Source: Pseudomonas paeninsulae | Lineage (GTDB): Bacteria; Pseudomonadota; Gammaproteobacteria; Pseudomonadales; Pseudomonadaceae | Length of the DNA stretch: 64,000 nt | Direction of reading: 5' to 3' | NCBI RefSeq assembly: GCF_035621475.1 | Contig: NZ_CP141799.1 | Span: 3,336,501-3,400,500 of the forward strand | Shown here: positions 1-64,000 of the stretch, piece after piece | Position numbering within the stretch: the stretch's first letter is position 1 | How the letters are laid out: each line of letters starts with the position of its first letter | Program-made: the position numbers and the translations under genes | The notes under the pieces: model-generated | The model's input: only the letters and a program-made list of their open reading frames with translations | The model's database searches: none | Told to the model about the DNA's origin: nothing

Positions 1-1344
1 GGTCAGAACCGGGTGCATGCCGTGGCGCAGCTTGTTGCCAAGTAGCCGGGTTTCCAGTTCACGCAGCGCCGGCGACATACTGACAAATCCCTGGCCGAAC
101 TCCTTGAACCGCTCCAGCTCTTCCGGGCTGAAGCCAGCGCGCTCTAGCCACGGCTTGAGGAAGCGCATGTTGTAGCGGTCGAAGTTAAGCAAGCGCACGT
201 CGTAACGGTCGAACAGTTCGCGCAAGTGAGCGGCGACAAACTCGTATTCAATGGCGCGGCCGGGGCAGGCCTGCAGGTAGCCATCGCGCGCCCACTGGTC
301 ATACGGCACCCGGTCGTTGCGCGACTTCTCGGCCAGCCCTTCCTCGGGCAGCCAGAAAGTCGAGTCGACGTCGCCGTCCTCGCTGACCATCACCAGCGCG
401 GTCAAGTCGCTGACCGCCGACAGGTCGAGGCCGCCGTACAGGGCTTTGCCTTCCAGCGCGTCAGGCGCTGCGCCGTTTTCCTGCCAGATCGAGCGACTGA
501 TAAACGGGCTGCGGGCCTCGACGCGCTGGTTCAAAATCAAGTTGCGAAATGCCGGCTCCCGGCTCGGCAGGCGCTTAGCGTCTGAGGCCTGGCGCAGCAC
601 TTCCTCTTTGTTCATGAAGTCTTCAAAGTGCGGGTTTGCAGCTTTGATGGCCTTTAGGCTGAACGGGTCAAGGTCGAGCGGCGCGCTGCACAGCTCGACC
701 TTGTTGCGTGGATCTGCTCCGGTCAGCGCGTCGTCAATCAGCAAGCTCAGCAGGTCAGCGTCAGTCGGCGCCTGGGTGCTGATGATGATCGAGAGCGGGT
801 TTTCCTGTGCAGCGCTGGCCGTCTCAAGCGCCTCAAACAACTGCGAGCGCGGACCAATGACTTGGCCTAATTCGTCGTGGATCACCAGGGCCGGCGACAG
901 GCCGAACTTGGTGGCGGCGTCAGCGCTGAGCGCCTTAAAGAAGGTGCCCAGCTCACCGCAGAGCAGCTCTTTTGCCGTGTCGCGGATGTTCACATACTGC
1001 GACAGGTCGGGGCTCATCCGCACCACCTTGGCGGCCAGCTCGAACAGGATGGCCGCCTGGTCGCGTGACTGCGCCGCGCTGTACAGCTGCGAGTTGGGTC
1101 GCGCCTCGGGGCCACACAAGTGAAGCAGCACGATAAAGGCGCTCAGTGCGGTCTTGGCGTTCTTGCGTGCCATCGACAGGATGAACGTGCGGGTAGGGCT
1201 GTCGTAGATCCGCTTGATCCAGCGCCGCTGGTGCTTGGTCAGCTTGACGCGCTGGCCGACCATCTTGCCTTCGGGTATGCAGCAGTGGTGCTCGATCCAT
1301 CGGGTGTTGCGCTCGCCTCGGCTTACTCGTTTTCGAGCTGCCAT
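1..1344 (-). CDS. Phage terminase large subunit (partial, 3' end outside window)
   Basis: DNA-packaging motor: an ATPase that drives DNA into the prohead plus a nuclease that cuts the concatemer. The first 448 codons are visible, starting at the ATG at 1342-1344. An adenine-binding/Walker A-like segment ILSMARKNAKTA lies near residue 55, a Walker B ALVIHDELGQ near residue 152, and a coupling motif IIISTQA near residue 183. The nuclease domain starts around YGGLDLSAVSDLTAL. This is the HK97-type large terminase pattern. The start overlaps the end of the small subunit gene by 22 bases, as usual for this pair. It is part of the late operon. Confidence 0.92.
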   Translation of the reverse strand, partial: MAARKRVSRGERNTRWIEHHCCIPEGKMVGQRVKLTKHQRRWIKRIYDSPTRTFILSMARKNAKTALSAFIVLLHLCGPEARPNSQLYSAAQSRDQAAILFELAAKVVRMSPDLSQYVNIRDTAKELLCGELGTFFKALSADAATKFGLSPALVIHDELGQVIGPRSQLFEALETASAAQENPLSIIISTQAPTDADLLSLLIDDALTGADPRNKVELCSAPLDLDPFSLKAIKAANPHFEDFMNKEEVLRQASDAKRLPSREPAFRNLILNQRVEARSPFISRSIWQENGAAPDALEGKALYGGLDLSAVSDLTALVMVSEDGDVDSTFWLPEEGLAEKSRNDRVPYDQWARDGYLQACPGRAIEYEFVAAHLRELFDRYDVRLLNFDRYNMRFLKPWLERAGFSPEELERFKEFGQGFVSMSPALRELETRLLGNKLRHGMHPVLT

Positions 1345-1757
1345 GGTTTACGCCCCTTACCGCCCTGGCTCGCTGTGCTAGCGCTCTTGGCGTTGTATAG
1401 ACTTTGCTGCGTCAGTCGCATGGAGCGCATCAGCGCGTTGATGGTTCGCGTCTCGCGCTCAAGCATGGCGCCGAGCTTGTCGAATCTTTTCAGCCCGTCA
1501 TCATCAGCCAGCCAGCCAGGGTCAAAAGCCTCAAGCTGCTGGGCGATCAGGTCGGCCTGGATCTTGTGCCGGCAATACTGAACCAGCATCGCGGCGTTCT
1601 CGGGGCCGAACCATTCGGCGGGCCTGGAGTTAACGACACAGACCCATTCGGCCTTTTGTGCCGCCGTCAATGTCGATGGCGGCGACAGCCTGGAGTCGAT
1701 TCCGACAGGCGTAGCAACGGCCAGCGAGGCGACAGATCTGCGTCCGCGCTCGGCCAT
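1323..1757 (-). CDS. Phage terminase small subunit
   Basis: A 144-residue protein immediately upstream of, and overlapping, the large terminase. The small subunit recognises the packaging site and hands DNA to the motor. The sequence has the P27/terminase_4-like look: a proline-rich N-terminus, a central AEWFGPENAAMLVQYCRH stretch and a C-terminal helical region ending in a basic tail. The call rests on position and this pattern; no catalytic motif is expected. Confidence 0.82.
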   Translation of the reverse strand: MAERGRRSVASLAVATPVGIDSRLSPPSTLTAAQKAEWVCVVNSRPAEWFGPENAAMLVQYCRHKIQADLIAQQLEAFDPGWLADDDGLKRFDKLGAMLERETRTINALMRSMRLTQQSLYNAKSASTASQGGKGRKPWQLENE

Positions 1758-1852
1758 GGCGTTTACCTAAATTGTTGCGATTAGTGAAAGATTGGCACCC
1801 CCCGTCGTTCGAGAAGTGGATTTCCTGGACTTTTGCCCTCCCCCTCCCCCTG

Positions 1853-2206
1853 TCAGCGCCAATGGTGGGCGCCGCTGAGTGGTACTCCTGATGCGTCGCA
1901 CCCGAACTCGCCGGACTTCTCCAGCCTCTGCTTGGTCGAGTCGTGACAGCGCTTACAGAGCGCCTGCCAGTTCTTCCGATCCCAGAACAGGCGCTGCGCT
2001 TCAGTGATACGCACAGGGTCGCCACTATCAATCGCGGCCTTGAGCTTGTGCGGGGTCTTGTGGTCAACGATGGCGTTGGGGCTATCAGGGCTGAGCCATG
2101 TGCTCACCCCACTGGCCAGGCACATCACGCAGCGGTAGTTGACCGTGAGGAACTGCACGCGCGCATTCTTCCAGCGCTGGCCGTATGGGCTTGACCGTGA
2201 GGTCAC
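1853..2206 (-). CDS. HNH endonuclease, terminase-associated
   Basis: A 117-residue HNH nuclease. It shows a CxxC knuckle (YRCVMCLASG), the catalytic stretch AIVDHKTPHK, and NWQALCKRCHDSTK with the second CxxC and final His. Such genes commonly precede terminase genes in HK97-like phages, where the HNH protein assists packaging. I chose the GTG at 2204-2206 because it overlaps the stop of the upstream small gene in a GTGA arrangement; an upstream ATG at 2293 would add a glycine-rich extension that only reads through the neighbour in another frame. Confidence 0.85.
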   Translation of the reverse strand: MTSRSSPYGQRWKNARVQFLTVNYRCVMCLASGVSTWLSPDSPNAIVDHKTPHKLKAAIDSGDPVRITEAQRLFWDRKNWQALCKRCHDSTKQRLEKSGEFGCDASGVPLSGAHHWR

Positions 2207-2367
2207 CCCGCCACCAGCGCCACTACCGCAGCCACCACCGCCCAGCTCAGCAATGAGCAGGCCAGCACGAATCGGCCGACTGCATGCATCCACAGGTCAG
2301 CAGTCCACGACCAGCGCCAGGCCAGATAGGCCAGGGCGAACAGGGTGCAGGGGATTAGCCAGCTCAT
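2203..2367 (-). CDS. Small membrane protein in lysis block
   Basis: A 54-residue ORF between the holin-like genes and the HNH gene. Its start overlaps the upstream stop (ATGA at 2364-2367) and its own stop overlaps the GTG of the HNH gene, so it fills the operon exactly. It has two hydrophobic stretches, one near the N-terminus around LFALAYLAW and one at the C-terminus (SWAVVAAVVALVAG), separated by a short polar part. No family recognised. Membrane location in a lysis cluster makes a lysis accessory role possible, but that is inference. Confidence 0.6.
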   Translation of the reverse strand: MSWLIPCTLFALAYLAWRWSWTADLWMHAVGRFVLACSLLSWAVVAAVVALVAG

Positions 2368-2591
2368 ACCTCACCTCGCAGGCTCTCTTGCTTGACGGTG
2401 CGTGCCACCGCTGCCGCAACACCGACCACGGTAGCCAGGGCAGCGAACACACCGCCCGGCATATGCGGTTGCCAGATCGGAATCAGTGCCTCGCATGCAG
2501 ACAGCGCAGCACTCAGCACAGCCAGGCGCACCGACCAGAGCCGATACCACTGCCTGGCCTCGGGGATCATCTTCACGGCGTCTTGCGCCAT
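2364..2591 (-). CDS. Small membrane protein, holin-like
   Basis: A 75-residue protein with a hydrophobic segment near residues 22-40 and another at GGVFAALATVVGVAAAVAR, between short charged ends. It resembles the short membrane proteins that sit beside holins in Pseudomonas siphophages. Its start lies inside the preceding holin gene and its stop overlaps the next small gene, giving translational coupling. A holin, antiholin or other lysis helper are all possible. Confidence 0.6.
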   Translation of the reverse strand: MAQDAVKMIPEARQWYRLWSVRLAVLSAALSACEALIPIWQPHMPGGVFAALATVVGVAAAVARTVKQESLRGEV

Positions 2592-2773
2592 GACTGCAGC
2601 CAGCCCCGGTACTTAGGCAGCAGCAGAACGATCTGCAGCACGGTGTACAGCGACACGATCATGTAGGAGACGGTCGACCAGTCGATCGCGCCAGTCGCAC
2701 CAGTGAGCGCAACGCCCACGGCTGGGGCAGCCTTGGCGGCTTCGACCAGCGTATCGTGGGCGGCCTGACTCAT
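2573..2773 (-). CDS. Putative holin
   Basis: A 66-residue protein and the first gene after the Q-dependent late promoter, which is the usual holin slot. It has an Ala/Gly-rich amphipathic N-terminus, a hydrophobic segment around YMIVSLYTVLQIVLLLP, and a basic C-terminus (KYRGWLQSWRKTP), as in class II/III holins. The second of two adjacent ATGs is chosen because a GGAG lies six bases before it. No endolysin gene is visible nearby; it may lie outside the window. Confidence 0.65.
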   Translation of the reverse strand: MSQAAHDTLVEAAKAAPAVGVALTGATGAIDWSTVSYMIVSLYTVLQIVLLLPKYRGWLQSWRKTP

Positions 2774-2920
2774 GCGCATCTCCAGCAGTTAGAACCGGCA
2801 CCGCACTGCACCACCATCCGCTCGGAGCAAAGAGGTGGGCGCGGGTGCCGATATTCAGGAATAAAAAAGGCCGGTGTGAGCGGCCAAGGAGCAGCCAGGG
2901 AGGCGGCGGAGTAGAAACGA

Positions 2921-2949
2921 AAAAGCCCCGGCGGTTAGGCTGGGGCTTT
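2921..2949 (-). terminator. Rho-independent terminator, tR'-like
   Basis: On the minus strand a GC-rich hairpin (AAAGCCCC ... GGGGCTTT) is followed by a T run. It lies only about 20-50 bases downstream of the predicted late promoter at 2978-3006, exactly where lambda-like phages place the terminator that Q overrides. Confidence 0.8.
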
Positions 2950-2977
2950 GAAGCGGTAAAACCGCAAGATGGGGATA

Positions 2978-3006
2978 AAGGTACAGCGCGTGTAATCCAC
3001 TGTCAA
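2978..3006 (-). promoter_or_regulatory. Late promoter, PR'-like
   Basis: On the minus strand there is a perfect TTGACA (3001-3006), a 17-base spacer and TACCTT as a weak -10 (2978-2983). It starts 27 bases after the stop codon of the Q-like gene and reads toward holin, HNH and terminase. A perfect inverted repeat ATATCCA-GCG-TGGATAT (3008-3024) abuts the -35 and could be a binding site for Q or another regulator. Confidence 0.7.
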
Positions 3007-3032
3007 TATATCCAGCGTGGATATTTGAACAG

Positions 3033-3416
3033 TTACGCCGCTTCCTCGTAATGGCACACCGCGGCGTCGATCCATGCCGACCCGATCATTACCAGCTCCT
3101 GAGCCCGTACATGGGTGATCGTCTTGCCGAGCTCCTTGGTCATTAGCAGGCCGAGGCGGCGGTAACTCATGCCCTGGTGGCGGTAGTAGTTCCACAGCGC
3201 TATGCCCGCGTCCTCATATCTAGTGTAAAGGCGACACACCTTGCCATCGATCAGCAGTGCCAGTTCGTCGGTAATGCATGGGTCTGGACTTCTTTCGACC
3301 TGCACGTTGTCGCGCATCAGTGCTCTAGTTGGCGAGACGTACCCCGGCACGCCAGCCTGTACGCGCAGCCAAATACCCCACTCTTGCAGCATGTACTCAG
3401 TGTCGAGCTGTTGCAT
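3033..3416 (-). CDS. Late gene antiterminator, Q family
   Basis: A 127-residue protein with the layout of phage antitermination protein Q: an N-terminal part with WGIWLRVQAGVPGYVSPTRA, a central region beginning ITDELALLIDG, and a C-terminal helix-turn-helix-like part in which YYRHQGMSYRRLG and a later AQELVMIGSAWIDAAV can be seen. Q loads on RNA polymerase at the late promoter and lets it read through terminators into lysis and structural genes. The promoter and terminator immediately downstream (2921-3006) fit this role. It is the last gene of the leftward early operon. Confidence 0.8.
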   Translation of the reverse strand: MQQLDTEYMLQEWGIWLRVQAGVPGYVSPTRALMRDNVQVERSPDPCITDELALLIDGKVCRLYTRYEDAGIALWNYYRHQGMSYRRLGLLMTKELGKTITHVRAQELVMIGSAWIDAAVCHYEEAA

Positions 3417-3437
3417 GGCCTTCCCTCCCCAGGTGAT

Positions 3438-4568
3438 TCAGATGCTGCTCAGCATGTTCGGACTGACGGTGTGCCGTGCGACTTCCCCGTGCTCGCCATG
3501 CAGGACAATGCATTTCATGTTCTGCCGCGCCCGATAGCCGCCGAACGCTGCATAGGCGTCTTTGGCGGTCAGGGTGTTGAAGCTCTCCACCGTGACCCCA
3601 GCGTATTCCTTGACGCTCTGGTGATGCACGTGGCCGAGATACCAGTAGCGGTGCTCGGTGCGCCCCCACGCCTGCGCTTGGTCGGCCGCCATTACGCCAG
3701 GCAGGCGCTCAGCCTTGCAGGTGTGCCCGTGGTGCGTGCCGATCAGCACCTTGCCGTGCTCGATGTAGTGGAAGGCGGCCGGCGACTTGTCGATCAGTAC
3801 GCGCGGCTCGTTTTCGTAGGTGTGCCGCAGGGCCACACTCATCCATAGCGCCCCGGTGTCGTCGTGATTGCCGACTACGTTGATCACCCGCACGGTCTTG
3901 TGCTTGCGCAGCGCCGAGGTGATGCACTGGCGCATCACCATCATGCCGACGTCGATCATCTTGGCGTAACGGCCATCCAGGTCCATGACGTGACCCGAGC
4001 GACTGGTCATGCCTTCCATGTTGTCGGCGTGCAGCCAGTCGCCGAGGTTGATGATCACCGCCTGGTCGGCAGCAGGAGCCAGTTCGACCAATGCCGCCAT
4101 CGCCCCGCACTGCACGCGCACCGCCTCGGTCATGTCCCAGCTCTCGCCCTGGGTTTCTTCGCCCCATGCGCGCATGCCGATGTGGGCGTCACCGATCGGG
4201 TAGACCGCCATGAGGTGCGGCAGGGTGATGTCCGGGCCGGCTGCCGGGCCAACTTGCGGCAGGGCCGCGGCCATCGCCCAGGCGGCCTGCTGGAACAACT
4301 CGCGCTGGCGTTCGTGGTCAATGCTCGACTTGACCCACTGCATGACCGGGGCGCCGTCCTTGTACAGCGTCGACGTACCCTTGAGGTGGAAGCCGTCCGG
4401 TACCGCATGCGACATATCGTGCTCAGGGCTCCAGCCCTGGCGGGCCAGTCGCGCCTTGTGCACATACAGGTTGCGCTCGTGCAGGCCGAGCATTTCGGCC
4501 GCCTCGGTCACCGTGCGCCCAATAAGGGCCTGCTTTATCGCTTCGTCATCGTGTTTGCGCGCAACCAT
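3438..4568 (-). CDS. HTH domain plus calcineurin-like phosphoesterase
   Basis: A 376-residue protein. Residues 1-50 form a helix-turn-helix (VTEAAEMLGLHERNLYVHKA), and from about residue 115 there is a metallophosphoesterase core with the binuclear metal motifs: PIGDAHIGM (DxH), INLGDWLHADN (GDxxHxD), VVGNHDDTG (GNHD), GTHHGH and YLGHVHHQ (GHxH). All metal ligands appear present, so the enzyme is probably active, but its substrate is unknown; related phage proteins are usually annotated only as phosphoesterases. The gene starts at the stop of the upstream gene with a one-base overlap, and is followed by Q. Confidence 0.85.
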   Translation of the reverse strand: MVARKHDDEAIKQALIGRTVTEAAEMLGLHERNLYVHKARLARQGWSPEHDMSHAVPDGFHLKGTSTLYKDGAPVMQWVKSSIDHERQRELFQQAAWAMAAALPQVGPAAGPDITLPHLMAVYPIGDAHIGMRAWGEETQGESWDMTEAVRVQCGAMAALVELAPAADQAVIINLGDWLHADNMEGMTSRSGHVMDLDGRYAKMIDVGMMVMRQCITSALRKHKTVRVINVVGNHDDTGALWMSVALRHTYENEPRVLIDKSPAAFHYIEHGKVLIGTHHGHTCKAERLPGVMAADQAQAWGRTEHRYWYLGHVHHQSVKEYAGVTVESFNTLTAKDAYAAFGGYRARQNMKCIVLHGEHGEVARHTVSPNMLSSI

Positions 4569-5014
4569 CAGGCGTTCCCCTCTGCTTTCGTGTCGATGGT
4601 GTAATGCTTGGGCGACTTGCCGGCGTGCATGTCCTTCAGGCGTGCCACGTGCGGCGTCAGCTCGGTGAGCAGCTTGCGGTATCCGCCGGGGTGCATGCGG
4701 TCGTCGGTGAGCTTGCCGGCCGCCTCGGCGTCGACAATGATGGCCAGGCAGGCCAGAGCATGAGCCAGGTGCGGCAGGCCGCTATCCGGGTCGGCGTTCT
4801 CCCCCTCGAACCAGGCATTCAGGTGGCGATTCGCGGCGTCGAAGTAGATAGAGGCACGCACCCCGACTGCCCTGAAGTTCGACCGCCCGTATTTCATCAT
4901 GCCGTCGAGCAGGCCCAGGCTGCCCAGCGCGGTCGCGGTCGCTGGCCAGAGGTGGATGGGCAATTTTCCGCTGCCTACGAGATCCTTCGGGTTGGATGGC
5001 TTCGTATCGGTCAT
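4568..5014 (-). CDS. dATP/dGTP diphosphohydrolase-like domain protein (DUF5664)
   Basis: A 148-residue protein with the DUF5664 pattern found in phages: NPKDLVGSGKLPIHLWP, then DGMMKYGRSNFRAVGVRAS, an aspartate-rich YFDAANRHLNAWFEGENADPDSG and LPHLAHALACLAI. The family is linked with hydrolysis of dATP/dGTP and so with phage nucleotide metabolism, but activity here is inferred. The start at 5012-5014 follows AAGGGGAA and overlaps the upstream stop (ATGA); longer reading upstream would run into the neighbouring gene. Confidence 0.75.
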   Translation of the reverse strand: MTDTKPSNPKDLVGSGKLPIHLWPATATALGSLGLLDGMMKYGRSNFRAVGVRASIYFDAANRHLNAWFEGENADPDSGLPHLAHALACLAIIVDAEAAGKLTDDRMHPGGYRKLLTELTPHVARLKDMHAGKSPKHYTIDTKAEGNA

Positions 5015-5304
5015 GCCTGTTCCCCTTTTCGATGAAATTTGCGGTCGTACCAGCGGTAGAAATACTGCGCAGCGGTGATCCCAAGTGACCCGCCAAGGCC
5101 GGAAATGACCAGGAACGGCGCGGTATCGATGCTCGCGTGGGCCACGGCCCATATGTAGGCGAACTGCGCCAAGGTGATCATCCAGCTGACCACGAAGCCC
5201 GGTGCGATCTTGTCGTCGCGCAGTAGCTTGCTGTTCAGTCCCAACAGGAATACCTGAGCAAATGCGGAAACGAAGACCATTACGGCCTGCAGTTCTGGCG
5301 TCAT
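5011..5304 (-). CDS. Phage membrane protein of unknown function
   Basis: A 97-residue protein with three likely membrane segments: VMVFVSAFAQVFLLGL, VVSWMITLAQFAYIWAVA and a third around PFLVISGLGGSLGITAA. It ends in a short basic cytoplasmic tail. It overlaps both neighbours by four bases (ATGA) and so belongs to the nin-like operon between NinG and the DUF5664 gene. I do not recognise the family. Confidence 0.65.
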   Translation of the reverse strand: MTPELQAVMVFVSAFAQVFLLGLNSKLLRDDKIAPGFVVSWMITLAQFAYIWAVAHASIDTAPFLVISGLGGSLGITAAQYFYRWYDRKFHRKGEQA

Positions 5305-5948
5305 GCCGTCACCTTCTTCAGCTCGCGCAGCTTGGCGCGGTACTCGGCCGTAATGGTCTTCAGCTCTTCGGTGGCGGGCTTGCGCGGCATGTGGTCAGCT
5401 TCCAGCGCCTCGACAGCCTCCAGGCCGATTCGCTCGATCAGACCTGCGCGGAAGCCGTTGGCCACTGACTCACCCTTGCGCGCGTACTTGGCTGAACCGC
5501 CGTTGCAGCCCTTGCATTGCAGCCAGATGTTTTGCTCGACCAGGCGCAGCTCGGGCCGTGCGCCCTTGCCGAGGAAGTGGCCGCCATCCCAGGCGCCGCC
5601 CGTTTTCCATCCCTGATCTGCTTGCACCTGGGCCTGGGTCTTGCCGCAGCTCATGCACCCACTGCCGATTGATAGCTCGTAAACCCTGCGATATGCCTGC
5701 ACTGCGCTGGTAGCCTCCCCCACATAATCGCCGTGGGTTTTCAGTGCCTCCTTGCGCGCCTTGACTTCACGCCGCTCGCGCTGCTCGATGGCAACGCGCG
5801 CCTTCTTCTGGTTTGCCGGCTGCTTGGCCTCGACTATGGCGCACCGCGGACCGCATACCGCCTGGCCGAGGCGTTGCGGGATGAACTTGCCGGCGCAGGC
5901 TGGGTTTTTGCAGGTCTTTGGCTTGGGTTGCTTGGTGGGGAGGCTCAT
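5301..5948 (-). CDS. ninG: NinG-like recombination protein
   Basis: A 215-residue homologue of lambda NinG (Rap), a structure-specific nuclease that acts on branched recombination intermediates. Visible features are an N-terminal zinc-like motif (CKNPACAGKFIPQRLGQAVC), a basic coiled segment, CMSCGKTQAQVQ with a CxxC, GGHFLGKGARPELR, and LQCKGCNGG with another CxxC ending the Zn/HNH-like core. The C-terminus is helical and charged. It sits in the nin position between replication genes and Q, as in lambda. Confidence 0.88.
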   Translation of the reverse strand: MSLPTKQPKPKTCKNPACAGKFIPQRLGQAVCGPRCAIVEAKQPANQKKARVAIEQRERREVKARKEALKTHGDYVGEATSAVQAYRRVYELSIGSGCMSCGKTQAQVQADQGWKTGGAWDGGHFLGKGARPELRLVEQNIWLQCKGCNGGSAKYARKGESVANGFRAGLIERIGLEAVEALEADHMPRKPATEELKTITAEYRAKLRELKKVTA

Positions 5949-6136
5949 GCCGCCACCCCCTGCAGATGCTTGTCACATGCCGCCTTTGCCGCCTTGCCGT
6001 CCTTGCCTGAGTACAGATAGCCGACGGCTTTCGGCGCCCGGGCCACGTAGATGTGCTCTTCGGCGTACTTGGATTTACTGATGATGTAGCCCTCGGGCGA
6101 CTCGATGCGGTACTGGCTCATCTGCTGCCAGATCAT
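5945..6136 (-). CDS. Small phage protein of unknown function
   Basis: A 63-residue ORF starting MIWQQMSQYRIESPEG. Both ends overlap neighbours in ATGA fashion, so it is almost certainly translated. The sequence alternates polar and aromatic residues (YIISKSKYAEEHIYVA) and ends in a helical KAAKAACDKHLQ. No motif or family recognised. Confidence 0.65.
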   Translation of the reverse strand: MIWQQMSQYRIESPEGYIISKSKYAEEHIYVARAPKAVGYLYSGKDGKAAKAACDKHLQGVAA

Positions 6137-6288
6137 TGTGCGGCCTCGCTTGTGTAGTGGCTGACACCGCAGCGGGCGCAGACATGCAGGGCCAGGCATT
6201 CGTCGCCCAGGCGCACGCGGGTTTTGGTCACTGGCTCCAGGCGGCAGCCGCGCAACAGGCAGATCAGGCCGTTGAAAAATCGCTTCAT
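6133..6288 (-). CDS. Small cysteine-containing phage protein
   Basis: A 51-residue ORF of the nin-like block with ATGA overlaps at both ends. It has a hydrophobic basic start (MKRFFNGLICLLRGC) and a C-terminal HVCARCGVSHY with a CxxC followed by His, suggesting a small zinc-binding knuckle. Function unknown. Confidence 0.6.
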   Translation of the reverse strand: MKRFFNGLICLLRGCRLEPVTKTRVRLGDECLALHVCARCGVSHYTSEAAQ

Positions 6289-6797
6289 GCCGCCTCCTTA
6301 AACGCTTCAAATTCGGCCATTTCGGTCAATCGCTCTTCGGTCAGTGACGGCCAGTCGGTCGCCACCAGGTACGCGCAGCACTGCCGCCAGAAGTCTTGAA
6401 AGACCTCCTCACCCATCGAGTCATAGCTGAGGCTTTTCGGGGTCTGGCGGGTCAGCTTGCCCAGCCCTGGAATATCGAACGCCTCCTGATCGCAGTACAC
6501 GCCCGACTCCAGTTGCAGCGCCTTGATCGCCTCATGCGACTGCTTGCCGCTGAATCGGTCGATGTTCTGCGTCAGCACCCGGCCCAGGCCATGCACCAGG
6601 CCGTTGAAGCGCGGGTTGCGCGGTTGCTTCAGTTCGGCGCGGATCTTCGCGTTGAGCTTGTAATCGCGCTCACGGAGCAGTGATCGATCGGCATCCGAGG
6701 CGGCGACGAAGGCGGCCACCTCTTTGCCGGTCGCGGGGTCGATCAGGCGGCGAAGCACCAGGTAGACCGGCATCGGCTTGGGTTTGCGCTCAGCCAT
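6285..6797 (-). CDS. Phage protein, DUF1367-like
   Basis: A 170-residue protein. The N-terminus MPVYLVLRRLIDPATGKEV followed by a segment rich in Asp/Arg and then LKQPRNPRFNGLVHGLGRVL resembles the DUF1367 family of nin-region phage proteins, whose function is unknown. The second half (YCDQEAFDIPGLGKLTRQTPKSLSYDSM) does not match anything I know. Starts eight bases inside the end of the upstream gene; its stop overlaps the next ATG. Confidence 0.6.
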   Translation of the reverse strand: MAERKPKPMPVYLVLRRLIDPATGKEVAAFVAASDADRSLLRERDYKLNAKIRAELKQPRNPRFNGLVHGLGRVLTQNIDRFSGKQSHEAIKALQLESGVYCDQEAFDIPGLGKLTRQTPKSLSYDSMGEEVFQDFWRQCCAYLVATDWPSLTEERLTEMAEFEAFKEAA

Positions 6798-7362
6798 TGG
6801 CCTGGCCCTCCTTGGTCATGGCGCCGTCAATACAGCGACGGAACCCTTCCAGTTCATCGGCGGGCGTTGGCTCTGCCATGTTTTCACGCTCAGCCATCAC
6901 GCTCGCGGTGTGGTCGTAGCGATCTAGCGACCCTGACATGAACCCATCAATGTCCTGCATCAGGAACGCCAGTCTTGGACCGTCCTTGCGCAGCGCCTCG
7001 CACTCGGCCCTGATCGTGTCGATGCTTTCTGCATCCAGTACGGCAGCCTCAAGCAGCAGGTCGCGCTGGGCGCGGAGTTGGTCAATTCGCGCCTTAAGCA
7101 CGTCAGCTCGGTGCTTTCCGAGGTCGCGAGGCTCTGCCGACGCCTGCACCCATTCGGTTTTGTCACTCCACTCGGTGTAGGCATTCTCAAACCGCCCAAG
7201 CCGCTCGTTCTCGGCGATCAGGGCCAGGATGGTCTTGCTGAAGCCTTCGTCGCCCAGGTACTCGCACAGCTCCCGGTCTGCCTCGGCCCACCCATTGATG
7301 CCGTCGTCTTCGTAGAGCTTGATTTCGTTCTCAAGCAACGCCTTCAGCTTCGAGTTATCCAC
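6790..7362 (-). CDS. Phage early protein with coiled coil
   Basis: A 190-residue acidic protein. The middle (residues 80-130: LKARIDQLRAQRDLLLEAAV then IDTIRAECEALR) is a predicted coiled coil, as in Ead/Ea22-like early phage proteins, but no enzymatic motif is visible. Overlaps both neighbours by eight bases, so it belongs to the same operon. Function unknown. Confidence 0.6.
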   Translation of the reverse strand: MDNSKLKALLENEIKLYEDDGINGWAEADRELCEYLGDEGFSKTILALIAENERLGRFENAYTEWSDKTEWVQASAEPRDLGKHRADVLKARIDQLRAQRDLLLEAAVLDAESIDTIRAECEALRKDGPRLAFLMQDIDGFMSGSLDRYDHTASVMAERENMAEPTPADELEGFRRCIDGAMTKEGQANG

Positions 7363-7600
7363 GGCGCGGCACCCCGCTCAGGCGTAACGCTGCCAACTCT
7401 GCGCACGGCACGCACAGCTGCACCCCTTTAACGGCCCGCTGGCGTGCCTCCGGGATTGATTCGTCACACTCCTGGCACTCGGTCAGGCTGGGGCGAGATT
7501 CGGCCTCACGCATCGCCTGGGCATGCTTGGCGACTATCGCGTCAGTCACGGCCTGGGTGTATTCGGTTGCGACGTCGAGGTTGTCGGATTGGTTATGCAT
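7355..7600 (-). CDS. DksA/TraR-type zinc finger protein
   Basis: An 81-residue protein with a C4 zinc finger of the TraR/DksA type: TECQECDESIPEARQRAV then QLCVPCAEL (CxxC-x17-CxxC). An N-terminal helix precedes it (ATEYTQAVTDAIVAKHAQA). Short members such as phage and plasmid TraR bind the secondary channel of RNA polymerase and mimic DksA with ppGpp. The start is set at the ATG at 7598-7600, which overlaps the stop of the P-like gene. Confidence 0.8.
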   Translation of the reverse strand: MHNQSDNLDVATEYTQAVTDAIVAKHAQAMREAESRPSLTECQECDESIPEARQRAVKGVQLCVPCAELAALRLSGVPRRG

Positions 7601-8309
7601 GACTGCTGTCCTTCTGCAGATGGGCGAGGTGGGGTGGAAGCTCGGCGGTTGATGGCTTGGCAAGGGCTTTGCGCAGCGCGCTCAATCCGGCTTTCGCGCC
7701 CTCTTCAGTGACTCGACCGTCGACCTTCTCCGGCAGGGCCAGCGGCATCGCCTTCAGCGGCTTGCCTTCGATCAGCAGCCGCACGGTGATGGCGTAGTTG
7801 CGGCAGAACAGCTTCCGGCTGGCGTCCATCGGCAGGGCGGTCAGGTTGAAAAAGCCGGTTTCGGTGGCCGCGTGATACACCGCCTCATGCGACCACTTGG
7901 CGCCCGCTGCGGATGGGTGCGACTTGCGGCAGGCTTCGGCGTAGGCCTGGTCTTCGGTGGGCAGGCCGAGGCTTTCGGCGGTTGGCGCGGCGATGCACAG
8001 CCCGCGGAACTCCGGCGCAGTCGGCGGCCACTTCTCGGCACTGATCACTAGCGCATTCAGCCCTACAGCGATCTGCTGGCCAGTGATCCCGCCAAGCACC
8101 GACGCCCAGGCGTGAGAGTGATCAGCCGACATGCCGAAACTCGCCGTCCAGCGGTGCCCGTACATCTCTGTCATTTTCAGCCAGAGCTTGTCGATTAGGG
8201 TTTGTGGCAACTTCTCGGATTGAGCGGGCTTCTCGTTCTGCAATGGCTTGCTTGACTTGATCGACTGCGGAGAGACGACCTGTTGCGCGAGCTGGTGTGC
8301 CGTTTTCAT
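7593..8309 (-). CDS. Replication protein P-like (helicase loader)
   Basis: A 238-residue protein of the lambda P type, which recruits host DnaB helicase to the phage origin. Typical features are LIDKLWLKMTEMYGHRW near residue 40, a WASVLGGITGQQIAVGL stretch and EKWPPTAPEFRGLC. The ATG at 8307-8309 has GGAG ten bases upstream; another ATG at 8351 is possible. Either way the gene overlaps the upstream O-like gene by at least 188 bases in a different frame, far more than the usual four. Confidence 0.82.
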   Translation of the reverse strand: MKTAHQLAQQVVSPQSIKSSKPLQNEKPAQSEKLPQTLIDKLWLKMTEMYGHRWTASFGMSADHSHAWASVLGGITGQQIAVGLNALVISAEKWPPTAPEFRGLCIAAPTAESLGLPTEDQAYAEACRKSHPSAAGAKWSHEAVYHAATETGFFNLTALPMDASRKLFCRNYAITVRLLIEGKPLKAMPLALPEKVDGRVTEEGAKAGLSALRKALAKPSTAELPPHLAHLQKDSSHA

Positions 8310-9018
8310 GCGTGATGTGCTCCGGGAGTAATCGAGTCCAGCCGTTCTCAATCGAGTGATGCAGGACTGCGTCAGGGTCGTGATGGCCGGCTAGCTTTTT
8401 GGCGATCAGCTCGCAGGCTTTTTCTGTCATCCCGGATTTCTTGCGATGGGCGCACCAGTCAGCCCACGCATCAGCAGACACGTTGGCTGGCTTGGCGGTG
8501 AGCGGGTTGAACTTGGGCGGCTTCGAAGTCCCCGTTGCCGACGAAGTTGGCGACAAGGGTTTTTGATCTATTTGGTTATTGGTTATTGGTTCTTGGTTAG
8601 CTTCACGTCCGCTTTTTTCTGGGTTAGCGGATTGAAAGGGTGGGTTAAGGGTTGGGTTATTTTCTGCAAAGGGTTGGGTTGTTTCTGGGTTAGCGCCGGC
8701 CTTCTTCGGCCGCCCGCCTCGCTTGCCGTTATCCGACGCCAGCTTGGCTTTTACCTGGTACTGCTCGATCACCTCTTCGCAGTGGCCGTGCATCCAGCTG
8801 TTGTCGGACGCGACGAAAAACTCAGCAAGGACGGCCGCCACTTCCTCGACGTGAGCCTTCATGCGAATAACCCGCGCCAGCTGCTCTGGCGTGCCCTCCA
8901 GTCGCTGCTCGTTGATGTAGTACAGGTCGATCAGGCGGCGATAGGCCACGTCTTCAAGCGGGTCGAGGTGCGCCGTCCTGAGCATGTAGTCGCCCGGGTG
9001 GAATGGATAAAAATTCAC
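8122..9018 (-). CDS. Replication protein O-like, DUF1376 domain
   Basis: A 298-residue protein. Residues 1-90 are a DUF1376 domain (NFYPFHPGDYMLRTAHLDP, VAYRRLIDLYYINEQRL), a winged-helix DNA-binding module used by phage initiators. A low-complexity linker (residues 100-170; Asn/Pro/Lys-rich) leads to a C-terminal region with a WADWCAHRKKSGM segment. The product probably binds the phage origin, as O does in lambda, and works with the P-like protein encoded just downstream. The start overlaps the stop of the preceding HTH gene by four bases. Confidence 0.82.
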   Translation of the reverse strand: MNFYPFHPGDYMLRTAHLDPLEDVAYRRLIDLYYINEQRLEGTPEQLARVIRMKAHVEEVAAVLAEFFVASDNSWMHGHCEEVIEQYQVKAKLASDNGKRGGRPKKAGANPETTQPFAENNPTLNPPFQSANPEKSGREANQEPITNNQIDQKPLSPTSSATGTSKPPKFNPLTAKPANVSADAWADWCAHRKKSGMTEKACELIAKKLAGHHDPDAVLHHSIENGWTRLLPEHITHENGTPARATGRLSAVDQVKQAIAEREARSIREVATNPNRQALAENDRDVRAPLDGEFRHVG

Positions 9019-9314
9019 TCGCCGCCCCCCAGGCTGTACTCAGCCACGCGGACAGTCTTGCCCTCGGCATTCACGACCGGCACCAGGCGGCTGCTGACTG
9101 ACAGGCCGCGATTGCGCAGCTCATTGATACGGGCGGCCAGGCGAAAGCAGGAGAAGGCGCTAAGGGCCTCCCCTGCGGTGATTGATTTGCCTGCTTCCAG
9201 CCAGTGGCGGATGGCGGCAAGCTGGGTGTCTGCGTGAATCGGCGCTACGTTTTCGCTCAGCGCAAAGCGTGGCGCGGGTAGCGTGTTGCTCGTTTCGGGC
9301 TGCTGGTTTATCAT
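9015..9314 (-). CDS. Helix-turn-helix phage protein (HTH_39-like)
   Basis: A 99-residue protein. Its second half, RHWLEAGKSITAGEALSAF followed by CFRLAARINELRNRGLSV and a beta hairpin ending RVAEYSLGGG, is the small winged helix common in phage early operons (HTH_39 type). ATG 9312-9314 is chosen for the AAGGA nine bases upstream. In this position, after cro and before the O-like gene, it could play the part of CII, but it looks nothing like lambda CII. Confidence 0.7.
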   Translation of the reverse strand: MINQQPETSNTLPAPRFALSENVAPIHADTQLAAIRHWLEAGKSITAGEALSAFSCFRLAARINELRNRGLSVSSRLVPVVNAEGKTVRVAEYSLGGGE

Positions 9315-9334
9315 CCGTACCGTTCCTTGTTGTG

Positions 9335-9361
9335 AAGAAGCCGGTCTAGCCACCGGCTTTT
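9335..9361 (+). terminator. Hairpin terminator between early genes
   Basis: GCCGGT-CTAGCC-ACCGGC followed by six T on the plus strand. On the minus strand, the direction of the early genes, the same hairpin is followed by TTCTTC, so it may also act there as a leaky tR1-like signal between the cro region and the replication genes. Confidence 0.6.
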
Positions 9362-9374
9362 TTGTGCTTGAAAT

Positions 9375-9566
9375 TCAGTCCTTCTTTTCCTTCTCTATGA
9401 GTCGTCTCAGGTCTTCGGTCAGCAGCTTGATGTGCTCGGCCATTGCCTCTAGATCGCTCAACCTCTCCCGCCCACCTGGCGCAGTCTCCCCGGCTACGCT
9501 GCTGCCTTTGGGGTGTCGTCCGCCTCCTGAGCTATCTTTCCTGGTGAGGACTCTTGCAGCAGCCAT
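9375..9566 (-). CDS. Small phage protein after cro
   Basis: A 63-residue ORF whose 5' part overlaps the last 73 bases of the Cro-like gene. The N-terminal half is basic and glycine-rich; the C-terminal half (LEAMAEHIKLLTEDLRRLIE) is an amphipathic helix with a KEKKD end. The start is uncertain: an internal ATG in front of that helix would leave about 20 residues. No family recognised. Confidence 0.45.
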   Translation of the reverse strand: MAAARVLTRKDSSGGGRHPKGSSVAGETAPGGRERLSDLEAMAEHIKLLTEDLRRLIEKEKKD

Positions 9567-9754
9567 TCAGCGGTGAATTTGCCGCCTGATGCTTCCGCCA
9601 GCTTTTCCGCGTATTTGGTTTCGCCCGTGTATTCGGTGCGAGGCAGGGATTTGGTGGTGAGCCACTTGTAAATGGCTCGCTGACTTACGCCGCAAACTGT
9701 CGCCGCTGCGGTTACGCCGCCGATCTTCTCGATTGCTTCTTTGAGCGCGCCCAT
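9494..9754 (-). CDS. cro: Cro-like repressor
   Basis: An 86-residue DNA-binding protein of the Cro/YdaS type, first gene of the leftward early operon. The helix-turn-helix is GGVTAAATVCGVSQRAIYKW, followed by LPRTEYTGETKYAEKLAEA, the usual continuation in Pseudomonas phage Cro proteins. AGGAGAG lies just before its ATG. It is divergent from the repressor gene, with the operator pair 9778-9815 between them, so it should shut down repressor synthesis during lytic growth. Confidence 0.85.
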   Translation of the reverse strand: MGALKEAIEKIGGVTAAATVCGVSQRAIYKWLTTKSLPRTEYTGETKYAEKLAEASGGKFTAEWLLQESSPGKIAQEADDTPKAAA

Positions 9755-9777
9755 GGTGCTGCTCTCCTGGTTTGCAT

Positions 9778-9820
9778 GAACTTACGGTACATATTATGCC
9801 GGAACTGAAAGTACACGCAA
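9778..9820 (-). promoter_or_regulatory. OR-like operators and PR-like promoter
   Basis: Two copies of a 14-bp site, read on the minus strand as TGTACCGTAAGTTC (9778-9791) and TGTACTTTCAGTTC (9802-9815), 24 bases apart. A minus-strand promoter overlaps them: TTGCGT (9815-9820), 18-base spacer, TAATAT (9791-9796), leading to cro. The core GTAC-N6-GTTC is a near-dyad, as expected for a dimeric repressor. The same site occurs twice more at 11248-11286. Confidence 0.75.
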
Positions 9821-9840
9821 GGTCATGCAACCATGAACAG

Positions 9841-10560
9841 ATGGTTCAATCAGAAGAAATACGCACGGACTTCGTTGTCCGCCTCAAAAAAGCCCTTGCA
9901 GCCTCCGGCATACCCGATAGAGGTGCGGGGGCGCGGCTATCGGAGATCACCGGGAAAACGGCTAAGGCGGCGAGCAAATGGCTCAACGCGGAGGCGATGC
10001 CTGGTCGAGCAAACATGCTGGCTATCGCTGAGGCGCTGAGCGTGCGCAGCGAGTGGCTTGAATATGGCTGGGGGCAGATGCTGAAGGGCCAGACCACTGC
10101 CGACATGGGTGCGCGCATCTCCCACGCCAACGTCGTGGAGATGCAGCAGCCCCATAGAGAGGTCAAGGAGTACCCATTGATAAGCTGGGTGGCGGCCGGG
10201 GCATGGCAGGAGTCATGCGACAACTTCAATCCGGGCGATGCGGACGAGTGGCTGATGTCCGACCACAACGCCGGGCCGCACGGCTATTGGCTGGAGATCA
10301 AGGGGCCGTCGATGCTGCCGACCTTCACCCCAGGCATGCGCATCCTGGTCAGACCGGAGGGCTTCGACTTGGTCAGCGGCAAGTACTACGTGGCTAAGTT
10401 GCTGGATACCGGCGAGACGACCTTTAAGCAGTACCTGCGCGACGGCGGCATGGGCTACTTGCAGCCTCTCAATCAGGCCTTCCCGGTGATTCCGATCGAT
10501 GAGGGGGTGGCCATGGTTGGGCTGGTTATCGACGCCAAATTGCCGGCCTCAATCTTCTAG
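9841..10560 (+). CDS. C2/CI-type prophage repressor, S24 peptidase fold
   Basis: A 239-residue repressor that holds the prophage silent. The N-terminal helix-turn-helix spans DRGAGARLSEITGKTAKAAS and the following recognition helix. A linker leads to a LexA-like self-cleavage domain: the serine is in IKGPSMLPTF, and the lysine in GETTFKQYLR. SOS/RecA induction is therefore expected. I prefer the ATG at 9841, since it leaves the operators free; an in-frame ATG at 9796 and TTG at 9772 lie inside them. No strong ribosome site is visible before any of these, which is common for repressors translated from a short leader. Confidence 0.88.
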   Translation: MVQSEEIRTDFVVRLKKALAASGIPDRGAGARLSEITGKTAKAASKWLNAEAMPGRANMLAIAEALSVRSEWLEYGWGQMLKGQTTADMGARISHANVVEMQQPHREVKEYPLISWVAAGAWQESCDNFNPGDADEWLMSDHNAGPHGYWLEIKGPSMLPTFTPGMRILVRPEGFDLVSGKYYVAKLLDTGETTFKQYLRDGGMGYLQPLNQAFPVIPIDEGVAMVGLVIDAKLPASIF

Positions 10561-10657
10561 ATGGGCGTCCGCTCCTGGCCGCCCTGACCGCTGACGCTGA
10601 CCCCTACTGACTGAGCCTCGCTGGAGCGCGGGCTCCCGCCCGACCCCTTGCCTAGCC

Positions 10658-11137
10658 CTAGTCCTGAATAGTCGTCAGCACTCCGTTATCGAAGTACAGG
10701 TACATCTGCTCGTACTCATTGTCATCGCTAACGCGGAACACGCGCTGCTCGCGCACGCCGAAGACTGTCTCGGTGACGTTCCTGGATTCAGCTCCGCGCC
10801 AATGGGGAATCGCCTCAACTTCGCCCTCGGTCATGCCGATGCGCAGGCCTTCACGCATGCGGCGGCTCGTATATTTAGCTCGCGCCCTCCCGGCTAGCTG
10901 CGCCTCCCGGGCATCGTGCTCAGCTGACCACTTGGCGTGAGCCTTTCGCTTCTCCTTAATTTCGATGTACAGCTTGTCAAGTCCTTGGGGAGGGGCGCTT
11001 TCGAGCTGCTCTGCTTTTGTTTCTGCGCCGCACGGGGAGTCGGTGAAATTGATCTTCCCGTCCGACCCTGTGCATTTATAGATTTGCGCGCTCGCCATAA
11101 GGGGAGCGAACAAGACAGCCATCAGCATTGCCCGCAT
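10658..11137 (-). CDS. Secreted DUF4124-domain protein, probable prophage moron
   Basis: A 159-residue protein with a signal peptide (AMLMAVLFAPLMASA) and directly after it a DUF4124 domain: IYKCTGSDGKINFTDSPCG. A charged helical middle and a C-terminal part with GLRIGMTEGEVEAI and VFRVSDDNEYEQMYLYFDNG (a SmpA/OmlA-like beta module) follow. It is exported. It lies between the repressor and the second operator pair, the slot of lambda rexAB, so it may be expressed in the lysogen. GGAGGTGAT precedes the ATG at 11135-11137. Confidence 0.72.
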   Translation of the reverse strand: MRAMLMAVLFAPLMASAQIYKCTGSDGKINFTDSPCGAETKAEQLESAPPQGLDKLYIEIKEKRKAHAKWSAEHDAREAQLAGRARAKYTSRRMREGLRIGMTEGEVEAIPHWRGAESRNVTETVFGVREQRVFRVSDDNEYEQMYLYFDNGVLTTIQD

Positions 11138-11201
11138 TGCATCACCTCCGTTTGAATTGTTGAGCTGAACGATACCAGCCAAAAGAGACTGACTCCATGC
11201 A

Positions 11202-11229
11202 AAGCCTCGCCATCGTGCGGGGCTTTTTT
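11202..11229 (+). terminator. Rho-independent terminator ahead of the PL-like promoter
   Basis: AAGCCTCGC-CATCG-TGCGGGGCTT followed by a T run on the plus strand. It sits about 20 bases before the first operator of the right-hand pair, so it would stop rightward transcripts, such as those from the repressor gene, before they enter the silenced early operon. Confidence 0.75.
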
Positions 11230-11247
11230 ACGCCCGCATGAAAAATA

Positions 11248-11291
11248 TGTACTTTTGGTTCTTGACTGGATTTGTACTTATGGTTCATATT
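11248..11291 (+). promoter_or_regulatory. OL-like operators and PL-like promoter
   Basis: Two direct copies of the repressor site, TGTACTTTTGGTTC (11248-11261) and TGTACTTATGGTTC (11273-11286), 25 bases apart, in the same spacing as at 9778-9815 but in the opposite orientation. A plus-strand promoter, TTGACT (11262-11267) with an 18-base spacer and CATATT (11286-11291), is interleaved with them and reads into the rightward early operon. Confidence 0.72.
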
Positions 11292-11491
11292 TGCACCCAT
11301 GGAAGCGCAACACACCGCGCAACCCGCAACACACAAGCCGGAGACTCGCCGGCTAGCACGGACAGGGCGAAACCTGACCCCAGCCACCTAACCGGTGACC
11401 GACTGGAACCAAAGTTCTTTAGCAGTACCGACGAATTACTGAAGCACCTGGGCGACCGGGTGTTTTGGAATCAAACCGGGAGGTAATCGAC

Positions 11492-11671
11492 ATGCACCTT
11501 AAAGACAAGGGATACCGCTTCTGCGTCAGCCCCGACAAAACCGTCTCACGCTGGGTACCCCCGGCAGAAAGTCGGCACCACGCCGACTGGCACGACATGA
11601 CCGACGCCAGCGACGAAGAGCTTCTGGCGCTACTGGCGCCGGCTACCGAAACCCCGCCCGACAAATCCTAA
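11492..11671 (+). CDS. Small early phage protein
   Basis: A 59-residue ORF with a good ribosome site (GGGAGGTAA) before its ATG. The N-terminus is basic (MHLKDKGYRF) and the rest acidic (DASDEELLALLAP). It is the first convincing gene of the rightward early operon. No family recognised. Confidence 0.55.
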   Translation: MHLKDKGYRFCVSPDKTVSRWVPPAESRHHADWHDMTDASDEELLALLAPATETPPDKS

Positions 11672-11685
11672 GAGAGGTGAGTGAT

Positions 11686-11964
11686 ATGTGCGACTGCCGC
11701 AGCAACACCGAAAAACGTCTTATGGCCAAGATTAAGGAGCAGATCCCGGCCGGCGCGGTCGGCCTGAGTGTTGAGTTGGGCGGCTACGCCTTCATCGTTG
11801 GCGGGCCTGACGGAATCAAAATGAAGAACGTCATGCCGATCAACATCGAATACCAGGCGCCTAACAAGAAGGGCGACATGAAGACCAAGAAGCAAACCAT
11901 GAACCTGACCGGCAACTATTGCATGCTTTGCGGCGAGAAATACCCCGCAAATGACTCGGCTTAA
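11686..11964 (+). CDS. Early phage protein with terminal cysteine pairs
   Basis: A 92-residue protein beginning MCDCRSNTEKR and ending near NYCMLCGEKYP; the CxC and CxxC at opposite ends could share one zinc ion. The middle is beta-rich (GLSVELGGYAFIVGG). ATG 11686 is chosen because GAGAGGTGA lies six bases before it; a GTG at 11677 is inside that site. Function unknown. Confidence 0.6.
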   Translation: MCDCRSNTEKRLMAKIKEQIPAGAVGLSVELGGYAFIVGGPDGIKMKNVMPINIEYQAPNKKGDMKTKKQTMNLTGNYCMLCGEKYPANDSA

Positions 11965-12087
11965 GCAGCCTAAAGAATCCCCGTCCGACAAATCCGGGGC
12001 GCCACCCGCGTGACACAGGAGTGAAGCGCGGCGCTATGCAGGCTGACCACCTGGGCGGTTCGGTCAACTAACTCAGAGAGGCGAGTG

Positions 12088-12294
12088 ATGAATATTTCAG
12101 AGCTAGGCAAAAAGGGGCTGACAGCCTCAACGCATAACGCAACATCAAAGCTGCACAAGGAATTGAACGACGCGCTGGATCGCGCCCAGGAAGCCGGCGT
12201 AACGGTCGAGCTGATCGTGGGGATGCTGGAGCTGACCAAGGGCGCGGTCCTTGATTCGTATTTCCGCCAAATGGACGAAATACACGACGCCTAG
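12088..12294 (+). CDS. Small helical early phage protein
   Basis: A 68-residue, mostly helical ORF (TSKLHKELNDALDRAQEAG, VELIVGMLELTKGAVLD), preceded by GAGAGGCG. It resembles short regulatory or host-takeover proteins of phage early operons only in size. No family recognised. Confidence 0.55.
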   Translation: MNISELGKKGLTASTHNATSKLHKELNDALDRAQEAGVTVELIVGMLELTKGAVLDSYFRQMDEIHDA

Positions 12295-12759
12295 CGACAT
12301 TGCCCTGCCGGGCCAACAAATCAACGTAGTGCCGTGCAGGTTCGGTATGCAGTTGTGTCAGCTGTCGAGGCCTACCTCCTAGACCGATCGGTGGTCGAAC
12401 GCCGATCAGGCGCGCAACTGTTTGAGTAAGCCTGAAGCCAGGTGGCCGATGAATGTCGGCATTCCCATATTGGCGGTAGTCGCGCCGCTGGCGACAAAGC
12501 GACCCGATCAGCTCGCAAGAGTCTGCATCGGTAAGGACTGAATGCGCAGGCTGATGCGCAGCAAGGGCCGGAAATTGGCGGGTCTGAACAAGGGTAACCA
12601 TCCCCCTAGCTCGCGCAAGCCCCTAAACAATTCCATGCCGGGATCAGCTCCGGCCAGTCCTTACCGATGCGGATTGTCCGCACCAACCAACGGAGGCTCC
12701 CATGGATAAGTAAAGCCGAACGAAAACGCTGACATAGGCGGCTATTCAGCAAGCACACC
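12295..12759. other. Gap without a recognised gene
   Basis: About 460 bases between small early genes. No plus-strand ORF with a ribosome site is visible. A minus-strand frame open across 12068-12601 has arginine/proline-rich, low-quality sequence and no start signal, so I do not call it. A short GC-rich hairpin (GCCGGGATCAGCTCCGGC, near 12634-12651) and an AACGGAGGCTCCCATGGAT stretch near 12700 suggest possible RNA elements. Confidence 0.4.
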
Positions 12760-12790
12760 AAAAGCCCGGCACTCACCGGGCTTTTCTATT
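12760..12790 (+). terminator. Rho-independent terminator
   Basis: AAAAGCCCGG-CACTCA-CCGGGCTTTT and a T-rich tail on the plus strand, within the rightward early operon. Transcription of the downstream genes therefore needs antitermination or a second promoter. Confidence 0.75.
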
Positions 12791-12882
12791 CCGACCGCAT
12801 CAGCAGGCCCTGGCCAGTCTCACGGCTGGGTTTGGTCACCCGCGCCAGGGCCTGGCTAATGCGGTTTGATATGAGGGCAATC

Positions 12883-13185
12883 ATGAATCTCAACGAACTT
12901 GAGCAGCACATCCACGACGCCATCGAAGCCGGCGACCGCGACACCCTGGAGCTGTACGCCGAGTACGCAGCCGAACGCCTGAATGAGCTGGGCGAGGTGC
13001 TGTGCCTGGCGGTCATCCGGCAAGACCTTGCTGCGCTGGCGAGGGCGGTAGAGGTGATCGAGCATCATGTCGACCGCAGCCGCGCAGCATTCACCGGGGC
13101 GCTGGCACTCAAGCGCATGGGTCAAGTCGAGCATGAGGCGCAGTGCCGCGCCGAGCTGAACGTAGAGCTGCGGAGGTCAGCATGA
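12883..13185 (+). CDS. Early phage protein of unknown function
   Basis: A 100-residue helical protein starting MNLNELEQHIHDAIEAGD; ATG 12883 follows GAGGG. Its repeats of Ala/Leu/Glu (LELYAEYAAERLNELGE) suggest a helical bundle. The stop overlaps the next start (ATGA at 13182-13185). No family recognised. Confidence 0.6.
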   Translation: MNLNELEQHIHDAIEAGDRDTLELYAEYAAERLNELGEVLCLAVIRQDLAALARAVEVIEHHVDRSRAAFTGALALKRMGQVEHEAQCRAELNVELRRSA

Positions 13186-13424
13186 GCGACTGGGAGAAAG
13201 CAAAGGCCGAGAAGTTCCTGCGCTTCCAGGTGGAGGTAATCGCCCAGTCAGCCTACCCCGACGGCGGCCTGGCGCATGGCGCTGTTGAGGCCTACTACGC
13301 GATCGGCCTGATCAGCGACGCGGGCCTGGGCTACTGGCGGCAGACGATAGACAACACCGTCATCGAGCGCCGCGCCGAGCTGCTCCGGCAGCGCCACGCT
13401 GAACTACAGGAGCGCATGGCATGA
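13182..13424 (+). CDS. Early phage protein of unknown function
   Basis: An 80-residue protein (MSDWEKAKAEKFLRFQVEV) coupled by ATGA overlaps to both neighbours. A central VEAYYAIGLISDAGLGYW and a charged helical tail (ERRAELLRQRHAELQERM) are visible. No family recognised. Confidence 0.6.
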   Translation: MSDWEKAKAEKFLRFQVEVIAQSAYPDGGLAHGAVEAYYAIGLISDAGLGYWRQTIDNTVIERRAELLRQRHAELQERMA

Positions 13425-13531
13425 CCCTGACCATCAAGCTACCCAAGCCCGCCAGCATCATCTACGCGGGCTTTTTTCTGGCCTCGATTTGGGTGTTTGC
13501 GTCGGCCTTTGCCGAGCTGGTGGCGCCATGA
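13421..13531 (+). CDS. Small single-pass membrane protein
   Basis: A 36-residue ORF with a basic start (TLTIKLPKP) and one membrane segment (IIYAGFFLASIWVFASAFA). It overlaps the previous stop and the next start by four bases each, so it forms a coupled pair with the following membrane peptide. Confidence 0.5.
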   Translation: MTLTIKLPKPASIIYAGFFLASIWVFASAFAELVAP

Positions 13532-13668
13532 CCCGCCAACAACGCGCCCATCGCCGCGCCATCGCAATCACTGCCATCGCCTTCGCCATCCTCACTACCG
13601 TGATCATGATCCTGCCGGCTATCGGCGGAATGATCACCGCAGAGCAACCCATTTCAAGCCAGCGCTGA
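13528..13668 (+). CDS. Small single-pass membrane protein
   Basis: A 46-residue ORF, start overlapping the previous stop. A strongly basic N-terminus (TRQQRAHRR) precedes one hydrophobic segment (IAITAIAFAILTTVIMILP). Function unknown; the paired tiny membrane genes may act on the host envelope, which is inference. Confidence 0.5.
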   Translation: MTRQQRAHRRAIAITAIAFAILTTVIMILPAIGGMITAEQPISSQR

Positions 13669-13685
13669 GGCGCAGGGAGAGCAGC

Positions 13686-14849
13686 ATGAATGCAGCAACC
13701 GAACTGGCCGTTGTGCCGCCGAAAGAAACCGCCCTGCAAGTGTTCCAGGTCGTCGGCGGGCTTGATCCATGGGTGGATAAAGTCCGAATCGAGGTCGATG
13801 AGTTCCTGACCAACCTGCCGGATATGTCCACCGTAAAGAGCCGTGCGCTCTACGCATCCATGGCGCACAAGATCGCCAAATCGAAAACAGCCCTGGACGC
13901 CGTTGGCAAAACGTTATCCGCCGAGCAGAAAGAAGTGCCCAGGAAGATCGATGCCGAGCGAAAGCGGGTGTGGGACTTGCTGGAAGGCTGGCAAAAGGAA
14001 GTGCGCAGGCCGCTGGACGAATGGGAGGCGGCCGAGGCTGAGCGGGTCGCCGGGCATAAAGCGACCCTGGCCTGGCTGGAAAGCTTCCTGACCCTGTCAG
14101 ACCTGCAGCCGGCCGCCGACATCCAGGCGCTGATCACCGAAGTCGAAGTGCTGGAAATCAACCAGGCGCTGGATGAGTTCCAGGTCGACACCGCTCGCGC
14201 CAAAGATAAAGCGCTGGTCGCACTGCGCGAGAAACTAGCCGCCCGCCAGCAACACGAAGCGGAGCTGGCCGAGATTGAGCGGTTCAAACAGGAGCAGGAC
14301 GCCCGCGCCAAGCAGGATGAACAGGACCGCATCGCCCGCGAAGCCGCCGAGCGCGCCACCCGCGAAGCCGAGCAGCGCGCCCAGGCCGATCGTGACGCGG
14401 CAGTCAAGCGTGAAGCGGAAGCCGCGGCAGCAGCCAAGCAGCGCGAAACCGATCTGCAGCTGCAAGCCGAGCGTGCCGAGCGCGAGAAACTGGAAGCCCA
14501 GCAGCGCGCCGACCAGGCGGAGCGCAATGCCGCGGCCAAGGCTGAGCAGGCCGAACGTAACCGCATCGCCGCCGAGCAACAGGCCGCCCAGGACAAGATC
14601 GACGCTGAGCAGCGCCAAGCCGAAGCGGTTGAGCGCGCCGCAGCAGCCGAGCGCCAGCGCCAAGTCACCGAGAAGGCAGAGGCCGGCCGCCAGGCAGCTG
14701 CACGCGAGGCCGACACGGCGCACAAGACCGCTGTGCTGACTTCGATCAAGGAGGTATTCATGCAAGCGGGCATCAGCGAAGAGCAGGCGCGCGCTGTCAT
14801 CAACTTGATCCGGCGCGGCGAAGTGCCAGGCGTCTCCATCACTTATTGA
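13686..14849 (+). CDS. Large coiled-coil phage protein
   Basis: A 387-residue protein. Residues 1-120 are globular (LDPWVDKVRIEVDEFLTNLP, a lysine-rich KIAKSKTALDAVGKTLS region). Residues about 180-350 are a long alanine/glutamate/arginine coiled coil that explains the common TolA-like label. The C-terminus (IKEVFMQAGISEEQARAVIN) is a compact helical cap with IRRGEVPGVSI. It precedes the recombination genes, and similar proteins accompany phage recombinases, but a direct role is not shown. Confidence 0.7.
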   Translation: MNAATELAVVPPKETALQVFQVVGGLDPWVDKVRIEVDEFLTNLPDMSTVKSRALYASMAHKIAKSKTALDAVGKTLSAEQKEVPRKIDAERKRVWDLLEGWQKEVRRPLDEWEAAEAERVAGHKATLAWLESFLTLSDLQPAADIQALITEVEVLEINQALDEFQVDTARAKDKALVALREKLAARQQHEAELAEIERFKQEQDARAKQDEQDRIAREAAERATREAEQRAQADRDAAVKREAEAAAAAKQRETDLQLQAERAEREKLEAQQRADQAERNAAAKAEQAERNRIAAEQQAAQDKIDAEQRQAEAVERAAAAERQRQVTEKAEAGRQAAAREADTAHKTAVLTSIKEVFMQAGISEEQARAVINLIRRGEVPGVSITY

Positions 14850-14857
14850 GGTGAGCC

Positions 14858-15019
14858 ATGCAAGCCAATCAAGCGCCGGCCTCCCCGGCCCTGGCTGCGC
14901 AATTCGACTGGATGCAGCTCGGGGAATTCAACCCCGAGCGCTTCCAGGGCGAGCAGCGCCGGCAGTACGAAGAAGCACAGCGCCGCATCGAGCGGCAATG
15001 GGACAACCAACCGGAGTGA
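14858..15019 (+). CDS. Small phage protein before the recombinase
   Basis: A 53-residue ORF following a GAGGTGAG site. It has an Ala/Pro-rich start (ASPALAAQFDWMQL) and a charged helical end (RRQYEEAQRRIERQW). It fills the space between the coiled-coil gene and the ATPase gene. No family recognised. Confidence 0.55.
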   Translation: MQANQAPASPALAAQFDWMQLGEFNPERFQGEQRRQYEEAQRRIERQWDNQPE

Positions 15020-15024
15020 CAGCC

Positions 15025-15879
15025 ATGTTCAAGAAGGCAGAGCGCAAGCAGGCCAAGCTACGGCTGGCAATTGCAGGCCCAAGCGGATCAGGCAAAACCT
15101 ATTCAGCCCTGCTGATCGCCAAAGGGCTCGGCGGCAAGATCGCCGTGCTCGACACTGAAACCGGCAGCGCCTCACTGTATTCCGATCTGGTCGACTTTGA
15201 TGCGGTCGACTTGGCGGCGCCATTCACCCCGGAGCGCTACATCGAGGTGATCGCAGCGGCCGAGAAGGCCGGCTATGACACGCTGATCATCGACAGCTAC
15301 TCGCATGAGTGGACGGGCTCAGGCGGCTGCCTGGAGGCCAACGAGCAGCTTGCACACTCCAAGTTCAAGGGGAACACCTGGGCCGCCTGGAACGAGACAA
15401 CGCCCCGCCACCGCAAGCTGACCAACAAGATCCTCGGCAGCACGATGCACATCATCTGCACCATGCGCAGCAAGACCGAGACAGTGCAGGGCGAGGGCAA
15501 GAAGATCATCAAGCTCGGCATGAAAAGCGAGCAGCGCGATGGCACAGATTATGAATTTACGGTTGTGCTGGACGTGAGTCACGACAGCCATGAAGCCAGT
15601 GCCAGCAAGGACCGAACCAAGCTTTTCAGTGGGTACGAGGTGGTCAGCGAGAAGACCGGCAAGAAGCTGCTCGACTGGCTGAATGGCGGAACCTCAGTCA
15701 GGGACCAGTTGCTCGACCTGATGCCGGACATCGCGAAAGCGGCAACCATGGACGCCCTACAGGACGCATACAGCGCGGCCTACACCATTGCTCGCGGCGA
15801 CGATGCGCTGATCGCGTCCGTGGTGGCGGCGAAGGACAAACGAAAAGCAGAACTCACCCCAGCACAGGAGCGCGCATAA
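15025..15879 (+). CDS. Sak4-like RecA-fold ATPase (annealing protein)
   Basis: A 284-residue P-loop protein of the AAA_24 type. Walker A is LAIAGPSGSGKTYSALL near residue 16; a Walker B-like YDTLIIDSYSHEW lies near residue 85; a TMRSKTETVQ loop follows. The size and the RecA-core-only layout match Sak4 phage single-strand annealing proteins, which depend on a partner SSB; the next gene is an SSB. The start (15025) has GGAG eight bases upstream. Alternative: a generic phage ATP-binding protein without recombination role. Confidence 0.75.
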   Translation: MFKKAERKQAKLRLAIAGPSGSGKTYSALLIAKGLGGKIAVLDTETGSASLYSDLVDFDAVDLAAPFTPERYIEVIAAAEKAGYDTLIIDSYSHEWTGSGGCLEANEQLAHSKFKGNTWAAWNETTPRHRKLTNKILGSTMHIICTMRSKTETVQGEGKKIIKLGMKSEQRDGTDYEFTVVLDVSHDSHEASASKDRTKLFSGYEVVSEKTGKKLLDWLNGGTSVRDQLLDLMPDIAKAATMDALQDAYSAAYTIARGDDALIASVVAAKDKRKAELTPAQERA

Positions 15880-16401
15880 ATGGCCCGCGGCGTAAACAAA
15901 GTAATCATCGTCGGCTCTTGCGGCCAAGACCCCGAAACCCGCTACCTGCCCAACGGCAATGCGGTCACCAACCTGTCGCTGGCCACCAGTGAGCAGTGGA
16001 CGGATAAGCAGACCGGCCAGAAGGTCGAGAAAACCGAATGGCACCGCGTCTCGCTGTTCGGCAAGGTCGCCGAGATTGCCGGCGAGTACCTGCGCAAAGG
16101 CTCGCAGTGCTACATCGAGGGCAAGCTGCAAACCCGAGAATGGGAGAAGGACGGCATCAAGCGCTACACCACGGAGATTGTGGTGGATATGCAGGGCACG
16201 CTGCAGCTGCTCGGGGGCAAGCCAGAAGGTGGTGATCGTGCGCCGCAGCAGCGCTCGCAACAACAGCAGCGGCCCGCCGATCCACAGCAGGCGGGCCGCC
16301 AGCAGCCAGCGCGACAGCCGCAGAGTCAGCAGGCAGCGCCGCCGGATAGCCTCGACGACGACATCCCGTTCGCGCCGGCTCACTACCTGACTGGAGCTTG
16401 A
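15880..16401 (+). CDS. ssb: Single-stranded DNA-binding protein, phage type
   Basis: A 173-residue SSB. The OB fold starts [20 protein letters not shown] and includes [20 protein letters not shown] and [19 protein letters not shown] Gln/Arg/Pro-rich disordered linker (residues 115-150) leads to the acidic tip SLDDDIPF. Unusually, the tip is not terminal: nine more residues (APAHYLTGA) follow, which may alter binding to host partners. The gene starts directly at the stop of the Sak4-like ATPase. Confidence 0.93.
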
Positions 16402-16461
16402 CCCCTCCCCTGCAATCCCTGGGCGCTGCGTGCGCCCTTTCCTTTGCCTGGAATACCCCTT

Positions 16462-16707
16462 ATGGCCCTCTGCAAACGCACCCCCGCCGGCCGCGCGCTT
16501 GATGCTGCCTGGCTCTCTGAGCTGCTGGCCGAATCTATCGCGACCGTCACTCGCGCGCCTGGCTTCACCTGCATCAAGCCCGCCCCTCCCCGTCCAGTCT
16601 GGATAGATCCCGCGACACGCCTCAAGCGCAAGCCGCGAGTGATCAAGGTGAAGGGATCGAGTGTCAGTGATAGCGAGCGCTTCCGGCTCATGGCTGAGGC
16701 GTTATGA
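16462..16707 (+). CDS. Phage protein of unknown function
   Basis: An 81-residue basic protein starting MALCKRTPAGRALDAAWLSE. The second half is rich in Lys/Arg/Pro (PATRLKRKPRVIKVKGSS). It lies between ssb and the methyltransferase gene. No family recognised; no clear ribosome site precedes it. Confidence 0.5.
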   Translation: MALCKRTPAGRALDAAWLSELLAESIATVTRAPGFTCIKPAPPRPVWIDPATRLKRKPRVIKVKGSSVSDSERFRLMAEAL

Positions 16708-16753
16708 GCGCCGGATGGACGGCGACCACTCACGGCAAACGGAGGAAGCGGCA

Positions 16754-17698
16754 ATGATTACCTACGGCTCAGTGTGCAGTGGCATCGAGGCCGCGACAGT
16801 CGCCTGGCATCCGCTCGGAATGCGGGCGCAATGGCTGGCCGAAATCGAAGCCTTCCCATCGGCCGTGCTGGCCCACCATTACCCCGACACCCCCAACCTC
16901 GGCGACATGACCCTGCTCGCCGGCAAGGTGCTGTCGAGAGCGATAGCGGCGCCGGACATTCTGGTCGGCGGCACCCCTTGCCAGGCGTTCAGCGTGGCGG
17001 GCATGCGTTCCGGCCTACTCGATCCGCGCGGCGCCTTGACCATCAAATATGTGGAGCTGGCCGATGCAGTTGACCATGTTCGAGCTATCAACGGACAACC
17101 CCCAGCCGTTGTCGTATGGGAAAACGTCCCCGGCGTACTCAGCGACCGAGGCAACGCCTTCGGCTGCTTTCTTGGCGCACTTGCTGGGGAAGACAGCGAG
17201 CTGCTCCCTCCAGGGAAAAGGTGGGCGGACGCTGGTTGTGTGTATGGATCCAAAAGAGCAATCGCGTGGAGGATTCTTGACGCCCAATATTTCGGCCTGG
17301 CCCAACGCCGCCGCCGTGTGTTCGTTGTCGCAAGTGCTCGAGCAGGGTTCGATCCCGCCGCGGTACTTTTTGAGCGCGAAGGCATGCGCCGGGATTGCGC
17401 GCCGGGACGGCCGACGGAGCCGTCACTTCATCCTACTCTCACGGCTCAAGGGGGAGGCGCTCTCGATGACCGAGAGGCGTATGTACTGGAGCCCCGAGGG
17501 GTTCGGCGCACAACCTGCGTCGAATGGGAGCGGTGCCAAGGATTTCCCGACGACTACACGCTGATCCCTTGGCGCAACAAGCCCGCCACCGACTGCCCGG
17601 ACGGTCCGCGCTACAAAGCGATCGGAAATTCCAAAGCCGTTCCGGTTGTGCGCTGGATCGGCCGGCGCCTGCTCGAACAAATCAACCAGGAGGCGTAA
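16754..17698 (+). CDS. DNA cytosine-5 methyltransferase
   Basis: A 314-residue C5 methyltransferase. Motif I YGSVCSGIEAATVAW binds AdoMet, motif IV GGTPCQAFSVAG holds the catalytic Cys, motif VI is VWENVPGV, motif VIII is AQRRRRVFVV, and motif IX/X ends with KAIGNSKAVPVVRW. The target-recognition region between VIII and IX is short. GGAGGAAG precedes the ATG at 16754. It probably protects phage DNA from host restriction; no matching endonuclease is nearby. A second open frame lies inside it (see 17064-17564). Confidence 0.93.
   Translation: MITYGSVCSGIEAATVAWHPLGMRAQWLAEIEAFPSAVLAHHYPDTPNLGDMTLLAGKVLSRAIAAPDILVGGTPCQAFSVAGMRSGLLDPRGALTIKYVELADAVDHVRAINGQPPAVVVWENVPGVLSDRGNAFGCFLGALAGEDSELLPPGKRWADAGCVYGSKRAIAWRILDAQYFGLAQRRRRVFVVASARAGFDPAAVLFEREGMRRDCAPGRPTEPSLHPTLTAQGGGALDDREAYVLEPRGVRRTTCVEWERCQGFPDDYTLIPWRNKPATDCPDGPRYKAIGNSKAVPVVRWIGRRLLEQINQEA
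17064..17564 (+). CDS. Possible overprinted gene inside the methyltransferase
   Basis: A 166-codon frame starting MQLTMFELSTDNPQPLSYGK, fully inside the methyltransferase gene in another frame. Its composition is protein-like rather than shadow-like. A segment reading WPNAAAVCSLSQVLEQGSIP then PRYFLSAKACAG resembles, from memory, a recurring phage hypothetical protein found with cytosine methylases. It has no obvious ribosome site. It could be a real overlapping gene or a conserved shadow of a conserved domain; only comparative analysis can decide. Confidence 0.3.
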   Translation: MQLTMFELSTDNPQPLSYGKTSPAYSATEATPSAAFLAHLLGKTASCSLQGKGGRTLVVCMDPKEQSRGGFLTPNISAWPNAAAVCSLSQVLEQGSIPPRYFLSAKACAGIARRDGRRSRHFILLSRLKGEALSMTERRMYWSPEGFGAQPASNGSGAKDFPTTTR

Positions 17699-17949
17699 TG
17701 GCCAAGTCTGACGCGGAGCGTAAGCGCGAAGAGCGCGAGCGCAAAAAGCTGACCGAGGAAGAGCGCCTGTCACGGCTCTTGTCACGCACCATAAAGCTCG
17801 ACCTATTCAAGCGCACCGACGCGGCGCTGATCCGCTGCATGGATCGCGCCGGAATCGACGAGCCGCAGGATCTGATCACCCGACTGATCCATAACGCCGA
17901 CCAGATGACCGACAACGGCCTGGCTCGACTGACCGAGCTGCCGAAGTAG
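17698..17949 (+). CDS. Small phage protein after the methyltransferase
   Basis: An 83-residue protein whose ATG shares its A with the methyltransferase stop. The N-terminal third is extremely charged (KSDAERKREERERKKLTEEE); the rest is helical (LDLFKRTDAALIRCMDRAGI). It looks like a small DNA- or RNA-binding protein, possibly of the ribbon-helix-helix type, but no family is recognised. Confidence 0.6.
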   Translation: MAKSDAERKREERERKKLTEEERLSRLLSRTIKLDLFKRTDAALIRCMDRAGIDEPQDLITRLIHNADQMTDNGLARLTELPK

Positions 17950-17999
17950 TCACGGCGGCACGTCACGAGCAACAAATAAAGCCGCCAAAGGAGTGAGCC

Positions 18000-18170
18000 A
18001 TGACCCGCTACAAAAAAGCCGCACCTGACCGCGACTACATGGCCGAGCAGCAGGAGGGCGCGGCAGCAAAAGAAGACGCAGAGTGCCCGTACCACGGCAG
18101 CGATATCGGCAAGCGTTGCGCCTGGCTCGCCGGGTATCGAGATAATCAGAAGGGGAAAAGTTATGAGTGA
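18000..18170 (+). CDS. Rmf/CrpP-like small protein
   Basis: A 56-residue protein, too short to be noticed easily, with AAGGAGTGAG before its ATG. The second half, CPYHGSDIGKRCAWLAGYRD, has the ribosome modulation factor signature (CPY followed about ten residues later by WL-x-G). Rmf dimerises ribosomes in stationary phase; the related CrpP proteins are spread by mobile elements in Pseudomonas. The role here is inferred only from this motif. Confidence 0.6.
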   Translation: MTRYKKAAPDRDYMAEQQEGAAAKEDAECPYHGSDIGKRCAWLAGYRDNQKGKSYE

Positions 18171-18579
18171 TGTGACGCGAGATTGCTTGAAGGGGCTGGA
18201 GCTGGTTAAGCGTCAGGTCAGCATAACCAGCCCGCTGGCAGCTGAACAATTGGAATACCTGATCGAGCAAGCCAAGGCCGCGCCGGAAGCTGATCCGGCG
18301 GCGTGGATTCCGGTTGATCGCGATACAGGTGAGCGCTGGCATCCCGTTTCGCACAAGGGCAGTGGACATGTCTGCGACTATGTCCCGCTCTACACCCACC
18401 CCGCCCACGCACAGCCGAGCGCGGTGCCGGAGGGGTATCGGCTGGTTCCGATTGAGGCGACACGCGAACAGCGGAACGCCGTCTGGATGCACCCCGACTT
18501 AGCAGGAGCGCTTTACCGATCCATGGTCGACGCCGCACCGCAACCCCAGCAGCCACCAAAGGAACAAGGCGATGAATAA
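18163..18579 (+). CDS. Phage early protein of unknown function
   Basis: A 138-residue protein with AAGGGG before the ATG. It starts with a helical part (LKGLELVKRQVSITSPLAAE), has a WIPVDRDTGERW segment, a Tyr/His/Pro-rich YVPLYTHPAHAQPS and the stretch VPEGYRLVPIEATREQ, a combination seen in phage Ea22/DUF551-like early proteins. Overlaps both neighbours by eight bases. Confidence 0.6.
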   Translation: MSDVTRDCLKGLELVKRQVSITSPLAAEQLEYLIEQAKAAPEADPAAWIPVDRDTGERWHPVSHKGSGHVCDYVPLYTHPAHAQPSAVPEGYRLVPIEATREQRNAVWMHPDLAGALYRSMVDAAPQPQQPPKEQGDE

Positions 18580-19129
18580 CCAGTCGATTTCCGAGCGCAT
18601 AGCGAAGGTCTGGATCGGCCATGCGCATATTGATGATTTGATCGCGATTGGTCGTGAGGTAGACGCCATGTCCGCCAGAGTGGCCGAGCTTGAGGCGCGG
18701 CCGGTGCTTACTGTCTGGTGCGGGGCAATGCCGGAATCAAACGGCAAGAGCAATTACACGGCGATACTCCACCGCAAAGGATCGTGCATTTCTGAGGGTA
18801 TAACGCTTGATCGGTCCGAGTATCCAGCTCGCGTGCGGTACGAGGCCGACCGGGTGCGTTACTTGATTGGAGAACTTGCCGAAGATCCCTGCATTTGCGA
18901 CTACGACGCCGACAAGCACAGCGGCTATAAGGCCCCAACACCCGCGCAGGACGTTAGCGCACTGGTTGAGGCGCTGGAGGCGATATACGACTCAGACCCG
19001 CAAGTACCGCATCCGGCTAGCGGTGATGAAATATCTAACGGCAGAAAACAGTGCATCTTCAGAATGCGCAAGATTGCCGCCGACGCCCTCGCCGCCTACG
19101 CCCAGCAGAAGGGAGGTCAGCATGGGTAA
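18572..19129 (+). CDS. Phage early protein of unknown function
   Basis: A 185-residue acidic protein. An N-terminal helix (EVDAMSARVAELEARP) is followed by a beta-rich region (VLTVWCGAMPESNGKSNY) and a C-terminal helical part containing CICDYDADKHSGYKAP. Similar patchwork proteins are common in this part of Pseudomonas prophages. Coupled to the genes on both sides. Function unknown. Confidence 0.6.
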   Translation: MNNQSISERIAKVWIGHAHIDDLIAIGREVDAMSARVAELEARPVLTVWCGAMPESNGKSNYTAILHRKGSCISEGITLDRSEYPARVRYEADRVRYLIGELAEDPCICDYDADKHSGYKAPTPAQDVSALVEALEAIYDSDPQVPHPASGDEISNGRKQCIFRMRKIAADALAAYAQQKGGQHG

Positions 19130-19346
19130 GCCAACGGTATCAACCACAATGACCAATGCTAATCAGGCAGTCATCTGGCAGCCATACGTTGAAGATTCGG
19201 CATCCTGCCACCCTGCCATTCTGGTGCAGGTCGACGCCTGCGGCCTGCTGATCCTTGCCCAGGAAGGGCGCGACATCCTCATCCAGCCAGAAACCCTTCC
19301 AGAGTTGTTTCGCCAGCTGAAGCGACTGGCCCAGCACCAGCAATAA
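19122..19346 (+). CDS. Small phage protein of unknown function
   Basis: A 74-residue protein with GGGAGGTCAGC before its ATG; it overlaps the previous gene by eight bases. It is beta-rich (QAVIWQPYVEDSASCHPAIL) with an acidic, then basic end (LPELFRQLKRLAQ). No family recognised. Confidence 0.55.
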   Translation: MGKPTVSTTMTNANQAVIWQPYVEDSASCHPAILVQVDACGLLILAQEGRDILIQPETLPELFRQLKRLAQHQQ

Positions 19347-19397
19347 CCCCTACCCCATCAACCAACTGCCGGCGTGAGTCGGTGGAGAGGTATTCGC

Positions 19398-19844
19398 ATG
19401 TCTCAAATTCCAGCACGCCCAACCGTCACCGAAGCAATGATCCTGGCCGCCGCCGAAGTTGTGGCCGCCAAGATCGACGCCGACGCCGCAACTATTGCAG
19501 AGTATTACGAGCACCCCACGGACGGCTTTGAGCTTGCCAAGGCTCTAGATAAGTGGGCCGGCTGGGATACCGCGCGCGAGGACATGGAGGCGCTCGACGA
19601 GGTGGAAAGCCTGGTTCGCTCGGCTCTCGCTGCCGCTGAGAAGCAGTGGTTCGCCGAGCATGATATTCAGCCCCCTTTTCCTGTTGGCGCCAAGCTCCAG
19701 TGCCGCTCCGGCATTGTCGGCAGTATCGCCGGAATCTACCAGTATCAGCCCGCCTACTTCGAAGTGAAGCCGGACGGCCAGGATGACGCCGCCAGCGGAA
19801 GCCGCCGCCTGCTGATCAAGTTCGAAGATGCAGTTGCCGCCTAA
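19398..19844 (+). CDS. Phage protein of unknown function
   Basis: A 148-residue protein preceded by GGAGAGG. The first 90 residues are helical and Ala-rich; the last 55 look like a small beta barrel (VGAKLQCRSGIVGSIAGIYQ, FEVKPDGQDDAASGSRRLLI). It is the last gene before excisionase. No family recognised. Confidence 0.55.
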   Translation: MSQIPARPTVTEAMILAAAEVVAAKIDADAATIAEYYEHPTDGFELAKALDKWAGWDTAREDMEALDEVESLVRSALAAAEKQWFAEHDIQPPFPVGAKLQCRSGIVGSIAGIYQYQPAYFEVKPDGQDDAASGSRRLLIKFEDAVAA

Positions 19845-19885
19845 CCCACACTCCCCGGCCATGCGCCGGGTGGAGAGGATCAACT

Positions 19886-20164
19886 ATGGTTCGATATAAA
19901 ACCGTCGAGCAGTTCGCCCGCGAGTCGGGCTATACACCTGATGCCATCCGAACCAAGATCAGAGACGGCAAATGGCCGAAACACATGGTTTGGCGCAAGG
20001 CGCCGGATGGTCGCATTTTGATTGACGTAGAGGGCTACTACTCATGGGTAGAGACGGGCGAGGCGTCCGGGCGGCGTCTGACAGTAGTATCGAAATCACC
20101 TTCCAGTACCAGGGTGTCCGCTGCCGGGAGCGCGTCCCGCTCAAGCCCAGCGCCACTAATCTGA
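19886..20164 (+). CDS. xis: Excisionase
   Basis: A 92-residue directionality factor of the DUF1233/phage excisionase type: YKTVEQFARESGYTPDAIRT, KIRDGKWPKHMVWRKAPDGR and ILIDVEGYYSWVE form the winged helix that bends attachment-site DNA. The last 40 residues are Ser/Arg-rich and overlap the integrase gene by 121 bases in another frame, so the tail may exist mainly because of the overlap. A perfect hairpin CCCGGC-CATGC-GCCGGG lies just before it. Confidence 0.85.
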   Translation: MVRYKTVEQFARESGYTPDAIRTKIRDGKWPKHMVWRKAPDGRILIDVEGYYSWVETGEASGRRLTVVSKSPSSTRVSAAGSASRSSPAPLI

Positions 20165-21294
20165 GGAAGGCCGAGCTGCACAAGGCCGCCATTGATCACG
20201 CGATCGCCGCCGGCACCTTCGACTATGCCGCCACCTTCCCAAGCTCAAAGCGCGCCAGCCAGTTCAGGCGCAACACTGCAGTTATGACAATCGCCATGTA
20301 CCTGGGCGAGTGGCTGGAGCGCAAGCGCAAGCAGCTCAAGTCGAGCACTGCCGAACATTACCGGCAGCTGATCACCGGCCAGCTGATCCCCATGTTCGGC
20401 GCGCTACCCTTGGGCGAACTGACCCGCAAGCATGTGCGCGACGGTATGTCTCAGCGAACAGTCAGCAACAAGACCCTGACCAACCTGCAGAGCTGCCTGC
20501 GGTCGGCGCTGAATGACGCAGTCGATGACGAGGTCATTGAGGCCAGCCCCTTGGCAGGATGGAACTACCGCAACCGAGAAACCCAGAAGGAAGACGACGA
20601 CGTGGACCCGTTCACTGCGGCCGAGCAGGCGGCAATCCTGGCCGCGATCCCGCCTGAGCGGCGCCCGCAGGTACAGTTTGCATTCTGGACAGGGCTGCGC
20701 CCGAGCGAGTTGATCGCACTGGAATGGGGTGATGTGGACTGGCTGGCTGGCGAGGTGCGCATCGTGCGCGCCAAGACCCGGGCGGCCAGCAGTCCGGAGG
20801 CGCCAAAGACCGCCAGCGGTCGGCGCACCATCAAGCTCTTGGGGCCAGCGCGTGACGCGCTGCTCAAGCAGAAGGCGCAGACCTTCATGGCGGGCGGGCG
20901 AGTGTTCTGCCATCCGCTCACCGGCAAGCCCTGGGAGCACTCCGATGAGATCCGCAAAGTGTTGTGGGTGCACGCGCTGAAGAAATCCGGTGTGCGCTAC
21001 CGCCGCCCCTACCAGACCCGGCACACCTACGCGTCCATGATGCTGTCGGCCGGCGAGCATCCCATGTGGGTGGCGCATCAGATGGGGCACCGCGACTGGG
21101 CGATGATCGCCAGGATCTATGGCCGATGGATGCCGTCGGCAGACGCAGGTGCGGGAGCCCGAGCCGAGCAGCTTTTCGGAGGTAATGACAGCATTATGCC
21201 AACATCCGAGCCAGAGGCCGCGATTCTACTGGCGGCGCGCAAGGATACTAAACTGGCACTTAATGTCACTGGCCCAACAGGACAGCACGCCTAG
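20044..21294 (+). CDS. int: Phage integrase, tyrosine recombinase
   Basis: A 416-residue integrase. Residues 1-70 form an Arm-binding domain (IEITFQYQGVRCRERV), residues 80-170 a core-binding SAM-like domain, and the catalytic domain follows with the first Arg in AFWTGLRPSELIALEWGD, the Lys in the RIVRAKTR region, the HxxR motif in QTRHTYASMML, the second His in MGHRDWA and the tyrosine nucleophile in ARIYGRW. All catalytic residues are present. It starts 121 bases inside xis, with GAGGG before the ATG. As the last phage gene it marks the attachment side. Confidence 0.95.
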   Translation: MGRDGRGVRAASDSSIEITFQYQGVRCRERVPLKPSATNLRKAELHKAAIDHAIAAGTFDYAATFPSSKRASQFRRNTAVMTIAMYLGEWLERKRKQLKSSTAEHYRQLITGQLIPMFGALPLGELTRKHVRDGMSQRTVSNKTLTNLQSCLRSALNDAVDDEVIEASPLAGWNYRNRETQKEDDDVDPFTAAEQAAILAAIPPERRPQVQFAFWTGLRPSELIALEWGDVDWLAGEVRIVRAKTRAASSPEAPKTASGRRTIKLLGPARDALLKQKAQTFMAGGRVFCHPLTGKPWEHSDEIRKVLWVHALKKSGVRYRRPYQTRHTYASMMLSAGEHPMWVAHQMGHRDWAMIARIYGRWMPSADAGAGARAEQLFGGNDSIMPTSEPEAAILLAARKDTKLALNVTGPTGQHA

Positions 21295-21357
21295 ACTGCC
21301 AACACCCCGCAGCCGCTGAACCCCCGGTGCGGCCAGATCACGACCAGGAGGCACGTC

Positions 21358-21675
21358 ATGGCTACGCAAACCAGCGATCGTTACACCAGCTTCGCCGAGT
21401 TCTACCCCTATTACCTGCAAGAACACAGCAACCCGATCTGCCGCCGCCTGCACTATGTCGGCAGCCTGCTGGTGCTGGGCATTCTCGCCTACGCCCTGGG
21501 CACGCAACAGTGGCTGTGGCTGCTGGCCATGCCAGTCGCCGGGTATGGCTTTGCCTGGGTTGGTCACTTCATCTTCGAAAAGAACCGCCCGGCCACCTTT
21601 CAATACCCGTTGTACAGCTTCATGGGTGACTGGGTCATGCTCAAGGATGCCTTTACCGGACGCATCAAATTCTGA
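21358..21675 (+). CDS. DUF962/Mpo1-like membrane protein
   Basis: A 105-residue protein, first chromosomal gene after the prophage. The family signature EHSNPICRRLHYVGS is near residue 22, and GFAWVGHFIFEKNRPATF then QYPLYSFMGDW near residue 65; the conserved His residues are the likely metal ligands. Two hydrophobic segments lie between them. Yeast Mpo1 is an iron-dependent fatty-acid dioxygenase; the bacterial role is untested. AGGAGG stands before its ATG. Confidence 0.88.
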   Translation: MATQTSDRYTSFAEFYPYYLQEHSNPICRRLHYVGSLLVLGILAYALGTQQWLWLLAMPVAGYGFAWVGHFIFEKNRPATFQYPLYSFMGDWVMLKDAFTGRIKF

Positions 21676-21867
21676 TCCGCCAGTGTTCCGGCTGCGCCGA
21701 AGCCGCCCACTGGCCGGCATCTTCACACCGTTGAGCAGTGGTGCTTGGCTCGCGCATCCTCGCTTGGTTATGATCCCCGCTCTGTCGCAATCCTGGTTCA
21801 GCGCTAGCAGCGCTACTTAGACGTCCAGCAGAGGCGTCGGATAATCAGCAGGGATCGTTTTCACAGT

Positions 21868-23256
21868 ATGAATGCCACTACCCAGAACCGGCTCCACCCA
21901 CTGCCGGCGCCACCACTGCGCGAATATTACTCGCGCGTACTGGCCTATATCGCCGTGGCAGCGAGCATCGCTGCCGGCACCTACACCCAGCATTTTGGTT
22001 ACGACATTTTGTGGATGGTGCCGTATGCCCTGCTCTATCCGCATCTGGCCTACCACTTGGGCCAACGCTTCAAGCGTGATCATCCGCAAACCGCCACCCT
22101 GACGCTGCTGTTCATCGACGCCCTGCACTGTGGCGCGGCACTCGCCCTGCTCAGCTTCTCGGTCGTACCCAGCCTGATGTGCCTGTTGATCCTGGCCTTC
22201 AGCTCGATGATAGTCGGTGGCCTGCGTTACCTGAGTCTGGCCATGCTGGTCGCGGTCAGCAGCACGCTGCTCAATGCGGCGCTGATCGACCTGAAATTCA
22301 ACCCCGACACCCCAGCCCTGGTCGCCCTGGTGAGTATCGCCTTCAGCACCCTGTACATCTGCATCAGCGCTTATTTCGTGCACCAACAAGGTATGCGCCT
22401 GGTCCAGGTGCGCAGCGAAATCAAACGCGAGCAGGAAAAAGCCGCCCGCCTGGCCCGCAACCTGGCCAAGTACCTGTCACCGCAGGTATGGGAATCGATC
22501 TTCACCGGCAAGAAGAGCGTGCGCCTGGAGACCCAGCGCAAGAAACTCACGGTGTTCTTCTCCGACATCAAGGGCTTCACCGAACTGTCCGAGGAACTCG
22601 AAGCCGAGGCCCTGACCGACCTGCTCAACAGCTACCTCAACGAGATGTCGAAGATCTGCCTGAAATACGGCGGCACCATCGACAAGTTCATCGGCGACAG
22701 TGTCATGGTGTTCTTCGGCGACCCGGCCAGCAAGGGTGCCAAGCATGACGCCATGGCCGCAGTATCGATGGCCGTGGCCATGCGCAAACACATGAAAGTA
22801 ATGCGCCAGCAGTGGCGCGCCCAGGGCATTACCAAGCCGCTGGAAATCCGCATGGGCCTGAACACCGGCTACTGCACGGTAGGCAACTTCGGCGCCGACA
22901 CGCGCATGGACTACACCATCATCGGCCGTGACGTGAACCTCGCCAGCCGCCTGGAAAGCGCTGCAGAAGCCGGCGAGATCCTCATCTCCCACGAGACCTA
23001 CTCGCTGGTCAAGGACCTGATCATGTGCCGCGATAAGGGCCAGATCAACGTCAAGGGTTTTACCCGCCCGGTGCAGATCTACCAGGTGGTGGACTTCCGT
23101 CGCGACCTGGGCGCCACCTCCAGCTATGTCGAGCATGAGTTGCCCGGCTTCTCCATGTACCTGGACACCAACGGCATCCAGAACTTCGACAAGCAACGGG
23201 TGATCCAGGCGCTGCAGCAGGCCGCCGAGAAATTGCACGACAAGGTGATCATGTAG
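21868..23256 (+). CDS. cyaB: Class III adenylate cyclase CyaB
   Basis: A 462-residue membrane adenylate cyclase. Residues 1-175 form a MASE2 domain with six hydrophobic segments; a linker helix (KREQEKAARLARNLAKYLS) leads to the cyclase domain with metal-binding Asp in TVFFSDIKGFTELSE and KFIGDSVMVFFGDP, and the transition-state region RMDYTIIGRDVNLASRLE. Length and layout match P. aeruginosa CyaB, the main cAMP source for the Vfr virulence regulon. The C-terminal 60 residues are a conserved tail outside the catalytic domain. Confidence 0.95.
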   Translation: MNATTQNRLHPLPAPPLREYYSRVLAYIAVAASIAAGTYTQHFGYDILWMVPYALLYPHLAYHLGQRFKRDHPQTATLTLLFIDALHCGAALALLSFSVVPSLMCLLILAFSSMIVGGLRYLSLAMLVAVSSTLLNAALIDLKFNPDTPALVALVSIAFSTLYICISAYFVHQQGMRLVQVRSEIKREQEKAARLARNLAKYLSPQVWESIFTGKKSVRLETQRKKLTVFFSDIKGFTELSEELEAEALTDLLNSYLNEMSKICLKYGGTIDKFIGDSVMVFFGDPASKGAKHDAMAAVSMAVAMRKHMKVMRQQWRAQGITKPLEIRMGLNTGYCTVGNFGADTRMDYTIIGRDVNLASRLESAAEAGEILISHETYSLVKDLIMCRDKGQINVKGFTRPVQIYQVVDFRRDLGATSSYVEHELPGFSMYLDTNGIQNFDKQRVIQALQQAAEKLHDKVIM

Positions 23257-23322
23257 CCCGCCAGCTTCGCGTTGCCAGGCAGGGTGCGCACGGCGCCTCC
23301 CTGCCCCGATAGCCACCTCCAC

Positions 23323-24360
23323 TTAATTCTGGCTTACCGCCAAAGCCCGAGCGGCGCACGGCTCGCCGTCGAGCATGGGCTGGCGGGCCAGGAATTCCAG
23401 CGCCGATACGCGCCAGGATTGCCCTGCCGCCAACTCGGCGCAGCGCGTCCTGTCGAGTTCAAGCGCCGCCAAGCAAGCCGCACGCAAATCCTCGCTCATC
23501 ACCCCCGTCACGCCCGCCTCCAGCACATCCAGCGGGCCGGGCACCGGGAAGGCCGCCACGGGCGTGCCGCAGGCCAGCGCCTCGAGCATCACCAGGCCAT
23601 AGGTATCGGTGCGCGAGGGAAACACCAGCACACTGGCCTGACGATAGGCTGCGGCCAGTTCTTCGCCATGCCGATAGCCGAGAAATTTCACCGCCGGATA
23701 ATGCGCCTGTAAGGCCTCACGCTGCGGACCGTCGCCGACCACATGCATCTCGCCAGGCAGGTCGAGCTCGAGAAAGGCCTGCAGGTTCTTTTCCGTGGCG
23801 ATGCGCCCGACATACAGAAATACTGGTTTGTGCACTGCGGACAGCGGCACCTGCGGTCGAAACAACCGCGTATCGACGCCCTTGCGCCACAACGCCAGAC
23901 GCTGCAGGCCCCAGCCGGAGAATTCCCCACGCAGCCGCTCGGTGGTCACCAATACCGCCTCGCTCGGGCGGTGGAAGGTGCGCAGGTAGGCATAGCCCCA
24001 GCGCAGCGGCAACCACGGCCAACGGCCATGGATATACTCGGGAAAGCGCGTATGGATGGCACTGGAGAACGCCTGGCCGCGCTTGCACAGCCAGCGTCTG
24101 GCGGCCCAACCAAGCGGTCCTTCGGTGGCCAGATGGACGCAGTCGGGCTGAAATTCGCGGATCGCCGGGCCGACCCGCCAGAGGTTCCAGGTCAGCGGAA
24201 TCTCCGGGTAGGTCGGGCACGGCAAGTAACGAAAATCCTGCGGCGACAGCAGCTTGACCTGATGGCCCAGACTGCGCAGATCGCCGACCAGGGCCTGCAA
24301 GCTGGTGACCACACCGTTGACCTGCGGCAGCCAGGCATCCGAGACGATCAATATCCTCAT
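23323..24360 (-). CDS. GT4 family glycosyltransferase
   Basis: A 345-residue GT-B glycosyltransferase. It starts MRILIVSDAWLPQVNGVVTS with the acceptor-side Gly-rich loop, has VFLYVGRIATEKN in the hinge, and the donor-binding E-x7-E motif in SRTDTYGLVMLEALACGTPV. The pattern fits mannosyl- or glucosyl-transfer to a lipid such as diacylglycerol. Its ATG overlaps the stop of the LpxH-like gene by four bases, so the two form an operon for an envelope lipid. Confidence 0.88.
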   Translation of the reverse strand: MRILIVSDAWLPQVNGVVTSLQALVGDLRSLGHQVKLLSPQDFRYLPCPTYPEIPLTWNLWRVGPAIREFQPDCVHLATEGPLGWAARRWLCKRGQAFSSAIHTRFPEYIHGRWPWLPLRWGYAYLRTFHRPSEAVLVTTERLRGEFSGWGLQRLALWRKGVDTRLFRPQVPLSAVHKPVFLYVGRIATEKNLQAFLELDLPGEMHVVGDGPQREALQAHYPAVKFLGYRHGEELAAAYRQASVLVFPSRTDTYGLVMLEALACGTPVAAFPVPGPLDVLEAGVTGVMSEDLRAACLAALELDRTRCAELAAGQSWRVSALEFLARQPMLDGEPCAARALAVSQN

Positions 24361-25181
24361 GCAGCTGGCTCGACTGCAGCCACCTGTTCGACCTGCGCCT
24401 GAGCCCCTCGTGCCTGGTCGTCGGCCAGCCGATACATCTCGATGCGTCCATCCAGGTGCTCGATCAAGGCCGTGCAGGACTCGACCCAGTCGCCGCAGTT
24501 CATGTATTGCACCTCGCCCATCGGCCGGATCTCGGCGTGGTGGATATGCCCGCAGACCACGCCATTGAAGCCCCGCTTGACGCATTCGTGGACGATCGCC
24601 TGCTCGAAGTCGCTGATGAAGTTCACCGCCCCCTTGACCTTGTGCTTAAGGTAGGCCGACAGCGACCAATAGCCATAACCGTAACGACTGCGCCAATGAT
24701 TGAGCCAACGATTGAGGGTCAGGGTGACCTCGTAGGCCGAGTCGCCAAGAAAGGCCAGCCAACGGTGATAGCGGGTGATCACATCGAACTGATCACCATG
24801 GATCACCAGCAAACGCCGGCCATCGGCGGTGATGTGCTCGGCCTCGTCGACCAACTGGATATTGCCCAGCATCAGCGACGAATAACGGCGCAGGAACTCG
24901 TCGTGGTTGCCGGTGACATAGATCACCTCGGTGCCGCGCTTGCTCATGGTCAGCAGGCGGCGGATCACGTTGCTGTGCGCCTGCGGCCAGTAGATGCCGC
25001 TGCGCAGCCTCCAGCCGTCGATGATGTCGCCCACCAGGTAAATCCGCTCGGTTTGATAACGCTTGAGGAACGCCGCCAGATGCTCGGCCTGACAATCCCG
25101 GGTACCCAGGTGGACATCGGAAATCCACAGGGTACGGACTCGTTGCTTACGACTCGGCTTGGCGAGCTGGGCGCTGGTCAT
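24357..25181 (-). CDS. LpxH-like UDP-2,3-diacylglucosamine hydrolase family protein
   Basis: A 274-residue metallophosphoesterase: LWISDVHLGTRDCQAEHL (DxH), VGDIIDGWRL (GDxxD), VTGNHDEFLRRY (GNHD), VIHGDQFDV and VCGHIHHAEIR (GHxH), so both metals should be bound. It belongs to the LpxH-related group often paired with glycosyltransferases, which may act on other lipids than the lipid A precursor. I use the ATG at 25179-25181, with GGAGG six bases before it, rather than one at 25247. Confidence 0.85.
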   Translation of the reverse strand: MTSAQLAKPSRKQRVRTLWISDVHLGTRDCQAEHLAAFLKRYQTERIYLVGDIIDGWRLRSGIYWPQAHSNVIRRLLTMSKRGTEVIYVTGNHDEFLRRYSSLMLGNIQLVDEAEHITADGRRLLVIHGDQFDVITRYHRWLAFLGDSAYEVTLTLNRWLNHWRSRYGYGYWSLSAYLKHKVKGAVNFISDFEQAIVHECVKRGFNGVVCGHIHHAEIRPMGEVQYMNCGDWVESCTALIEHLDGRIEMYRLADDQARGAQAQVEQVAAVEPAA

Positions 25182-25325
25182 GGGCGGCCTCCGGCTGGGT
25201 TTTGCCGAGCTTGCGCGCGGACGGTGAAACGACTGTGACAGCGCCATGGCAGTTCAATGACAGCGCCCCGCCACGACCATGCGCAACGGCCTGCTAAACT
25301 GGCCGCCTGTCACGAGGATCCTGCC

Positions 25326-26078
25326 ATGCCGTCGCTGCTCTCTTTGCGTCACTACAGCCATGAACTGCTCAACCACAGCCATGACCATGCGCAGCTGGTC
25401 TTCGGCCTGAGCGGCCAGCTGGACTTCGAAGTGGCCGGGCTGGGCAGTCTGGTGATCCGCCAGACCCTCGCCGTGGTGCCGGCGGCTGCGCAACACGCCT
25501 GTGGCAGCAGCAGCGGCAGCCAGTGCCTGGTGCTCGACGTGCCCTCGGAGCACTGGCTGCAACAGCACTTGGGCCTGCATGCCGATGCCAGCCGCCGCCT
25601 GCTCGACTGTCCCGGCGCCCGGAGTCTCAACCCGGCGCAAAGCCAGCTGGTCAGTTGGCTTGCGGCCAGCCCGATCAATGACCCGGTGATCGCCCAGCAA
25701 GGCGCAGCGCTGTTGCTCGCCAGCTTGGCGAGCGAACACATCGAGCGGCTAGGCGTGCCAGGCTTGCCGCTGGCGGCCCTGGACGCGCATATCGACCGGC
25801 ATGCCGCCTACCCGCTGCAGGTTGGCGACCTGGCGCGGTTGGCCGGTTTGTCGGTGGCGCGTTTTCATGCGCGCTTTCTCGACGAAACGGGACAGACGCC
25901 CATGGCCTATGTGCGCAGCCGGCGCCTGCACCAGGGCCGACAGTTGTTGTGCACTAGCCAACTGGCCGTCAGCGAGATCGCTGCCCGCGTCGGCTACAGT
26001 TCGCAAAGTGCCTTTACCGCGGCGCTATTGCGGCAGTTCGGCTGCACCCCGCGCGCGTTGCGCCAGCGACACGAGTAA
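25326..26078 (+). CDS. AraC family transcriptional regulator
   Basis: A 250-residue regulator. Residues 1-90 look like a cupin sensor (HDHAQLVFGLSGQLDFEV), and residues 150-250 are the double helix-turn-helix of the AraC family (LQVGDLARLAGLSVARFHAR, then VSEIAARVGYSSQSAFTAAL). It diverges from the LpxH-like gene, with 144 bases between the two start codons; target genes and ligand are unknown. Confidence 0.88.
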   Translation: MPSLLSLRHYSHELLNHSHDHAQLVFGLSGQLDFEVAGLGSLVIRQTLAVVPAAAQHACGSSSGSQCLVLDVPSEHWLQQHLGLHADASRRLLDCPGARSLNPAQSQLVSWLAASPINDPVIAQQGAALLLASLASEHIERLGVPGLPLAALDAHIDRHAAYPLQVGDLARLAGLSVARFHARFLDETGQTPMAYVRSRRLHQGRQLLCTSQLAVSEIAARVGYSSQSAFTAALLRQFGCTPRALRQRHE

Positions 26079-26158
26079 CGCGACAAAACCCGCGACTTCC
26101 GCGACAGACAGGGCGAGCTACGCCCCCTAGACTTGCCTGCACTGGATAGGGAGGCGTT

Positions 26159-26494
26159 ATGCAGCAGATCGAATGGGCAGACTTTCAACGGATTGAATTG
26201 CGCGTGGGCACGGTGCTGTCCGCCGAGCTGAACGACAAGGCTCGCAAGCCGGCCTACGTACTGCGGGTCGACCTCGGCGAACTCGGGGTGAAAACCTCCA
26301 GCACGCAACTCACCGAGCACTACCCATGCGCCGAACTGATTGGCCGCCAGGTGCTCTGCGTGTGTAATTTCGCACCCAAGCGCATCGCCGGGATCCGTTC
26401 CGAGGTACTGGTGACCGGCGTCTATGACGCGGACAACAAGGTGGTACTGGCCAGCTTCGACAAACCGCTGCCTAATGGGTCGCGCCTGGCATGA
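26159..26494 (+). CDS. csaA: CsaA-like tRNA-binding protein
   Basis: A 111-residue single OB-fold protein of the tRNA-binding (EMAP/CsaA/YgjH) family: DFQRIELRVGTVLSAEL, ARKPAYVLRVDLGELGVKTS and the conserved VLCVCNFAPKRIAGIRSEVL. The length is right for the CsaA group, which binds tRNA or acts as a chaperone. Its stop overlaps the ATG of the EamA gene by four bases. Confidence 0.88.
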   Translation: MQQIEWADFQRIELRVGTVLSAELNDKARKPAYVLRVDLGELGVKTSSTQLTEHYPCAELIGRQVLCVCNFAPKRIAGIRSEVLVTGVYDADNKVVLASFDKPLPNGSRLA

Positions 26495-27342
26495 CCGAGC
26501 GCAAGGCACTGTTGGCGATTCACCTGGGCGCCCTGCTGTTTGGCCTCTCGGGGATCTTCGGCAAACTGGCCAATACCGTACCCATAGCCATCGTCGGCGG
26601 TCGGGCGATCTTCGCCGTCATCGCGCTGGCCCTGTTCGCCCGCCTCCTCAGCCAGGACAATAGCCAACGGCCAAATGCGCGGCAGCTGGCAATGCTGGTA
26701 CTCGGCGGCTTATTGCTGGGCAGCCATTGGCTGACCTTCTTCGAGGCGGTGACGGTTTCCAGCGTGGCCATCGCCACCCTTGGTTTCGCCAGTTTTCCGG
26801 CGTTTACCGTACTGCTCGAAGGTCTGCTGTTTCGCGAACGCACGCGGCCCAGCGAATTCGCCATGGTCGCCGTGGTCTGCCTGGGATTGATCCTGGTCAC
26901 GCCGAATTTCGACCTCGGCAGCCAGGCTACCGTCGGGCTGCTCTGGGCAGTGCTGTCGGGCTTGCTGTTCGCCCTGTTGTCACTGCTCAACCGCGCCAGT
27001 ACCCGCGGCCTGGATCCGGTGCAGGCGGCGCTGTGTCAGAACCTCACGGTGCTGCTGTGCTTCCTGCCGTTCGCCTGGCCGCTGCTGCCCGACCTGGCGC
27101 TGCTCGACTGGTTCTGGCTGGCCATGCTCGGGGTGTTCTGTACCGGCTTGGCGCACAGCCTGTTCGTCGCCAGCCTGCGCGTAATCAAGGCGCGCAGCGC
27201 CGCGGTGATCTTCGCCCTGGAGCCGGTCTACGGCATCGCCTTCGCCTGGTGGTTGTTCAACGAGATACCGACGCTGCGCATGCTGCTCGGCGGCAGCCTG
27301 ATTATCCTGGCGATTTTCTTCTCGGCACGCATGGCGCGCTGA
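26491..27342 (+). CDS. EamA/DMT family transporter
   Basis: A 283-residue membrane protein with about ten hydrophobic segments in two EamA repeats. The N-terminus HLGALLFGLSGIFGKLAN and the later GLAHSLFVASLRVIKARSAA with ALEPVYGIAFAWW are typical of drug/metabolite exporters. Substrate cannot be read from sequence. Translationally coupled to the csaA-like gene. Confidence 0.9.
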   Translation: MTERKALLAIHLGALLFGLSGIFGKLANTVPIAIVGGRAIFAVIALALFARLLSQDNSQRPNARQLAMLVLGGLLLGSHWLTFFEAVTVSSVAIATLGFASFPAFTVLLEGLLFRERTRPSEFAMVAVVCLGLILVTPNFDLGSQATVGLLWAVLSGLLFALLSLLNRASTRGLDPVQAALCQNLTVLLCFLPFAWPLLPDLALLDWFWLAMLGVFCTGLAHSLFVASLRVIKARSAAVIFALEPVYGIAFAWWLFNEIPTLRMLLGGSLIILAIFFSARMAR

Positions 27343-27408
27343 GGAGCCGACTGGCCCAGCTGGCATAAGGAGGGAACCCTCGCCAGTCTGGCCGCAGCTC
27401 GAACTGGA

Positions 27409-28218
27409 TTAGGCCGGTTTACCCTTGGCGCGCATCCTGTCGGCCATGCTGATCATCTCGTCATACAGCAATTGCGGGTTCTTCTGCTTCAACGCCCAGG
27501 CCAGGCGCCCCTGCTCATGGGGCAGGATCATGAACTCGCCCTTGGCCATCTCGGCATAGATGTAGTCGGCGATATCCGCGGCGCTGATCGGCGAGCTTTC
27601 CAGCAGCTTGCCGACCTGGGCCTTCATCGCCGGAGTCGGGCCACGGAAGGAGTCGAGCAGGTTGGTCTGGAAGAACGACGGGCAGACCACATGCACCCCG
27701 ACTTCCTGTTGTTTCAATTCGATCAGCAGGCTTTCCGACAGCGCCACTACGCCGGCCTTGGCCACGTTGTAGTTGCTCATCGCCGGGCCTTGCATCAGGG
27801 CCGCCATCGACGCGATGTTGACAATCTTGCCCTTGCTGCGCTCGAGCAAGGGCAGGAACGCCTTGCAGCCCTTGACCACGCCCATCAGGTTGATCGCGAT
27901 CTGCCAATCCCAATCCTCCAGCGATAGCTCGTCGAAGAAACCGCCCGAGGCCACACCGGCGTTATTGACGATCACATCGATGCCACCGAACTTCTCCTCG
28001 CAGGACTGCGCCAGAGCGGTCAGCTGACTGTAGTCGCGCACGTCGCAACGCTGGGTGAAACCATCACCACCGGCTGCGCGGATCAATTCCAGCGTTTCGG
28101 CGAGACCCGCCTCGTTGACATCGGCGAGCGCCAGACGCCAGCCCTCGCGCGCCCAGCGCAGGGCGATTTCACGACCCAACCCCGAACCTGCGCCGGTAAT
28201 CATCATCCGATTTTGCAT
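27409..28218 (-). CDS. Short-chain dehydrogenase/reductase
   Basis: A 269-residue SDR. Cofactor motif MITGAGSGLGREIALRW, NNAG motif IVNNAGVASGG, catalytic Ser in IVNIASMAALMQ and the Tyr-Lys pair in NYNVAKAGVVA are all present. The NADP/NAD choice cannot be fixed. The start at 28216-28218 is supported by AAGGCGA upstream; an open frame continues upstream but has no family similarity. Substrate unknown. Confidence 0.9.
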   Translation of the reverse strand: MQNRMMITGAGSGLGREIALRWAREGWRLALADVNEAGLAETLELIRAAGGDGFTQRCDVRDYSQLTALAQSCEEKFGGIDVIVNNAGVASGGFFDELSLEDWDWQIAINLMGVVKGCKAFLPLLERSKGKIVNIASMAALMQGPAMSNYNVAKAGVVALSESLLIELKQQEVGVHVVCPSFFQTNLLDSFRGPTPAMKAQVGKLLESSPISAADIADYIYAEMAKGEFMILPHEQGRLAWALKQKNPQLLYDEMISMADRMRAKGKPA

Positions 28219-28377
28219 ATGGAAGTCGCCTTGTGTTGTGCGATGAAAGAGAAGACAAGGCCCAGTGTATCCAAGGAAATAGTCAGCCCCACGCACCATC
28301 ATGCAGCTGAATGTCCAAGGCAAACTGCCGCCACTGCCACCCGCCACAGGCAGACCAGACAGCGGCTTCGCAGCCGG

Positions 28378-28752
28378 TCAGCGCCCATGCCGCCAACGCC
28401 AGAGCAAAAAGCCATACACCAACAGATTCGGCAACAGCACGAAAGCTGCCAGCCACAGCTGGATAGAGGGCGTGAGCCCGGTCGGATAGATTATCGGCAG
28501 CAGATAGTGCTCGATAAAACCAGCGCTGTAGCCCGCTTGCCCCGCGGCGTGACGCAGGTCGTTTTCCAGAGAGGTCAGCGGGCACAGCAGTTGCAGTGCC
28601 TCGACCGTCACCGCCCAGAGCACTGCGGGCAGATGCAGCCAGGCAAGCCAGCGCCAGCGCCAGCGCAACACCAGCAAACCACCGAGTAGCGCGAAAACAA
28701 TGAACAGCAGATGCAGGAGCAACACGGCATCTGCGGCCAGACGCAGGAGCAT
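28378..28752 (-). CDS. DUF2784 family membrane protein
   Basis: A 124-residue membrane protein with three or four segments: ADAVLLLHLLFIVFALLGGL at the start, LHLPAVLWAVTVEALQLLCP, the conserved PLTSLENDLRHAAGQAGY with FIEHYLLPIIYP, and a final segment ending in a basic RWRHGR tail. This is the DUF2784 pattern. GGGGGAACC precedes the ATG at 28750-28752. Function unknown. Confidence 0.88.
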   Translation of the reverse strand: MLLRLAADAVLLLHLLFIVFALLGGLLVLRWRWRWLAWLHLPAVLWAVTVEALQLLCPLTSLENDLRHAAGQAGYSAGFIEHYLLPIIYPTGLTPSIQLWLAAFVLLPNLLVYGFLLWRWRHGR

Positions 28753-28903
28753 GGTTCCCCCTACCTTGAACGCGTTGAACGTATGCAACGATAACCCCGA
28801 CGCGGCTACCATCGCGACAGTCCACGCTCATCACGATGCGAGCCGGCATGCAAGGTTAGGTACGTATTAGCTGTTGCGAGCACTGCAGGCGCAGGGGGCT
28901 CCT

Positions 28904-28970
28904 CGTAGGAGCGGCCAGGCAGCATTCTGTTTCAGCCACAAAATTCGCGGATAAAACCGCCCCCACAGGG
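28904..28970. repeat. REP-like intergenic palindrome
   Basis: TCGTAGGAGCGGCC near one end and TTCGCGGATAAAACCGCC with CCCACAGG at the other form the loose inverted repeat typical of Pseudomonas REP elements (TTCGCGG ... GGAGCGGC family). It lies between the DUF2784 gene and ffs. The surrounding 28753-29100 holds no gene that I can see. Confidence 0.6.
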
Positions 28971-29106
28971 AGACAGATACGCCATGCAAGACGCAACGGG
29001 GGCATAACCTTGAAAAAAGTCGCACCTGTCGGCGTGAGGCGGTTACTGCTGAGTTTTTTCAGCGGCCCGCTAAAGGCTTCAGGTAAGCAGATAGAAATTA
29101 ACAGAC

Positions 29107-29120
29107 AACCCGAACGGGTT
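29107..29120 (-). terminator. Terminator of ffs
   Basis: Perfect palindrome AACCCGAACGGGTT followed on the minus strand by a T-rich stretch (GTCTGTTAATTTC), about 15 bases after the 3' end of the 4.5S RNA gene. Confidence 0.6.
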
Positions 29121-29135
29121 TAAAGATGGAGGCGA

Positions 29136-29243
29136 CCCCACCAGCCACACCCCGGCACACAATGTAACCGCTGCGGCTGCTCCCTTCCAGGCCTGACCGG
29201 GTTCACGGTTGATCGTTGCGGGGGGACCGGCAGGGCCACCATA
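29136..29243 (-). ncRNA. ffs: 4.5S signal recognition particle RNA
   Basis: The minus strand carries the SRP RNA apical domain: CCGGTCAGGCCTGGAAGGGA then GCAGCCGCAGCGG, which contains the GGUCAG/GGAAGG/GCAGC consensus bound by Ffh. Flanking arms (GGTGGCCCTGCCGG and GTGTGCCGGGGTGTGG) pair into the long hairpin. The exact ends are estimates. A promoter and terminator flank it. The RNA acts with Ffh in co-translational targeting to the membrane. Confidence 0.93.
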
Positions 29244-29272
29244 ACGCTACTCGCCTTGCAGCGAGCCGGGCC

Positions 29273-29300
29273 ATTGTACCGGCTTGTCTTGAACTTACAA
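29273..29300 (-). promoter_or_regulatory. Promoter of ffs
   Basis: On the minus strand: TTGTAA (29295-29300), 16-base spacer, TACAAT (29273-29278), followed by a GC-rich discriminator about 30 bases before the RNA. Confidence 0.6.
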
Positions 29301-29807
29301 CTGCTTCAAACACTTAGCCCTATTTTTGCGGCTTTACCCAGGCATGAATAAAACCCGGAATACCCAACCAACTGCGCCAGCCCATTCGTGTTTTCGCATG
29401 GGCTGCATGTAATTGCTCGAGGTGGTCTGCAGCATCTTCATCAAGCGCCTAGGCTCAGCAACAAAAGCATGCCTGCTAGCAACTATGGGCTTCAGCGCTT
29501 CGCAACAGCCGACTCGCTAAAGACCCCGATGCACTCCGTAAAAACAATACACAACAGATAATTTCGGCGATGGATTCAGTCATGCACTAAAACATCGAGC
29601 AGACCGATTTAGGCCTACATTTTCCGCTCAAAAATACGGCGCTGCATTACAAACCGACACATGCGCGGAATTTCCGGCACGGTCGCGAGTCAGAAAACAG
29701 GTCCGGCGTTTGCAGAATCTGCCCGGAATCAATGTCTACGAGACGAAATCGCAGTACTCTGCGCGAGGCATTATCAGCGCCACCCTCTCATTCCAAGGAG
29801 CAACAAC
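29301..29807. other. Intergenic region before the HU-like gene
   Basis: About 500 bases between the ffs promoter and the HU-like gene. No convincing ORF is visible; the composition is more AT-rich than the flanks. It should hold the promoter of the HU-like gene; an AAGGAG lies seven bases before that ATG. I see no clear repeat or RNA. Confidence 0.5.
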
Positions 29808-30086
29808 ATGGCCATGACTAAAGACCAACTGATCAGTGATATCGCCGAAGCCATCGACGCCCCCAAGACCACCGTGCGTGCGGCACTCGAGCAACTCAGC
29901 GAAATCGTCAGCGATGCCCTGGAAAACGACAGCGAAATCACCCTGCCCGGCATCGGCAAGTTGAAAGTCAGCGATCGCCCAGCCCGCACCGGACGCAACC
30001 CGCAAACCGGCAAGGCAATCGAAATCGCAGCGAAGAAAGTCGTCAAGTACGTACCGGCCAAAGCCCTGACCGACGCGATCAACTGA
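29808..30086 (+). CDS. HU/IHF family DNA-binding protein
   Basis: A 92-residue nucleoid protein. MTKDQLISDIAEAIDAPKTT begins the dimerisation helices, SEITLPGIGKLKVSDRPA leads into the DNA-clamping arm, and ARTGRNPQTGKAIEIAAKKV is the arm tip with the intercalating proline. It is a divergent member, not the classical hupA or hupB sequence. Upstream open reading (from 29661) lacks family similarity. Confidence 0.92.
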   Translation: MAMTKDQLISDIAEAIDAPKTTVRAALEQLSEIVSDALENDSEITLPGIGKLKVSDRPARTGRNPQTGKAIEIAAKKVVKYVPAKALTDAIN

Positions 30087-30175
30087 GCAACACAAGAAGC
30101 AAGCTGGAAAACGGTGTCCGCTGCGCTGCCAGACCATTGGCCGACAGCGGAAACCTTACCTGAGCGAGCCTACAG

Positions 30176-30195
30176 GCTTTGCAGCCATGCAAAGC
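30176..30195. repeat. Short perfect hairpin after the HU-like gene
   Basis: GCTTTGCA-GCCA-TGCAAAGC flanked by GCCTACAG and GGCTCCTACA, a Pseudomonas repeat pattern. It may end both the HU transcript and the Tad operon. The region 30087-30340 holds no other feature that I can identify. Confidence 0.5.
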
Positions 30196-30340
30196 TGGCT
30201 CCTACACAATCATATCCATCACCGCGAACCGTACTCGCGCAGCAGTAGGCCAACTCGCGGCGGCGGCATCCAATGGCGGGCTGTCGCTGCGCTCCGAGGC
30301 CGTACGCGGCGGCCGCTATGTCACGCCCAACGTCAGCCGC

Positions 30341-31366
30341 TTACTGCACCAGCGGCGCGCTCGGGGGGATAGCGGCTACCGAGCCAGGGTTGCCGCCCAT
30401 CTGGCGAATCCGTCTGACCTGCTGGACCCGGTTGAGGTTTTCCCAGGCCGTGTCGTAATGCGCAGGAGATTGTTCGATCGCGCTGCGAAAGAACTGCTCG
30501 GCGACATCCAGCTTGCCTTCCACCAGGCAGACATAACCAACATCGTTACTGGCCTGGGCACGGCCGCCAATCTGTTCGAAGGCCGAAAGCGCTTCCTCGT
30601 AGCGTTCCATACGCGCCAGCAGCAAGCCATAATTACGCCATAGCGGCTTGTAACTGGCATCGTAGCTGATGCCGCGCTGATAGGTTCGCTCAGCTTCTGG
30701 CCATTGACCGGCCATGTAGTAGGAATAGCCCAGACTGTTCTGCACCAGCACGGAACGCGGTTCGATCAGCATGGCCAGGCGGTAATAAGCCTCGGACAAC
30801 GGGAAGTCGTTGTTCAAGTCGGCGAGTACGCCAAGGGCGTTGTAGACCTTCAGCGGTGACTTGCTATCCACCTTGAGTGCAGCCACGTCGTGCAGGCTGC
30901 TCTTTTCGCTACCCTGGCGTCGCTGATCTAGCTCCACCGCCTTGAACAGCAGCGCCTGCGCGCCCTTGTGGTCACGCTTGGCCAAATGCAGCATGCCCAT
31001 CTCGGCCAAGGCGTCGAGGTTGTCCGGTTGGTTCGCCAGTACCTCACCGAAGGCCATCTCGGCGAGCTGAGTATTACCGCGCTCGCGGTGGATGCGCCCG
31101 ACCCCGACCAGGGCCTCGTAGCGTTTCGGCTCCAGCTCGATGGCGCGCAGATACTGATACAGCGACTGATCCAGGTCGCCGGCCTGGTAGGCCATCTCGG
31201 CCATCTGCATGGCCTGATCGGCCGAACTGGCCTGTTTGCGTACCTTGTACAACAACGAATTGTCGCCGCTATAAACCGAGCGGGTATTTAGCTCTGGCTC
31301 CGGCCCCATGGTCTGACATCCTGACAACACGACCGTCATGGCCAACAGCAGACTGATCCTTTTCAT
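30341..31366 (-). CDS. tadD: Tad pilus assembly lipoprotein TadD
   Basis: A 341-residue lipoprotein, last gene of the Tad cluster. The signal peptide ends in the lipobox VLSGC (cysteine near residue 17). At least five TPR-like units follow (LYQYLRAIELEPKRYEALVG, ALAEMGMLHLAKRDHKGAQA, LAMLIEPRSVLVQNSLGY and so on). TadD serves as a pilotin/scaffold for the outer-membrane part of the Flp pilus machine. It starts two bases after the stop of tadC. Confidence 0.92.
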   Translation of the reverse strand: MKRISLLLAMTVVLSGCQTMGPEPELNTRSVYSGDNSLLYKVRKQASSADQAMQMAEMAYQAGDLDQSLYQYLRAIELEPKRYEALVGVGRIHRERGNTQLAEMAFGEVLANQPDNLDALAEMGMLHLAKRDHKGAQALLFKAVELDQRRQGSEKSSLHDVAALKVDSKSPLKVYNALGVLADLNNDFPLSEAYYRLAMLIEPRSVLVQNSLGYSYYMAGQWPEAERTYQRGISYDASYKPLWRNYGLLLARMERYEEALSAFEQIGGRAQASNDVGYVCLVEGKLDVAEQFFRSAIEQSPAHYDTAWENLNRVQQVRRIRQMGGNPGSVAAIPPSAPLVQ

Positions 31367-31367
31367 C

Positions 31368-32336
31368 TCATAGCTTCCCGAAGACTTTTAGCACCCCAAC
31401 CAATGCGGGACCGATGGCCACCAGGAAAAAGCTCGGCCACAGACACAAGACTAGTGGGAATATCAGCTTGGTGCCTATTTTCGCCGCCTTCTCCTCGGCC
31501 GCCTGAGTACGCCGGTCGCGGAACTCTTCGGCATAGATGCGCAGGGTGTCGGCCACGCTGGTACCAAAGCGAATGCTTTGCGACAAGAGACTAACCAGGC
31601 CGCGAATGTCCTCCAGGCCAGTGCGCTCGGCCAGATGCTTGAGCGCCACGGTGCTGGAGATACCGGCACGAATTTCCGCATTGACCAAGGCCAGCTCAAG
31701 CGCCAGCTCCGGCTGGCTGACCGCCATCTCGTCGGCCACCCGCTCAATCGCCTGGGGCAAAGCCAGCCCCGACTCGACACAGACCACCATCAGGTCCAGG
31801 GCATCGGGGAAGGCGACCAGTAGCCGCCGCATGCGCGCTTGCTTGCGCTTGTCGACATAGATGGCCGGCACCAGCCAACCGACGCCTAGCGCACCGACCA
31901 CCAACAGAGCGCCAATAGGCAGCGACAGCTTGGGGATCAGCGGCATTGCCAGCAGGCTAAGGCCAACCAGTACCAGCGGCGCCAGCAGGCGAACCGCCCA
32001 GTACATCTGCACCGCCGCCGGCGAACGATAACCGGCGTGCGTGAGCAGGGTGCGGGTGGCCGACTCTTGCCCCTCTTCCCCGGAGACAAAGCGCTGGCCC
32101 ACCTGCTCCAGCATCAGTTGCAGATTGCTCGGTGGCTCCTGGCCGACCGCAGTGCCACCGTGCCCGCGCTTGATCAGAATCAGGCGCCGCTGCACCGGGT
32201 CGCGCAGCCCCATCACCAGCATGGCCAGCGTCACTACCGCAAGCACCGCGCTCAGGCCAATGGCGCCGACGAACAGCAGGCGCGCCAACTCCTCGTTGCC
32301 CACCGCTCGATTGAGCAAACTCAGCAGATAATCCAT
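31368..32336 (-). CDS. tadC: Tad pilus inner-membrane protein TadC
   Basis: A 322-residue type II secretion F-domain protein. Hydrophobic segments lie at residues 18-42, about 110-155 and at the C-terminus; the cytoplasmic F domain includes AFPDALDLMVVCVESGLALP and LRIYAEEFRDRRTQAAEEKA. With TadB it forms the inner-membrane platform that the TadA ATPase turns. It follows tadB after 24 bases. Confidence 0.93.
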   Translation of the reverse strand: MDYLLSLLNRAVGNEELARLLFVGAIGLSAVLAVVTLAMLVMGLRDPVQRRLILIKRGHGGTAVGQEPPSNLQLMLEQVGQRFVSGEEGQESATRTLLTHAGYRSPAAVQMYWAVRLLAPLVLVGLSLLAMPLIPKLSLPIGALLVVGALGVGWLVPAIYVDKRKQARMRRLLVAFPDALDLMVVCVESGLALPQAIERVADEMAVSQPELALELALVNAEIRAGISSTVALKHLAERTGLEDIRGLVSLLSQSIRFGTSVADTLRIYAEEFRDRRTQAAEEKAAKIGTKLIFPLVLCLWPSFFLVAIGPALVGVLKVFGKL

Positions 32337-32360
32337 GACATATACCTCCTCTGCCAGCGC

Positions 32361-33347
32361 TTAAACCTGGATGCGGATGATTTTACGGACCCAGAAAATC
32401 CCCAGCAACATGGCGACAAAGGCTGCCATCACCATCTTCTGTCCAATGGGATCCTTGAGTAGCACCGGCATGTATTCTGGAGTGGTCAGCACAATCGCCG
32501 CAGCCAATACGAAAGGAACAGAAACCAGCACCCAGGCCGACATTCGCCCCTCTGCCGACAAGGTCACGACCTTGCGCTGAAAGCGGAAGCGACCACGGAT
32601 CAGACTGCTCAAGCGCTCCAACACCTCGGTCAGGTTGCCACCGGTGTCGCGGTGGATCAGCACCGAGGTCACCAGCATCATCACCGTCATGCTCGGCATC
32701 CGCTCGAGCAGGCCGAGCATGGCGCGGCGCACATCGTTGCCGTAGTTGATATCGGCAAAAGTCAGGCCGAATTCATGAGCCACCGCCCCCTTGTGCTCCT
32801 CGGCCACCAGTTGCAGGGTCTCGTTGAACGGATGGCCAGCGCGCAGAGCGCGGCACATCGCATCAAGGGCGTCCGGCAAGTCTTGCTCGAACTGAGCGAA
32901 GCGCTTGCTCCGGTCGCTGGCTACCTTCAGCACCGGCAACCAGCACACCGCCAAGGCCACTGGCAGCGCCAGCCACCAGACCTGGGTGAATAGCCACAGT
33001 GCGATACCGGTCACCACACCGAGAATCAGACCGAGCACCACCACCCGATACGCACGGTAGTCATGCCCGGACTGTTCGATCATCTGCGACAAGGCCTCCA
33101 TGCCCGGCAACTGCTCGAGCATGGCCTCCAGCGGCGTCAGACGCCTGAGGTACTTCTGCCGTAGCACCGTCTGCATGTTCGGCAGGTTGCTGGCCCGCTC
33201 CAGTACATGCAGGCGACTACGGATGCGCTTGCGCACCTTGCCCGCCTCGCCAAACACTGGCACCACCAGCCCCTGACTGAGCAGGAATACTGCGGTGAAC
33301 ACCATGCCGAGGAACGCCAGGATAAATTCGCCGGGAATCTGGTTCAT
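32361..33347 (-). CDS. tadB: Tad pilus inner-membrane protein TadB
   Basis: A 328-residue F-domain protein, partner of TadC. The cytoplasmic domain contains [20 protein letters not shown] and [20 protein letters not shown]; membrane segments sit at the N-terminus, around residue 120-155 and at the C-terminal end. The ATG at 33345-33347 overlaps the stop of tadA and has GGAGGGG upstream. Confidence 0.93.
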
Positions 33348-34780
33348 GACTGCCCCTCCATCCACTCCGGCCGGAACATCTCGAGAGGCAGCTCGATACC
33401 GCGCTTGCCCATCACCTCACGGAACGCCGGCACCATGCCGGTTGGTCGGTAGTCGCCAAGCACCTCGCCGTGCTCGCCCATGCCGCGGCGAACGAACGAG
33501 AAAATCTCGGTCATGGTGATGATTTCACCCTCCATGCCATTGATCTCCTGCACGCTGACCAAGCGCCGCTTGCCATCCTCCTGACGCTCGAGCTGGATCA
33601 CTACATCGATGGCCGAAGCGATCTGCTGACGCATCGCCTTGATCGGAAAGGTCGCGCCGGTCATCGACACCATGTTTTCGATCCGGCCCAGGGCATCGCG
33701 CGCGGTATTAGCGTGAATGGTGGTCAGCGAACCGTCGTGGCCGGTATTCATTGCCGTGAGCATGTCCAGCGCCTCGGCGCCACGCACCTCACCAATGACG
33801 ATGCGATCCGGGCGCATGCGCAAGCTGTTACGCACCAGCTCACGCTGGCCCACCTCGCCACGCCCCTCGATGTTCGACGGGCGGGTTTCCAGGCGCACCA
33901 CATGCGGTTGCTGCAGTTGCAGCTCGGCCGAGTCCTCGATGGTGACGATGCGCTCGTTATGCGGAATGAAACTGGACAGCACATTGAGCATGGTGGTCTT
34001 GCCGCTGCCGGTACCACCGGAGATCAACACGTTCAGGCGGCCACGAACGATGGCCTTGAGCATCAGGGCGATGGCCGGGGTCAAGGTGCCCATCTGCACC
34101 AGGCTCTCGGTATTGAGCAAATCCACGGCGAAGCGGCGGATCGATACACTCGGCCCGTCGATGGCCAGCGGCGGGATGATCGCATTGACCCGCGAGCCGT
34201 CCTTGAGGCGTGCATCGACCAGCGGCGAGGACTCGTCGATGCGCCGCCCGAGGTTGGAAACGATGCGGTCGATGATATTCATCAGGTGCTGATCGTCGCG
34301 AAAACGCACATCGGTGCGCTGCAGCTTGCCAAAGCGCTCGACGTATACCGAGTCATGCCCGTTGACCAGGATGTCGGACACACTGCTGTCGGCCAGCAAC
34401 GGTTCCAACGGCCCCAAGCCGAGAACCTCGTCGGATATCTGCTTGATGATCAACTGGCGGGTGGTCGCGCTTACCGGTGCGTTATGGTCATCCAGCAGGC
34501 GCTGACAGATCTCGCGAATCTGTCGCACCGCATCGGCCTGCTCCAGCGAATCGAGCAGCGACAGATCCATGACCTTGAGCAACTGCTGGTAGATCTTCTC
34601 CCGCCACTCGGTCTCCACCGGACTGAGATGGCTTTTTGTTTCGTAGAGTTCGTCTGGGGTGATGTGCTCCCAGGCCATCATTACCTTGTCAGGCTCGCCC
34701 TGTGTGTTGCACTCGGCTGATGGCGTTGCAACTGCCTTGACCGGCTGCTGGCGCAAGCGATTACGAAATTCACTGAGCAT
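33344..34780 (-). CDS. tadA: Tad pilus ATPase TadA (CpaF)
   Basis: A 478-residue secretion ATPase that powers Flp pilus assembly. Walker A is [16 protein letters not shown], the Asp box [13 protein letters not shown], Walker B with [20 protein letters not shown] and the His box [14 protein letters not shown] follow in order. The N-terminal 180 residues carry the usual helical region with [19 protein letters not shown]. The start overlaps the end of tadZ by 11 bases. Confidence 0.95.
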
Positions 34781-36008
34781 GGCTCTCTCCCCCGAAAAGA
34801 CGGCTGAAGGCGCGCTTGAACACGCCCTGTTCGACGCCAGCCTGCTTGCCAAGCAACTCCTTGCTCAGCTCATGCAACGCCAGGGTGATCGGTGCGCGCG
34901 GCGCGTGCAGATCCAGCGGCACGCCGGTGTTCTGGCTCTGACTGACCACGGCGAAATCGTTGGGTAGCTTTTGCAACTCGCTGCAACGCAATGCCGTGGC
35001 GATATCGCGCAAGGTGATGGGGTCGGACTTGTTGTAGCGGTTGACCACCACCTGCAGACTCTCACCGCGCACCCCCAACTCATCGCGCAGAATGCGCGCC
35101 AGACGACTGGCATCCTTGAGGTGGCTGAGGCTCTGCTGCACCACTATGTAGACACGGTCGGCCTGTTCCAGGGTGATGCCAGTGAGGTGATCGATCTGCC
35201 GCGGCAGGTCCACCACCACCCAGTCATAGCTGCTGCGCGCCAACTCAAGCAACGCCTCGAGCTGCTCGATATGCACATCCTGCGGCAGACACAACTCGTG
35301 CTCACGGCCGCCCAGTACATGCAGGCTCGGGCTGAAATGGCTACAGAAACCGCGCAGCGCCATGCTGTCCAACTCGCCGATCTGTTGCAGCACCTCGACA
35401 TGGCTGTGGTTGGGCTGCACATCCAGATAATGGGCGACGCTGCCGAATTGCAGGTCGAGATCCAGCAGCAGAACGCGGCTACCCTTGGCACTGAGTTGAT
35501 GGGCCAGGTTGCAGGCCAGCAGCGTCGCGCCGGAACCACCCTTGGCATTCATCACCGCCACCAGCTTGCCGGTCGCGCCGCTGCTGGAATGAGTCTCGGC
35601 GACCATACGCCCCAGCGCTGCAAGCAACTCCTCGGCGGCCACCGGCTCTGGCAAGAAGTCGCGAGCGCCGGCCTGCATCGCCAGGCGTATGCCCTCACGC
35701 TCCTCCAGCGGACCACACACCAGTAATGGCGGGCGATCCTGGATCGGGTGCTGCATCAACGCCGCCAATTCCTCGCGCCACAGATGGCTGACCCGCAGCA
35801 AGAGAAAATCCGGCGTCTGCTGCAGCCCAAAGAGAGGGTCGGTATGCCCATTACTGACCAGGCGGGTGTTAACCTGCATGCCGGGCACACGCCGACAGAT
35901 ACTATTGAGATGCTGCAAGGCATCCGCGTCGCGGCTACTGATCAGCAGGTGAAAACCCTGCTTGCCGGGCGAACTGGATGGCGCGGGGGCTTCTCTGGGC
36001 TTCAACAT
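34770..36008 (-). CDS. tadZ: Tad pilus localisation protein TadZ (CpaE)
   Basis: A 412-residue protein with a receiver-like N-terminal domain (residues 20-140) and a MinD/ParA-like domain. The nucleotide loop reads [16 protein letters not shown]: the lysine that normally precedes the final Thr/Ser of the deviant Walker A is replaced by alanine, as in other TadZ proteins with weak or no ATP turnover. [18 protein letters not shown] and [15 protein letters not shown] follow. TadZ places the pilus machine at the pole. Confidence 0.9.
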
Positions 36009-36508
36009 GGCGTGATCTCCGGAACGACTCCCGTCTCGGCATGGCGACCGAGGCTTTCACGGGGAATGGTCGACCTGAATGCCGGCAGAGTGAACACCCC
36101 ACGAAACCCAGGAATAAGTAGATCGAAGGTAAAGTTATCCACCCGCAGTTGCACATAGCGGATGGCACTGAAGCCGCTGACACCGGTAAGGTCCGCAGGG
36201 TTGGCCACCGTGGCGCCGTTCTCGTCCAGATAGACCAGGGTCAGGTTGGCGGTGCCCAGGTTGGCGATCAACGAACTGGCACCGCCGTTACCGATATCGT
36301 TGAAGATGGCCCTGCGCAGGATCCGCGTATCGCGGATATCGCACACCGCCGCCAGGCGCGCTCCGCGGCGCACCACCTCATCCAGGCCATTGACCGTGAA
36401 AAACAAGCGGCCCATTTCCACCACACCAAACAGCAGGGTGAACAACAGCAGGCCGATGATGGCGAACTCCACCACGTACACCCCGCGCATGCGTTGCCTG
36501 TTCATCAC
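36002..36508 (-). CDS. TadE-like minor pseudopilin (TadF position)
   Basis: A 168-residue protein with the TadE N-terminus: a short basic start, then RGVYVVEFAIIGLLLFTLLF with the Gly-x4-Glu pattern cut by prepilin peptidase and a long hydrophobic helix. The periplasmic part has a small Cys pair (CDIRD and the C-terminal Cys). Minor pseudopilins prime Flp pilus assembly. Overlaps tadZ by 7 bases and the upstream tadE by 4. Confidence 0.85.
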   Translation of the reverse strand: MMNRQRMRGVYVVEFAIIGLLLFTLLFGVVEMGRLFFTVNGLDEVVRRGARLAAVCDIRDTRILRRAIFNDIGNGGASSLIANLGTANLTLVYLDENGATVANPADLTGVSGFSAIRYVQLRVDNFTFDLLIPGFRGVFTLPAFRSTIPRESLGRHAETGVVPEITPC

Positions 36509-36972
36509 AACCCCCTCATCACGGTGGTGGCCACCAACGGGAAATTCAGTGGGATGGCATTGCCGATCAGCGCTGGCAGGCCGCTGCCAATCACCGGCCG
36601 AAACACATAACTGATGCTGACCTGGACATGCTCGGCGCCCACCGTACCGACCGTCACATTGGCAGTGGTCAAACCCGGCACTACCTCTTTGCCGGGTTGG
36701 GGCGCTGGCACGCCATAGACGGCGATATTTCTGGTTCTGGCCAGCAACACCGAATTGATCTCGACTTTGCCGAGGTTGGCGTTCCAGGCTTGTCCGGCCA
36801 GGTAGCGCACCGCATCGCGGTTAGCTTGCAGCAGGCTGTTGTACTGGTGAAGCATACGACCGAACTCGGCGACACCCAGCAACAGCAACAGTAGTAGCGG
36901 CAGGGCGATGGCGAATTCGACCATGGCCACGCCTTGTTGCGCCTGCGGGTGTTTGAAATCACAACGTTCCAT
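36505..36972 (-). CDS. tadE: TadE-like minor pseudopilin
   Basis: A 155-residue protein with the prepilin-type start AQQGVAMVEFAIALPLLLLL, whose Gly-x4-Glu matches the prepilin peptidase site, then a helical segment and a beta-rich periplasmic domain (HVQVSISYVFRPVIGSGLP). It is the second TadE-like gene in tandem with the one downstream. Confidence 0.87.
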   Translation of the reverse strand: MERCDFKHPQAQQGVAMVEFAIALPLLLLLLLGVAEFGRMLHQYNSLLQANRDAVRYLAGQAWNANLGKVEINSVLLARTRNIAVYGVPAPQPGKEVVPGLTTANVTVGTVGAEHVQVSISYVFRPVIGSGLPALIGNAIPLNFPLVATTVMRGL

Positions 36973-37021
36973 AACGCGCTCCTACGAGTCGCAGCTCGAT
37001 GCCTGAATATCCATAGAGCCT

Positions 37022-37092
37022 GGTAGCCCGGACGCAACCTGCGAATGCAGTTGCATATGGCTACCGCCTCCCCGAATTGCATCCGGGTTACC
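37022..37092. repeat. Intergenic inverted repeat (GGTAGCCCGG family)
   Basis: GGTAGCCCGGACGCAA at the left and TTGCATCCGGGTTACC at the right are near-perfect inverted copies, about 40 bases apart, in the 174-base gap between tadG and tadE. Shorter relatives lie at 46665-46686 and 59440-59461. Confidence 0.65.
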
Positions 37093-37146
37093 ATTGGTGC
37101 GATGGAACGGTGTGCATATCCACCTCCCATCACATGGTAAAACCGC

Positions 37147-38499
37147 TTAGGAGTCGGGACTCGGCGTGCGGTTATTGTCGATATAGGTCTTGTACAACTG
37201 GATGATGACCGGCCCGACATCGTCGACTGGCTTCGGCCCGGCCACGCCATCGCCCTCGCATTCCTTGATGAACTGGCCGAACACCTGGGCCTGGTTGCCT
37301 TGCTGGGCGACCGTCTGCAGCATGAAAAAACAACCGAAGTCCAGCACCGGCACATCAACCTGGCCGCCAGACACCCCACTGCAGTTGCCGATCACGATAT
37401 TGAGCATGCGCCGCTCATGAACGCCGGTGCAGGTGCCGGAAACGGCACAGGCCGCGCTCGCCGCCAGCCAGTCATTCAAGTCGTACAGCGCTGTTGCGCC
37501 AGCGGTCAGATTCCCCCCCGAAGAGGTGACCGCCACCCCCTGATGCTCCACACGGGGCGGCGAGACGCTGTCGTTGTAAGTCATCTTCGGGTTGCTGAAC
37601 TGAGTGACCCAGTCCGGCGGGTAGTTGGCGGCGGTCATGCCCGGGCCGTTGTACTCGCCGAAGCGGGTATTCAGGCCTTGGGCCACCGGCCCTACGGTGT
37701 TGCCGGGCTCGGTAGGCACCTTGTCGCCGACCACATTGCACTTCTCGATGCCGCCGGCCAGAGCGGTGCGCAGGTCGTTAGCCCCGCTTGAGCCGTCCAG
37801 GCGCAACAGCTGGAAGTTGCCCGGGCTGATTGTCGGGTCATTGCCGGCTGCGCTCTTGAGCACTTGCAGATCGCCAAAGCCATAACCCCAGTAGGAAGTC
37901 CCGCCATTGTTTGCAGGATTCTTGGTGGGATCGCCGCAGACCAGGAGGGGCTCGATCTTGCAGGGCGAGGCAGAGGGACTTGGTCCCGCAGTGGCAATGG
38001 CCGCCACGGCCTTGGCACCAAGGTTACCGGCCGAAAGAGACTGAGCGAAACGCCAGAAGAACCCGGCCAGCGGGTAGTCCGGCACCGATACTCGCACATA
38101 GGCGGCATCGGTTGGGCCGGGGAAGGAGAACGGGCCGTACACACTGTTGGCCAGCTCCACCACCGCGAAGGCGCCCACCCCGCCGCCGCCGATGCCAGTG
38201 CTCAACTCGCGATTGCCAACGGCATTGGCGTTGAGTAGCAGGGTATTGAGCGCCGCATCCCGCGTTAGAGTGGAGGCATTGCCGTTGCCGAACACTTGCT
38301 GCAAGGTCTTGGCTCCGCTCAGGGCCGCAGCATCCACGGCATTCTGCAGGCGCGTCTTGTTCAGCAGCATGTGGCCGCCGTCCAGGGCCAGGGCGGCCAT
38401 CAACAGTATGGAGGCCAAGGCAATCACGATCAGCACCATCACCGCCCCGCGCTGGTGCGCTGGCGTCGCGGTGAACGGCCTTTGCATACGGGGTTTCAT
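37147..38499 (-). CDS. tadG: Tad pilus-associated protein TadG
   Basis: A 450-residue protein. The N-terminus HQRGAVMVLIVIALASILLM with ALALDGGHMLLNKTRLQNAV and DAAALSGAKTL is the signature of TadG-like/Flp pilus-assembly TadE/G domains. The large remainder is a Gly/Asn-rich periplasmic domain with several cysteines (CKIEPLLVC, CTGVHE). It anchors the pilus machine. I start at the ATG 38497-38499; another ATG lies five codons upstream. Confidence 0.85.
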   Translation of the reverse strand: MKPRMQRPFTATPAHQRGAVMVLIVIALASILLMAALALDGGHMLLNKTRLQNAVDAAALSGAKTLQQVFGNGNASTLTRDAALNTLLLNANAVGNRELSTGIGGGGVGAFAVVELANSVYGPFSFPGPTDAAYVRVSVPDYPLAGFFWRFAQSLSAGNLGAKAVAAIATAGPSPSASPCKIEPLLVCGDPTKNPANNGGTSYWGYGFGDLQVLKSAAGNDPTISPGNFQLLRLDGSSGANDLRTALAGGIEKCNVVGDKVPTEPGNTVGPVAQGLNTRFGEYNGPGMTAANYPPDWVTQFSNPKMTYNDSVSPPRVEHQGVAVTSSGGNLTAGATALYDLNDWLAASAACAVSGTCTGVHERRMLNIVIGNCSGVSGGQVDVPVLDFGCFFMLQTVAQQGNQAQVFGQFIKECEGDGVAGPKPVDDVGPVIIQLYKTYIDNNRTPSPDS

Positions 38500-38510
38500 A
38501 GCCTTAACCC

Positions 38511-38783
38511 TCAATTACCTATGTTGATCTGGATTGGCTGCGCGACCTGGGCCGCATCACCGGTAACACCGCGGTAGCCGTCCATGACTTTCTCTATCAC
38601 TGGGCCGTCGCTGCCGGTGGGCGATACGTCCGTGCCCGGGTTGGCGGCCAACTGCTTGTCGGCGATCTGCTGGTAGTGGGTCTGGTACACGCTGTAACCT
38701 AATGGCCCGACCCGAGCTTCGTCGTAGGTCATGCAACCGCTTGGCCCCAGCAACAGTAGCGTCAGAACGATCGTACGTTTCAT
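38511..38783 (-). CDS. Small lipoprotein of the Tad cluster
   Basis: A 90-residue lipoprotein: signal peptide MKRTIVLTLLLLGPSGC with a lipobox cysteine near residue 17, then CMTYDEARVGPLGYSVYQTH and a polar Gln/Asp-rich tail. It lies between rcpA and tadG, where P. aeruginosa also has a small gene of unknown function, so an accessory role at the RcpA secretin is likely but unproven. Confidence 0.75.
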   Translation of the reverse strand: MKRTIVLTLLLLGPSGCMTYDEARVGPLGYSVYQTHYQQIADKQLAANPGTDVSPTGSDGPVIEKVMDGYRGVTGDAAQVAQPIQINIGN

Positions 38784-38860
38784 GGTGGTTGCCTCCACTG
38801 GTTGATCCTGTGTGGCCCGCCGCGGCGAGCTACCCTTGCAAATTCGACTCTGCAGCTAAA

Positions 38861-38951
38861 CCGTAGGATGGATTAGCGAAGCGTAATCCGTCGTTTTCCG
38901 CGGCATTTCGCGGTAAACGGCGGAAGCCCCTGCGGGGATTCCACCCTACGG
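38861..38951. repeat. Intergenic inverted repeat (GTAGGGTGG family)
   Basis: A 91-base element with ends CCGTAGGATGGATTAGCG and GGGGATTCCACCCTACGG; an inner pair CCGTCGTTTTCCGCG / CGCGGTAAACGGCGG gives a second stem. It sits between rcpA and the small lipoprotein gene. Related elements lie at 46491-46560 and 61864-62046. Confidence 0.65.
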
Positions 38952-39012
38952 TGTTGCCAGTCGCTCCTTCGTCCAACCTCCAACCTTCCAACCTCTAACG
39001 CCTTCCTTCCCG

Positions 39013-40497
39013 CTAATTCAAATCGTGGCCAAAATTACCCTCACTAGTCCCAAGGCTAACCGGCACCTGACGGCCCTCGCCACGACCCTTGGTTCTGCCG
39101 AGCAGGTAGAAATCCACATCGTTCGGCGCGACGATTTTCTCGGTCGGCAGGCGCACGGTGCGGGCATCCACCGGTTTGGCCAGGTGCGGCGTAACCAGGA
39201 TCACCAGTTCGGTCTCACCACTAATAAACTCCTGGCTACGGAACAGATGACCGATCACCGGGATATCGCCCAGCCCAGGGAAGCGGCTGACAGAGTCACG
39301 AGTGCTTTCGCTGATCAATCCGGCGATGGCGATGGTCTGGCCACTACCCAACTCGACGGTGGACTGGGCACTGCGCTTGGTCAGCGCCGGCACCAGCAAT
39401 GAAGACGAACCTCTTGTGGATTCTGCTTCCACTACCAGGCTATTAGCAGCCACCAGCTCGCTAACCGATACATTGAGATTGAGATTGATCCGCCCCGAGT
39501 CCAATACGGTTGGAAGGAATTTCACTCCCACGCCGAATTCCTTGAACTCGATGGTGATGCCATTTTCGTCGGAAACCGGGATAGGGAATTCGCCGCCGGA
39601 AATGAATTCCGCCTGCTGCCCGGTCAGGGTAGTGAGGGTTGGCTCTGCCAGTATCTTGGCCGAACCATTGTCCTTGGACGCTTCCAGTATGGCGTCGAAG
39701 AGAAAGCTCTCGGAAGCGAACTTAGCCAGAAAGCCCGTACTGGGACTGAGCAAGTTTTCAACCAATGAGCTGCTGTTATTGAACCCGCCAAACTCCCAAT
39801 TTCCGCCAGAGCCGATGGCCAGAAAACGCACGCCGAGACGCTTGACCAGATCACGCTTCATCTCCGCCACCTTGACCTCCAGCATCACTTGCTGGCTGCC
39901 GCCGACGGTCATCAGGTTGATCACATCCAGCGATTGGGTCGGCGCTGCTACTGCGGCCTCGCCCTCACCCTGGACAATGCTGGAGGTTTGCGCGGTATAG
40001 GTCTTGGCCAGTTTGACTGCACTATCCATCGCCGCTGCACTGCTCACCTGGCCGCGCAGCACCAAGGCACCCTGGGCGCTATAAACCGAGATCTGCTCGT
40101 TGGGCAACAGCTCATGCAGCTTGCTCTTCAGCCCGCCGAGGTCATGCACCACCTCGAGGTCGAGGCTGTCGATCAGCCGGTTGCGGCTGTCCCACAACAA
40201 TACGTTGGTACTGCCCAAGGCACGCCCGAGCAGGTATAGCTGGGTCGGGCTGGTGACCAGGATATCGGCGATTTCCGGGTTACCGACTGAAACCTTTTTT
40301 ACCGGCGCGCGGGTGGTCAATACCCGTGATTTATAGATCGGCACCTGAATGTTGGTGACGTTGGCCGCCGGCATGGCGCTGACCCCAGGCACCGGTTCGG
40401 CTGCCTGCAGCACGGCGCTCGACAGCAGCCCTGCGCCCCCGCCAGTGAAGAAGAGAACGTACAACGCGAATGTCCCGATTCTCCGGATGATATCCAT
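39013..40497 (-). CDS. rcpA: Flp pilus outer-membrane secretin RcpA
   Basis: A 494-residue secretin that forms the outer-membrane pore for the Flp pilus. A signal peptide ending near LQAAE is followed by N0/BON-like domains (VSVGNPEIADILVTSPTQLY, LGRALGSTNVLLWDS), then the secretin core with ILAEPTLTTLTGQQAEFISG, GEFPIPV and the C-terminal GDIPVIGHLFRSQEF signature. Part of the minus-strand Tad operon. Confidence 0.93.
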   Translation of the reverse strand: MDIIRRIGTFALYVLFFTGGGAGLLSSAVLQAAEPVPGVSAMPAANVTNIQVPIYKSRVLTTRAPVKKVSVGNPEIADILVTSPTQLYLLGRALGSTNVLLWDSRNRLIDSLDLEVVHDLGGLKSKLHELLPNEQISVYSAQGALVLRGQVSSAAAMDSAVKLAKTYTAQTSSIVQGEGEAAVAAPTQSLDVINLMTVGGSQQVMLEVKVAEMKRDLVKRLGVRFLAIGSGGNWEFGGFNNSSSLVENLLSPSTGFLAKFASESFLFDAILEASKDNGSAKILAEPTLTTLTGQQAEFISGGEFPIPVSDENGITIEFKEFGVGVKFLPTVLDSGRINLNLNVSVSELVAANSLVVEAESTRGSSSLLVPALTKRSAQSTVELGSGQTIAIAGLISESTRDSVSRFPGLGDIPVIGHLFRSQEFISGETELVILVTPHLAKPVDARTVRLPTEKIVAPNDVDFYLLGRTKGRGEGRQVPVSLGTSEGNFGHDLN

Positions 40498-40702
40498 GCC
40501 CTACTCCTTTCGTGGTTTTGCGCTTTACCTGCTTATCAGGAGCACCGGACTTGCCGATGCGAATACCGTTGCCTATGCCTCATCCCTGGAAATGGAGAAT
40601 CAGGGATGAGCCACTTAATCTTCGCTGCCAACTGCCGTTGCCTATGCTCTACATCTTTATGCATCGCTTCGCTTGGCCTCACTCCTGCTACCTCATCCCT
40701 GC

Positions 40703-41524
40703 TCAGAGCTGAACCTTTGTCGCCTGCACATCGATGCCGCGAATAATGGTGACCCCAGCACTGCTGCCACTGCTGCTGCGGCGGCGGATCACTCGCTTGG
40801 GTGCTTGAGGTACCGGCGCTGGGGCGACCATTGCCACCGCTTCCGCCACTGGCGGCAGCGGCTTTTTCTGGTTATCCAGCGGGTTGCGCAGAGCCAGCTG
40901 TAGCGTGCCTTCGGTTTGCGCCTTGACCAGGATCTCCGTCTCTTCCGGGGTCATTTCCAGGGTCACCGCACGCACCACCACCGGTTGAGTCTTGTCGGTA
41001 CTGGCAGTCTGATCCACGGCAAGCACCCGCAGGTCCTCGAGTATGGTTTCCGATTTGGCAGTGTTATTGCTGCCATCGACCTTCTTGGTCGCCAGCACAT
41101 CGACCCGGTTACCCGGCAACAGGAAGCCGCCGACACCGACCACATCGTCCACCCGCACCGAGATGGCGCGCTTGTCCTTGTCGATCAACGAGGCCAGGGT
41201 GCTGCCGCCGAGATGCTCGGCCAAGCGAGCGCCGCGCACTATGTCGCCACGCAACATGGTAAAGGTGGCGATCTGGCCCACTACTTTTTCAGTGGCGTCG
41301 AATGCATCGTCCGGCACCGTGCCCGTGGGCATACGCACCAGGGTCACCTGCTGGGCCTCGACCATCTGGCCGAAGGGAATTTCCGCCGTGGCCACCACCA
41401 CATTTTTCATGTTGTCGTCAGGCTCTTCGTTGAGCCGGGCACTCAGCCAGTTGTTGGCCATAAAGGCCGCGCCCAGGCCGAGGACGAGCGAAAGACCGAT
41501 CAATACAGGCGTGCGTGAGTTCAT
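40703..41524 (-). CDS. rcpC: Flp pilus assembly protein RcpC (CpaB)
   Basis: A 273-residue protein: an N-terminal membrane anchor (PVLIGLSLVLGLGAAFMA), a SAF domain (ATAEIPFGQMVEAQQVTLVR) and an RcpC/CpaB domain (DKRAISVRVDDVVGVGGFLL, PGNRVDVLATKKVDGS). It works beside the RcpA secretin. The 205-base gap to rcpA has no gene; the C-terminus ends in a basic RRRSSSG tract. Confidence 0.92.
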   Translation of the reverse strand: MNSRTPVLIGLSLVLGLGAAFMANNWLSARLNEEPDDNMKNVVVATAEIPFGQMVEAQQVTLVRMPTGTVPDDAFDATEKVVGQIATFTMLRGDIVRGARLAEHLGGSTLASLIDKDKRAISVRVDDVVGVGGFLLPGNRVDVLATKKVDGSNNTAKSETILEDLRVLAVDQTASTDKTQPVVVRAVTLEMTPEETEILVKAQTEGTLQLALRNPLDNQKKPLPPVAEAVAMVAPAPVPQAPKRVIRRRSSSGSSAGVTIIRGIDVQATKVQL

Positions 41525-41563
41525 GACGGTGTCTCCTTAATTCGACTGGCGTCGTACTGTTTT

Positions 41564-42889
41564 TCAACTGGCGGCGAGGCTGACGAAGTAGTTGCGCCAG
41601 GCCCAGGTCAGCGTCTTGGGTGTCAGGGCTTGCGCGTCATCCACGCCCTGGTAGCGCTGGCGATCCAGCGCCATGCCCAGCAGGTCCCGTGGATGGCAGG
41701 GCAGTAACGGCCGAGCCTCCACGCGATGCAGCTGTTCGATGGCATAGGCAACCAGTTCTGGGTCATAGGGGATACCCAGCTTTGCGCACTCCTGCTGCCA
41801 GATGCGCTGGTACTCATCGGCGTGCAGGTGGTCGAAATGCAGCTTGTAGCCAATCCGCCGGAGGAAGGCCTCGTCGGCCAATTCCAGGGGATTGAGGTTG
41901 GTGGAGAACACCAGCACCAAATCGAAGGGGATCTCGCAGTGGCGGCCACCACCCAAATTGAGGTAGTCCTTCTTCTCCTCCATCGGCACGATCCAGCGGT
42001 TGAACAGGTCAACCGGCGCCACCCGTTGGCGACCGAGGTCGTCGATGATGAAGATGCCGTTACTGGCCTTGAGCTGCAGCGGCGCCTGGTACAGACGGGT
42101 GTAAGGGTCGAAGCGAATATCCAGCATGTCCAGGGTCAGTTCGCCGCCGGTGATGATGATCGGCCGCTGGCACTGCAGCAGACGGCGGTCGATGCCCTGG
42201 TCAATACGCAAGCTGCGTTGCTTGACCTCGACAGGCAGCGGTTTGTGCACCTGAGGGTCGAAAATCTCCACCACCGCCTCGCCGATAGCGATGGCGCGTG
42301 GTATCCAGACGGCCTCTTGAAAAAGGCGGATCAGCCGTTGGCTGATATAGGTCTTGCCGGTACCGGCCGGCCCGTAAATCATGATCGCCCGGCCGGAGTT
42401 CATCGCCGGGCCGAGCTGATCGAGTAACGCGTCCTGCAGCACTACACCGGCGAACGCTTCGCGCATGGCCTGGGCGTCGATCCGGCTGTTGTGCACCGTT
42501 TGCGCCGCCAGTAGTTGCCGGTAGCGCTCCACCGGGTAAGGCGCCGGGCCGATATAGCCGCTGCGCGCCAGGGCATCCTTGGCCGCGCTTCTGCCACGTT
42601 CGGTCAAGCCATAGCGCAGGCCCTGCCCGCCGGTCTGGCCGAGCACCTCGATACGGCCGTCCTTGCGTTGATAGCCGAGCACTTCCTCCAGCACCGAGCC
42701 GGTCAGCGCCAGACGCTCAACCAACTGGGCCATATCCAGTACCCCGGCGTCGTGCAAATGCTTGCATATCAGATCGCCAAGAAAGTTGTCTGCCAGACCG
42801 GTTTCAGCCACGCTGCGCGGCTGCGGCGCCAGGCGTTGAACCGTTTCCCACTCGCTTGGGCAGTTAGCGTTGTCGTTTATGGCGTACAT
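41564..42889 (-). CDS. AAA+ ATPase of the Tad cluster
   Basis: A 441-residue protein. An N-terminal region (residues 30-130) with LERLALT-like helical parts and GQTGGQGLRYGLTERGRSAA is a winged helix; the AAA+ domain has Walker A MIYGPAGTGKTYISQRL, Walker B GIFIIDDLGRQRVAP, sensor 1 VLVFSTNLNPLEL and sensor 2 around LLPCHPRDLLGMAL. It is a MoxR-like layout. It lies between the prepilin peptidase gene and rcpC with AGGAGG before the ATG, so it belongs to the pilus operon although canonical Tad machines lack it. Confidence 0.82.
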   Translation of the reverse strand: MYAINDNANCPSEWETVQRLAPQPRSVAETGLADNFLGDLICKHLHDAGVLDMAQLVERLALTGSVLEEVLGYQRKDGRIEVLGQTGGQGLRYGLTERGRSAAKDALARSGYIGPAPYPVERYRQLLAAQTVHNSRIDAQAMREAFAGVVLQDALLDQLGPAMNSGRAIMIYGPAGTGKTYISQRLIRLFQEAVWIPRAIAIGEAVVEIFDPQVHKPLPVEVKQRSLRIDQGIDRRLLQCQRPIIITGGELTLDMLDIRFDPYTRLYQAPLQLKASNGIFIIDDLGRQRVAPVDLFNRWIVPMEEKKDYLNLGGGRHCEIPFDLVLVFSTNLNPLELADEAFLRRIGYKLHFDHLHADEYQRIWQQECAKLGIPYDPELVAYAIEQLHRVEARPLLPCHPRDLLGMALDRQRYQGVDDAQALTPKTLTWAWRNYFVSLAAS

Positions 42890-42903
42890 AACAACCTCCT
42901 TGG

Positions 42904-43413
42904 TTATAGACTGATCGGCTGCCAATACAGGCTGGCAACAGTGCCGAGCAGGATCGCTAGCGCATAAGGGAAGCGCTGCCGGGCAGCGTCATCAGCGCCT
43001 GGCTGAATATAAGTTCCCAAACTTGCCATAACCCAATACCTACGCACAAAACGGAATAGCTGTTTCTTATAGAGCAGAATCAAAACACCCAAGACTCCGC
43101 CCGCAATTAAACTGAGCATAGCGGCCCAGAATGCGTCGGTGGCGCCCAGATAACTTCCCACCACAGCGATCAACTTTACATCCCCAGCCGCCATGCCCGC
43201 AAAAATATAGAGCGGCCAAAAACACAGAAACCCAACCACCAAGCCACCAGCCCAAGTAATCATGCCATCTAGACCATTGAGTCCCATCTGCCCTGCTGCT
43301 GAAGCCGCCACTCCCAACAGGAGGAAAAGGTTGGGGATGCGGTGCGACCGGATATCGGTACACACCGCTCCCACTAGCATGGAAAATAGTGGAACTGCCA
43401 GAAGCGCTTCCAA
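42904..43413 (-). CDS. Prepilin peptidase, A24 family (TadV/CpaA)
   Basis: A 169-residue membrane aspartyl protease that trims Flp and TadE-like prepilins. The two catalytic aspartates are in VCTDIRSHRIPN and the GxGD-type motif AAGDVKLIAVVGSY. Five or six hydrophobic segments are visible. It lies between flp and the AAA+ ATPase gene, matching the TadV/CpaA place. Confidence 0.9.
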   Translation of the reverse strand: MEALLAVPLFSMLVGAVCTDIRSHRIPNLFLLLGVAASAAGQMGLNGLDGMITWAGGLVVGFLCFWPLYIFAGMAAGDVKLIAVVGSYLGATDAFWAAMLSLIAGGVLGVLILLYKKQLFRFVRRYWVMASLGTYIQPGADDAARQRFPYALAILLGTVASLYWQPISL

Positions 43414-43486
43414 AGTAAAACTCCTTTCTTTTCTCCATCATCACCATTTTTAGCCAAGCGCTAACTTTCCACCAATCACGACAATT

Positions 43487-43669
43487 TTAGCCCCCAAGCG
43501 CGGTATTAATACCGTTAATAACGCCTGTCACCGTAACGCCGAGAGTTCGGAACGCCGCAACCGTAACTGCAGCAATCAACCCGCCTGCCACGGCATACTC
43601 CACAACGGTCAAGCCGTCTTCGTCTTCAACGAACTTCATCACCGCAGTCTTGATTGCTTGAATAGTCAT
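43487..43669 (-). CDS. flp: Flp prepilin, major pilin
   Basis: A 60-residue prepilin, first gene of the cluster. A 21-residue leader (TIQAIKTAVMKFVEDEDG) ends at the Gly-x4-Glu-Tyr cleavage site; the mature pilin starts LTVVEYAVAGGLIAA and is almost wholly a hydrophobic helix. GAGGTGG precedes the ATG at 43667-43669. A perfect palindrome CACTCGAGTG (43681-43690) lies just upstream of the ribosome site. Confidence 0.93.
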   Translation of the reverse strand: MTIQAIKTAVMKFVEDEDGLTVVEYAVAGGLIAAVTVAAFRTLGVTVTGVINGINTALGG

Positions 43670-43690
43670 TTTGTCCACCTCACTCGAGTG

Positions 43691-44093
43691 ATTATCTCTT
43701 TGCGAAGGCGTTGCGTTTTGCTCCGCCTGCTTCAACCCTAGTTTCCGGTCGAAAAATCGGTTAGGAGTTTTTTGCACATCACTGGTAATTTTTTACAGGC
43801 TTGGACCGAATCGGCTGCTTGACGGGTTCGCTGATTCATACTCGCCGGCTCAAATCTGACCTGAGATTGACTTGACCTCGCGACGATTCAACTCTCCCCT
43901 TGCCTGTTTGCAGAACGAAGTATTGGCAGGAACTATGAGAGGCCATCCTCAAGAAAAATATTCAAAACATTTCGCTCTATCGATTATGAGGTTTTGATAT
44001 TTGCACTGATTGCGCCCTGAGCTTCTATCTATAAAGGCATCCACCAGTGCCTAGGAGTGGCAAAGCGAAGCAAGTCAAAAGAGGCGACTGCAT
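43691..44093. other. Region upstream of flp
   Basis: About 400 bases between flp and a broken regulator gene. It should hold the promoter of the Tad operon; I cannot define a confident sigma-54 or sigma-70 promoter by eye. AT content rises toward 44 kb, the start of the transferred-looking patch. No ORF with support is seen. Confidence 0.45.
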
Positions 44094-44375
44094 GTGAATA
44101 CACACGCTGGAATCACGCCACAGCTGCTGCAGCTCGACACTGCCCAGAGTCAGCACATATCGAAATGCATCCTTGCATTTTCGAACACATTCCAAGTCAA
44201 TCTGATGCATGGTTCGAGTGCTGCCGGAATGAATCAACAGCAGCGCTCAGAAATGATCCGCATGCACTACCATCATCCACAAATTCTACTTAAACCTGCT
44301 CTAGTGGCGAGCAAAGATTAGGCGTCGTAAACTTCGACAAACATGCTGACAAGGCAGCACTCGGAGGAGCTGGCG
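44094..44375 (+). pseudogene. Broken copy of the AraC-type response regulator
   Basis: A degenerate N-terminal copy of the regulator at 45628-46485. It begins GTG AAT ACA and reads MNTHAGITPQLLQLD, with the matching blocks SAAGMNQQQRSEMIRMHY and MLTRQHSEELA. The distance from start to MLT is exactly 249 bases in both copies, so no indel has occurred, but two in-frame stops (first at 44319-44321) interrupt it and the receiver's second half and the DNA-binding domain are gone. Confidence 0.8.
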
Positions 44376-44411
44376 AATTTAAAAAATCCACCTATTAGAG
44401 GGCATACCGAC

Positions 44412-45032
44412 ATGAATTCATTATCCGCAATACTGCGATCGAGCCGAGCCAATTTTTACAGCGGAGTTGTCCTCGCAACGATCTGGGGATTTTTTGCTTA
44501 TGCACACATTTTGAAGTTTCAGATGACGCACGAATTGGCGCTTCTTTTGTTTTGTTTCGCCGAAACACTGACAGCAGCCATGTATATTTTTCGAAGCGAC
44601 CCAAAGACTTTGTCAATCGTTCCGTTCGATTGGCTGATAGCGATTATTGGAACCTTCGCTCCACTGTTATTTCGCCCGACAACCTGGGGAGTACTCCCTT
44701 GGGCAAGCATTGTGATCATTCTGGGGGCAACCATTCAGATATTAGGCGTTGCCTCTCTCAATCGCAGTTTCGCACTTGTTGCTGCAAAGCGGGAAATCAA
44801 GACAACCTGGATGTACCGCATTGTGCGCCACCCGATCTATGCCAGTTATTGCCTGACCTTCACAGGTTATGTGCTGACCAACACATCGACTGCGAACATT
44901 GCTGTCTACGCGATCTCTATTGGATTTCTTTGCGCACGGATATTTCGCGAAGAAGCGCACCTTGCTCTTGACCCCAAATATCGAGAGTACATGCACGACG
45001 TTCGCTATCGACTCATTCCGTATATATTTTAG
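44412..45032 (+). CDS. Isoprenylcysteine carboxyl methyltransferase-like membrane protein
   Basis: A 206-residue membrane protein with five or six segments. The C-terminal part carries the ICMT/phospholipid methyltransferase signature YRIVRHPIYASYCLTFTG and RIFREEAHLALDPKYREY, ending in RYRLIPYIF. These bind AdoMet at the membrane face. The substrate is unknown. It is AT-richer than its neighbours, suggesting transfer. AGAGGG precedes the ATG at 44412. Confidence 0.78.
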   Translation: MNSLSAILRSSRANFYSGVVLATIWGFFAYAHILKFQMTHELALLLFCFAETLTAAMYIFRSDPKTLSIVPFDWLIAIIGTFAPLLFRPTTWGVLPWASIVIILGATIQILGVASLNRSFALVAAKREIKTTWMYRIVRHPIYASYCLTFTGYVLTNTSTANIAVYAISIGFLCARIFREEAHLALDPKYREYMHDVRYRLIPYIF

Positions 45033-45037
45033 TGACC

Positions 45038-45361
45038 GCCTACAAGGCGATCCGGCCCTGAGGTTTCCCCTCAAATCTACCCAAGGCCCTGAGCCTGTTG
45101 ATGTACCTCTTGGCGCAGAGCCAGCTCTACCTCGATGAAGCTCGCCGGCGTGTCTTCCGATCCATAGCGATACAACTATTCCATGCCTAAGCGCCAGAGA
45201 GATAACGCGCGTTTATGCGCAATGCTGTTGCTTTGAAAGCGCTGCTCATAGCCTGCCAGCCGGGCCTTTAAGCCAAGCAAAAAAACCAGGTAGTTAGCCA
45301 GGGCGGCAATCAGCAAGAGTATTTCAATGCGCTTCGCGCAGCGGCTGCGGTGAGGCAGCAA
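45038..45361 (-). pseudogene. IS4-like transposase remnant (C-terminal)
   Basis: On the minus strand, HRSRCAKRIEILLLIAALAN then YLVFLLGLKARLAGYEQRFQ and a SIAHKRALSLWRLGME stretch resemble the C-terminal end of IS4-type transposases. A stop (TAG at about 45176) breaks the frame; reading on gives LYRYGSEDTPASFIEVELAL, and after a shift FEGKPQGRIAL before the final stop. The catalytic part is absent. No terminal inverted repeats were found. It marks old insertion activity in this patch. Confidence 0.55.
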
Positions 45362-45627
45362 AACCCACCCTTCTCGCAGAGTGACTTATATCCAGGAAAT
45401 CCCAGCAATTCGCGCCTTTCCAAGAATTTATCTGCAAATCACCCGAGCAAATCTAGGCATTTTGTCGAACAGGAAATCACATATAAAACATATAGATTCA
45501 TTTGCTTATAGCCAATTGATCATATCACCTATAGCTTTCTGACCCTAACTGTAAGGCGACCGATGCACTTCTTGCTCACCTGTAAAGAAGATAAGAATCA
45601 TCGGCAACAAAACTGTTTAGGGTGCAT
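45362..45627. other. AT-rich region upstream of the regulator
   Basis: About 265 bases between the transposase remnant and the intact regulator. It contains AT-rich stretches (TTATAGCC, TATAAAACATATAG) suited to a promoter. No ORF with support. Confidence 0.4.
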
Positions 45628-46485
45628 ATGAACACACAGACTGAAATCGCTCCACGGCTGCTGTGGTTCGATCTGACGCACGATAAATCGGCCTCGGACT
45701 GCATGGCTGCTTTCACCAGCGTGTGCCAAATCAATTTGGCGCGGGACCTGAGTGCTGCAGGGATAAACGCACAGCAACGCCCGGACATGATCTGCATGCA
45801 TTACGATCGACCGGACACCATGAGTCTCAACCTGCTGATCGAGGTCAAGCGTGCGGTGCCCTCTATCCCGATCACCATGCTGACCATGCACCATTCGGAG
45901 GAGCTGGCTGTCTGGGCATTCCGATCTGGAGTCTGGGATTATCTGGCGTTACCGCTGGTACAAGCAGAGCGCAATCGCTACCTCAAGACGCTGCGAGAGC
46001 TTTGCAGCCTACTGCGCAACAGCGAATTACCGAGACAGAAAAAATTGCTGACGCGCAGCAATGACTTGCCAGAAAGCGTGCGGCTCACCGCCGATCACCA
46101 GAAGCAACGCCCCCTGCAAGATGCCATCCAATACATCGACCTGCACTTCAAAGAGCAAATCGAACAAAAGCAACTGGCCAAGCGCTACGGCATGACGCCT
46201 TTTCGCTTTAGCCGACTGTTCAAACAGACTTACGGGGTAGGCTTTATCGAATTCATCCAGCTCAAGCGCATGGAAAAAGCCGAGGCACTGCTGAGCAACA
46301 GCAAAATGTCAATCACCAGCATCGCCTATGCCGTAGGGTTCCTGGACCCCTCCTATTTTGCGCGAATCTTCAAGCTGCATTTCGGCTGCAGCCCCAGTGA
46401 CTATCGTAGTATTGAGCCAAACCCTGAACAGACTGTCGCGACCTTGCGATCATCGAGCAACCCTCTCACCGAAGAAATGTGTTGA
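45628..46485 (+). CDS. AraC-type transcription regulator with receiver-like domain
   Basis: A 285-residue protein. Residues 1-125 look like a degenerate response-regulator receiver (WFDLTHDKSASDCM, SIPITMLTMHHSEELA, AFRSGVWDYLALPL); the usual phosphorylated Asp is not evident. Residues 180-275 are an AraC double helix-turn-helix (EQKQLAKRYGMTPFRFSRLF, SITSIAYAVGFLDPSYFARI). It lies next to the flp region and could regulate the pilus, but this is inferred only from location. A truncated paralogue is at 44094. Confidence 0.85.
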   Translation: MNTQTEIAPRLLWFDLTHDKSASDCMAAFTSVCQINLARDLSAAGINAQQRPDMICMHYDRPDTMSLNLLIEVKRAVPSIPITMLTMHHSEELAVWAFRSGVWDYLALPLVQAERNRYLKTLRELCSLLRNSELPRQKKLLTRSNDLPESVRLTADHQKQRPLQDAIQYIDLHFKEQIEQKQLAKRYGMTPFRFSRLFKQTYGVGFIEFIQLKRMEKAEALLSNSKMSITSIAYAVGFLDPSYFARIFKLHFGCSPSDYRSIEPNPEQTVATLRSSSNPLTEEMC

Positions 46486-46490
46486 GCTGC

Positions 46491-46560
46491 GTAGGGTGGG
46501 TTAGGCGCCTGTCTCGGTCGACCATTGCGTTCCACTTTGCATGGCGCCGTAACCCACCAT
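46491..46560. repeat. Intergenic inverted repeat (GTAGGGTGG family)
   Basis: GTAGGGTGGGTTAGGCGCC at the left and ATGGCGCCGTAACCCACC at the right form a near-perfect long hairpin after the regulator gene, related to 38861-38951 and 61864-62046. Confidence 0.65.
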
Positions 46561-46664
46561 TGCAGCCGACCGGGCTACCGCTGTTCATATGCAATATCTG
46601 CGACCTCGTAGCATCGCGCCGAGGTCACGGAACGCCGCCCGGACCCTCCCACAAAAACAGTCCC

Positions 46665-46686
46665 GTAGCCCGGATGCAATCCGGGA
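46665..46686. repeat. Short GTAGCCCGG palindrome
   Basis: GTAGCCCGGATGCAATCCGGGA, an imperfect palindrome of the family seen at 37022-37092, just downstream of ligA. Confidence 0.6.
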
Positions 46687-46732
46687 AAATCGCCAAGAGC
46701 TACGGATTAAGCTGGCTCAACGATTTTCGGTC

Positions 46733-49111
<2,379 letters not shown>

Positions 49112-49290
49112 TCACAAGCCGTAGCTGCAGGCGTGAAGCTGGAGGCGGCTGCCGGGTATTTCCGGCCCTGGCGTCCAGTTCAACCTTTGGTTGATATTCA
49201 GGCGCAGGATTCTAGCCGTTTGCAGGCGGGCTTGCCTGGGCTATGTGGCCGCGAGGCTTCTGCCGCTGAACGTGGTTGGTAGCAGGAGCC

Positions 49291-49432
49291 AAAAAGCCAA
49301 AAGCATCGCGCCGGGGTCGGCCCTCCCACAAGAGCAGCGGACACCACCAAACCCTGCAGGAGGCGCGACCTCGCGGCGATAGGGGCCGCAGGGCCGCTAA
49401 AAAGCCAAAGCATCGCGCCGGGGCGGCCCTCC
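49291..49432. repeat. Direct repeat in the zipA-ligA gap
   Basis: AAAAAGCCAAAAGCATCGCG continuing CCGGGGTCGGCCCTCC (49291-49326) recurs almost unchanged at 49399-49432. A related GCATCGCGCCG stretch is seen near 46613. The 419-base gap between ligA and zipA holds no gene that I can support. Confidence 0.55.
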
Positions 49433-49527
49433 TTCTACAAGTTTGTGGGGAGCCTGCGGAATCAGAAAAACAAAGCCTCAAGCCAAGCGCGCGGCTTGTA
49501 GCTTGGGGCTTATCGTTTGCAGCAGGT

Positions 49528-50358
49528 TTAGCGTTTGTTGGTCAACTGCTTGCGCTCATATTCGACGATGCGCTGACGGTAATGCTCGATGGTTTGCGCG
49601 GTCATCACGCTGCGCTGGTCGTCCTTGAGTTCGCCGTTGAGTTCGTGGGCCAGCTTGCGCGCGGCAGCGACCATCACGTCAAACGCCTGCTTGGGATGAC
49701 GTGGCCCCGGCAGGCCGAGGAAAAAACTCACGGCGCGGGTGTTGAAGCCTTCTATATCATCGAGGTCGAAAGTGCCCGGTTTGAGGGCGTTGGCCATGGA
49801 GAACAGTACTTCGCCTTTACCGGCCATGCTCTCGTGACGATGGAAAATGTCCATCTCGCCGAATCGCAGGCCACTTTCCAGAATATTTTGCAGCAGCGCC
49901 GGACCCTTGAAGCCATCGTCGTCGCGGGCGACCACATTAATCACCAGCACTTCTTCGACCGGCGGCAGCTCTTTGCTAGCGTTGGACGCCTTGTCCTTGC
50001 GCGACTCGCTCGCACCCTCATCCACTGGATTGAGCAGCGTCGGCACCGGCTCGTCTTGGCCCAGATTGAGGTCACCCTGTTGCGGCTCGCCACCGCTGCG
50101 GCGGCGACTCAGCTCGCGGGCGCTCATCGAGGGCAGATCGTGTTCGTCCAGCGACGGTTCCTGATGACGATCGATAACCCGTGGCGTGCTGAGCAAACCT
50201 GGATCGCTATCGGCTTCCGGCAGATCGGCAAAACTGCGGTCGAGTTTGAACTTCAATTTTCCCTTGCCACCGCGCATGCGCCGCCAACCATCGAACAAGA
50301 TGCCGGCTATCACAATAATGCCGATGACTATCAGCCATTCGCGCAGACCGAATTCCAT
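49528..50358 (-). CDS. zipA: Cell division protein ZipA
   Basis: A 276-residue divisome protein that tethers FtsZ to the membrane. An N-terminal membrane helix ([18 protein letters not shown]) precedes a basic stretch, a disordered Pro/Glu-rich linker (residues 45-130) and the C-terminal FtsZ-binding domain ([38 protein letters not shown]). The start is the ATG 50356-50358; in-frame sequence upstream has no family similarity. Confidence 0.93.
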
Positions 50359-50585
50359 GAAATACCTTGACCCCTGATTGAAAATTTTATGAAAAAAGGC
50401 GTCCTGCCCCGACTGCGTCAACTCTAAACCGTGGTGCCAACCCCATGTTCTGACGGGTGTTTCTCACGTGTAACAAAAGTGGACGATAAGCTAGCACGAC
50501 AAAAGATAACTTTACACAGCCAACAGGCCGTTAACACGCTATGTCTCCACTTAGCAGCGGCTAAAAGGAGTGGTCCGGCGGCGTT

Positions 50586-50650
50586 GCGCTTTAGCCGCGA
50601 ACGCTTCGAGACGCAGCAAAAGCTTCGCGGCTAAAGCTGCGCCTACAGGG
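50586..50650. repeat. REP-like palindrome
   Basis: GCGCTTTAGCCGCGAA and TTCGCGGCTAAAGCTGCGCC form the two arms of a REP element in the 319-base gap between smc and zipA. The remainder of this gap must include the zipA promoter; no ORF is supported. Confidence 0.65.
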
Positions 50651-50677
50651 GTGGGCAAACACTCCAGCTCAGGCGCC

Positions 50678-53600
50678 TCATGCCTCCACCATAGCCAAGG
50701 CCTCTTCCACATCCACGGCGACCAAACGCGAACAACCCGGTTCATGCATGGTTACGCCCATCAGTTGATCGGCCATTTCCATGGCGATCTTGTTGTGGGT
50801 GATATAGATGAACTGCACTTTTTCCGACATTTCCTTGACCAACCGGGCATAACGCCCGACGTTGGCGTCGTCCAGCGGCGCATCCACCTCGTCGAGCATG
50901 CAGAACGGCGCTGGATTGAGCTGAAAGATGGCGAATACCAGGGCCAATGCCGTCAGCGCTTTCTCGCCACCCGAGAGCAGATGGATGGTGCTGTTTTTCT
51001 TGCCCGGTGGGCGCGCCATGATTGTCACCCCTGTATCGAGTAGATCTTCGCCGGTGAGTTCCAAATAAGCGTTGCCGCCGCCGAAAACTTTGGGAAACAG
51101 GGCCTGCAAACCGCCGTTGATCTGATCGAAGGTTTCCTTGAAGCGGTTGCGGGTTTCCTTGTCGATCTTGCGGATGACGTTTTCCAAAGTATCCAGCGCC
51201 TCGACCAGGTCGGCATTCTGTGCATCCAGGTAGCGTTTGCGCTCGGATTGCTGCTGGTATTCGTCGATGGCCGCCAGGTTGATCGGGCCGAGACGCTGAA
51301 TCCGCGCGGCCAGGCGCTCCAGCTCATCTTCCCAGGCCTTTTCACTGGCCTCGCCGGGTAACGTCGCGAGCACGCCGTGCAGGTCGTAATTGTCTTCCAG
51401 CAACTGATCCTGCAGGGCCTTGCGCCGTACGGTCAGTGCTTGCCACTCCATGCGCTGCTGCTCCAGCTGACCGCGTAACAGCTGGGATTGCTGCTCGGCC
51501 TGGGTGCGACGCTTCTCCGCATCACGCAACTGGAGGTCGGCGTCTTCCAACGCCAAGCGGGCCAGTTTGAGTTCGTCTTCCACTGCCATGCGCTTATCGA
51601 GCAACTCTTCGAGCTTCAGACGCAGCTCTTCCAGGGGTGCCTCGCCCTCTTCCAGGTTGAGGCTGAGCTGTTCGCGCTTCTCGTGCAGGCGCTCGGCCTG
51701 CGATTCGAGACGCTCCAGCGCCTGGCGGGTGGAATCATGCTGGGCCTTTAGCGAGCCCAGGCGTACGGCCAACTGATGGGCGTGGTCCTTGTGCGCTCTA
51801 GCCTCCTGGCGCACCCGGTCGAGCCGTTCGCGCAGGGCATCGCGGCTGGCCAGCAGGCTTTCGCGCTGTTCATGGTCGGTGGCCATGGCGTCGAGGGCAT
51901 CTTGCAGTTGCAGACGTGATTCGCTCAACTGCTCCTGCTCGATTTCGCGTTGCTCGGCCAGTTCGAGCAGCTCGCTGTCGAGGCGGCGACGGCGCAGGGT
52001 CAATTGCTCGACCTTGGCCTGCCCGGCGGACAGCTGCGCCTTCAGCTCACCGAGACGGCGGGCCTGATCCTGCAATTGACGACGCTGCTGCTCACGCAGT
52101 TCCTCCTGCTGCCCTTGGCTTTCACGCAAGTGCAGCAAGCGCTCATCGAGCAGCGCCAGCGCCGCCTCGCGCTCTTCGCGTTGCAAACCCAGGCGTTCGA
52201 TTTCCTGACCACGCGCCAGCACGCCGCTTTCCGCTTCGCTGGCGCGGCGTACCCGCAGAAAATGCCGGCCGACCCAGTAACCGTCGCGACTGATCAGGCT
52301 TTCGCCTTCGCCCAGGCTGCCGCGAGCGGCCAAGGCATCGTCCAGGGTTTGCACTGGTTTGACTTTGGCCAGCCAGGGCGCCAGATCGATACTGGCTTCG
52401 ACCTTGTCCAGCAGACTGCCGGCGACCGGCACGCCGCCGCGATTCGGGCTGGCCAGGCGTAGGTCGCCCAGGGCCAGGCTGCTGAAATCCAGGCCATTGA
52501 AATCGTCCAGCAGCACCGCTTGCAGGTCGGCGCCAAGCACGGTTTCCACCGCCAGCTCCCAACCAGCCTCGACGCGCAGCCCTTCGGCCAGGCGCGGGCG
52601 CTCGCTCAAGTGCTGTTCACGCAACCAGTCGCCCGCGCCCTTGCCTGGATCGAGCGCCGCCTGCTGCAGGGCTTCCAACGAAGCCAGCCGGCCATTTAGG
52701 CGCTGTAGTTCGCCTTGCGCCTGTTGCTGGGCCTGGCCGGCTTGCTGCAGCTCGGTGCGCAGGTGTTGCAGGCGCTCGGCTTGCTGTTCTTCGGCAAGCT
52801 GCAGGTCTTCCAGGCTCAGTTCGCTAACGGCAATCTGCTCGCTCAGCTCGACAATGGCCGCGTCTTCCGGGTCGGCGGCCAATTGCTGCAGCTCATCCGC
52901 GAGGCGGCGTTGACGCTCGGCCAGACGCTCCAGACTGAGTTCCAGCTGCTGGATACGTGATTGCTCCACCTCGGCCTGGCGGCGCGGTTCGGCACTGCGC
53001 TGGTTGAAGCCGTCCCACTGCTCCTGCCAACCCTGCATGGTGGTTTCGCATTGTTCCAGCACGACTGCGGCCTCTTCGGCAGCGGCGGCGGTCAGCTCCT
53101 GCTCGGGTTCGAGCATGCTCTGTTCTTCGCCCAAGGTGGCCAGCAGGGTGCGGTCGTGGCCCAGGTGCGATTCGGTTTCCAGTCGCGCGCGCTCTGACTC
53201 GCGCAGATCGTCCTGCAATTGGCGCAAACGCTGCTGGCCATGCTGGATGCTCTGTTCGACCCGGGCGATATCGCCACCGACCGAATAGAAGCGCCCCTGT
53301 ACCAGATTGAAGCGCTCGCTCAGTTCATGATGGCCATCGCGCAGGCGCTCGATGCTGGCATCGGCGTTGCGCTGTTCGGCGACCAGCGCCTCGAAGCCGA
53401 CTTCCTGATTGCCGATCACTGCTTCACGCTGACCGACCTGTTCATTCAGTTCCTGCCAGCGCAAGGCCGTCAGCTGAGCTTTCAGCTGGCGTTCTTCGGC
53501 CTTGTATTCCTGGTACTTCTCCGCCGCCTGGGCCTGGCGGTGCAGACGCTCGAGCTGGCGCTCCAATTCTTCACGCAGGTCGCTCAGACGTGCCAGGTTC

Positions 53601-54166
53601 TCGTAGGTGCGGCGGATACGGTTCTCGGTCTCGCGGCGACGCTCCTTGTACTTGGAGATACCGGCGGCTTCCTCGATGAAATTGCGCAAATCTTCGGGCT
53701 TGGCCTCGATCAGCTTGGAGATCATGCCCTGCTCGATGATCGAGTAGCTGCGTGGGCCCAGGCCGGTGCCGAGGAAGATGTCGGTGATGTCGCGCCGGCG
53801 GCATTTGGTGCCGTTGAGAAAATAGGTGTTCTGGCTGTCGCGGGTCACCCGGCGGCGGATGGAGATTTCGTTATAGCTGGCGTACTCGCCGGTCAGGGTG
53901 CCGTCGGAGTTGTCGAAAATCAGCTCGATGGACGCCTGGGTCACCGGCTTGCGCGTGTTGGAGCCGTTGAAGATGACATCGGTCATCGACTCGCCGCGGA
54001 GGTTCTTCGCCGAGCTCTCGCCCATTACCCAGCGGACGGCGTCGATGATGTTGGATTTGCCGCAACCGTTAGGCCCGACCACCGCCGCCATGTTGCTCGG
54101 AAAGCTCACCGTGGTCGGGTCGACGAAGGACTTGAAGCCAGCCAGCTTGATGCATTTAAGCCGCAT
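50678..54166 (-). CDS. smc: Chromosome segregation protein SMC
   Basis: A 1162-residue SMC ATPase that compacts and segregates DNA. The N-terminal head has Walker A VVGPNGCGKSNIIDAVRWVM; two long coiled coils flank a hinge around residues 515-650 (VLLDDFNGLDFSSLALGD, SLISRDGYWVGRHFLRVRR); the C-terminal head has the signature LLSGGEKALTALALVFAIF and Walker B PAPFCMLDEVDAPLDDANV. Complete and of normal length. Confidence 0.97.
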   Translation of the reverse strand: MRLKCIKLAGFKSFVDPTTVSFPSNMAAVVGPNGCGKSNIIDAVRWVMGESSAKNLRGESMTDVIFNGSNTRKPVTQASIELIFDNSDGTLTGEYASYNEISIRRRVTRDSQNTYFLNGTKCRRRDITDIFLGTGLGPRSYSIIEQGMISKLIEAKPEDLRNFIEEAAGISKYKERRRETENRIRRTYENLARLSDLREELERQLERLHRQAQAAEKYQEYKAEERQLKAQLTALRWQELNEQVGQREAVIGNQEVGFEALVAEQRNADASIERLRDGHHELSERFNLVQGRFYSVGGDIARVEQSIQHGQQRLRQLQDDLRESERARLETESHLGHDRTLLATLGEEQSMLEPEQELTAAAAEEAAVVLEQCETTMQGWQEQWDGFNQRSAEPRRQAEVEQSRIQQLELSLERLAERQRRLADELQQLAADPEDAAIVELSEQIAVSELSLEDLQLAEEQQAERLQHLRTELQQAGQAQQQAQGELQRLNGRLASLEALQQAALDPGKGAGDWLREQHLSERPRLAEGLRVEAGWELAVETVLGADLQAVLLDDFNGLDFSSLALGDLRLASPNRGGVPVAGSLLDKVEASIDLAPWLAKVKPVQTLDDALAARGSLGEGESLISRDGYWVGRHFLRVRRASEAESGVLARGQEIERLGLQREEREAALALLDERLLHLRESQGQQEELREQQRRQLQDQARRLGELKAQLSAGQAKVEQLTLRRRRLDSELLELAEQREIEQEQLSESRLQLQDALDAMATDHEQRESLLASRDALRERLDRVRQEARAHKDHAHQLAVRLGSLKAQHDSTRQALERLESQAERLHEKREQLSLNLEEGEAPLEELRLKLEELLDKRMAVEDELKLARLALEDADLQLRDAEKRRTQAEQQSQLLRGQLEQQRMEWQALTVRRKALQDQLLEDNYDLHGVLATLPGEASEKAWEDELERLAARIQRLGPINLAAIDEYQQQSERKRYLDAQNADLVEALDTLENVIRKIDKETRNRFKETFDQINGGLQALFPKVFGGGNAYLELTGEDLLDTGVTIMARPPGKKNSTIHLLSGGEKALTALALVFAIFQLNPAPFCMLDEVDAPLDDANVGRYARLVKEMSEKVQFIYITHNKIAMEMADQLMGVTMHEPGCSRLVAVDVEEALAMVEA

Positions 54167-54172
54167 GTGCAG

Positions 54173-54838
54173 TCATCCTTGGCGCTCGTCCAGGGTTGCC
54201 AGGACCAGTTTGCAGTTGTGCTCGCCATAAGCCAGCAGCACTTCACGGGCGCGCGAGTGATCGCGGGCGATGATCGCCTGGAGCAACTCGCCGAAGGTGT
54301 TGAGGAACTGCCCCATTTCGCTTTTGCGCCGTTCCAACGCCAGATAATAGGTACGACTGATCGCCGGCAACAGGTTCTCCACGGTTTCCTGCAGATAGGG
54401 GTTATTCGAGAACGGATACGCCGCGCGCATGATGTTGAAACTGTCCTCGACGAAAGCATTGATGTCTTCGCGCTGCAGACTGCCGAGCAGACGCTGCTGG
54501 ATAACCCGAAACGGTGCTAGATCGGCCTCGACCTGCCAACCATCTGCCACCGCTCGGGCCAGCAGGATGTACAGCTCGATGACTAGGTCGTAGAGGCTCT
54601 TGACGTTGTGCGGGGTCAGCTCGCTGACCTGAGCGCCGCGGCGCGGCAGAATGACGATCAGGTGGCGACGCTCGAGGATCAGCAGCGCCTCACGCACCGA
54701 ACCACGGCTGACGTTGAGCGACTGGGTAACTTTCTGTTCCTGAATACGCTCACGCGCCTTCAATTCACCACGAATGATGCGTTCAGCGAGGTGATGAGCG
54801 ATCTGTTCGGCGAGGCTATCCGGTGCCTTGAACGTCAT
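54173..54838 (-). CDS. GntR family regulator, FCD domain
   Basis: A 221-residue regulator ending six bases before smc's start. N-terminal winged helix: LAERIIRGELKARERIQEQK, LNVSRGSVREALLILERRHL, VILPRRGAQVSELT. The C-terminal helical FCD domain binds an unknown small acid. In P. aeruginosa the orthologue lies between smc and alkB2, and here it precedes the alkB relic, which suggests that it may have lost a former neighbour target. Confidence 0.88.
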   Translation of the reverse strand: MTFKAPDSLAEQIAHHLAERIIRGELKARERIQEQKVTQSLNVSRGSVREALLILERRHLIVILPRRGAQVSELTPHNVKSLYDLVIELYILLARAVADGWQVEADLAPFRVIQQRLLGSLQREDINAFVEDSFNIMRAAYPFSNNPYLQETVENLLPAISRTYYLALERRKSEMGQFLNTFGELLQAIIARDHSRAREVLLAYGEHNCKLVLATLDERQG

Positions 54839-55075
54839 GGAAATCCTAGGCTCTATCTGACCTATTTAGGGCAAGCGGCGTAGCTGCCTGCCCCCGCCAA
54901 GCATGGCGATGGGCGGCTAAGCGCAGGGCGCGAGTGTAACACAGGGTGTTACCGGGCCAAGGCTGACTGAGTCAGGCTTTCAAAGCAAAAGGTGGGCTGC
55001 CAAGGGATAGCACAACCAATAGTTGTCCTACAATCCTACCAGCCGCCTGATTCAACAATACAAGTCGGAGCCCCC

Positions 55076-55290
55076 ATGTTCGAACGCCTGCCCTCCAACT
55101 GGATGCTTACCATCAAAAGCATCGGCTATTGGTTCTGGTTGATCCCCGTACTGGGCATCCCCCTGAGCGATTACTGGTCATTGAACAGCCAAGGATGATT
55201 GTTCTGGCACTGTTCCCGCCGCTATGGCGTGCGGTGATGAACCCACGGATACGCGCCGACTATGCCGGCGAAGAGCATCAACTGACCTAA
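55076..55290 (+). pseudogene. Relic of alkane 1-monooxygenase (alkB2-like)
   Basis: The first part (55076-55198) reads MFERLPSNWMLTIKSIGYW then FWLIPVLGIPLSDYWSL, the N-terminus of an AlkB-type enzyme. It runs directly into MIVLALFPPLWRAVMNPRIR then ADYAGEEHQLT (55195-55290), the AlkB C-terminus, in another frame. About 340 central codons with the diiron histidines are missing. A large internal deletion is the simplest explanation. In P. aeruginosa alkB2 occupies this position between gntR and xdhA. Confidence 0.8.
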
Positions 55291-55304
55291 TCTCTGCTGC
55301 ACAG

Positions 55305-55338
55305 CAAAAACACCAAGGCCACACCCTTGGTGTTTTTT
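55305..55338 (+). terminator. Rho-independent terminator after the alkB relic
   Basis: CACCAAGG-CCACA-CCTTGGTG followed by six T on the plus strand, preceded by a run of A, so it could work in both directions. Confidence 0.8.
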
Positions 55339-55467
55339 ACTGCCTGCGCTTTAGCCTTTGCAGTGCATGCAGGGCTGGCACAAAAGCGGTTAGTGCTTAA
55401 GCGAACAGCCAGGTTTTTCGCACTCATAACTGAATCGCATGACAACTGCTTGACCAAAGAGCCAAAT

Positions 55468-55501
55468 ATTTGTTGACCCAAGAGTCAGAAAACTCTAGAT
55501 T
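55468..55501 (+). promoter_or_regulatory. Shared purine-locus motif and xdhA promoter
   Basis: ATTTGTTGACC-N6-TCAGAAAAC (55468-55493). The same element, inverted, lies before azgA at 63394-63419. Here it overlaps a promoter: TTGACC (55473-55478), 17-base spacer, TAGATT (55496-55501). A weaker third copy (TTGACCAAAGAGCCA) begins at 55450, 23 bases before the TTGACC here. Likely a binding site of a purine-responsive regulator. Confidence 0.65.
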
Positions 55502-55596
55502 TGCCCCATGCCGAGCCGTGTCTAAACGCCGCACGCTGCTGCGCTGGTGTTCTAGTAGGTCTGATACGACAACAATAAAGTGCCTGGAGGTCGCCC

Positions 55597-57036
55597 TTGA
55601 TCCAGTTTTTACTCTACCGGGAGCTGCGTACTGAGCATGCCCTCGACCCTAACGTCACCGTGCTCCAGTACTTGCGTGAGCATGTCGGCAAACCCGGTAC
55701 CAAAGAAGGCTGCGCCTCAGGCGATTGCGGCGCCTGCACCGTGGTGGTCGGCGAACTGGATGGCGAGCGCGTGCGTTATCGCACCCTCAACTCCTGCCTG
55801 ACCTTCGTCTCCAGCCTGCACGGCAAGCAACTGATCAGCGTCGAAGACCTCAAGCATCAAGGCCAGCTGCACAGCGTGCAACAGGCCATGGTCGACTGCC
55901 ATGGCTCTCAGTGCGGCTTCTGCACGCCGGGCTTTGTGATGTCGTTGTTCGCCCTGCAAAAGAACAGTAACGGCTTCGACAAGGCCGACACTCTGGAAGC
56001 CCTAGCCGGCAATCTGTGTCGCTGCACCGGCTACCGGCCGATCATCGACGCCGCCGCACAGGCCTGCTGCCAGAAGCAGCCGGACCAGTTCGACGCTGCC
56101 GAAGCCGAGACTGTCGCCCAGCTGAAGGCCATCGCCCCGCGCGAAACCGCCGAGCTCAACAGCGGCGACAAACGCTGCCTGCTGCCGCTGACCGTCGCCG
56201 ACCTGGCCGATCTCTATGCCGCCAACCCGCAAGCACGCCTGCTCGCCGGCGGCACCGACCTGGCCCTGGAAGTCACCCAGTTCCATCGCGAACTGCCGGT
56301 GATGATCTACGTCGGCCATATCGAATCGATGAAGCGCGTGGATGTGACGGCCGAGAGCATCGAGATCGGCGCCGCTACTTCACTGTCCGACTGCTACGCC
56401 GTGCTGGCCAAGGATTACCCGGACTTCGGCGAACTGCTGCACCGCTTCGCGTCCCTGCAAATCCGCAACCAGGGCACCCTGGGGGGCAACATTGGCAACG
56501 CCTCACCGATTGGCGACGCCCCGCCGCTGCTGATCGCCCTCGGTGCGCAGATCGTTTTGCGCAAAGGCAGCGACAGCCGCAGCCTGCCGATCGAAGACTA
56601 CTTTCTCGATTACAAGGTGACCGCCCGCCAGGAAGCCGAATTTATCGAGAAGATCCTGGTGCCGCGCGCGCAGAGCACCCAGGCGTTTCGCGCCTATAAG
56701 GTCTCCAAGCGCCTGGACGATGACATCTCCGCGGTGTGCGCCGCGTTCAATCTGCGTATCGAAGACGGCGTGGTACGAGAAGCGCGCATCGCCTTCGGCG
56801 GCATGGCCGCGACGCCCAAGCGCGCCGCCGCCTGCGAGGCTGCGCTGACGGGGGCCGCTTGCGGCTCAGAAGCAATCGAGCGCGCCTGTACGGCGCTGGC
56901 CGAAGACTTCACGCCGCTCAGCGACTTCCGTGCCAGCAAGGAATACCGCCTGCTTATCGCGCAGAACCTGCTGCGTAAATTCTTTCTCGAGCTGCAAGCT
57001 CCTGAAGTCGAAACCCGGGTGACCGCCTATGTCTAG
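55597..57036 (+). CDS. xdhA: Xanthine dehydrogenase small subunit XdhA
   Basis: A 479-residue Fe-S/FAD subunit that passes electrons from the molybdenum site to NAD. It has the plant-type [2Fe-2S] cluster motif KEGCASGDCGACTVVVGEL, the second cluster in SQCGFCTPGFVMSL and GNLCRCTGYRPI, and an FAD domain with LLAGGTDLALEV and GTLGGNIGNASPIGDAPP. It probably starts TTG/ATG-like at 55597 with GGAGGTCG before it. Its stop overlaps the start of xdhB by eight bases. Confidence 0.96.
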   Translation: MIQFLLYRELRTEHALDPNVTVLQYLREHVGKPGTKEGCASGDCGACTVVVGELDGERVRYRTLNSCLTFVSSLHGKQLISVEDLKHQGQLHSVQQAMVDCHGSQCGFCTPGFVMSLFALQKNSNGFDKADTLEALAGNLCRCTGYRPIIDAAAQACCQKQPDQFDAAEAETVAQLKAIAPRETAELNSGDKRCLLPLTVADLADLYAANPQARLLAGGTDLALEVTQFHRELPVMIYVGHIESMKRVDVTAESIEIGAATSLSDCYAVLAKDYPDFGELLHRFASLQIRNQGTLGGNIGNASPIGDAPPLLIALGAQIVLRKGSDSRSLPIEDYFLDYKVTARQEAEFIEKILVPRAQSTQAFRAYKVSKRLDDDISAVCAAFNLRIEDGVVREARIAFGGMAATPKRAAACEAALTGAACGSEAIERACTALAEDFTPLSDFRASKEYRLLIAQNLLRKFFLELQAPEVETRVTAYV

Positions 57037-59428
57037 CCATCACAAAACCAGCAAGACTCAAGAAGAGCTGGCCGAGTTGTTCCGCGCCGAGATCACCACC
57101 GGCGTCGGCCGCAGCGTCAAGCATGACAGCGCGGACAAGCATGTGTCCGGCGAAGCCGTGTATGTCGACGACCGCCTGGAATTCCCTAACCAATTACACG
57201 TCTATGCGCGCATGAGCGATCGCGCCCATGCCCGCATCCTCAGCATCGATACCGCGCCCTGCTATGCAATTGCGGGGGTGGCCATCGCCATCACCAGCAA
57301 GGACGTGCCAGGCCAGCTGGATATCGGCCCGGTGGTCGCCGGCGATCCGTTGCTGGCCGATGGCAAGGTCGAATACGTCGGCCAGGTGGTCATCGCCGTG
57401 GCCGCCGACAGCCTGGAAAACGCCCGCAAAGGCGCCATGGCGGCAATCATCGAATACGAAGACCTTGAGCCGGTACTGGACGTAGAGGATGCCCTGCGCA
57501 AGAAGCATTTCGTCCTCGACAGCCACCAGCACAAGATCGGCGATTCTGCCTCCGCGCTGGCCAGCGCCCCGCGTCGCCTGCAAGGCAAGCTGCATATCGG
57601 CGGCCAGGAGCACTTCTACCTGGAGACCCAGATCTCCTCGGTGATGCCCACCGAAGACGGCGGCATGATCGTTTACACCTCGACCCAGAACGCCACCGAA
57701 GTGCAGAAGCTGGTCGCCGAAGTGCTTGGCGTACCGATGCACAAGATCGTCATCGACATGCGCCGCATGGGCGGTGGCTTCGGCGGCAAGGAGACCCAGG
57801 CCGCCGGTCCAGCGTGCCTGTGTGCGGTGATCGCCCACCTCACCGGCCAGCCGACCAAGATGCGCCTGCCGCGCATGGAGGACATGAGCATCACCGGCAA
57901 ACGCCACCCGTTCTATGTGGAATATGACGTCGGCTTCGACGACAACGGTCTGCTGCACGGCATCCAGCTGGAACTGGCCGGTAACTGCGGCTATTCGCCG
58001 GACCTGTCCGGTTCCATCGTCGACCGCGCGATGTTCCACTCGGACAACGCCTACTTCCTCGGCAACGCCACCATCAATGGCCACCGTTGCAAGACCAACA
58101 CCGCCTCGAACACCGCCTACCGCGGCTTCGGCGGCCCGCAGGGTATGGTCGCCATCGAGGAGGTCATGGATGCGGTCGCGCGCAGTCTGGGCAAGGACCC
58201 GCTTGAGGTGCGCAAGCTCAACTACTACGGCAAGACCGAGCGCAACGTCACCCACTACCACCAGACGGTCGAGCACAACATGCTCGCCGAGATGACCGCC
58301 GATCTGGAGGCCAGCAGCGAATACGCCCAGCGCCGCCGTGAAATTATTGAATTCAACAAAAAAAGCCCGGTGCTGAAGAAAGGCCTGGCGCTGACCCCGG
58401 TCAAGTTCGGCATCAGCTTCACCGCCACCTTCCTCAACCAGGCCGGCGCGCTGATCCACATCTACACCGACGGCAGCATCCACCTCAACCACGGCGGCAC
58501 CGAGATGGGCCAGGGCCTCAATACCAAGGTGGCGCAGATAGTCGCCGAAGTGTTCCAGGTCGAAACCTCGCGCATCCAGATCACCGCGACCAACACCGAC
58601 AAGGTACCGAACACCTCGCCGACCGCCGCCTCCAGCGGCACCGACCTGAATGGCAAGGCCGCGCAGAACGCCGCCGAAACCATCAAGCAGCGCCTGGTCG
58701 ACTTCCTCGTACGCGAGTACAAGGTGACCCCGGAAGACGTCGAGTTCCGCAACGGCCAGGTGCGCGTGCGCGGGCAGTTCTTGTCTTTCGAGGAACTGAT
58801 CCAGAAGGCCTACTTCGCCCAGGTCTCGCTCTCCAGCACCGGTTTCTACCGCACGCCGAAGATCTTCTACGACCGTGAAAAAGCCGCCGGCCGGCCGTTC
58901 TATTACTTCGCCTATGGCGCCGCCTGCGCCGAAGTGATCGTCGACACCCTGACCGGCGAGTACAAGATGCTGCGCACCGACATCCTGCATGACGTCGGCG
59001 CCTCGCTAAACCCGGCTATCGATATCGGCCAGGTGGAAGGCGCGTTCGTCCAGGGCATGGGCTGGCTGACCATGGAAGAACTGGTGTGGAACGGCAAAGG
59101 CAAGCTGATGACCAGCGGCCCGGCCAGCTACAAGATCCCGGCGATTGCCGACATGCCGCTGGATCTGCGGGTCAAGCTGGTGGAGAACCGCAAGAACCCG
59201 GAAGACACGGTGTTCCACTCCAAGGCCGTCGGCGAGCCACCGTTCATGCTCGGCATCGCAGTCTGGTGTGCGATCAAGGATGCGGTGGCCAGCCTGGCTG
59301 ACTACCGCGTGCAGCCGAACATCGACGCCCCCGCCACGCCGGAGCGTGTGCTCTGGGGTGTGGAGCAGATGAAGAAACTGCAGCAAACCGCCAAGCCTGC
59401 TCACGCAGCAGCGGTTGAGCCGGCGTAA
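57029..59428 (+). CDS. xdhB: Xanthine dehydrogenase large subunit XdhB
   Basis: A 799-residue molybdopterin subunit that oxidises hypoxanthine and xanthine to urate. Visible Moco-binding segments are MGGGFGGKETQAAG near residue 250, NTAYRGFGGPQGMVAIEEVM, GGTEMGQGLNTKVAQI and the catalytic-loop region KAVGEPPFMLGIAVW with the essential Glu. Length is normal for the XdhB type. The 188-base gap to xdhC contains a small ORF and a palindrome. Confidence 0.96.
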   Translation: MSSHHKTSKTQEELAELFRAEITTGVGRSVKHDSADKHVSGEAVYVDDRLEFPNQLHVYARMSDRAHARILSIDTAPCYAIAGVAIAITSKDVPGQLDIGPVVAGDPLLADGKVEYVGQVVIAVAADSLENARKGAMAAIIEYEDLEPVLDVEDALRKKHFVLDSHQHKIGDSASALASAPRRLQGKLHIGGQEHFYLETQISSVMPTEDGGMIVYTSTQNATEVQKLVAEVLGVPMHKIVIDMRRMGGGFGGKETQAAGPACLCAVIAHLTGQPTKMRLPRMEDMSITGKRHPFYVEYDVGFDDNGLLHGIQLELAGNCGYSPDLSGSIVDRAMFHSDNAYFLGNATINGHRCKTNTASNTAYRGFGGPQGMVAIEEVMDAVARSLGKDPLEVRKLNYYGKTERNVTHYHQTVEHNMLAEMTADLEASSEYAQRRREIIEFNKKSPVLKKGLALTPVKFGISFTATFLNQAGALIHIYTDGSIHLNHGGTEMGQGLNTKVAQIVAEVFQVETSRIQITATNTDKVPNTSPTAASSGTDLNGKAAQNAAETIKQRLVDFLVREYKVTPEDVEFRNGQVRVRGQFLSFEELIQKAYFAQVSLSSTGFYRTPKIFYDREKAAGRPFYYFAYGAACAEVIVDTLTGEYKMLRTDILHDVGASLNPAIDIGQVEGAFVQGMGWLTMEELVWNGKGKLMTSGPASYKIPAIADMPLDLRVKLVENRKNPEDTVFHSKAVGEPPFMLGIAVWCAIKDAVASLADYRVQPNIDAPATPERVLWGVEQMKKLQQTAKPAHAAAVEPA

Positions 59429-59439
59429 CGCAATCCTCG

Positions 59440-59461
59440 AGCCCGGCGTACATCCGGGCTA
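59440..59461. repeat. Short GCCCGG palindrome
   Basis: AGCCCGGCGTACATCCGGGCT, an imperfect palindrome of the GTAGCCCGG family, in the xdhB-xdhC gap. Confidence 0.5.
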
Positions 59462-59488
59462 GAGCCTGAATCCAACAGGTGTAAAACA

Positions 59489-59620
59489 ATGACAAAACAC
59501 ACCGACGCGAAAACCCAACCGACACCGCCAGCGCCGGTTCCAATCTTGGATCCGTCGCCGAGCAACTGGCGCCTACCGCGCCCCGGACAACTGCCACCTA
59601 CCTGGAGGCTGAGCAAATGA
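59489..59620 (+). CDS. Possible small proline-rich protein coupled to xdhC
   Basis: A 43-codon ORF (MTKHTDAKTQPTPPAPVPI at its start, NWRLPRPGQLPPTWRL near its end) with CAGGTG before the ATG. Its stop overlaps the ATG of xdhC (ATGA), the arrangement of translationally coupled genes. It contains the ribosome site GGAGG of xdhC. It may be a leader controlling XdhC synthesis or a true small protein; no family recognised. Confidence 0.4.
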   Translation: MTKHTDAKTQPTPPAPVPILDPSPSNWRLPRPGQLPPTWRLSK

Positions 59621-60453
59621 GCTGGATCAGTGCCCTCGCCGACCTGCAGCAGCAAGGTCAACCTTGCGTGCTGGTGACCATCATCGAAGAACGCGGCTCG
59701 ACGCCGCGCAATGCCGGCTCGAAAATGGTGGTCACCACTGACCGCATCTTCGAAACCATCGGAGGCGGTCACCTGGAATACAAGGCGATGGAGCTGGCCC
59801 GCGAGATGCTCACCACACGCAGCCAGAACACCCGCCTGGAACGCTTCAATCTCGGCGCCAGCCTCGGCCAGTGCTGCGGCGGCGCCACCGTGCTGCTGTT
59901 CGAACCCATGGGCCAACCGCAGGCGCAGATCGCCGTCTTCGGCGCCGGCCATGTCGGCCGCGCCCTGGTGCCGCTGCTTGCCAGCCTGCCGTGCAAGGTG
60001 CGCTGGATCGACTCGCGGGAAAACGAGTTTCCCGAGCAGATTCCCAGCGGCGTGGAGAAAGTGGTCAATGACGAAGTGGTCGACGAGGTCGAGTCCATGC
60101 CGGCTGGCAGTTACTTTATCGTCATGACCCACAACCATCAGCTCGACCTGGAGCTGACCGCGGCCATCCTCAAGCGCAACGATTTCGCCTACTACGGGCT
60201 GATTGGCTCGAAGAGTAAACGCGCCAAGTTCGAACACCGCCTGCGCGACCGCGGCTTCCAACCGGAGGTGGTGCAGCGTATGCGCTGCCCGCTGGGTTTG
60301 CCCGAGGTCAAAGGCAAGTTGCCGATCGAAATCGCCGTATCCATCGCCGGTGAGGTGATCGCCACCTACAACGCGGCTTTCGGCCAGGACGTAAAAAAAG
60401 GTGAGACTTCCGTCGCCAAGCTGCTGCCCCACTCCCGTCGCGCCCAACCTTAG
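59617..60453 (+). CDS. xdhC: Xanthine dehydrogenase maturation protein XdhC
   Basis: A 278-residue factor that binds and sulfurates the molybdenum cofactor and loads it into XdhB. The N-terminal half has TIIEERGSTPRNAGSKMVVT and LGASLGQCCGGATVLLFEPM with a Cys pair; the C-terminal half is a Rossmann fold (IAVFGAGHVGRALVPLLASL) with YYGLIGSKSKRAKFEHRL and CPLGLPEVKGKLPIEIAVSI. CTGGAGG precedes the start. Confidence 0.95.
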   Translation: MSWISALADLQQQGQPCVLVTIIEERGSTPRNAGSKMVVTTDRIFETIGGGHLEYKAMELAREMLTTRSQNTRLERFNLGASLGQCCGGATVLLFEPMGQPQAQIAVFGAGHVGRALVPLLASLPCKVRWIDSRENEFPEQIPSGVEKVVNDEVVDEVESMPAGSYFIVMTHNHQLDLELTAAILKRNDFAYYGLIGSKSKRAKFEHRLRDRGFQPEVVQRMRCPLGLPEVKGKLPIEIAVSIAGEVIATYNAAFGQDVKKGETSVAKLLPHSRRAQP

Positions 60454-60543
60454 GCTGCGCCGCGCGCACTAATAACCCCGCATTGCCCGTGGTGTGCATG
60501 GCGCACCCGACGCAGCGCCAGCCCCAACATCGAGACGTAATAG

Positions 60544-61848
60544 ATGACCAGCAATATGAAAGCCTACCGCGCCGCCATCCTGCACAGCCTTGCCGACCCA
60601 GCCGTGGTCGGCGTCGAGCAGTCCTACGAGTATTTCGAGGACGGCCTGCTGCTGGTCGAGGACGGTCAAATTGCCCAGGTCGGCCACGCAGCCGATCTGC
60701 TGCCCACGCTCAAGGGCGTTGAAATCACCGAGTACCCGGACGCGCTGATCACCCCCGGCTTTATCGATACCCATATCCATTATCCACAGACCGGGATGAT
60801 CGCCTCCTACGGCGAGCAGTTGCTGGACTGGCTCAATACCTACACCTTCCCCACCGAGCGCCAGTTCGAAGACAAAGCCCACGCCGCTGATGTGGCCGGC
60901 ATTTTCCTCAAGGAACTGCTGCGCAACGGCACCACCACCGCCCTGGTGTTCGGCAGCGTGCACAAGCAATCGGTGGACGCCTTCTTCGAGGCCGCCGAGG
61001 CGCTGAACCTGCGGATGATCGCCGGCAAGGTGCTGATGGACCGCAACGCCCCGGACTACCTGACCGACACCGCTGAGTCCGGCTACGCCGACAGCAAGGA
61101 ACTGATCGAGCGCTGGCACGGCAAGGGCCGCCTGCACTATGCCGTGACCCCGCGCTTCGCCCCGACCAGCACACCGGAACAACTGACGCTGGCCGGCAGG
61201 CTTTTCCAGGAATATCCCGACCTGTATATGCACACCCACCTGTCCGAGAACCGTCAGGAGATCGAATGGGTCAAGGAGCTGTTTCCCGAGCGTAGCGGCT
61301 ACCTGGACGTCTACGACCACTTCAAGCTGATCGGCGCGCGTTCGGTGTTCGCCCACGGCGTGCACCTGTGCGATGCGGAATGCCAGCGCCTGGCCGAAAC
61401 CGGTTCGGCGGTAGCCTTCTGCCCCACTTCCAACCTGTTCCTCGGCAGCGGCCTGTTCGATTTGCCCAAGCTGGAACAGCACGGCGTGCGCGTCGGCTTG
61501 GGCACCGACGTCGGTGCTGGCACCAGCTTCAGCCAGCTGCAGTCGCTGAACGAGGCGTACAAAGTCATGCAGTTGCAGGGCAAAAAGCTCGACCCGTTCA
61601 AATCGCTGTACCTAGCCACCCTGGGCGGTGCCAACGCGCTGTATCTGGACGACAAGATCGGCAACTTCGCCAGCGGCAAAGACGCCGACTTCGTGGTGCT
61701 GGACTACAACGCCACACCGTTGATCAGCTATCGCATGCAGCAGGCCACGAGCCTGGCCGAGAAGCTGTTCGCCCTGACCATGCTCGGCGACGACCGCGCA
61801 ATCAAGGAAACCTTCGCCGCCGGCCAGTCGGTGCATCGTCGGGATTGA
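60544..61848 (+). CDS. guaD: Guanine deaminase GuaD
   Basis: A 434-residue amidohydrolase converting guanine to xanthine, the substrate of XdhAB. Metal ligands HxH are in GFIDTHIHYPQTGMI; later ligands in YMHTHLSENRQEIEWV (His), ARSVFAHGVHLCDAECQRLA (His) and VGLGTDVGAGTSFSQLQ (Asp). It follows xdhC after 90 bases without a terminator, so it is likely co-transcribed. Confidence 0.95.
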   Translation: MTSNMKAYRAAILHSLADPAVVGVEQSYEYFEDGLLLVEDGQIAQVGHAADLLPTLKGVEITEYPDALITPGFIDTHIHYPQTGMIASYGEQLLDWLNTYTFPTERQFEDKAHAADVAGIFLKELLRNGTTTALVFGSVHKQSVDAFFEAAEALNLRMIAGKVLMDRNAPDYLTDTAESGYADSKELIERWHGKGRLHYAVTPRFAPTSTPEQLTLAGRLFQEYPDLYMHTHLSENRQEIEWVKELFPERSGYLDVYDHFKLIGARSVFAHGVHLCDAECQRLAETGSAVAFCPTSNLFLGSGLFDLPKLEQHGVRVGLGTDVGAGTSFSQLQSLNEAYKVMQLQGKKLDPFKSLYLATLGGANALYLDDKIGNFASGKDADFVVLDYNATPLISYRMQQATSLAEKLFALTMLGDDRAIKETFAAGQSVHRRD

Positions 61849-61863
61849 GGGGCCGCAATCTCA

Positions 61864-62046
61864 AGGGTGGGTTAGCGGCGCATGACTAAAACGGCTGAAT
61901 CCGGCCGAGTATTCGAGCGCTGCGTTGCCGACCGCGATTGCATGGCATGACGCGGGGTTAGATACATCGCGGTTGGGTTACGCGGTGCCTGAGACCCTGA
62001 GCCTAACCCTGCACCGCAACGCCCAACCCACGAAGCTACCCTACCG
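61864..62046. repeat. Long intergenic inverted repeat (GTAGGGTGG family)
   Basis: AGGGTGGGTTAGCGGCGCATG at the left and, on the right, GGTTACGCGGTG, CGCAACGCCCAACCC and a CTACCCTACC end, with internal half-copies. It fills most of the gap between guaD and the gntR terminator and belongs with 38861-38951 and 46491-46560. Confidence 0.55.
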
Positions 62047-62069
62047 CCGAACGGATCGCCGTCCATAGG

Positions 62070-62113
62070 CAACAAAAAAGCCCCGAGGCTCACGCATCGG
62101 GGCTTTTTTGTTG
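62070..62113. terminator. Bidirectional terminator between guaD and gntR
   Basis: AACAAAAAAGCCCCGA and TCGGGGCTTTTTTGTT are perfect inverted arms with a short loop. A and T runs on both sides allow it to end the xdh-guaD transcript and the converging gntR transcript. Confidence 0.88.
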
Positions 62114-62122
62114 CCACTGCAA

Positions 62123-62893
62123 TCAACGGTTGGCGGTACCGCGTCCAGGCTTTTTCTTGGCGGTCTGCAACAGGTGCGAGAACACCGCGTGCAGGTCATC
62201 CGAGGCGCTCTCCTCGTCGAGGTTGAGCTTGCTGTCGATATGATCCATGTGATGCATCATCAGGCTCACTGCCTTGGTCGCATCGCGGGCCTCGATGGCA
62301 TCGATCAGCTGGTTGTGCTCGTCGTAGGAGCAGTGCGAGCGGTTACCGCTTTCATACTGGGCGATGATCAGGGAGGTCTGCGACACCAGGCTGCGCTGGA
62401 AACTGACCAGCGGCGCGTTCTTCGCCGCCACGGCCAACTTCAGGTGGAACTCGCCAGACAGACGGATACCCGCACCACGATCACCACGGGAGAAACAGGT
62501 TTGCTCGTCCTTGACCATCTGGCGCAATTCGGCCAGTTGCTCGGCCGTGGCATGCACGACTGCCAATTCGGTAATTGCGCGCTCGACCATGCGCCGTGCA
62601 TAAAAAATCTGCCGGGCCTCATTCACGCTAGGACTGGCTACCACCGCACCACGATTGGGTCGTAGCAGCACGACGCTTTCGTGGCCCAGGCGCGACAAGG
62701 CGCGGCGGATGATGGTGCGACTGACGCCGAAGATTTCGCCCAAAGCCTCTTCGCTCAGCTTGGTGCCCGGCGCCAGACGCTGTTCGAGGATAGCGTCGAA
62801 GATATGCGCGTAGACAATATCGTCCTGAGTCCCGCTATGGCTGCTTTTGCCGGTACCCGGCAGTTTCTTGAGAGGCTGCAATTGCTCGTTCAT
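62123..62893 (-). CDS. GntR family regulator, FCD domain, of the purine locus
   Basis: A 256-residue regulator. The winged helix is AILEQRLAPGTKLSEEALGE, FGVSRTIIRRALSRLGHESV and VLLRPNRGAVVA; the C-terminal FCD domain holds SGEFHLKLAVAAKNAPLVSF and ISYDEHNQLI-like His residues for a metal-bound ligand. Location between guaD and azgA makes purine catabolism the probable target. A TTGTACACAA site lies before its own start and TTGTATACAA in the azgA promoter. Confidence 0.88.
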   Translation of the reverse strand: MNEQLQPLKKLPGTGKSSHSGTQDDIVYAHIFDAILEQRLAPGTKLSEEALGEIFGVSRTIIRRALSRLGHESVVLLRPNRGAVVASPSVNEARQIFYARRMVERAITELAVVHATAEQLAELRQMVKDEQTCFSRGDRGAGIRLSGEFHLKLAVAAKNAPLVSFQRSLVSQTSLIIAQYESGNRSHCSYDEHNQLIDAIEARDATKAVSLMMHHMDHIDSKLNLDEESASDDLHAVFSHLLQTAKKKPGRGTANR

Positions 62894-62996
62894 TCTGGCT
62901 CGCGTTAAAGAGGTTCGGCCTGTTCCGAGACTCTACTGCTATTCACCCAGTGACTGGCAAGCAGTACGTGGCGAAAAACAGAAAAAATACCGCCGC

Positions 62997-63008
62997 ATTG
63001 TACACAAT
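62997..63008. promoter_or_regulatory. Putative GntR operator upstream of gntR
   Basis: ATTGTACACAAT, a perfect dyad (ATTGT-AC-ACAAT), 104 bases before the regulator's start codon. One base differs from the site in the azgA promoter (63363-63372), which suggests autoregulation. Confidence 0.5.
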
Positions 63009-63353
63009 TCGATCAATTCGTACACGATATGCACAACCCTCGTGATACCACGCAATGGCTACTCAGCCCTCTCGGCCGTTGCCTGGCTTCCAGCGCAGCT
63101 GGATACCACTAAATTGATTTCTTATAAGAAACGGTTTTTCTGCCAAAAAAATCAGCTAAAGGCACCATTGGTCGTACTGATAGTCACGCAAAAACGCTCG
63201 CCGCAAGCACTGTAAAAATTCTGATAATTATTTTTATCTAACTGTTTTTAATAGTTTTTTTAATACGAAATGGAGGTAATTTTCGCGCTGAAAGCAGTGC
63301 AGCACACTCGCATGACATTGATCTCGCATCCGCTCGAAAACATAAAACATTAT

Positions 63354-63419
63354 TTGCTTTTTTTGTATACAACATCATAATCGCACCAGTGTAGTTTTCT
63401 GACCTTATGGTCAACAAAT
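63354..63419 (+). promoter_or_regulatory. azgA promoter with GntR site and shared motif
   Basis: TTGCTT (63354-63359), 16-base spacer, CATAAT (63376-63381). A perfect TTGTATACAA (63363-63372) fills the spacer, where a GntR repressor would block RNA polymerase. From 63394 to 63419 lies GTTTTCTGA-N6-GGTCAACAAAT, the reverse complement of the xdhA element. Its core CTGACC-TTAT-GGTCAA is a dyad. The remaining 62894-63522 is AT-rich with no gene seen; a leader of about 135 bases precedes azgA. Confidence 0.6.
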
Positions 63420-63522
63420 GGCCAGTTAGCACACCCAAACACACCACCTACCTCAGAGAGCCGCAGCGTGCGCAATAACGACTCTGGGTGGTACACAACA
63501 AGAGAGATGAGGAGTACCCACT

Positions 63523-64000
63523 GTGGAAAGCGCTAAACAAGAACAACATGCAACTCACGCCCTAGGGTCGGTCAAACCTGGCCTGCTCGATCGCTTTTTC
63601 AAACTGACCGAACACCGCACCAACATCAAAACCGAACTGATTGCAGGCATCACCACCTTCTTCACCATGGTCTACATCATCTTCGTCAACCCCAACATCA
63701 TGGCAATGGCAGGCGTAGATCAGGGCGCAGCCTTTGTCGCCACCTGTGTGGGCGCGGCCCTGGGTTGCTTCCTCATGGGCCTGTATGCCAACTGGCCAGT
63801 CGGCCTTGCGCCCGGCATGGGCTTGAACGCCTTTTTCACTTTTACCGTAGTCGGCGACATGGGCTATACATGGGAAATCGCACTGGGTGCGGTATTCCTC
63901 TCGGGCATCCTGTTCATGATCATGAGCCTGTCACGCATTCGCGAATGGCTGCTCAATAGCATCCCCATGAGCCTGCGCTTTGCCATGGGCGCCGGTGTCG
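63523..64000 (+). CDS. AzgA-like NCS2 purine permease (partial)
   Basis: The first 159 codons of a permease importing adenine, guanine or hypoxanthine. It starts with GTG, with AGGAG nine bases upstream. HRTNIKTELIAGITTFFTMV then YIIFVNPNIMAMAGVDQGAA and WPVGLAPGMGLNAFFTFTVV are the AzgA/NCS2 signature and first membrane helices. The 3' end is outside the window. It matches the transporter next to the regulator in P. aeruginosa, and supplies substrate for GuaD and XdhABC. Confidence 0.92.
   Translation, partial: MESAKQEQHATHALGSVKPGLLDRFFKLTEHRTNIKTELIAGITTFFTMVYIIFVNPNIMAMAGVDQGAAFVATCVGAALGCFLMGLYANWPVGLAPGMGLNAFFTFTVVGDMGYTWEIALGAVFLSGILFMIMSLSRIREWLLNSIPMSLRFAMGAGV

Follow-up and report, generated by a model that had tools for sequence, protein, structure and literature searches.

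The window analysed here, a stretch of 64,000 nucleotides from Pseudomonas paeninsulae, contains at 9841..10560 (plus strand) the gene of a CI-type repressor of 239 residues, which combines an N-terminal helix-turn-helix, recognised by alignment, with a Peptidase_S24 domain. When aligned to repressors of the 933W type, its helix carries A41, K42 and K46, the latter two being shared with the 933W recognition helix. A Cro-like protein of 86 residues is encoded on the minus strand (9494..9754); its matches to P22_Cro and YdaS_toxin both fall slightly under the Pfam cut-offs, and it is assigned to phrog_35 (repressor). Its gene belongs to a leftward operon on the minus strand, together with a DUF1376 primosomal gene, a lambda P-like gene and ninG, while a rightward operon on the plus strand comprises an SSB gene, a DNA methylase gene and the integrase gene. 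With a phage portal gene in the stretch upstream, the region thus holds the gene set of a lambdoid prophage, that is, an S24 repressor, a Cro-like gene (below the Pfam cut-off), a replication P gene, ninG, an integrase gene and a portal gene. A 15-bp direct repeat at window position 21237 and at C1:3316894, 40.8 kb apart, is a candidate att site that would give the prophage a length of about 40.8 kb.

In lambda, the divergent promoters PR and PL flank cI and a Cro-like gene is the first of the PR operon, and the window shares both features. Lambda differs in having operators of 17 bp, three of them at OR and three at OL, and an OR3 located upstream of cI; a three-operator OL of this type was not found in the window, the OL of which has two sites with at most one mismatch. 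Between the repressor gene and OL lies, on the minus strand, an accessory gene (10658..11137) assigned to DUF4124, for which no counterpart was found in the phage records searched. Two genes, the repressor gene and this one, hence separate the operators, and not a single gene as a first-pass annotation of the region had proposed.

Five dyads at two outward promoters

The leftward promoter PR (9793..9820, minus strand) consists of the -35 element TTGCGT (9815-9820), a 16-bp spacer and the -10 element CATAAT (9793-9798), and the rightward promoter PL (11262..11290, plus strand) has TTGACT (11262-11267) and TCATAT (11285-11290). PL was listed by a promoter consensus scan, with an 18-bp spacer, and the same scan reported neither PR nor the putative repressor promoter PRM. 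Around these promoters an imperfect dyad of 15 bp (TGWACN5GTWCA), in which the half-sites TGAAC and TGTAC are interchangeable, occurs five times, with 0, 1, 0, 1 and 0 mismatches. Three of the sites, none assigned to a strand, make up OR: (i) OR1 (TGAACTTACGGTACA, 9777..9791) lies directly 3' of the PR -10 element, the same place (ATG-64) being occupied in relatives; (ii) OR2 (GGAACTGAAAGTACA, 9801..9815) lies inside the PR spacer and covers the putative PRM -35 element; and (iii) OR3 (TGAACAGATGGTTCA, 9834..9848) is a perfect dyad over the repressor start codon (ATG at 9841), again found at ATG-7 in relatives. The two sites of OL, likewise without strand, are OL1 (TGTACTTTTGGTTCT, 11248..11262), upstream of the PL -35 element and touching it, and OL2 (TGTACTTATGGTTCA, 11273..11287), within the PL spacer and -10 element. 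From centre to centre, the steps along the five sites are 24, 33, 1414 and 25 bp. OR3 is the most symmetric of them and the sole one in which the outer five bases match perfectly.

The first-pass annotation had described four copies of a 14-bp operator, two on the minus strand (9778-9791 and 9802-9815) and two on the plus strand (11248-11261 and 11273-11286), sharing the word TGTAC...GTTC. All four are present there, their spacing of 24-25 bases is right (24 bp at the OR pair, 25 bp at the OL pair), and both pairs indeed overlap promoters pointing outward. The matches to the word are thus real, but the oriented 14-bp unit is in fact a 15-bp dyad with interchangeable half-sites; likewise, two sites per operator is correct for OL but not for OR, the fifth site at 9834-9848 having been missed. 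In a scan with the 14-bp pattern, OR3 appears as a match with one mismatch. The four-site switch guessed initially is hence replaced by a five-site switch, the main elements of which have named precedent.

Relation to HK022 and 933W-type immunity regions

The closest precedent for the layout is the immunity record of Escherichia phage HK022 (X16093.1), which marks two oL and three oR sites of 15 bp with steps of 24, 33 and 24. In the orientation of the window, the HK022 sites read TGAACTTATGGTTCA, GGAACTGATAGTACA, TGAACTTATGGTTCA, TGTACTATTGGTACT and TGAACTTTAAGTACA, and are of the same sequence class as those described here. As in the window, OR3 lies over the cI start codon (ATG-7); the 16-bp pR and 17-bp pL spacers equal those of the window, and the operator offsets are nearly the same. 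The features shared with HK022 therefore include the five-site TGWACN5GTWCA layout, OR3 at ATG-7, the type of N-terminal domain, and Lys42 with Lys46. The N-terminal domains of the two repressors are 34% identical, and the OR3-OL1 distance is 1414 bp in the window, with the DUF4124 gene inside, versus 775 bp in HK022. A far operator ~300 bp beyond OR, and an OL3, are described for HK022 in PMC8053113. Neither has a counterpart with at most one mismatch between 8801 and 12000, where no further site of that quality was detected, and we do not treat them as defining the HK022 type. Words with two mismatches occur in that interval at 8919, 9363, 9658, 10690, 10966 and 11239, besides the five sites.

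Phage phi24B (EF517298.1), of the 933W type, has OR1-OR3 marked as in the window, OR3 starting seven bases upstream of the cI start codon, and its repressor shares the K42/K46 helix. Its OR sites, at 244, 268 and 300, have one or two mismatches to the consensus and an OR2-OR3 step one base shorter than that of the window. Two Pseudomonas phages, vB_PstS-pAN and Riah, have repressors 58.7% and 51.4% identical to that of the window, respectively, and possess all five sites with the same steps within 1 bp, no operator being annotated in the stretches of these records that were examined. In HK022, pAN and Riah, OL lies about 10-80 bp from the end of cI, whereas the window has the DUF4124 gene in between.

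Based on these sequence comparisons, we consider it highly probable that the locus represents the immunity region of a ~41-kb lambdoid prophage with an operator set of the HK022/933W type, comprising three OR and two OL repressor sites. It belongs to the known immunity regions of that type and is ordinary in kind and well explained. The proposal of the first-pass annotation that OR and OL are bound by the repressor encoded at 9841-10560 is strongly supported by the comparison with relatives, evidence that is comparative rather than biochemical in nature. CI dimers would bind every 15-bp dyad via the recognition helix and, by analogy with 933W, Lys42 would read base 2 and Lys46 base 5. For the 933W repressor, PMC3317979 reports a 15-bp site with conserved positions 2-5, stronger binding with T at position 3 than with the consensus A, and base contacts modelled for S41, K42 and K46, of which S41A and K46A were tested. 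Occupation of OR1 and OR2 would shut PR and hence cro as well as the leftward replication operon, and occupation of OL1 and OL2 would shut PL and the rightward operon ending in the integrase gene. At OR3, over its own start codon, CI would limit repressor synthesis in an autoregulatory manner. Cro is a probable competitor for these sites, and the switch would be released once the SOS response triggers self-cleavage of the S24 domain.

How CI occupies the sites may differ within this type. Cooperative binding of CI and looping between OL and OR are shown for HK022 (PMC8053113), and the same may hold for the window. An alternative, which we regard as possible though rather unlikely, is that the same sites are used in the manner of 933W, that is, with neither cooperativity nor looping, with occupancy governed by intrinsic affinity, and with strong autorepression at OR3. 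Two papers (PMC3317979, PMC5977221) report the 933W repressor to be non-cooperative and describe a five-site layout without OL3, which is also the layout seen here, and OR3 being the most symmetric site of the window would fit strong autorepression. However, the letters of the sites are at least as close to those of HK022, the CI of which is cooperative and looping (PMC8053113), and the CI of phi24B is only 29% identical to the window repressor over the whole length.

Returning to the HK022-like switch, the putative PRM (9805..9841, plus strand) has its -35 element, CTGAAA, inside OR2 and a weak extended -10 element, TGC-AACCAT, the window version of the -10 itself (AACCAT) being weak. An alignment of 79 OR regions, namely those not found by operator pattern, revealed CTGAAA at -36 to -31 to be nearly invariant, with A at -32 in 96% and the other five bases in 100%, and a TGcgATattg element immediately before the ATG. 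Hence, the repressor mRNA is probably leaderless, with its -35 element inside OR2. The same observations, together with OR2 having its centre at -33 relative to the cI ATG and covering this -35 element, might suggest that CI on OR2 occludes PRM and does not activate it, so that the repressor would raise PRM activity only by silencing PR. We consider this doubtful: PMC5977221 reports a phase of PRM activation by the 933W repressor, and according to PMC4848623 the position of PRM with respect to the operators shows no class difference between the 933W type and lambda or 434.

Several smaller elements were noticed around PL. A plus-strand hairpin that resembles a terminator and has a T run behind it, identified by eye at 11200-11232 and absent from the listing of a hairpin scan, lies directly upstream of OL. 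An open frame of 30 codons (11299-11391, again by eye) starts some 8 bases downstream of the PL -10 element, and is consistent with a leaderless first PL message. Directly downstream of PL, at 11336-11354, a GC-rich hairpin (AGCCGGCGAGTCTCCGGCT, minus strand) occupies the place of the putative nutL of HK022, and could be an antitermination element.

Conservation of the arrangement among related loci

Forty loci were gathered by repressor protein, including the window's own genome and five flagged duplicates. An OR triple with one summed mismatch was found in seven of them, all of which encode a similar N-terminal domain (identities, own genome aside, from 40/68 to 52/78 aligned residues), and in none of those in this set that have a different N-terminal domain. 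The larger protein searches took the best 80 of 458 relatives and 30 of 61 matches. Loci with this DNA-binding domain nearly always carry sites at these offsets. The exceptions are L066 and L236 and, in part, L192: L066 and L236, two contigs of equal length that may be one, encode this domain type but lack a start codon where one is expected, and in L066 the reading frame continues upstream, where no operators were found. L191, L194, L192 and L049 fit only by virtue of a 1-bp shift or weak sites, the OR1- and OR3-like sites of L049 being shifted by 1 bp. At unchanged offsets, L048 and L035 carry TCAAC in place of TGAAC.

A pattern scan of viral contigs (IMG/VR) yielded at least 120 stretches, with a relative of the repressor present in 74 of the first 80 listed; environmental phage contigs thus commonly carry the layout that is marked in HK022 and in phages of the 933W type. 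Since circularity affects OR1 and OR2 in the pattern-found set, our main counts come from loci that were not found by pattern. A scan of a genome collection for close relatives gave 42 stretches matching a pattern, none of which was confirmed, and a strict OR1-OR2 pattern retrieved from 369 genomes of the class only the window's own, being too strict to measure spread. In four of 80 pattern-found loci (L080, L116, L118 and L143; for example, L080:215), we noticed an extra operator-like site ~265 bp beyond OR1, away from the repressor gene, which may be the far operator described for HK022 in PMC8053113.

Among 164 distinct loci with an OR triple, taken from both sets and with the window included, an OL pair is present in 76 and was not seen in 10, while 78 are too short to tell. 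The pair is spaced by 24 bp in 47 of these 76 loci and by 25 bp in 29, and TTGAC[CTG] stands at the place of the PL -35 element in 53. The distance between OR3 and OL1 ranges from 758 to 4280 bp with a median of 1561 bp (1414 bp in the window), as might be expected if the interval served as a slot for accessory genes, of which the DUF4124 gene of the window was the one examined.

A switch with two sites each at OR and OL, and no OR3, is what the exact 14-mer conveys when taken by itself, as it yields four sites only. We judge this very improbable and reject it on account of the site at 9834-9848, a perfect dyad at ATG-7, where OR3 is likewise located in HK022, pAN, Riah and the great majority of 118 distinct rows.

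What sets the region apart is the arrangement of the sites and not the bare 14-bp word. Six exact matches to TGTACN5GTTC occur in the 64-kb window, four of them being the sites noted initially, versus a mean of 0.18 and a maximum of 2 in 100 shuffles of the window, yet genome-wide the pattern is ordinary, with 41 matches in 5.35 Mb as compared with 64 for a reversed control pattern. The OR triple was assessed by summing mismatches over sites at -64, -40 and -7 from any ATG: a sum of at most one was reached in none of 300 dinucleotide shuffles of the window (lowest 10, observed 1), and the second-best ATG of the actual window sums to 11. Near-exact pairs of sites 24 or 25 bp apart, of which two were observed, were likewise absent from 300 shuffles, and a composite OR1-OR2 pattern has one match in the whole genome. 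Many matches elsewhere, the outcome that was to speak against the operators, are hence a property of the word and not of the arrangement. That the repeats arose by chance or from promoter sequence, or are sites of a host regulator, as the 41 genomic matches might suggest, has negligible probability given the failure of all 300 shuffles to produce the triple and the link between site conservation and the domain type of a phage repressor.

Residue 42 and operator base 2

The fixed geometry makes many natural loci readable as a data set of repressors and their operators, with at least three apparent specificities. Across the loci, residue 42 of the recognition helix pairs with base 2 of the operator as Lys-G, Gln-C and Pro-T. 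The count covers 179 distinct rows from both sets, with base 2 read in the four half-sites of OR1 and OR3, and neither a Lys-C nor a Gln-G row was encountered among the loci that could be read. Among rows not found by pattern, Lys42 goes along with G in all four half-sites in 60 and in three half-sites in L234 and L235, while L192 has G in two half-sites, with A in one of the halves of its poor OR3; Gln42 goes along with C in all four half-sites in 11 rows and in three in 2. The pattern-found rows comprise 97 with Lys42 and G in all four half-sites and one further G row in which the helix is cut off. The loci left unread are L054, L066 and L236 and, among those found by pattern, L190, L151 and L094.

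Further loci extend the series. L316 is an additional Lys-G case. L317 and L318, both from one genus and kept outside the tree, have Pro at position 42, a protein start of MVK and TTAAC at ATG-7; a TTAAC dyad follows 780 bp downstream (exact in L317, one mismatch in L318), and no clear OR1 or OR2 sites were seen at the usual places in these two. The 19 loci from a phylum search (L320-L338), which possess a more distant domain and no clear dyads at the three offsets (L326 had no start), were left out of the count, as was the ambiguous L319. A tree of 58 thinned domains places the Gln42 rows in a single clade that requires one change, so that the comparison of Lys with Gln amounts to a single evolutionary event.

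Relative to the repressor ATG, the operators occupy fixed positions (mostly -64, -40 and -7), and on balance we favour the view that specificity can therefore be read from the repressor's own gene, with residue 42 and base 2 changing together. With OR3 spanning codons 1-3, a change of operator would also have to alter the third residue of the repressor (Q/H, D/E and K for the three pairings, respectively), the operator thus constraining its own reader. No published record of such a residue-42 series was found in the open-access literature searched; this specificity series alone may be new, and merits a wider look.

Within the genus of the window, twelve loci (L304-L315) out of 22 similar-scoring matches in 398 genomes encode Gln42 repressors with TCAAC operators, one of which, L315, is not counted in the Gln42 tallies above and likewise fits the Gln-C pairing. 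These repressors are possibly common prophage or tailocin regulators, and in L305 and L313 a Cro-like open frame adjoins the Gln42 repressor gene.
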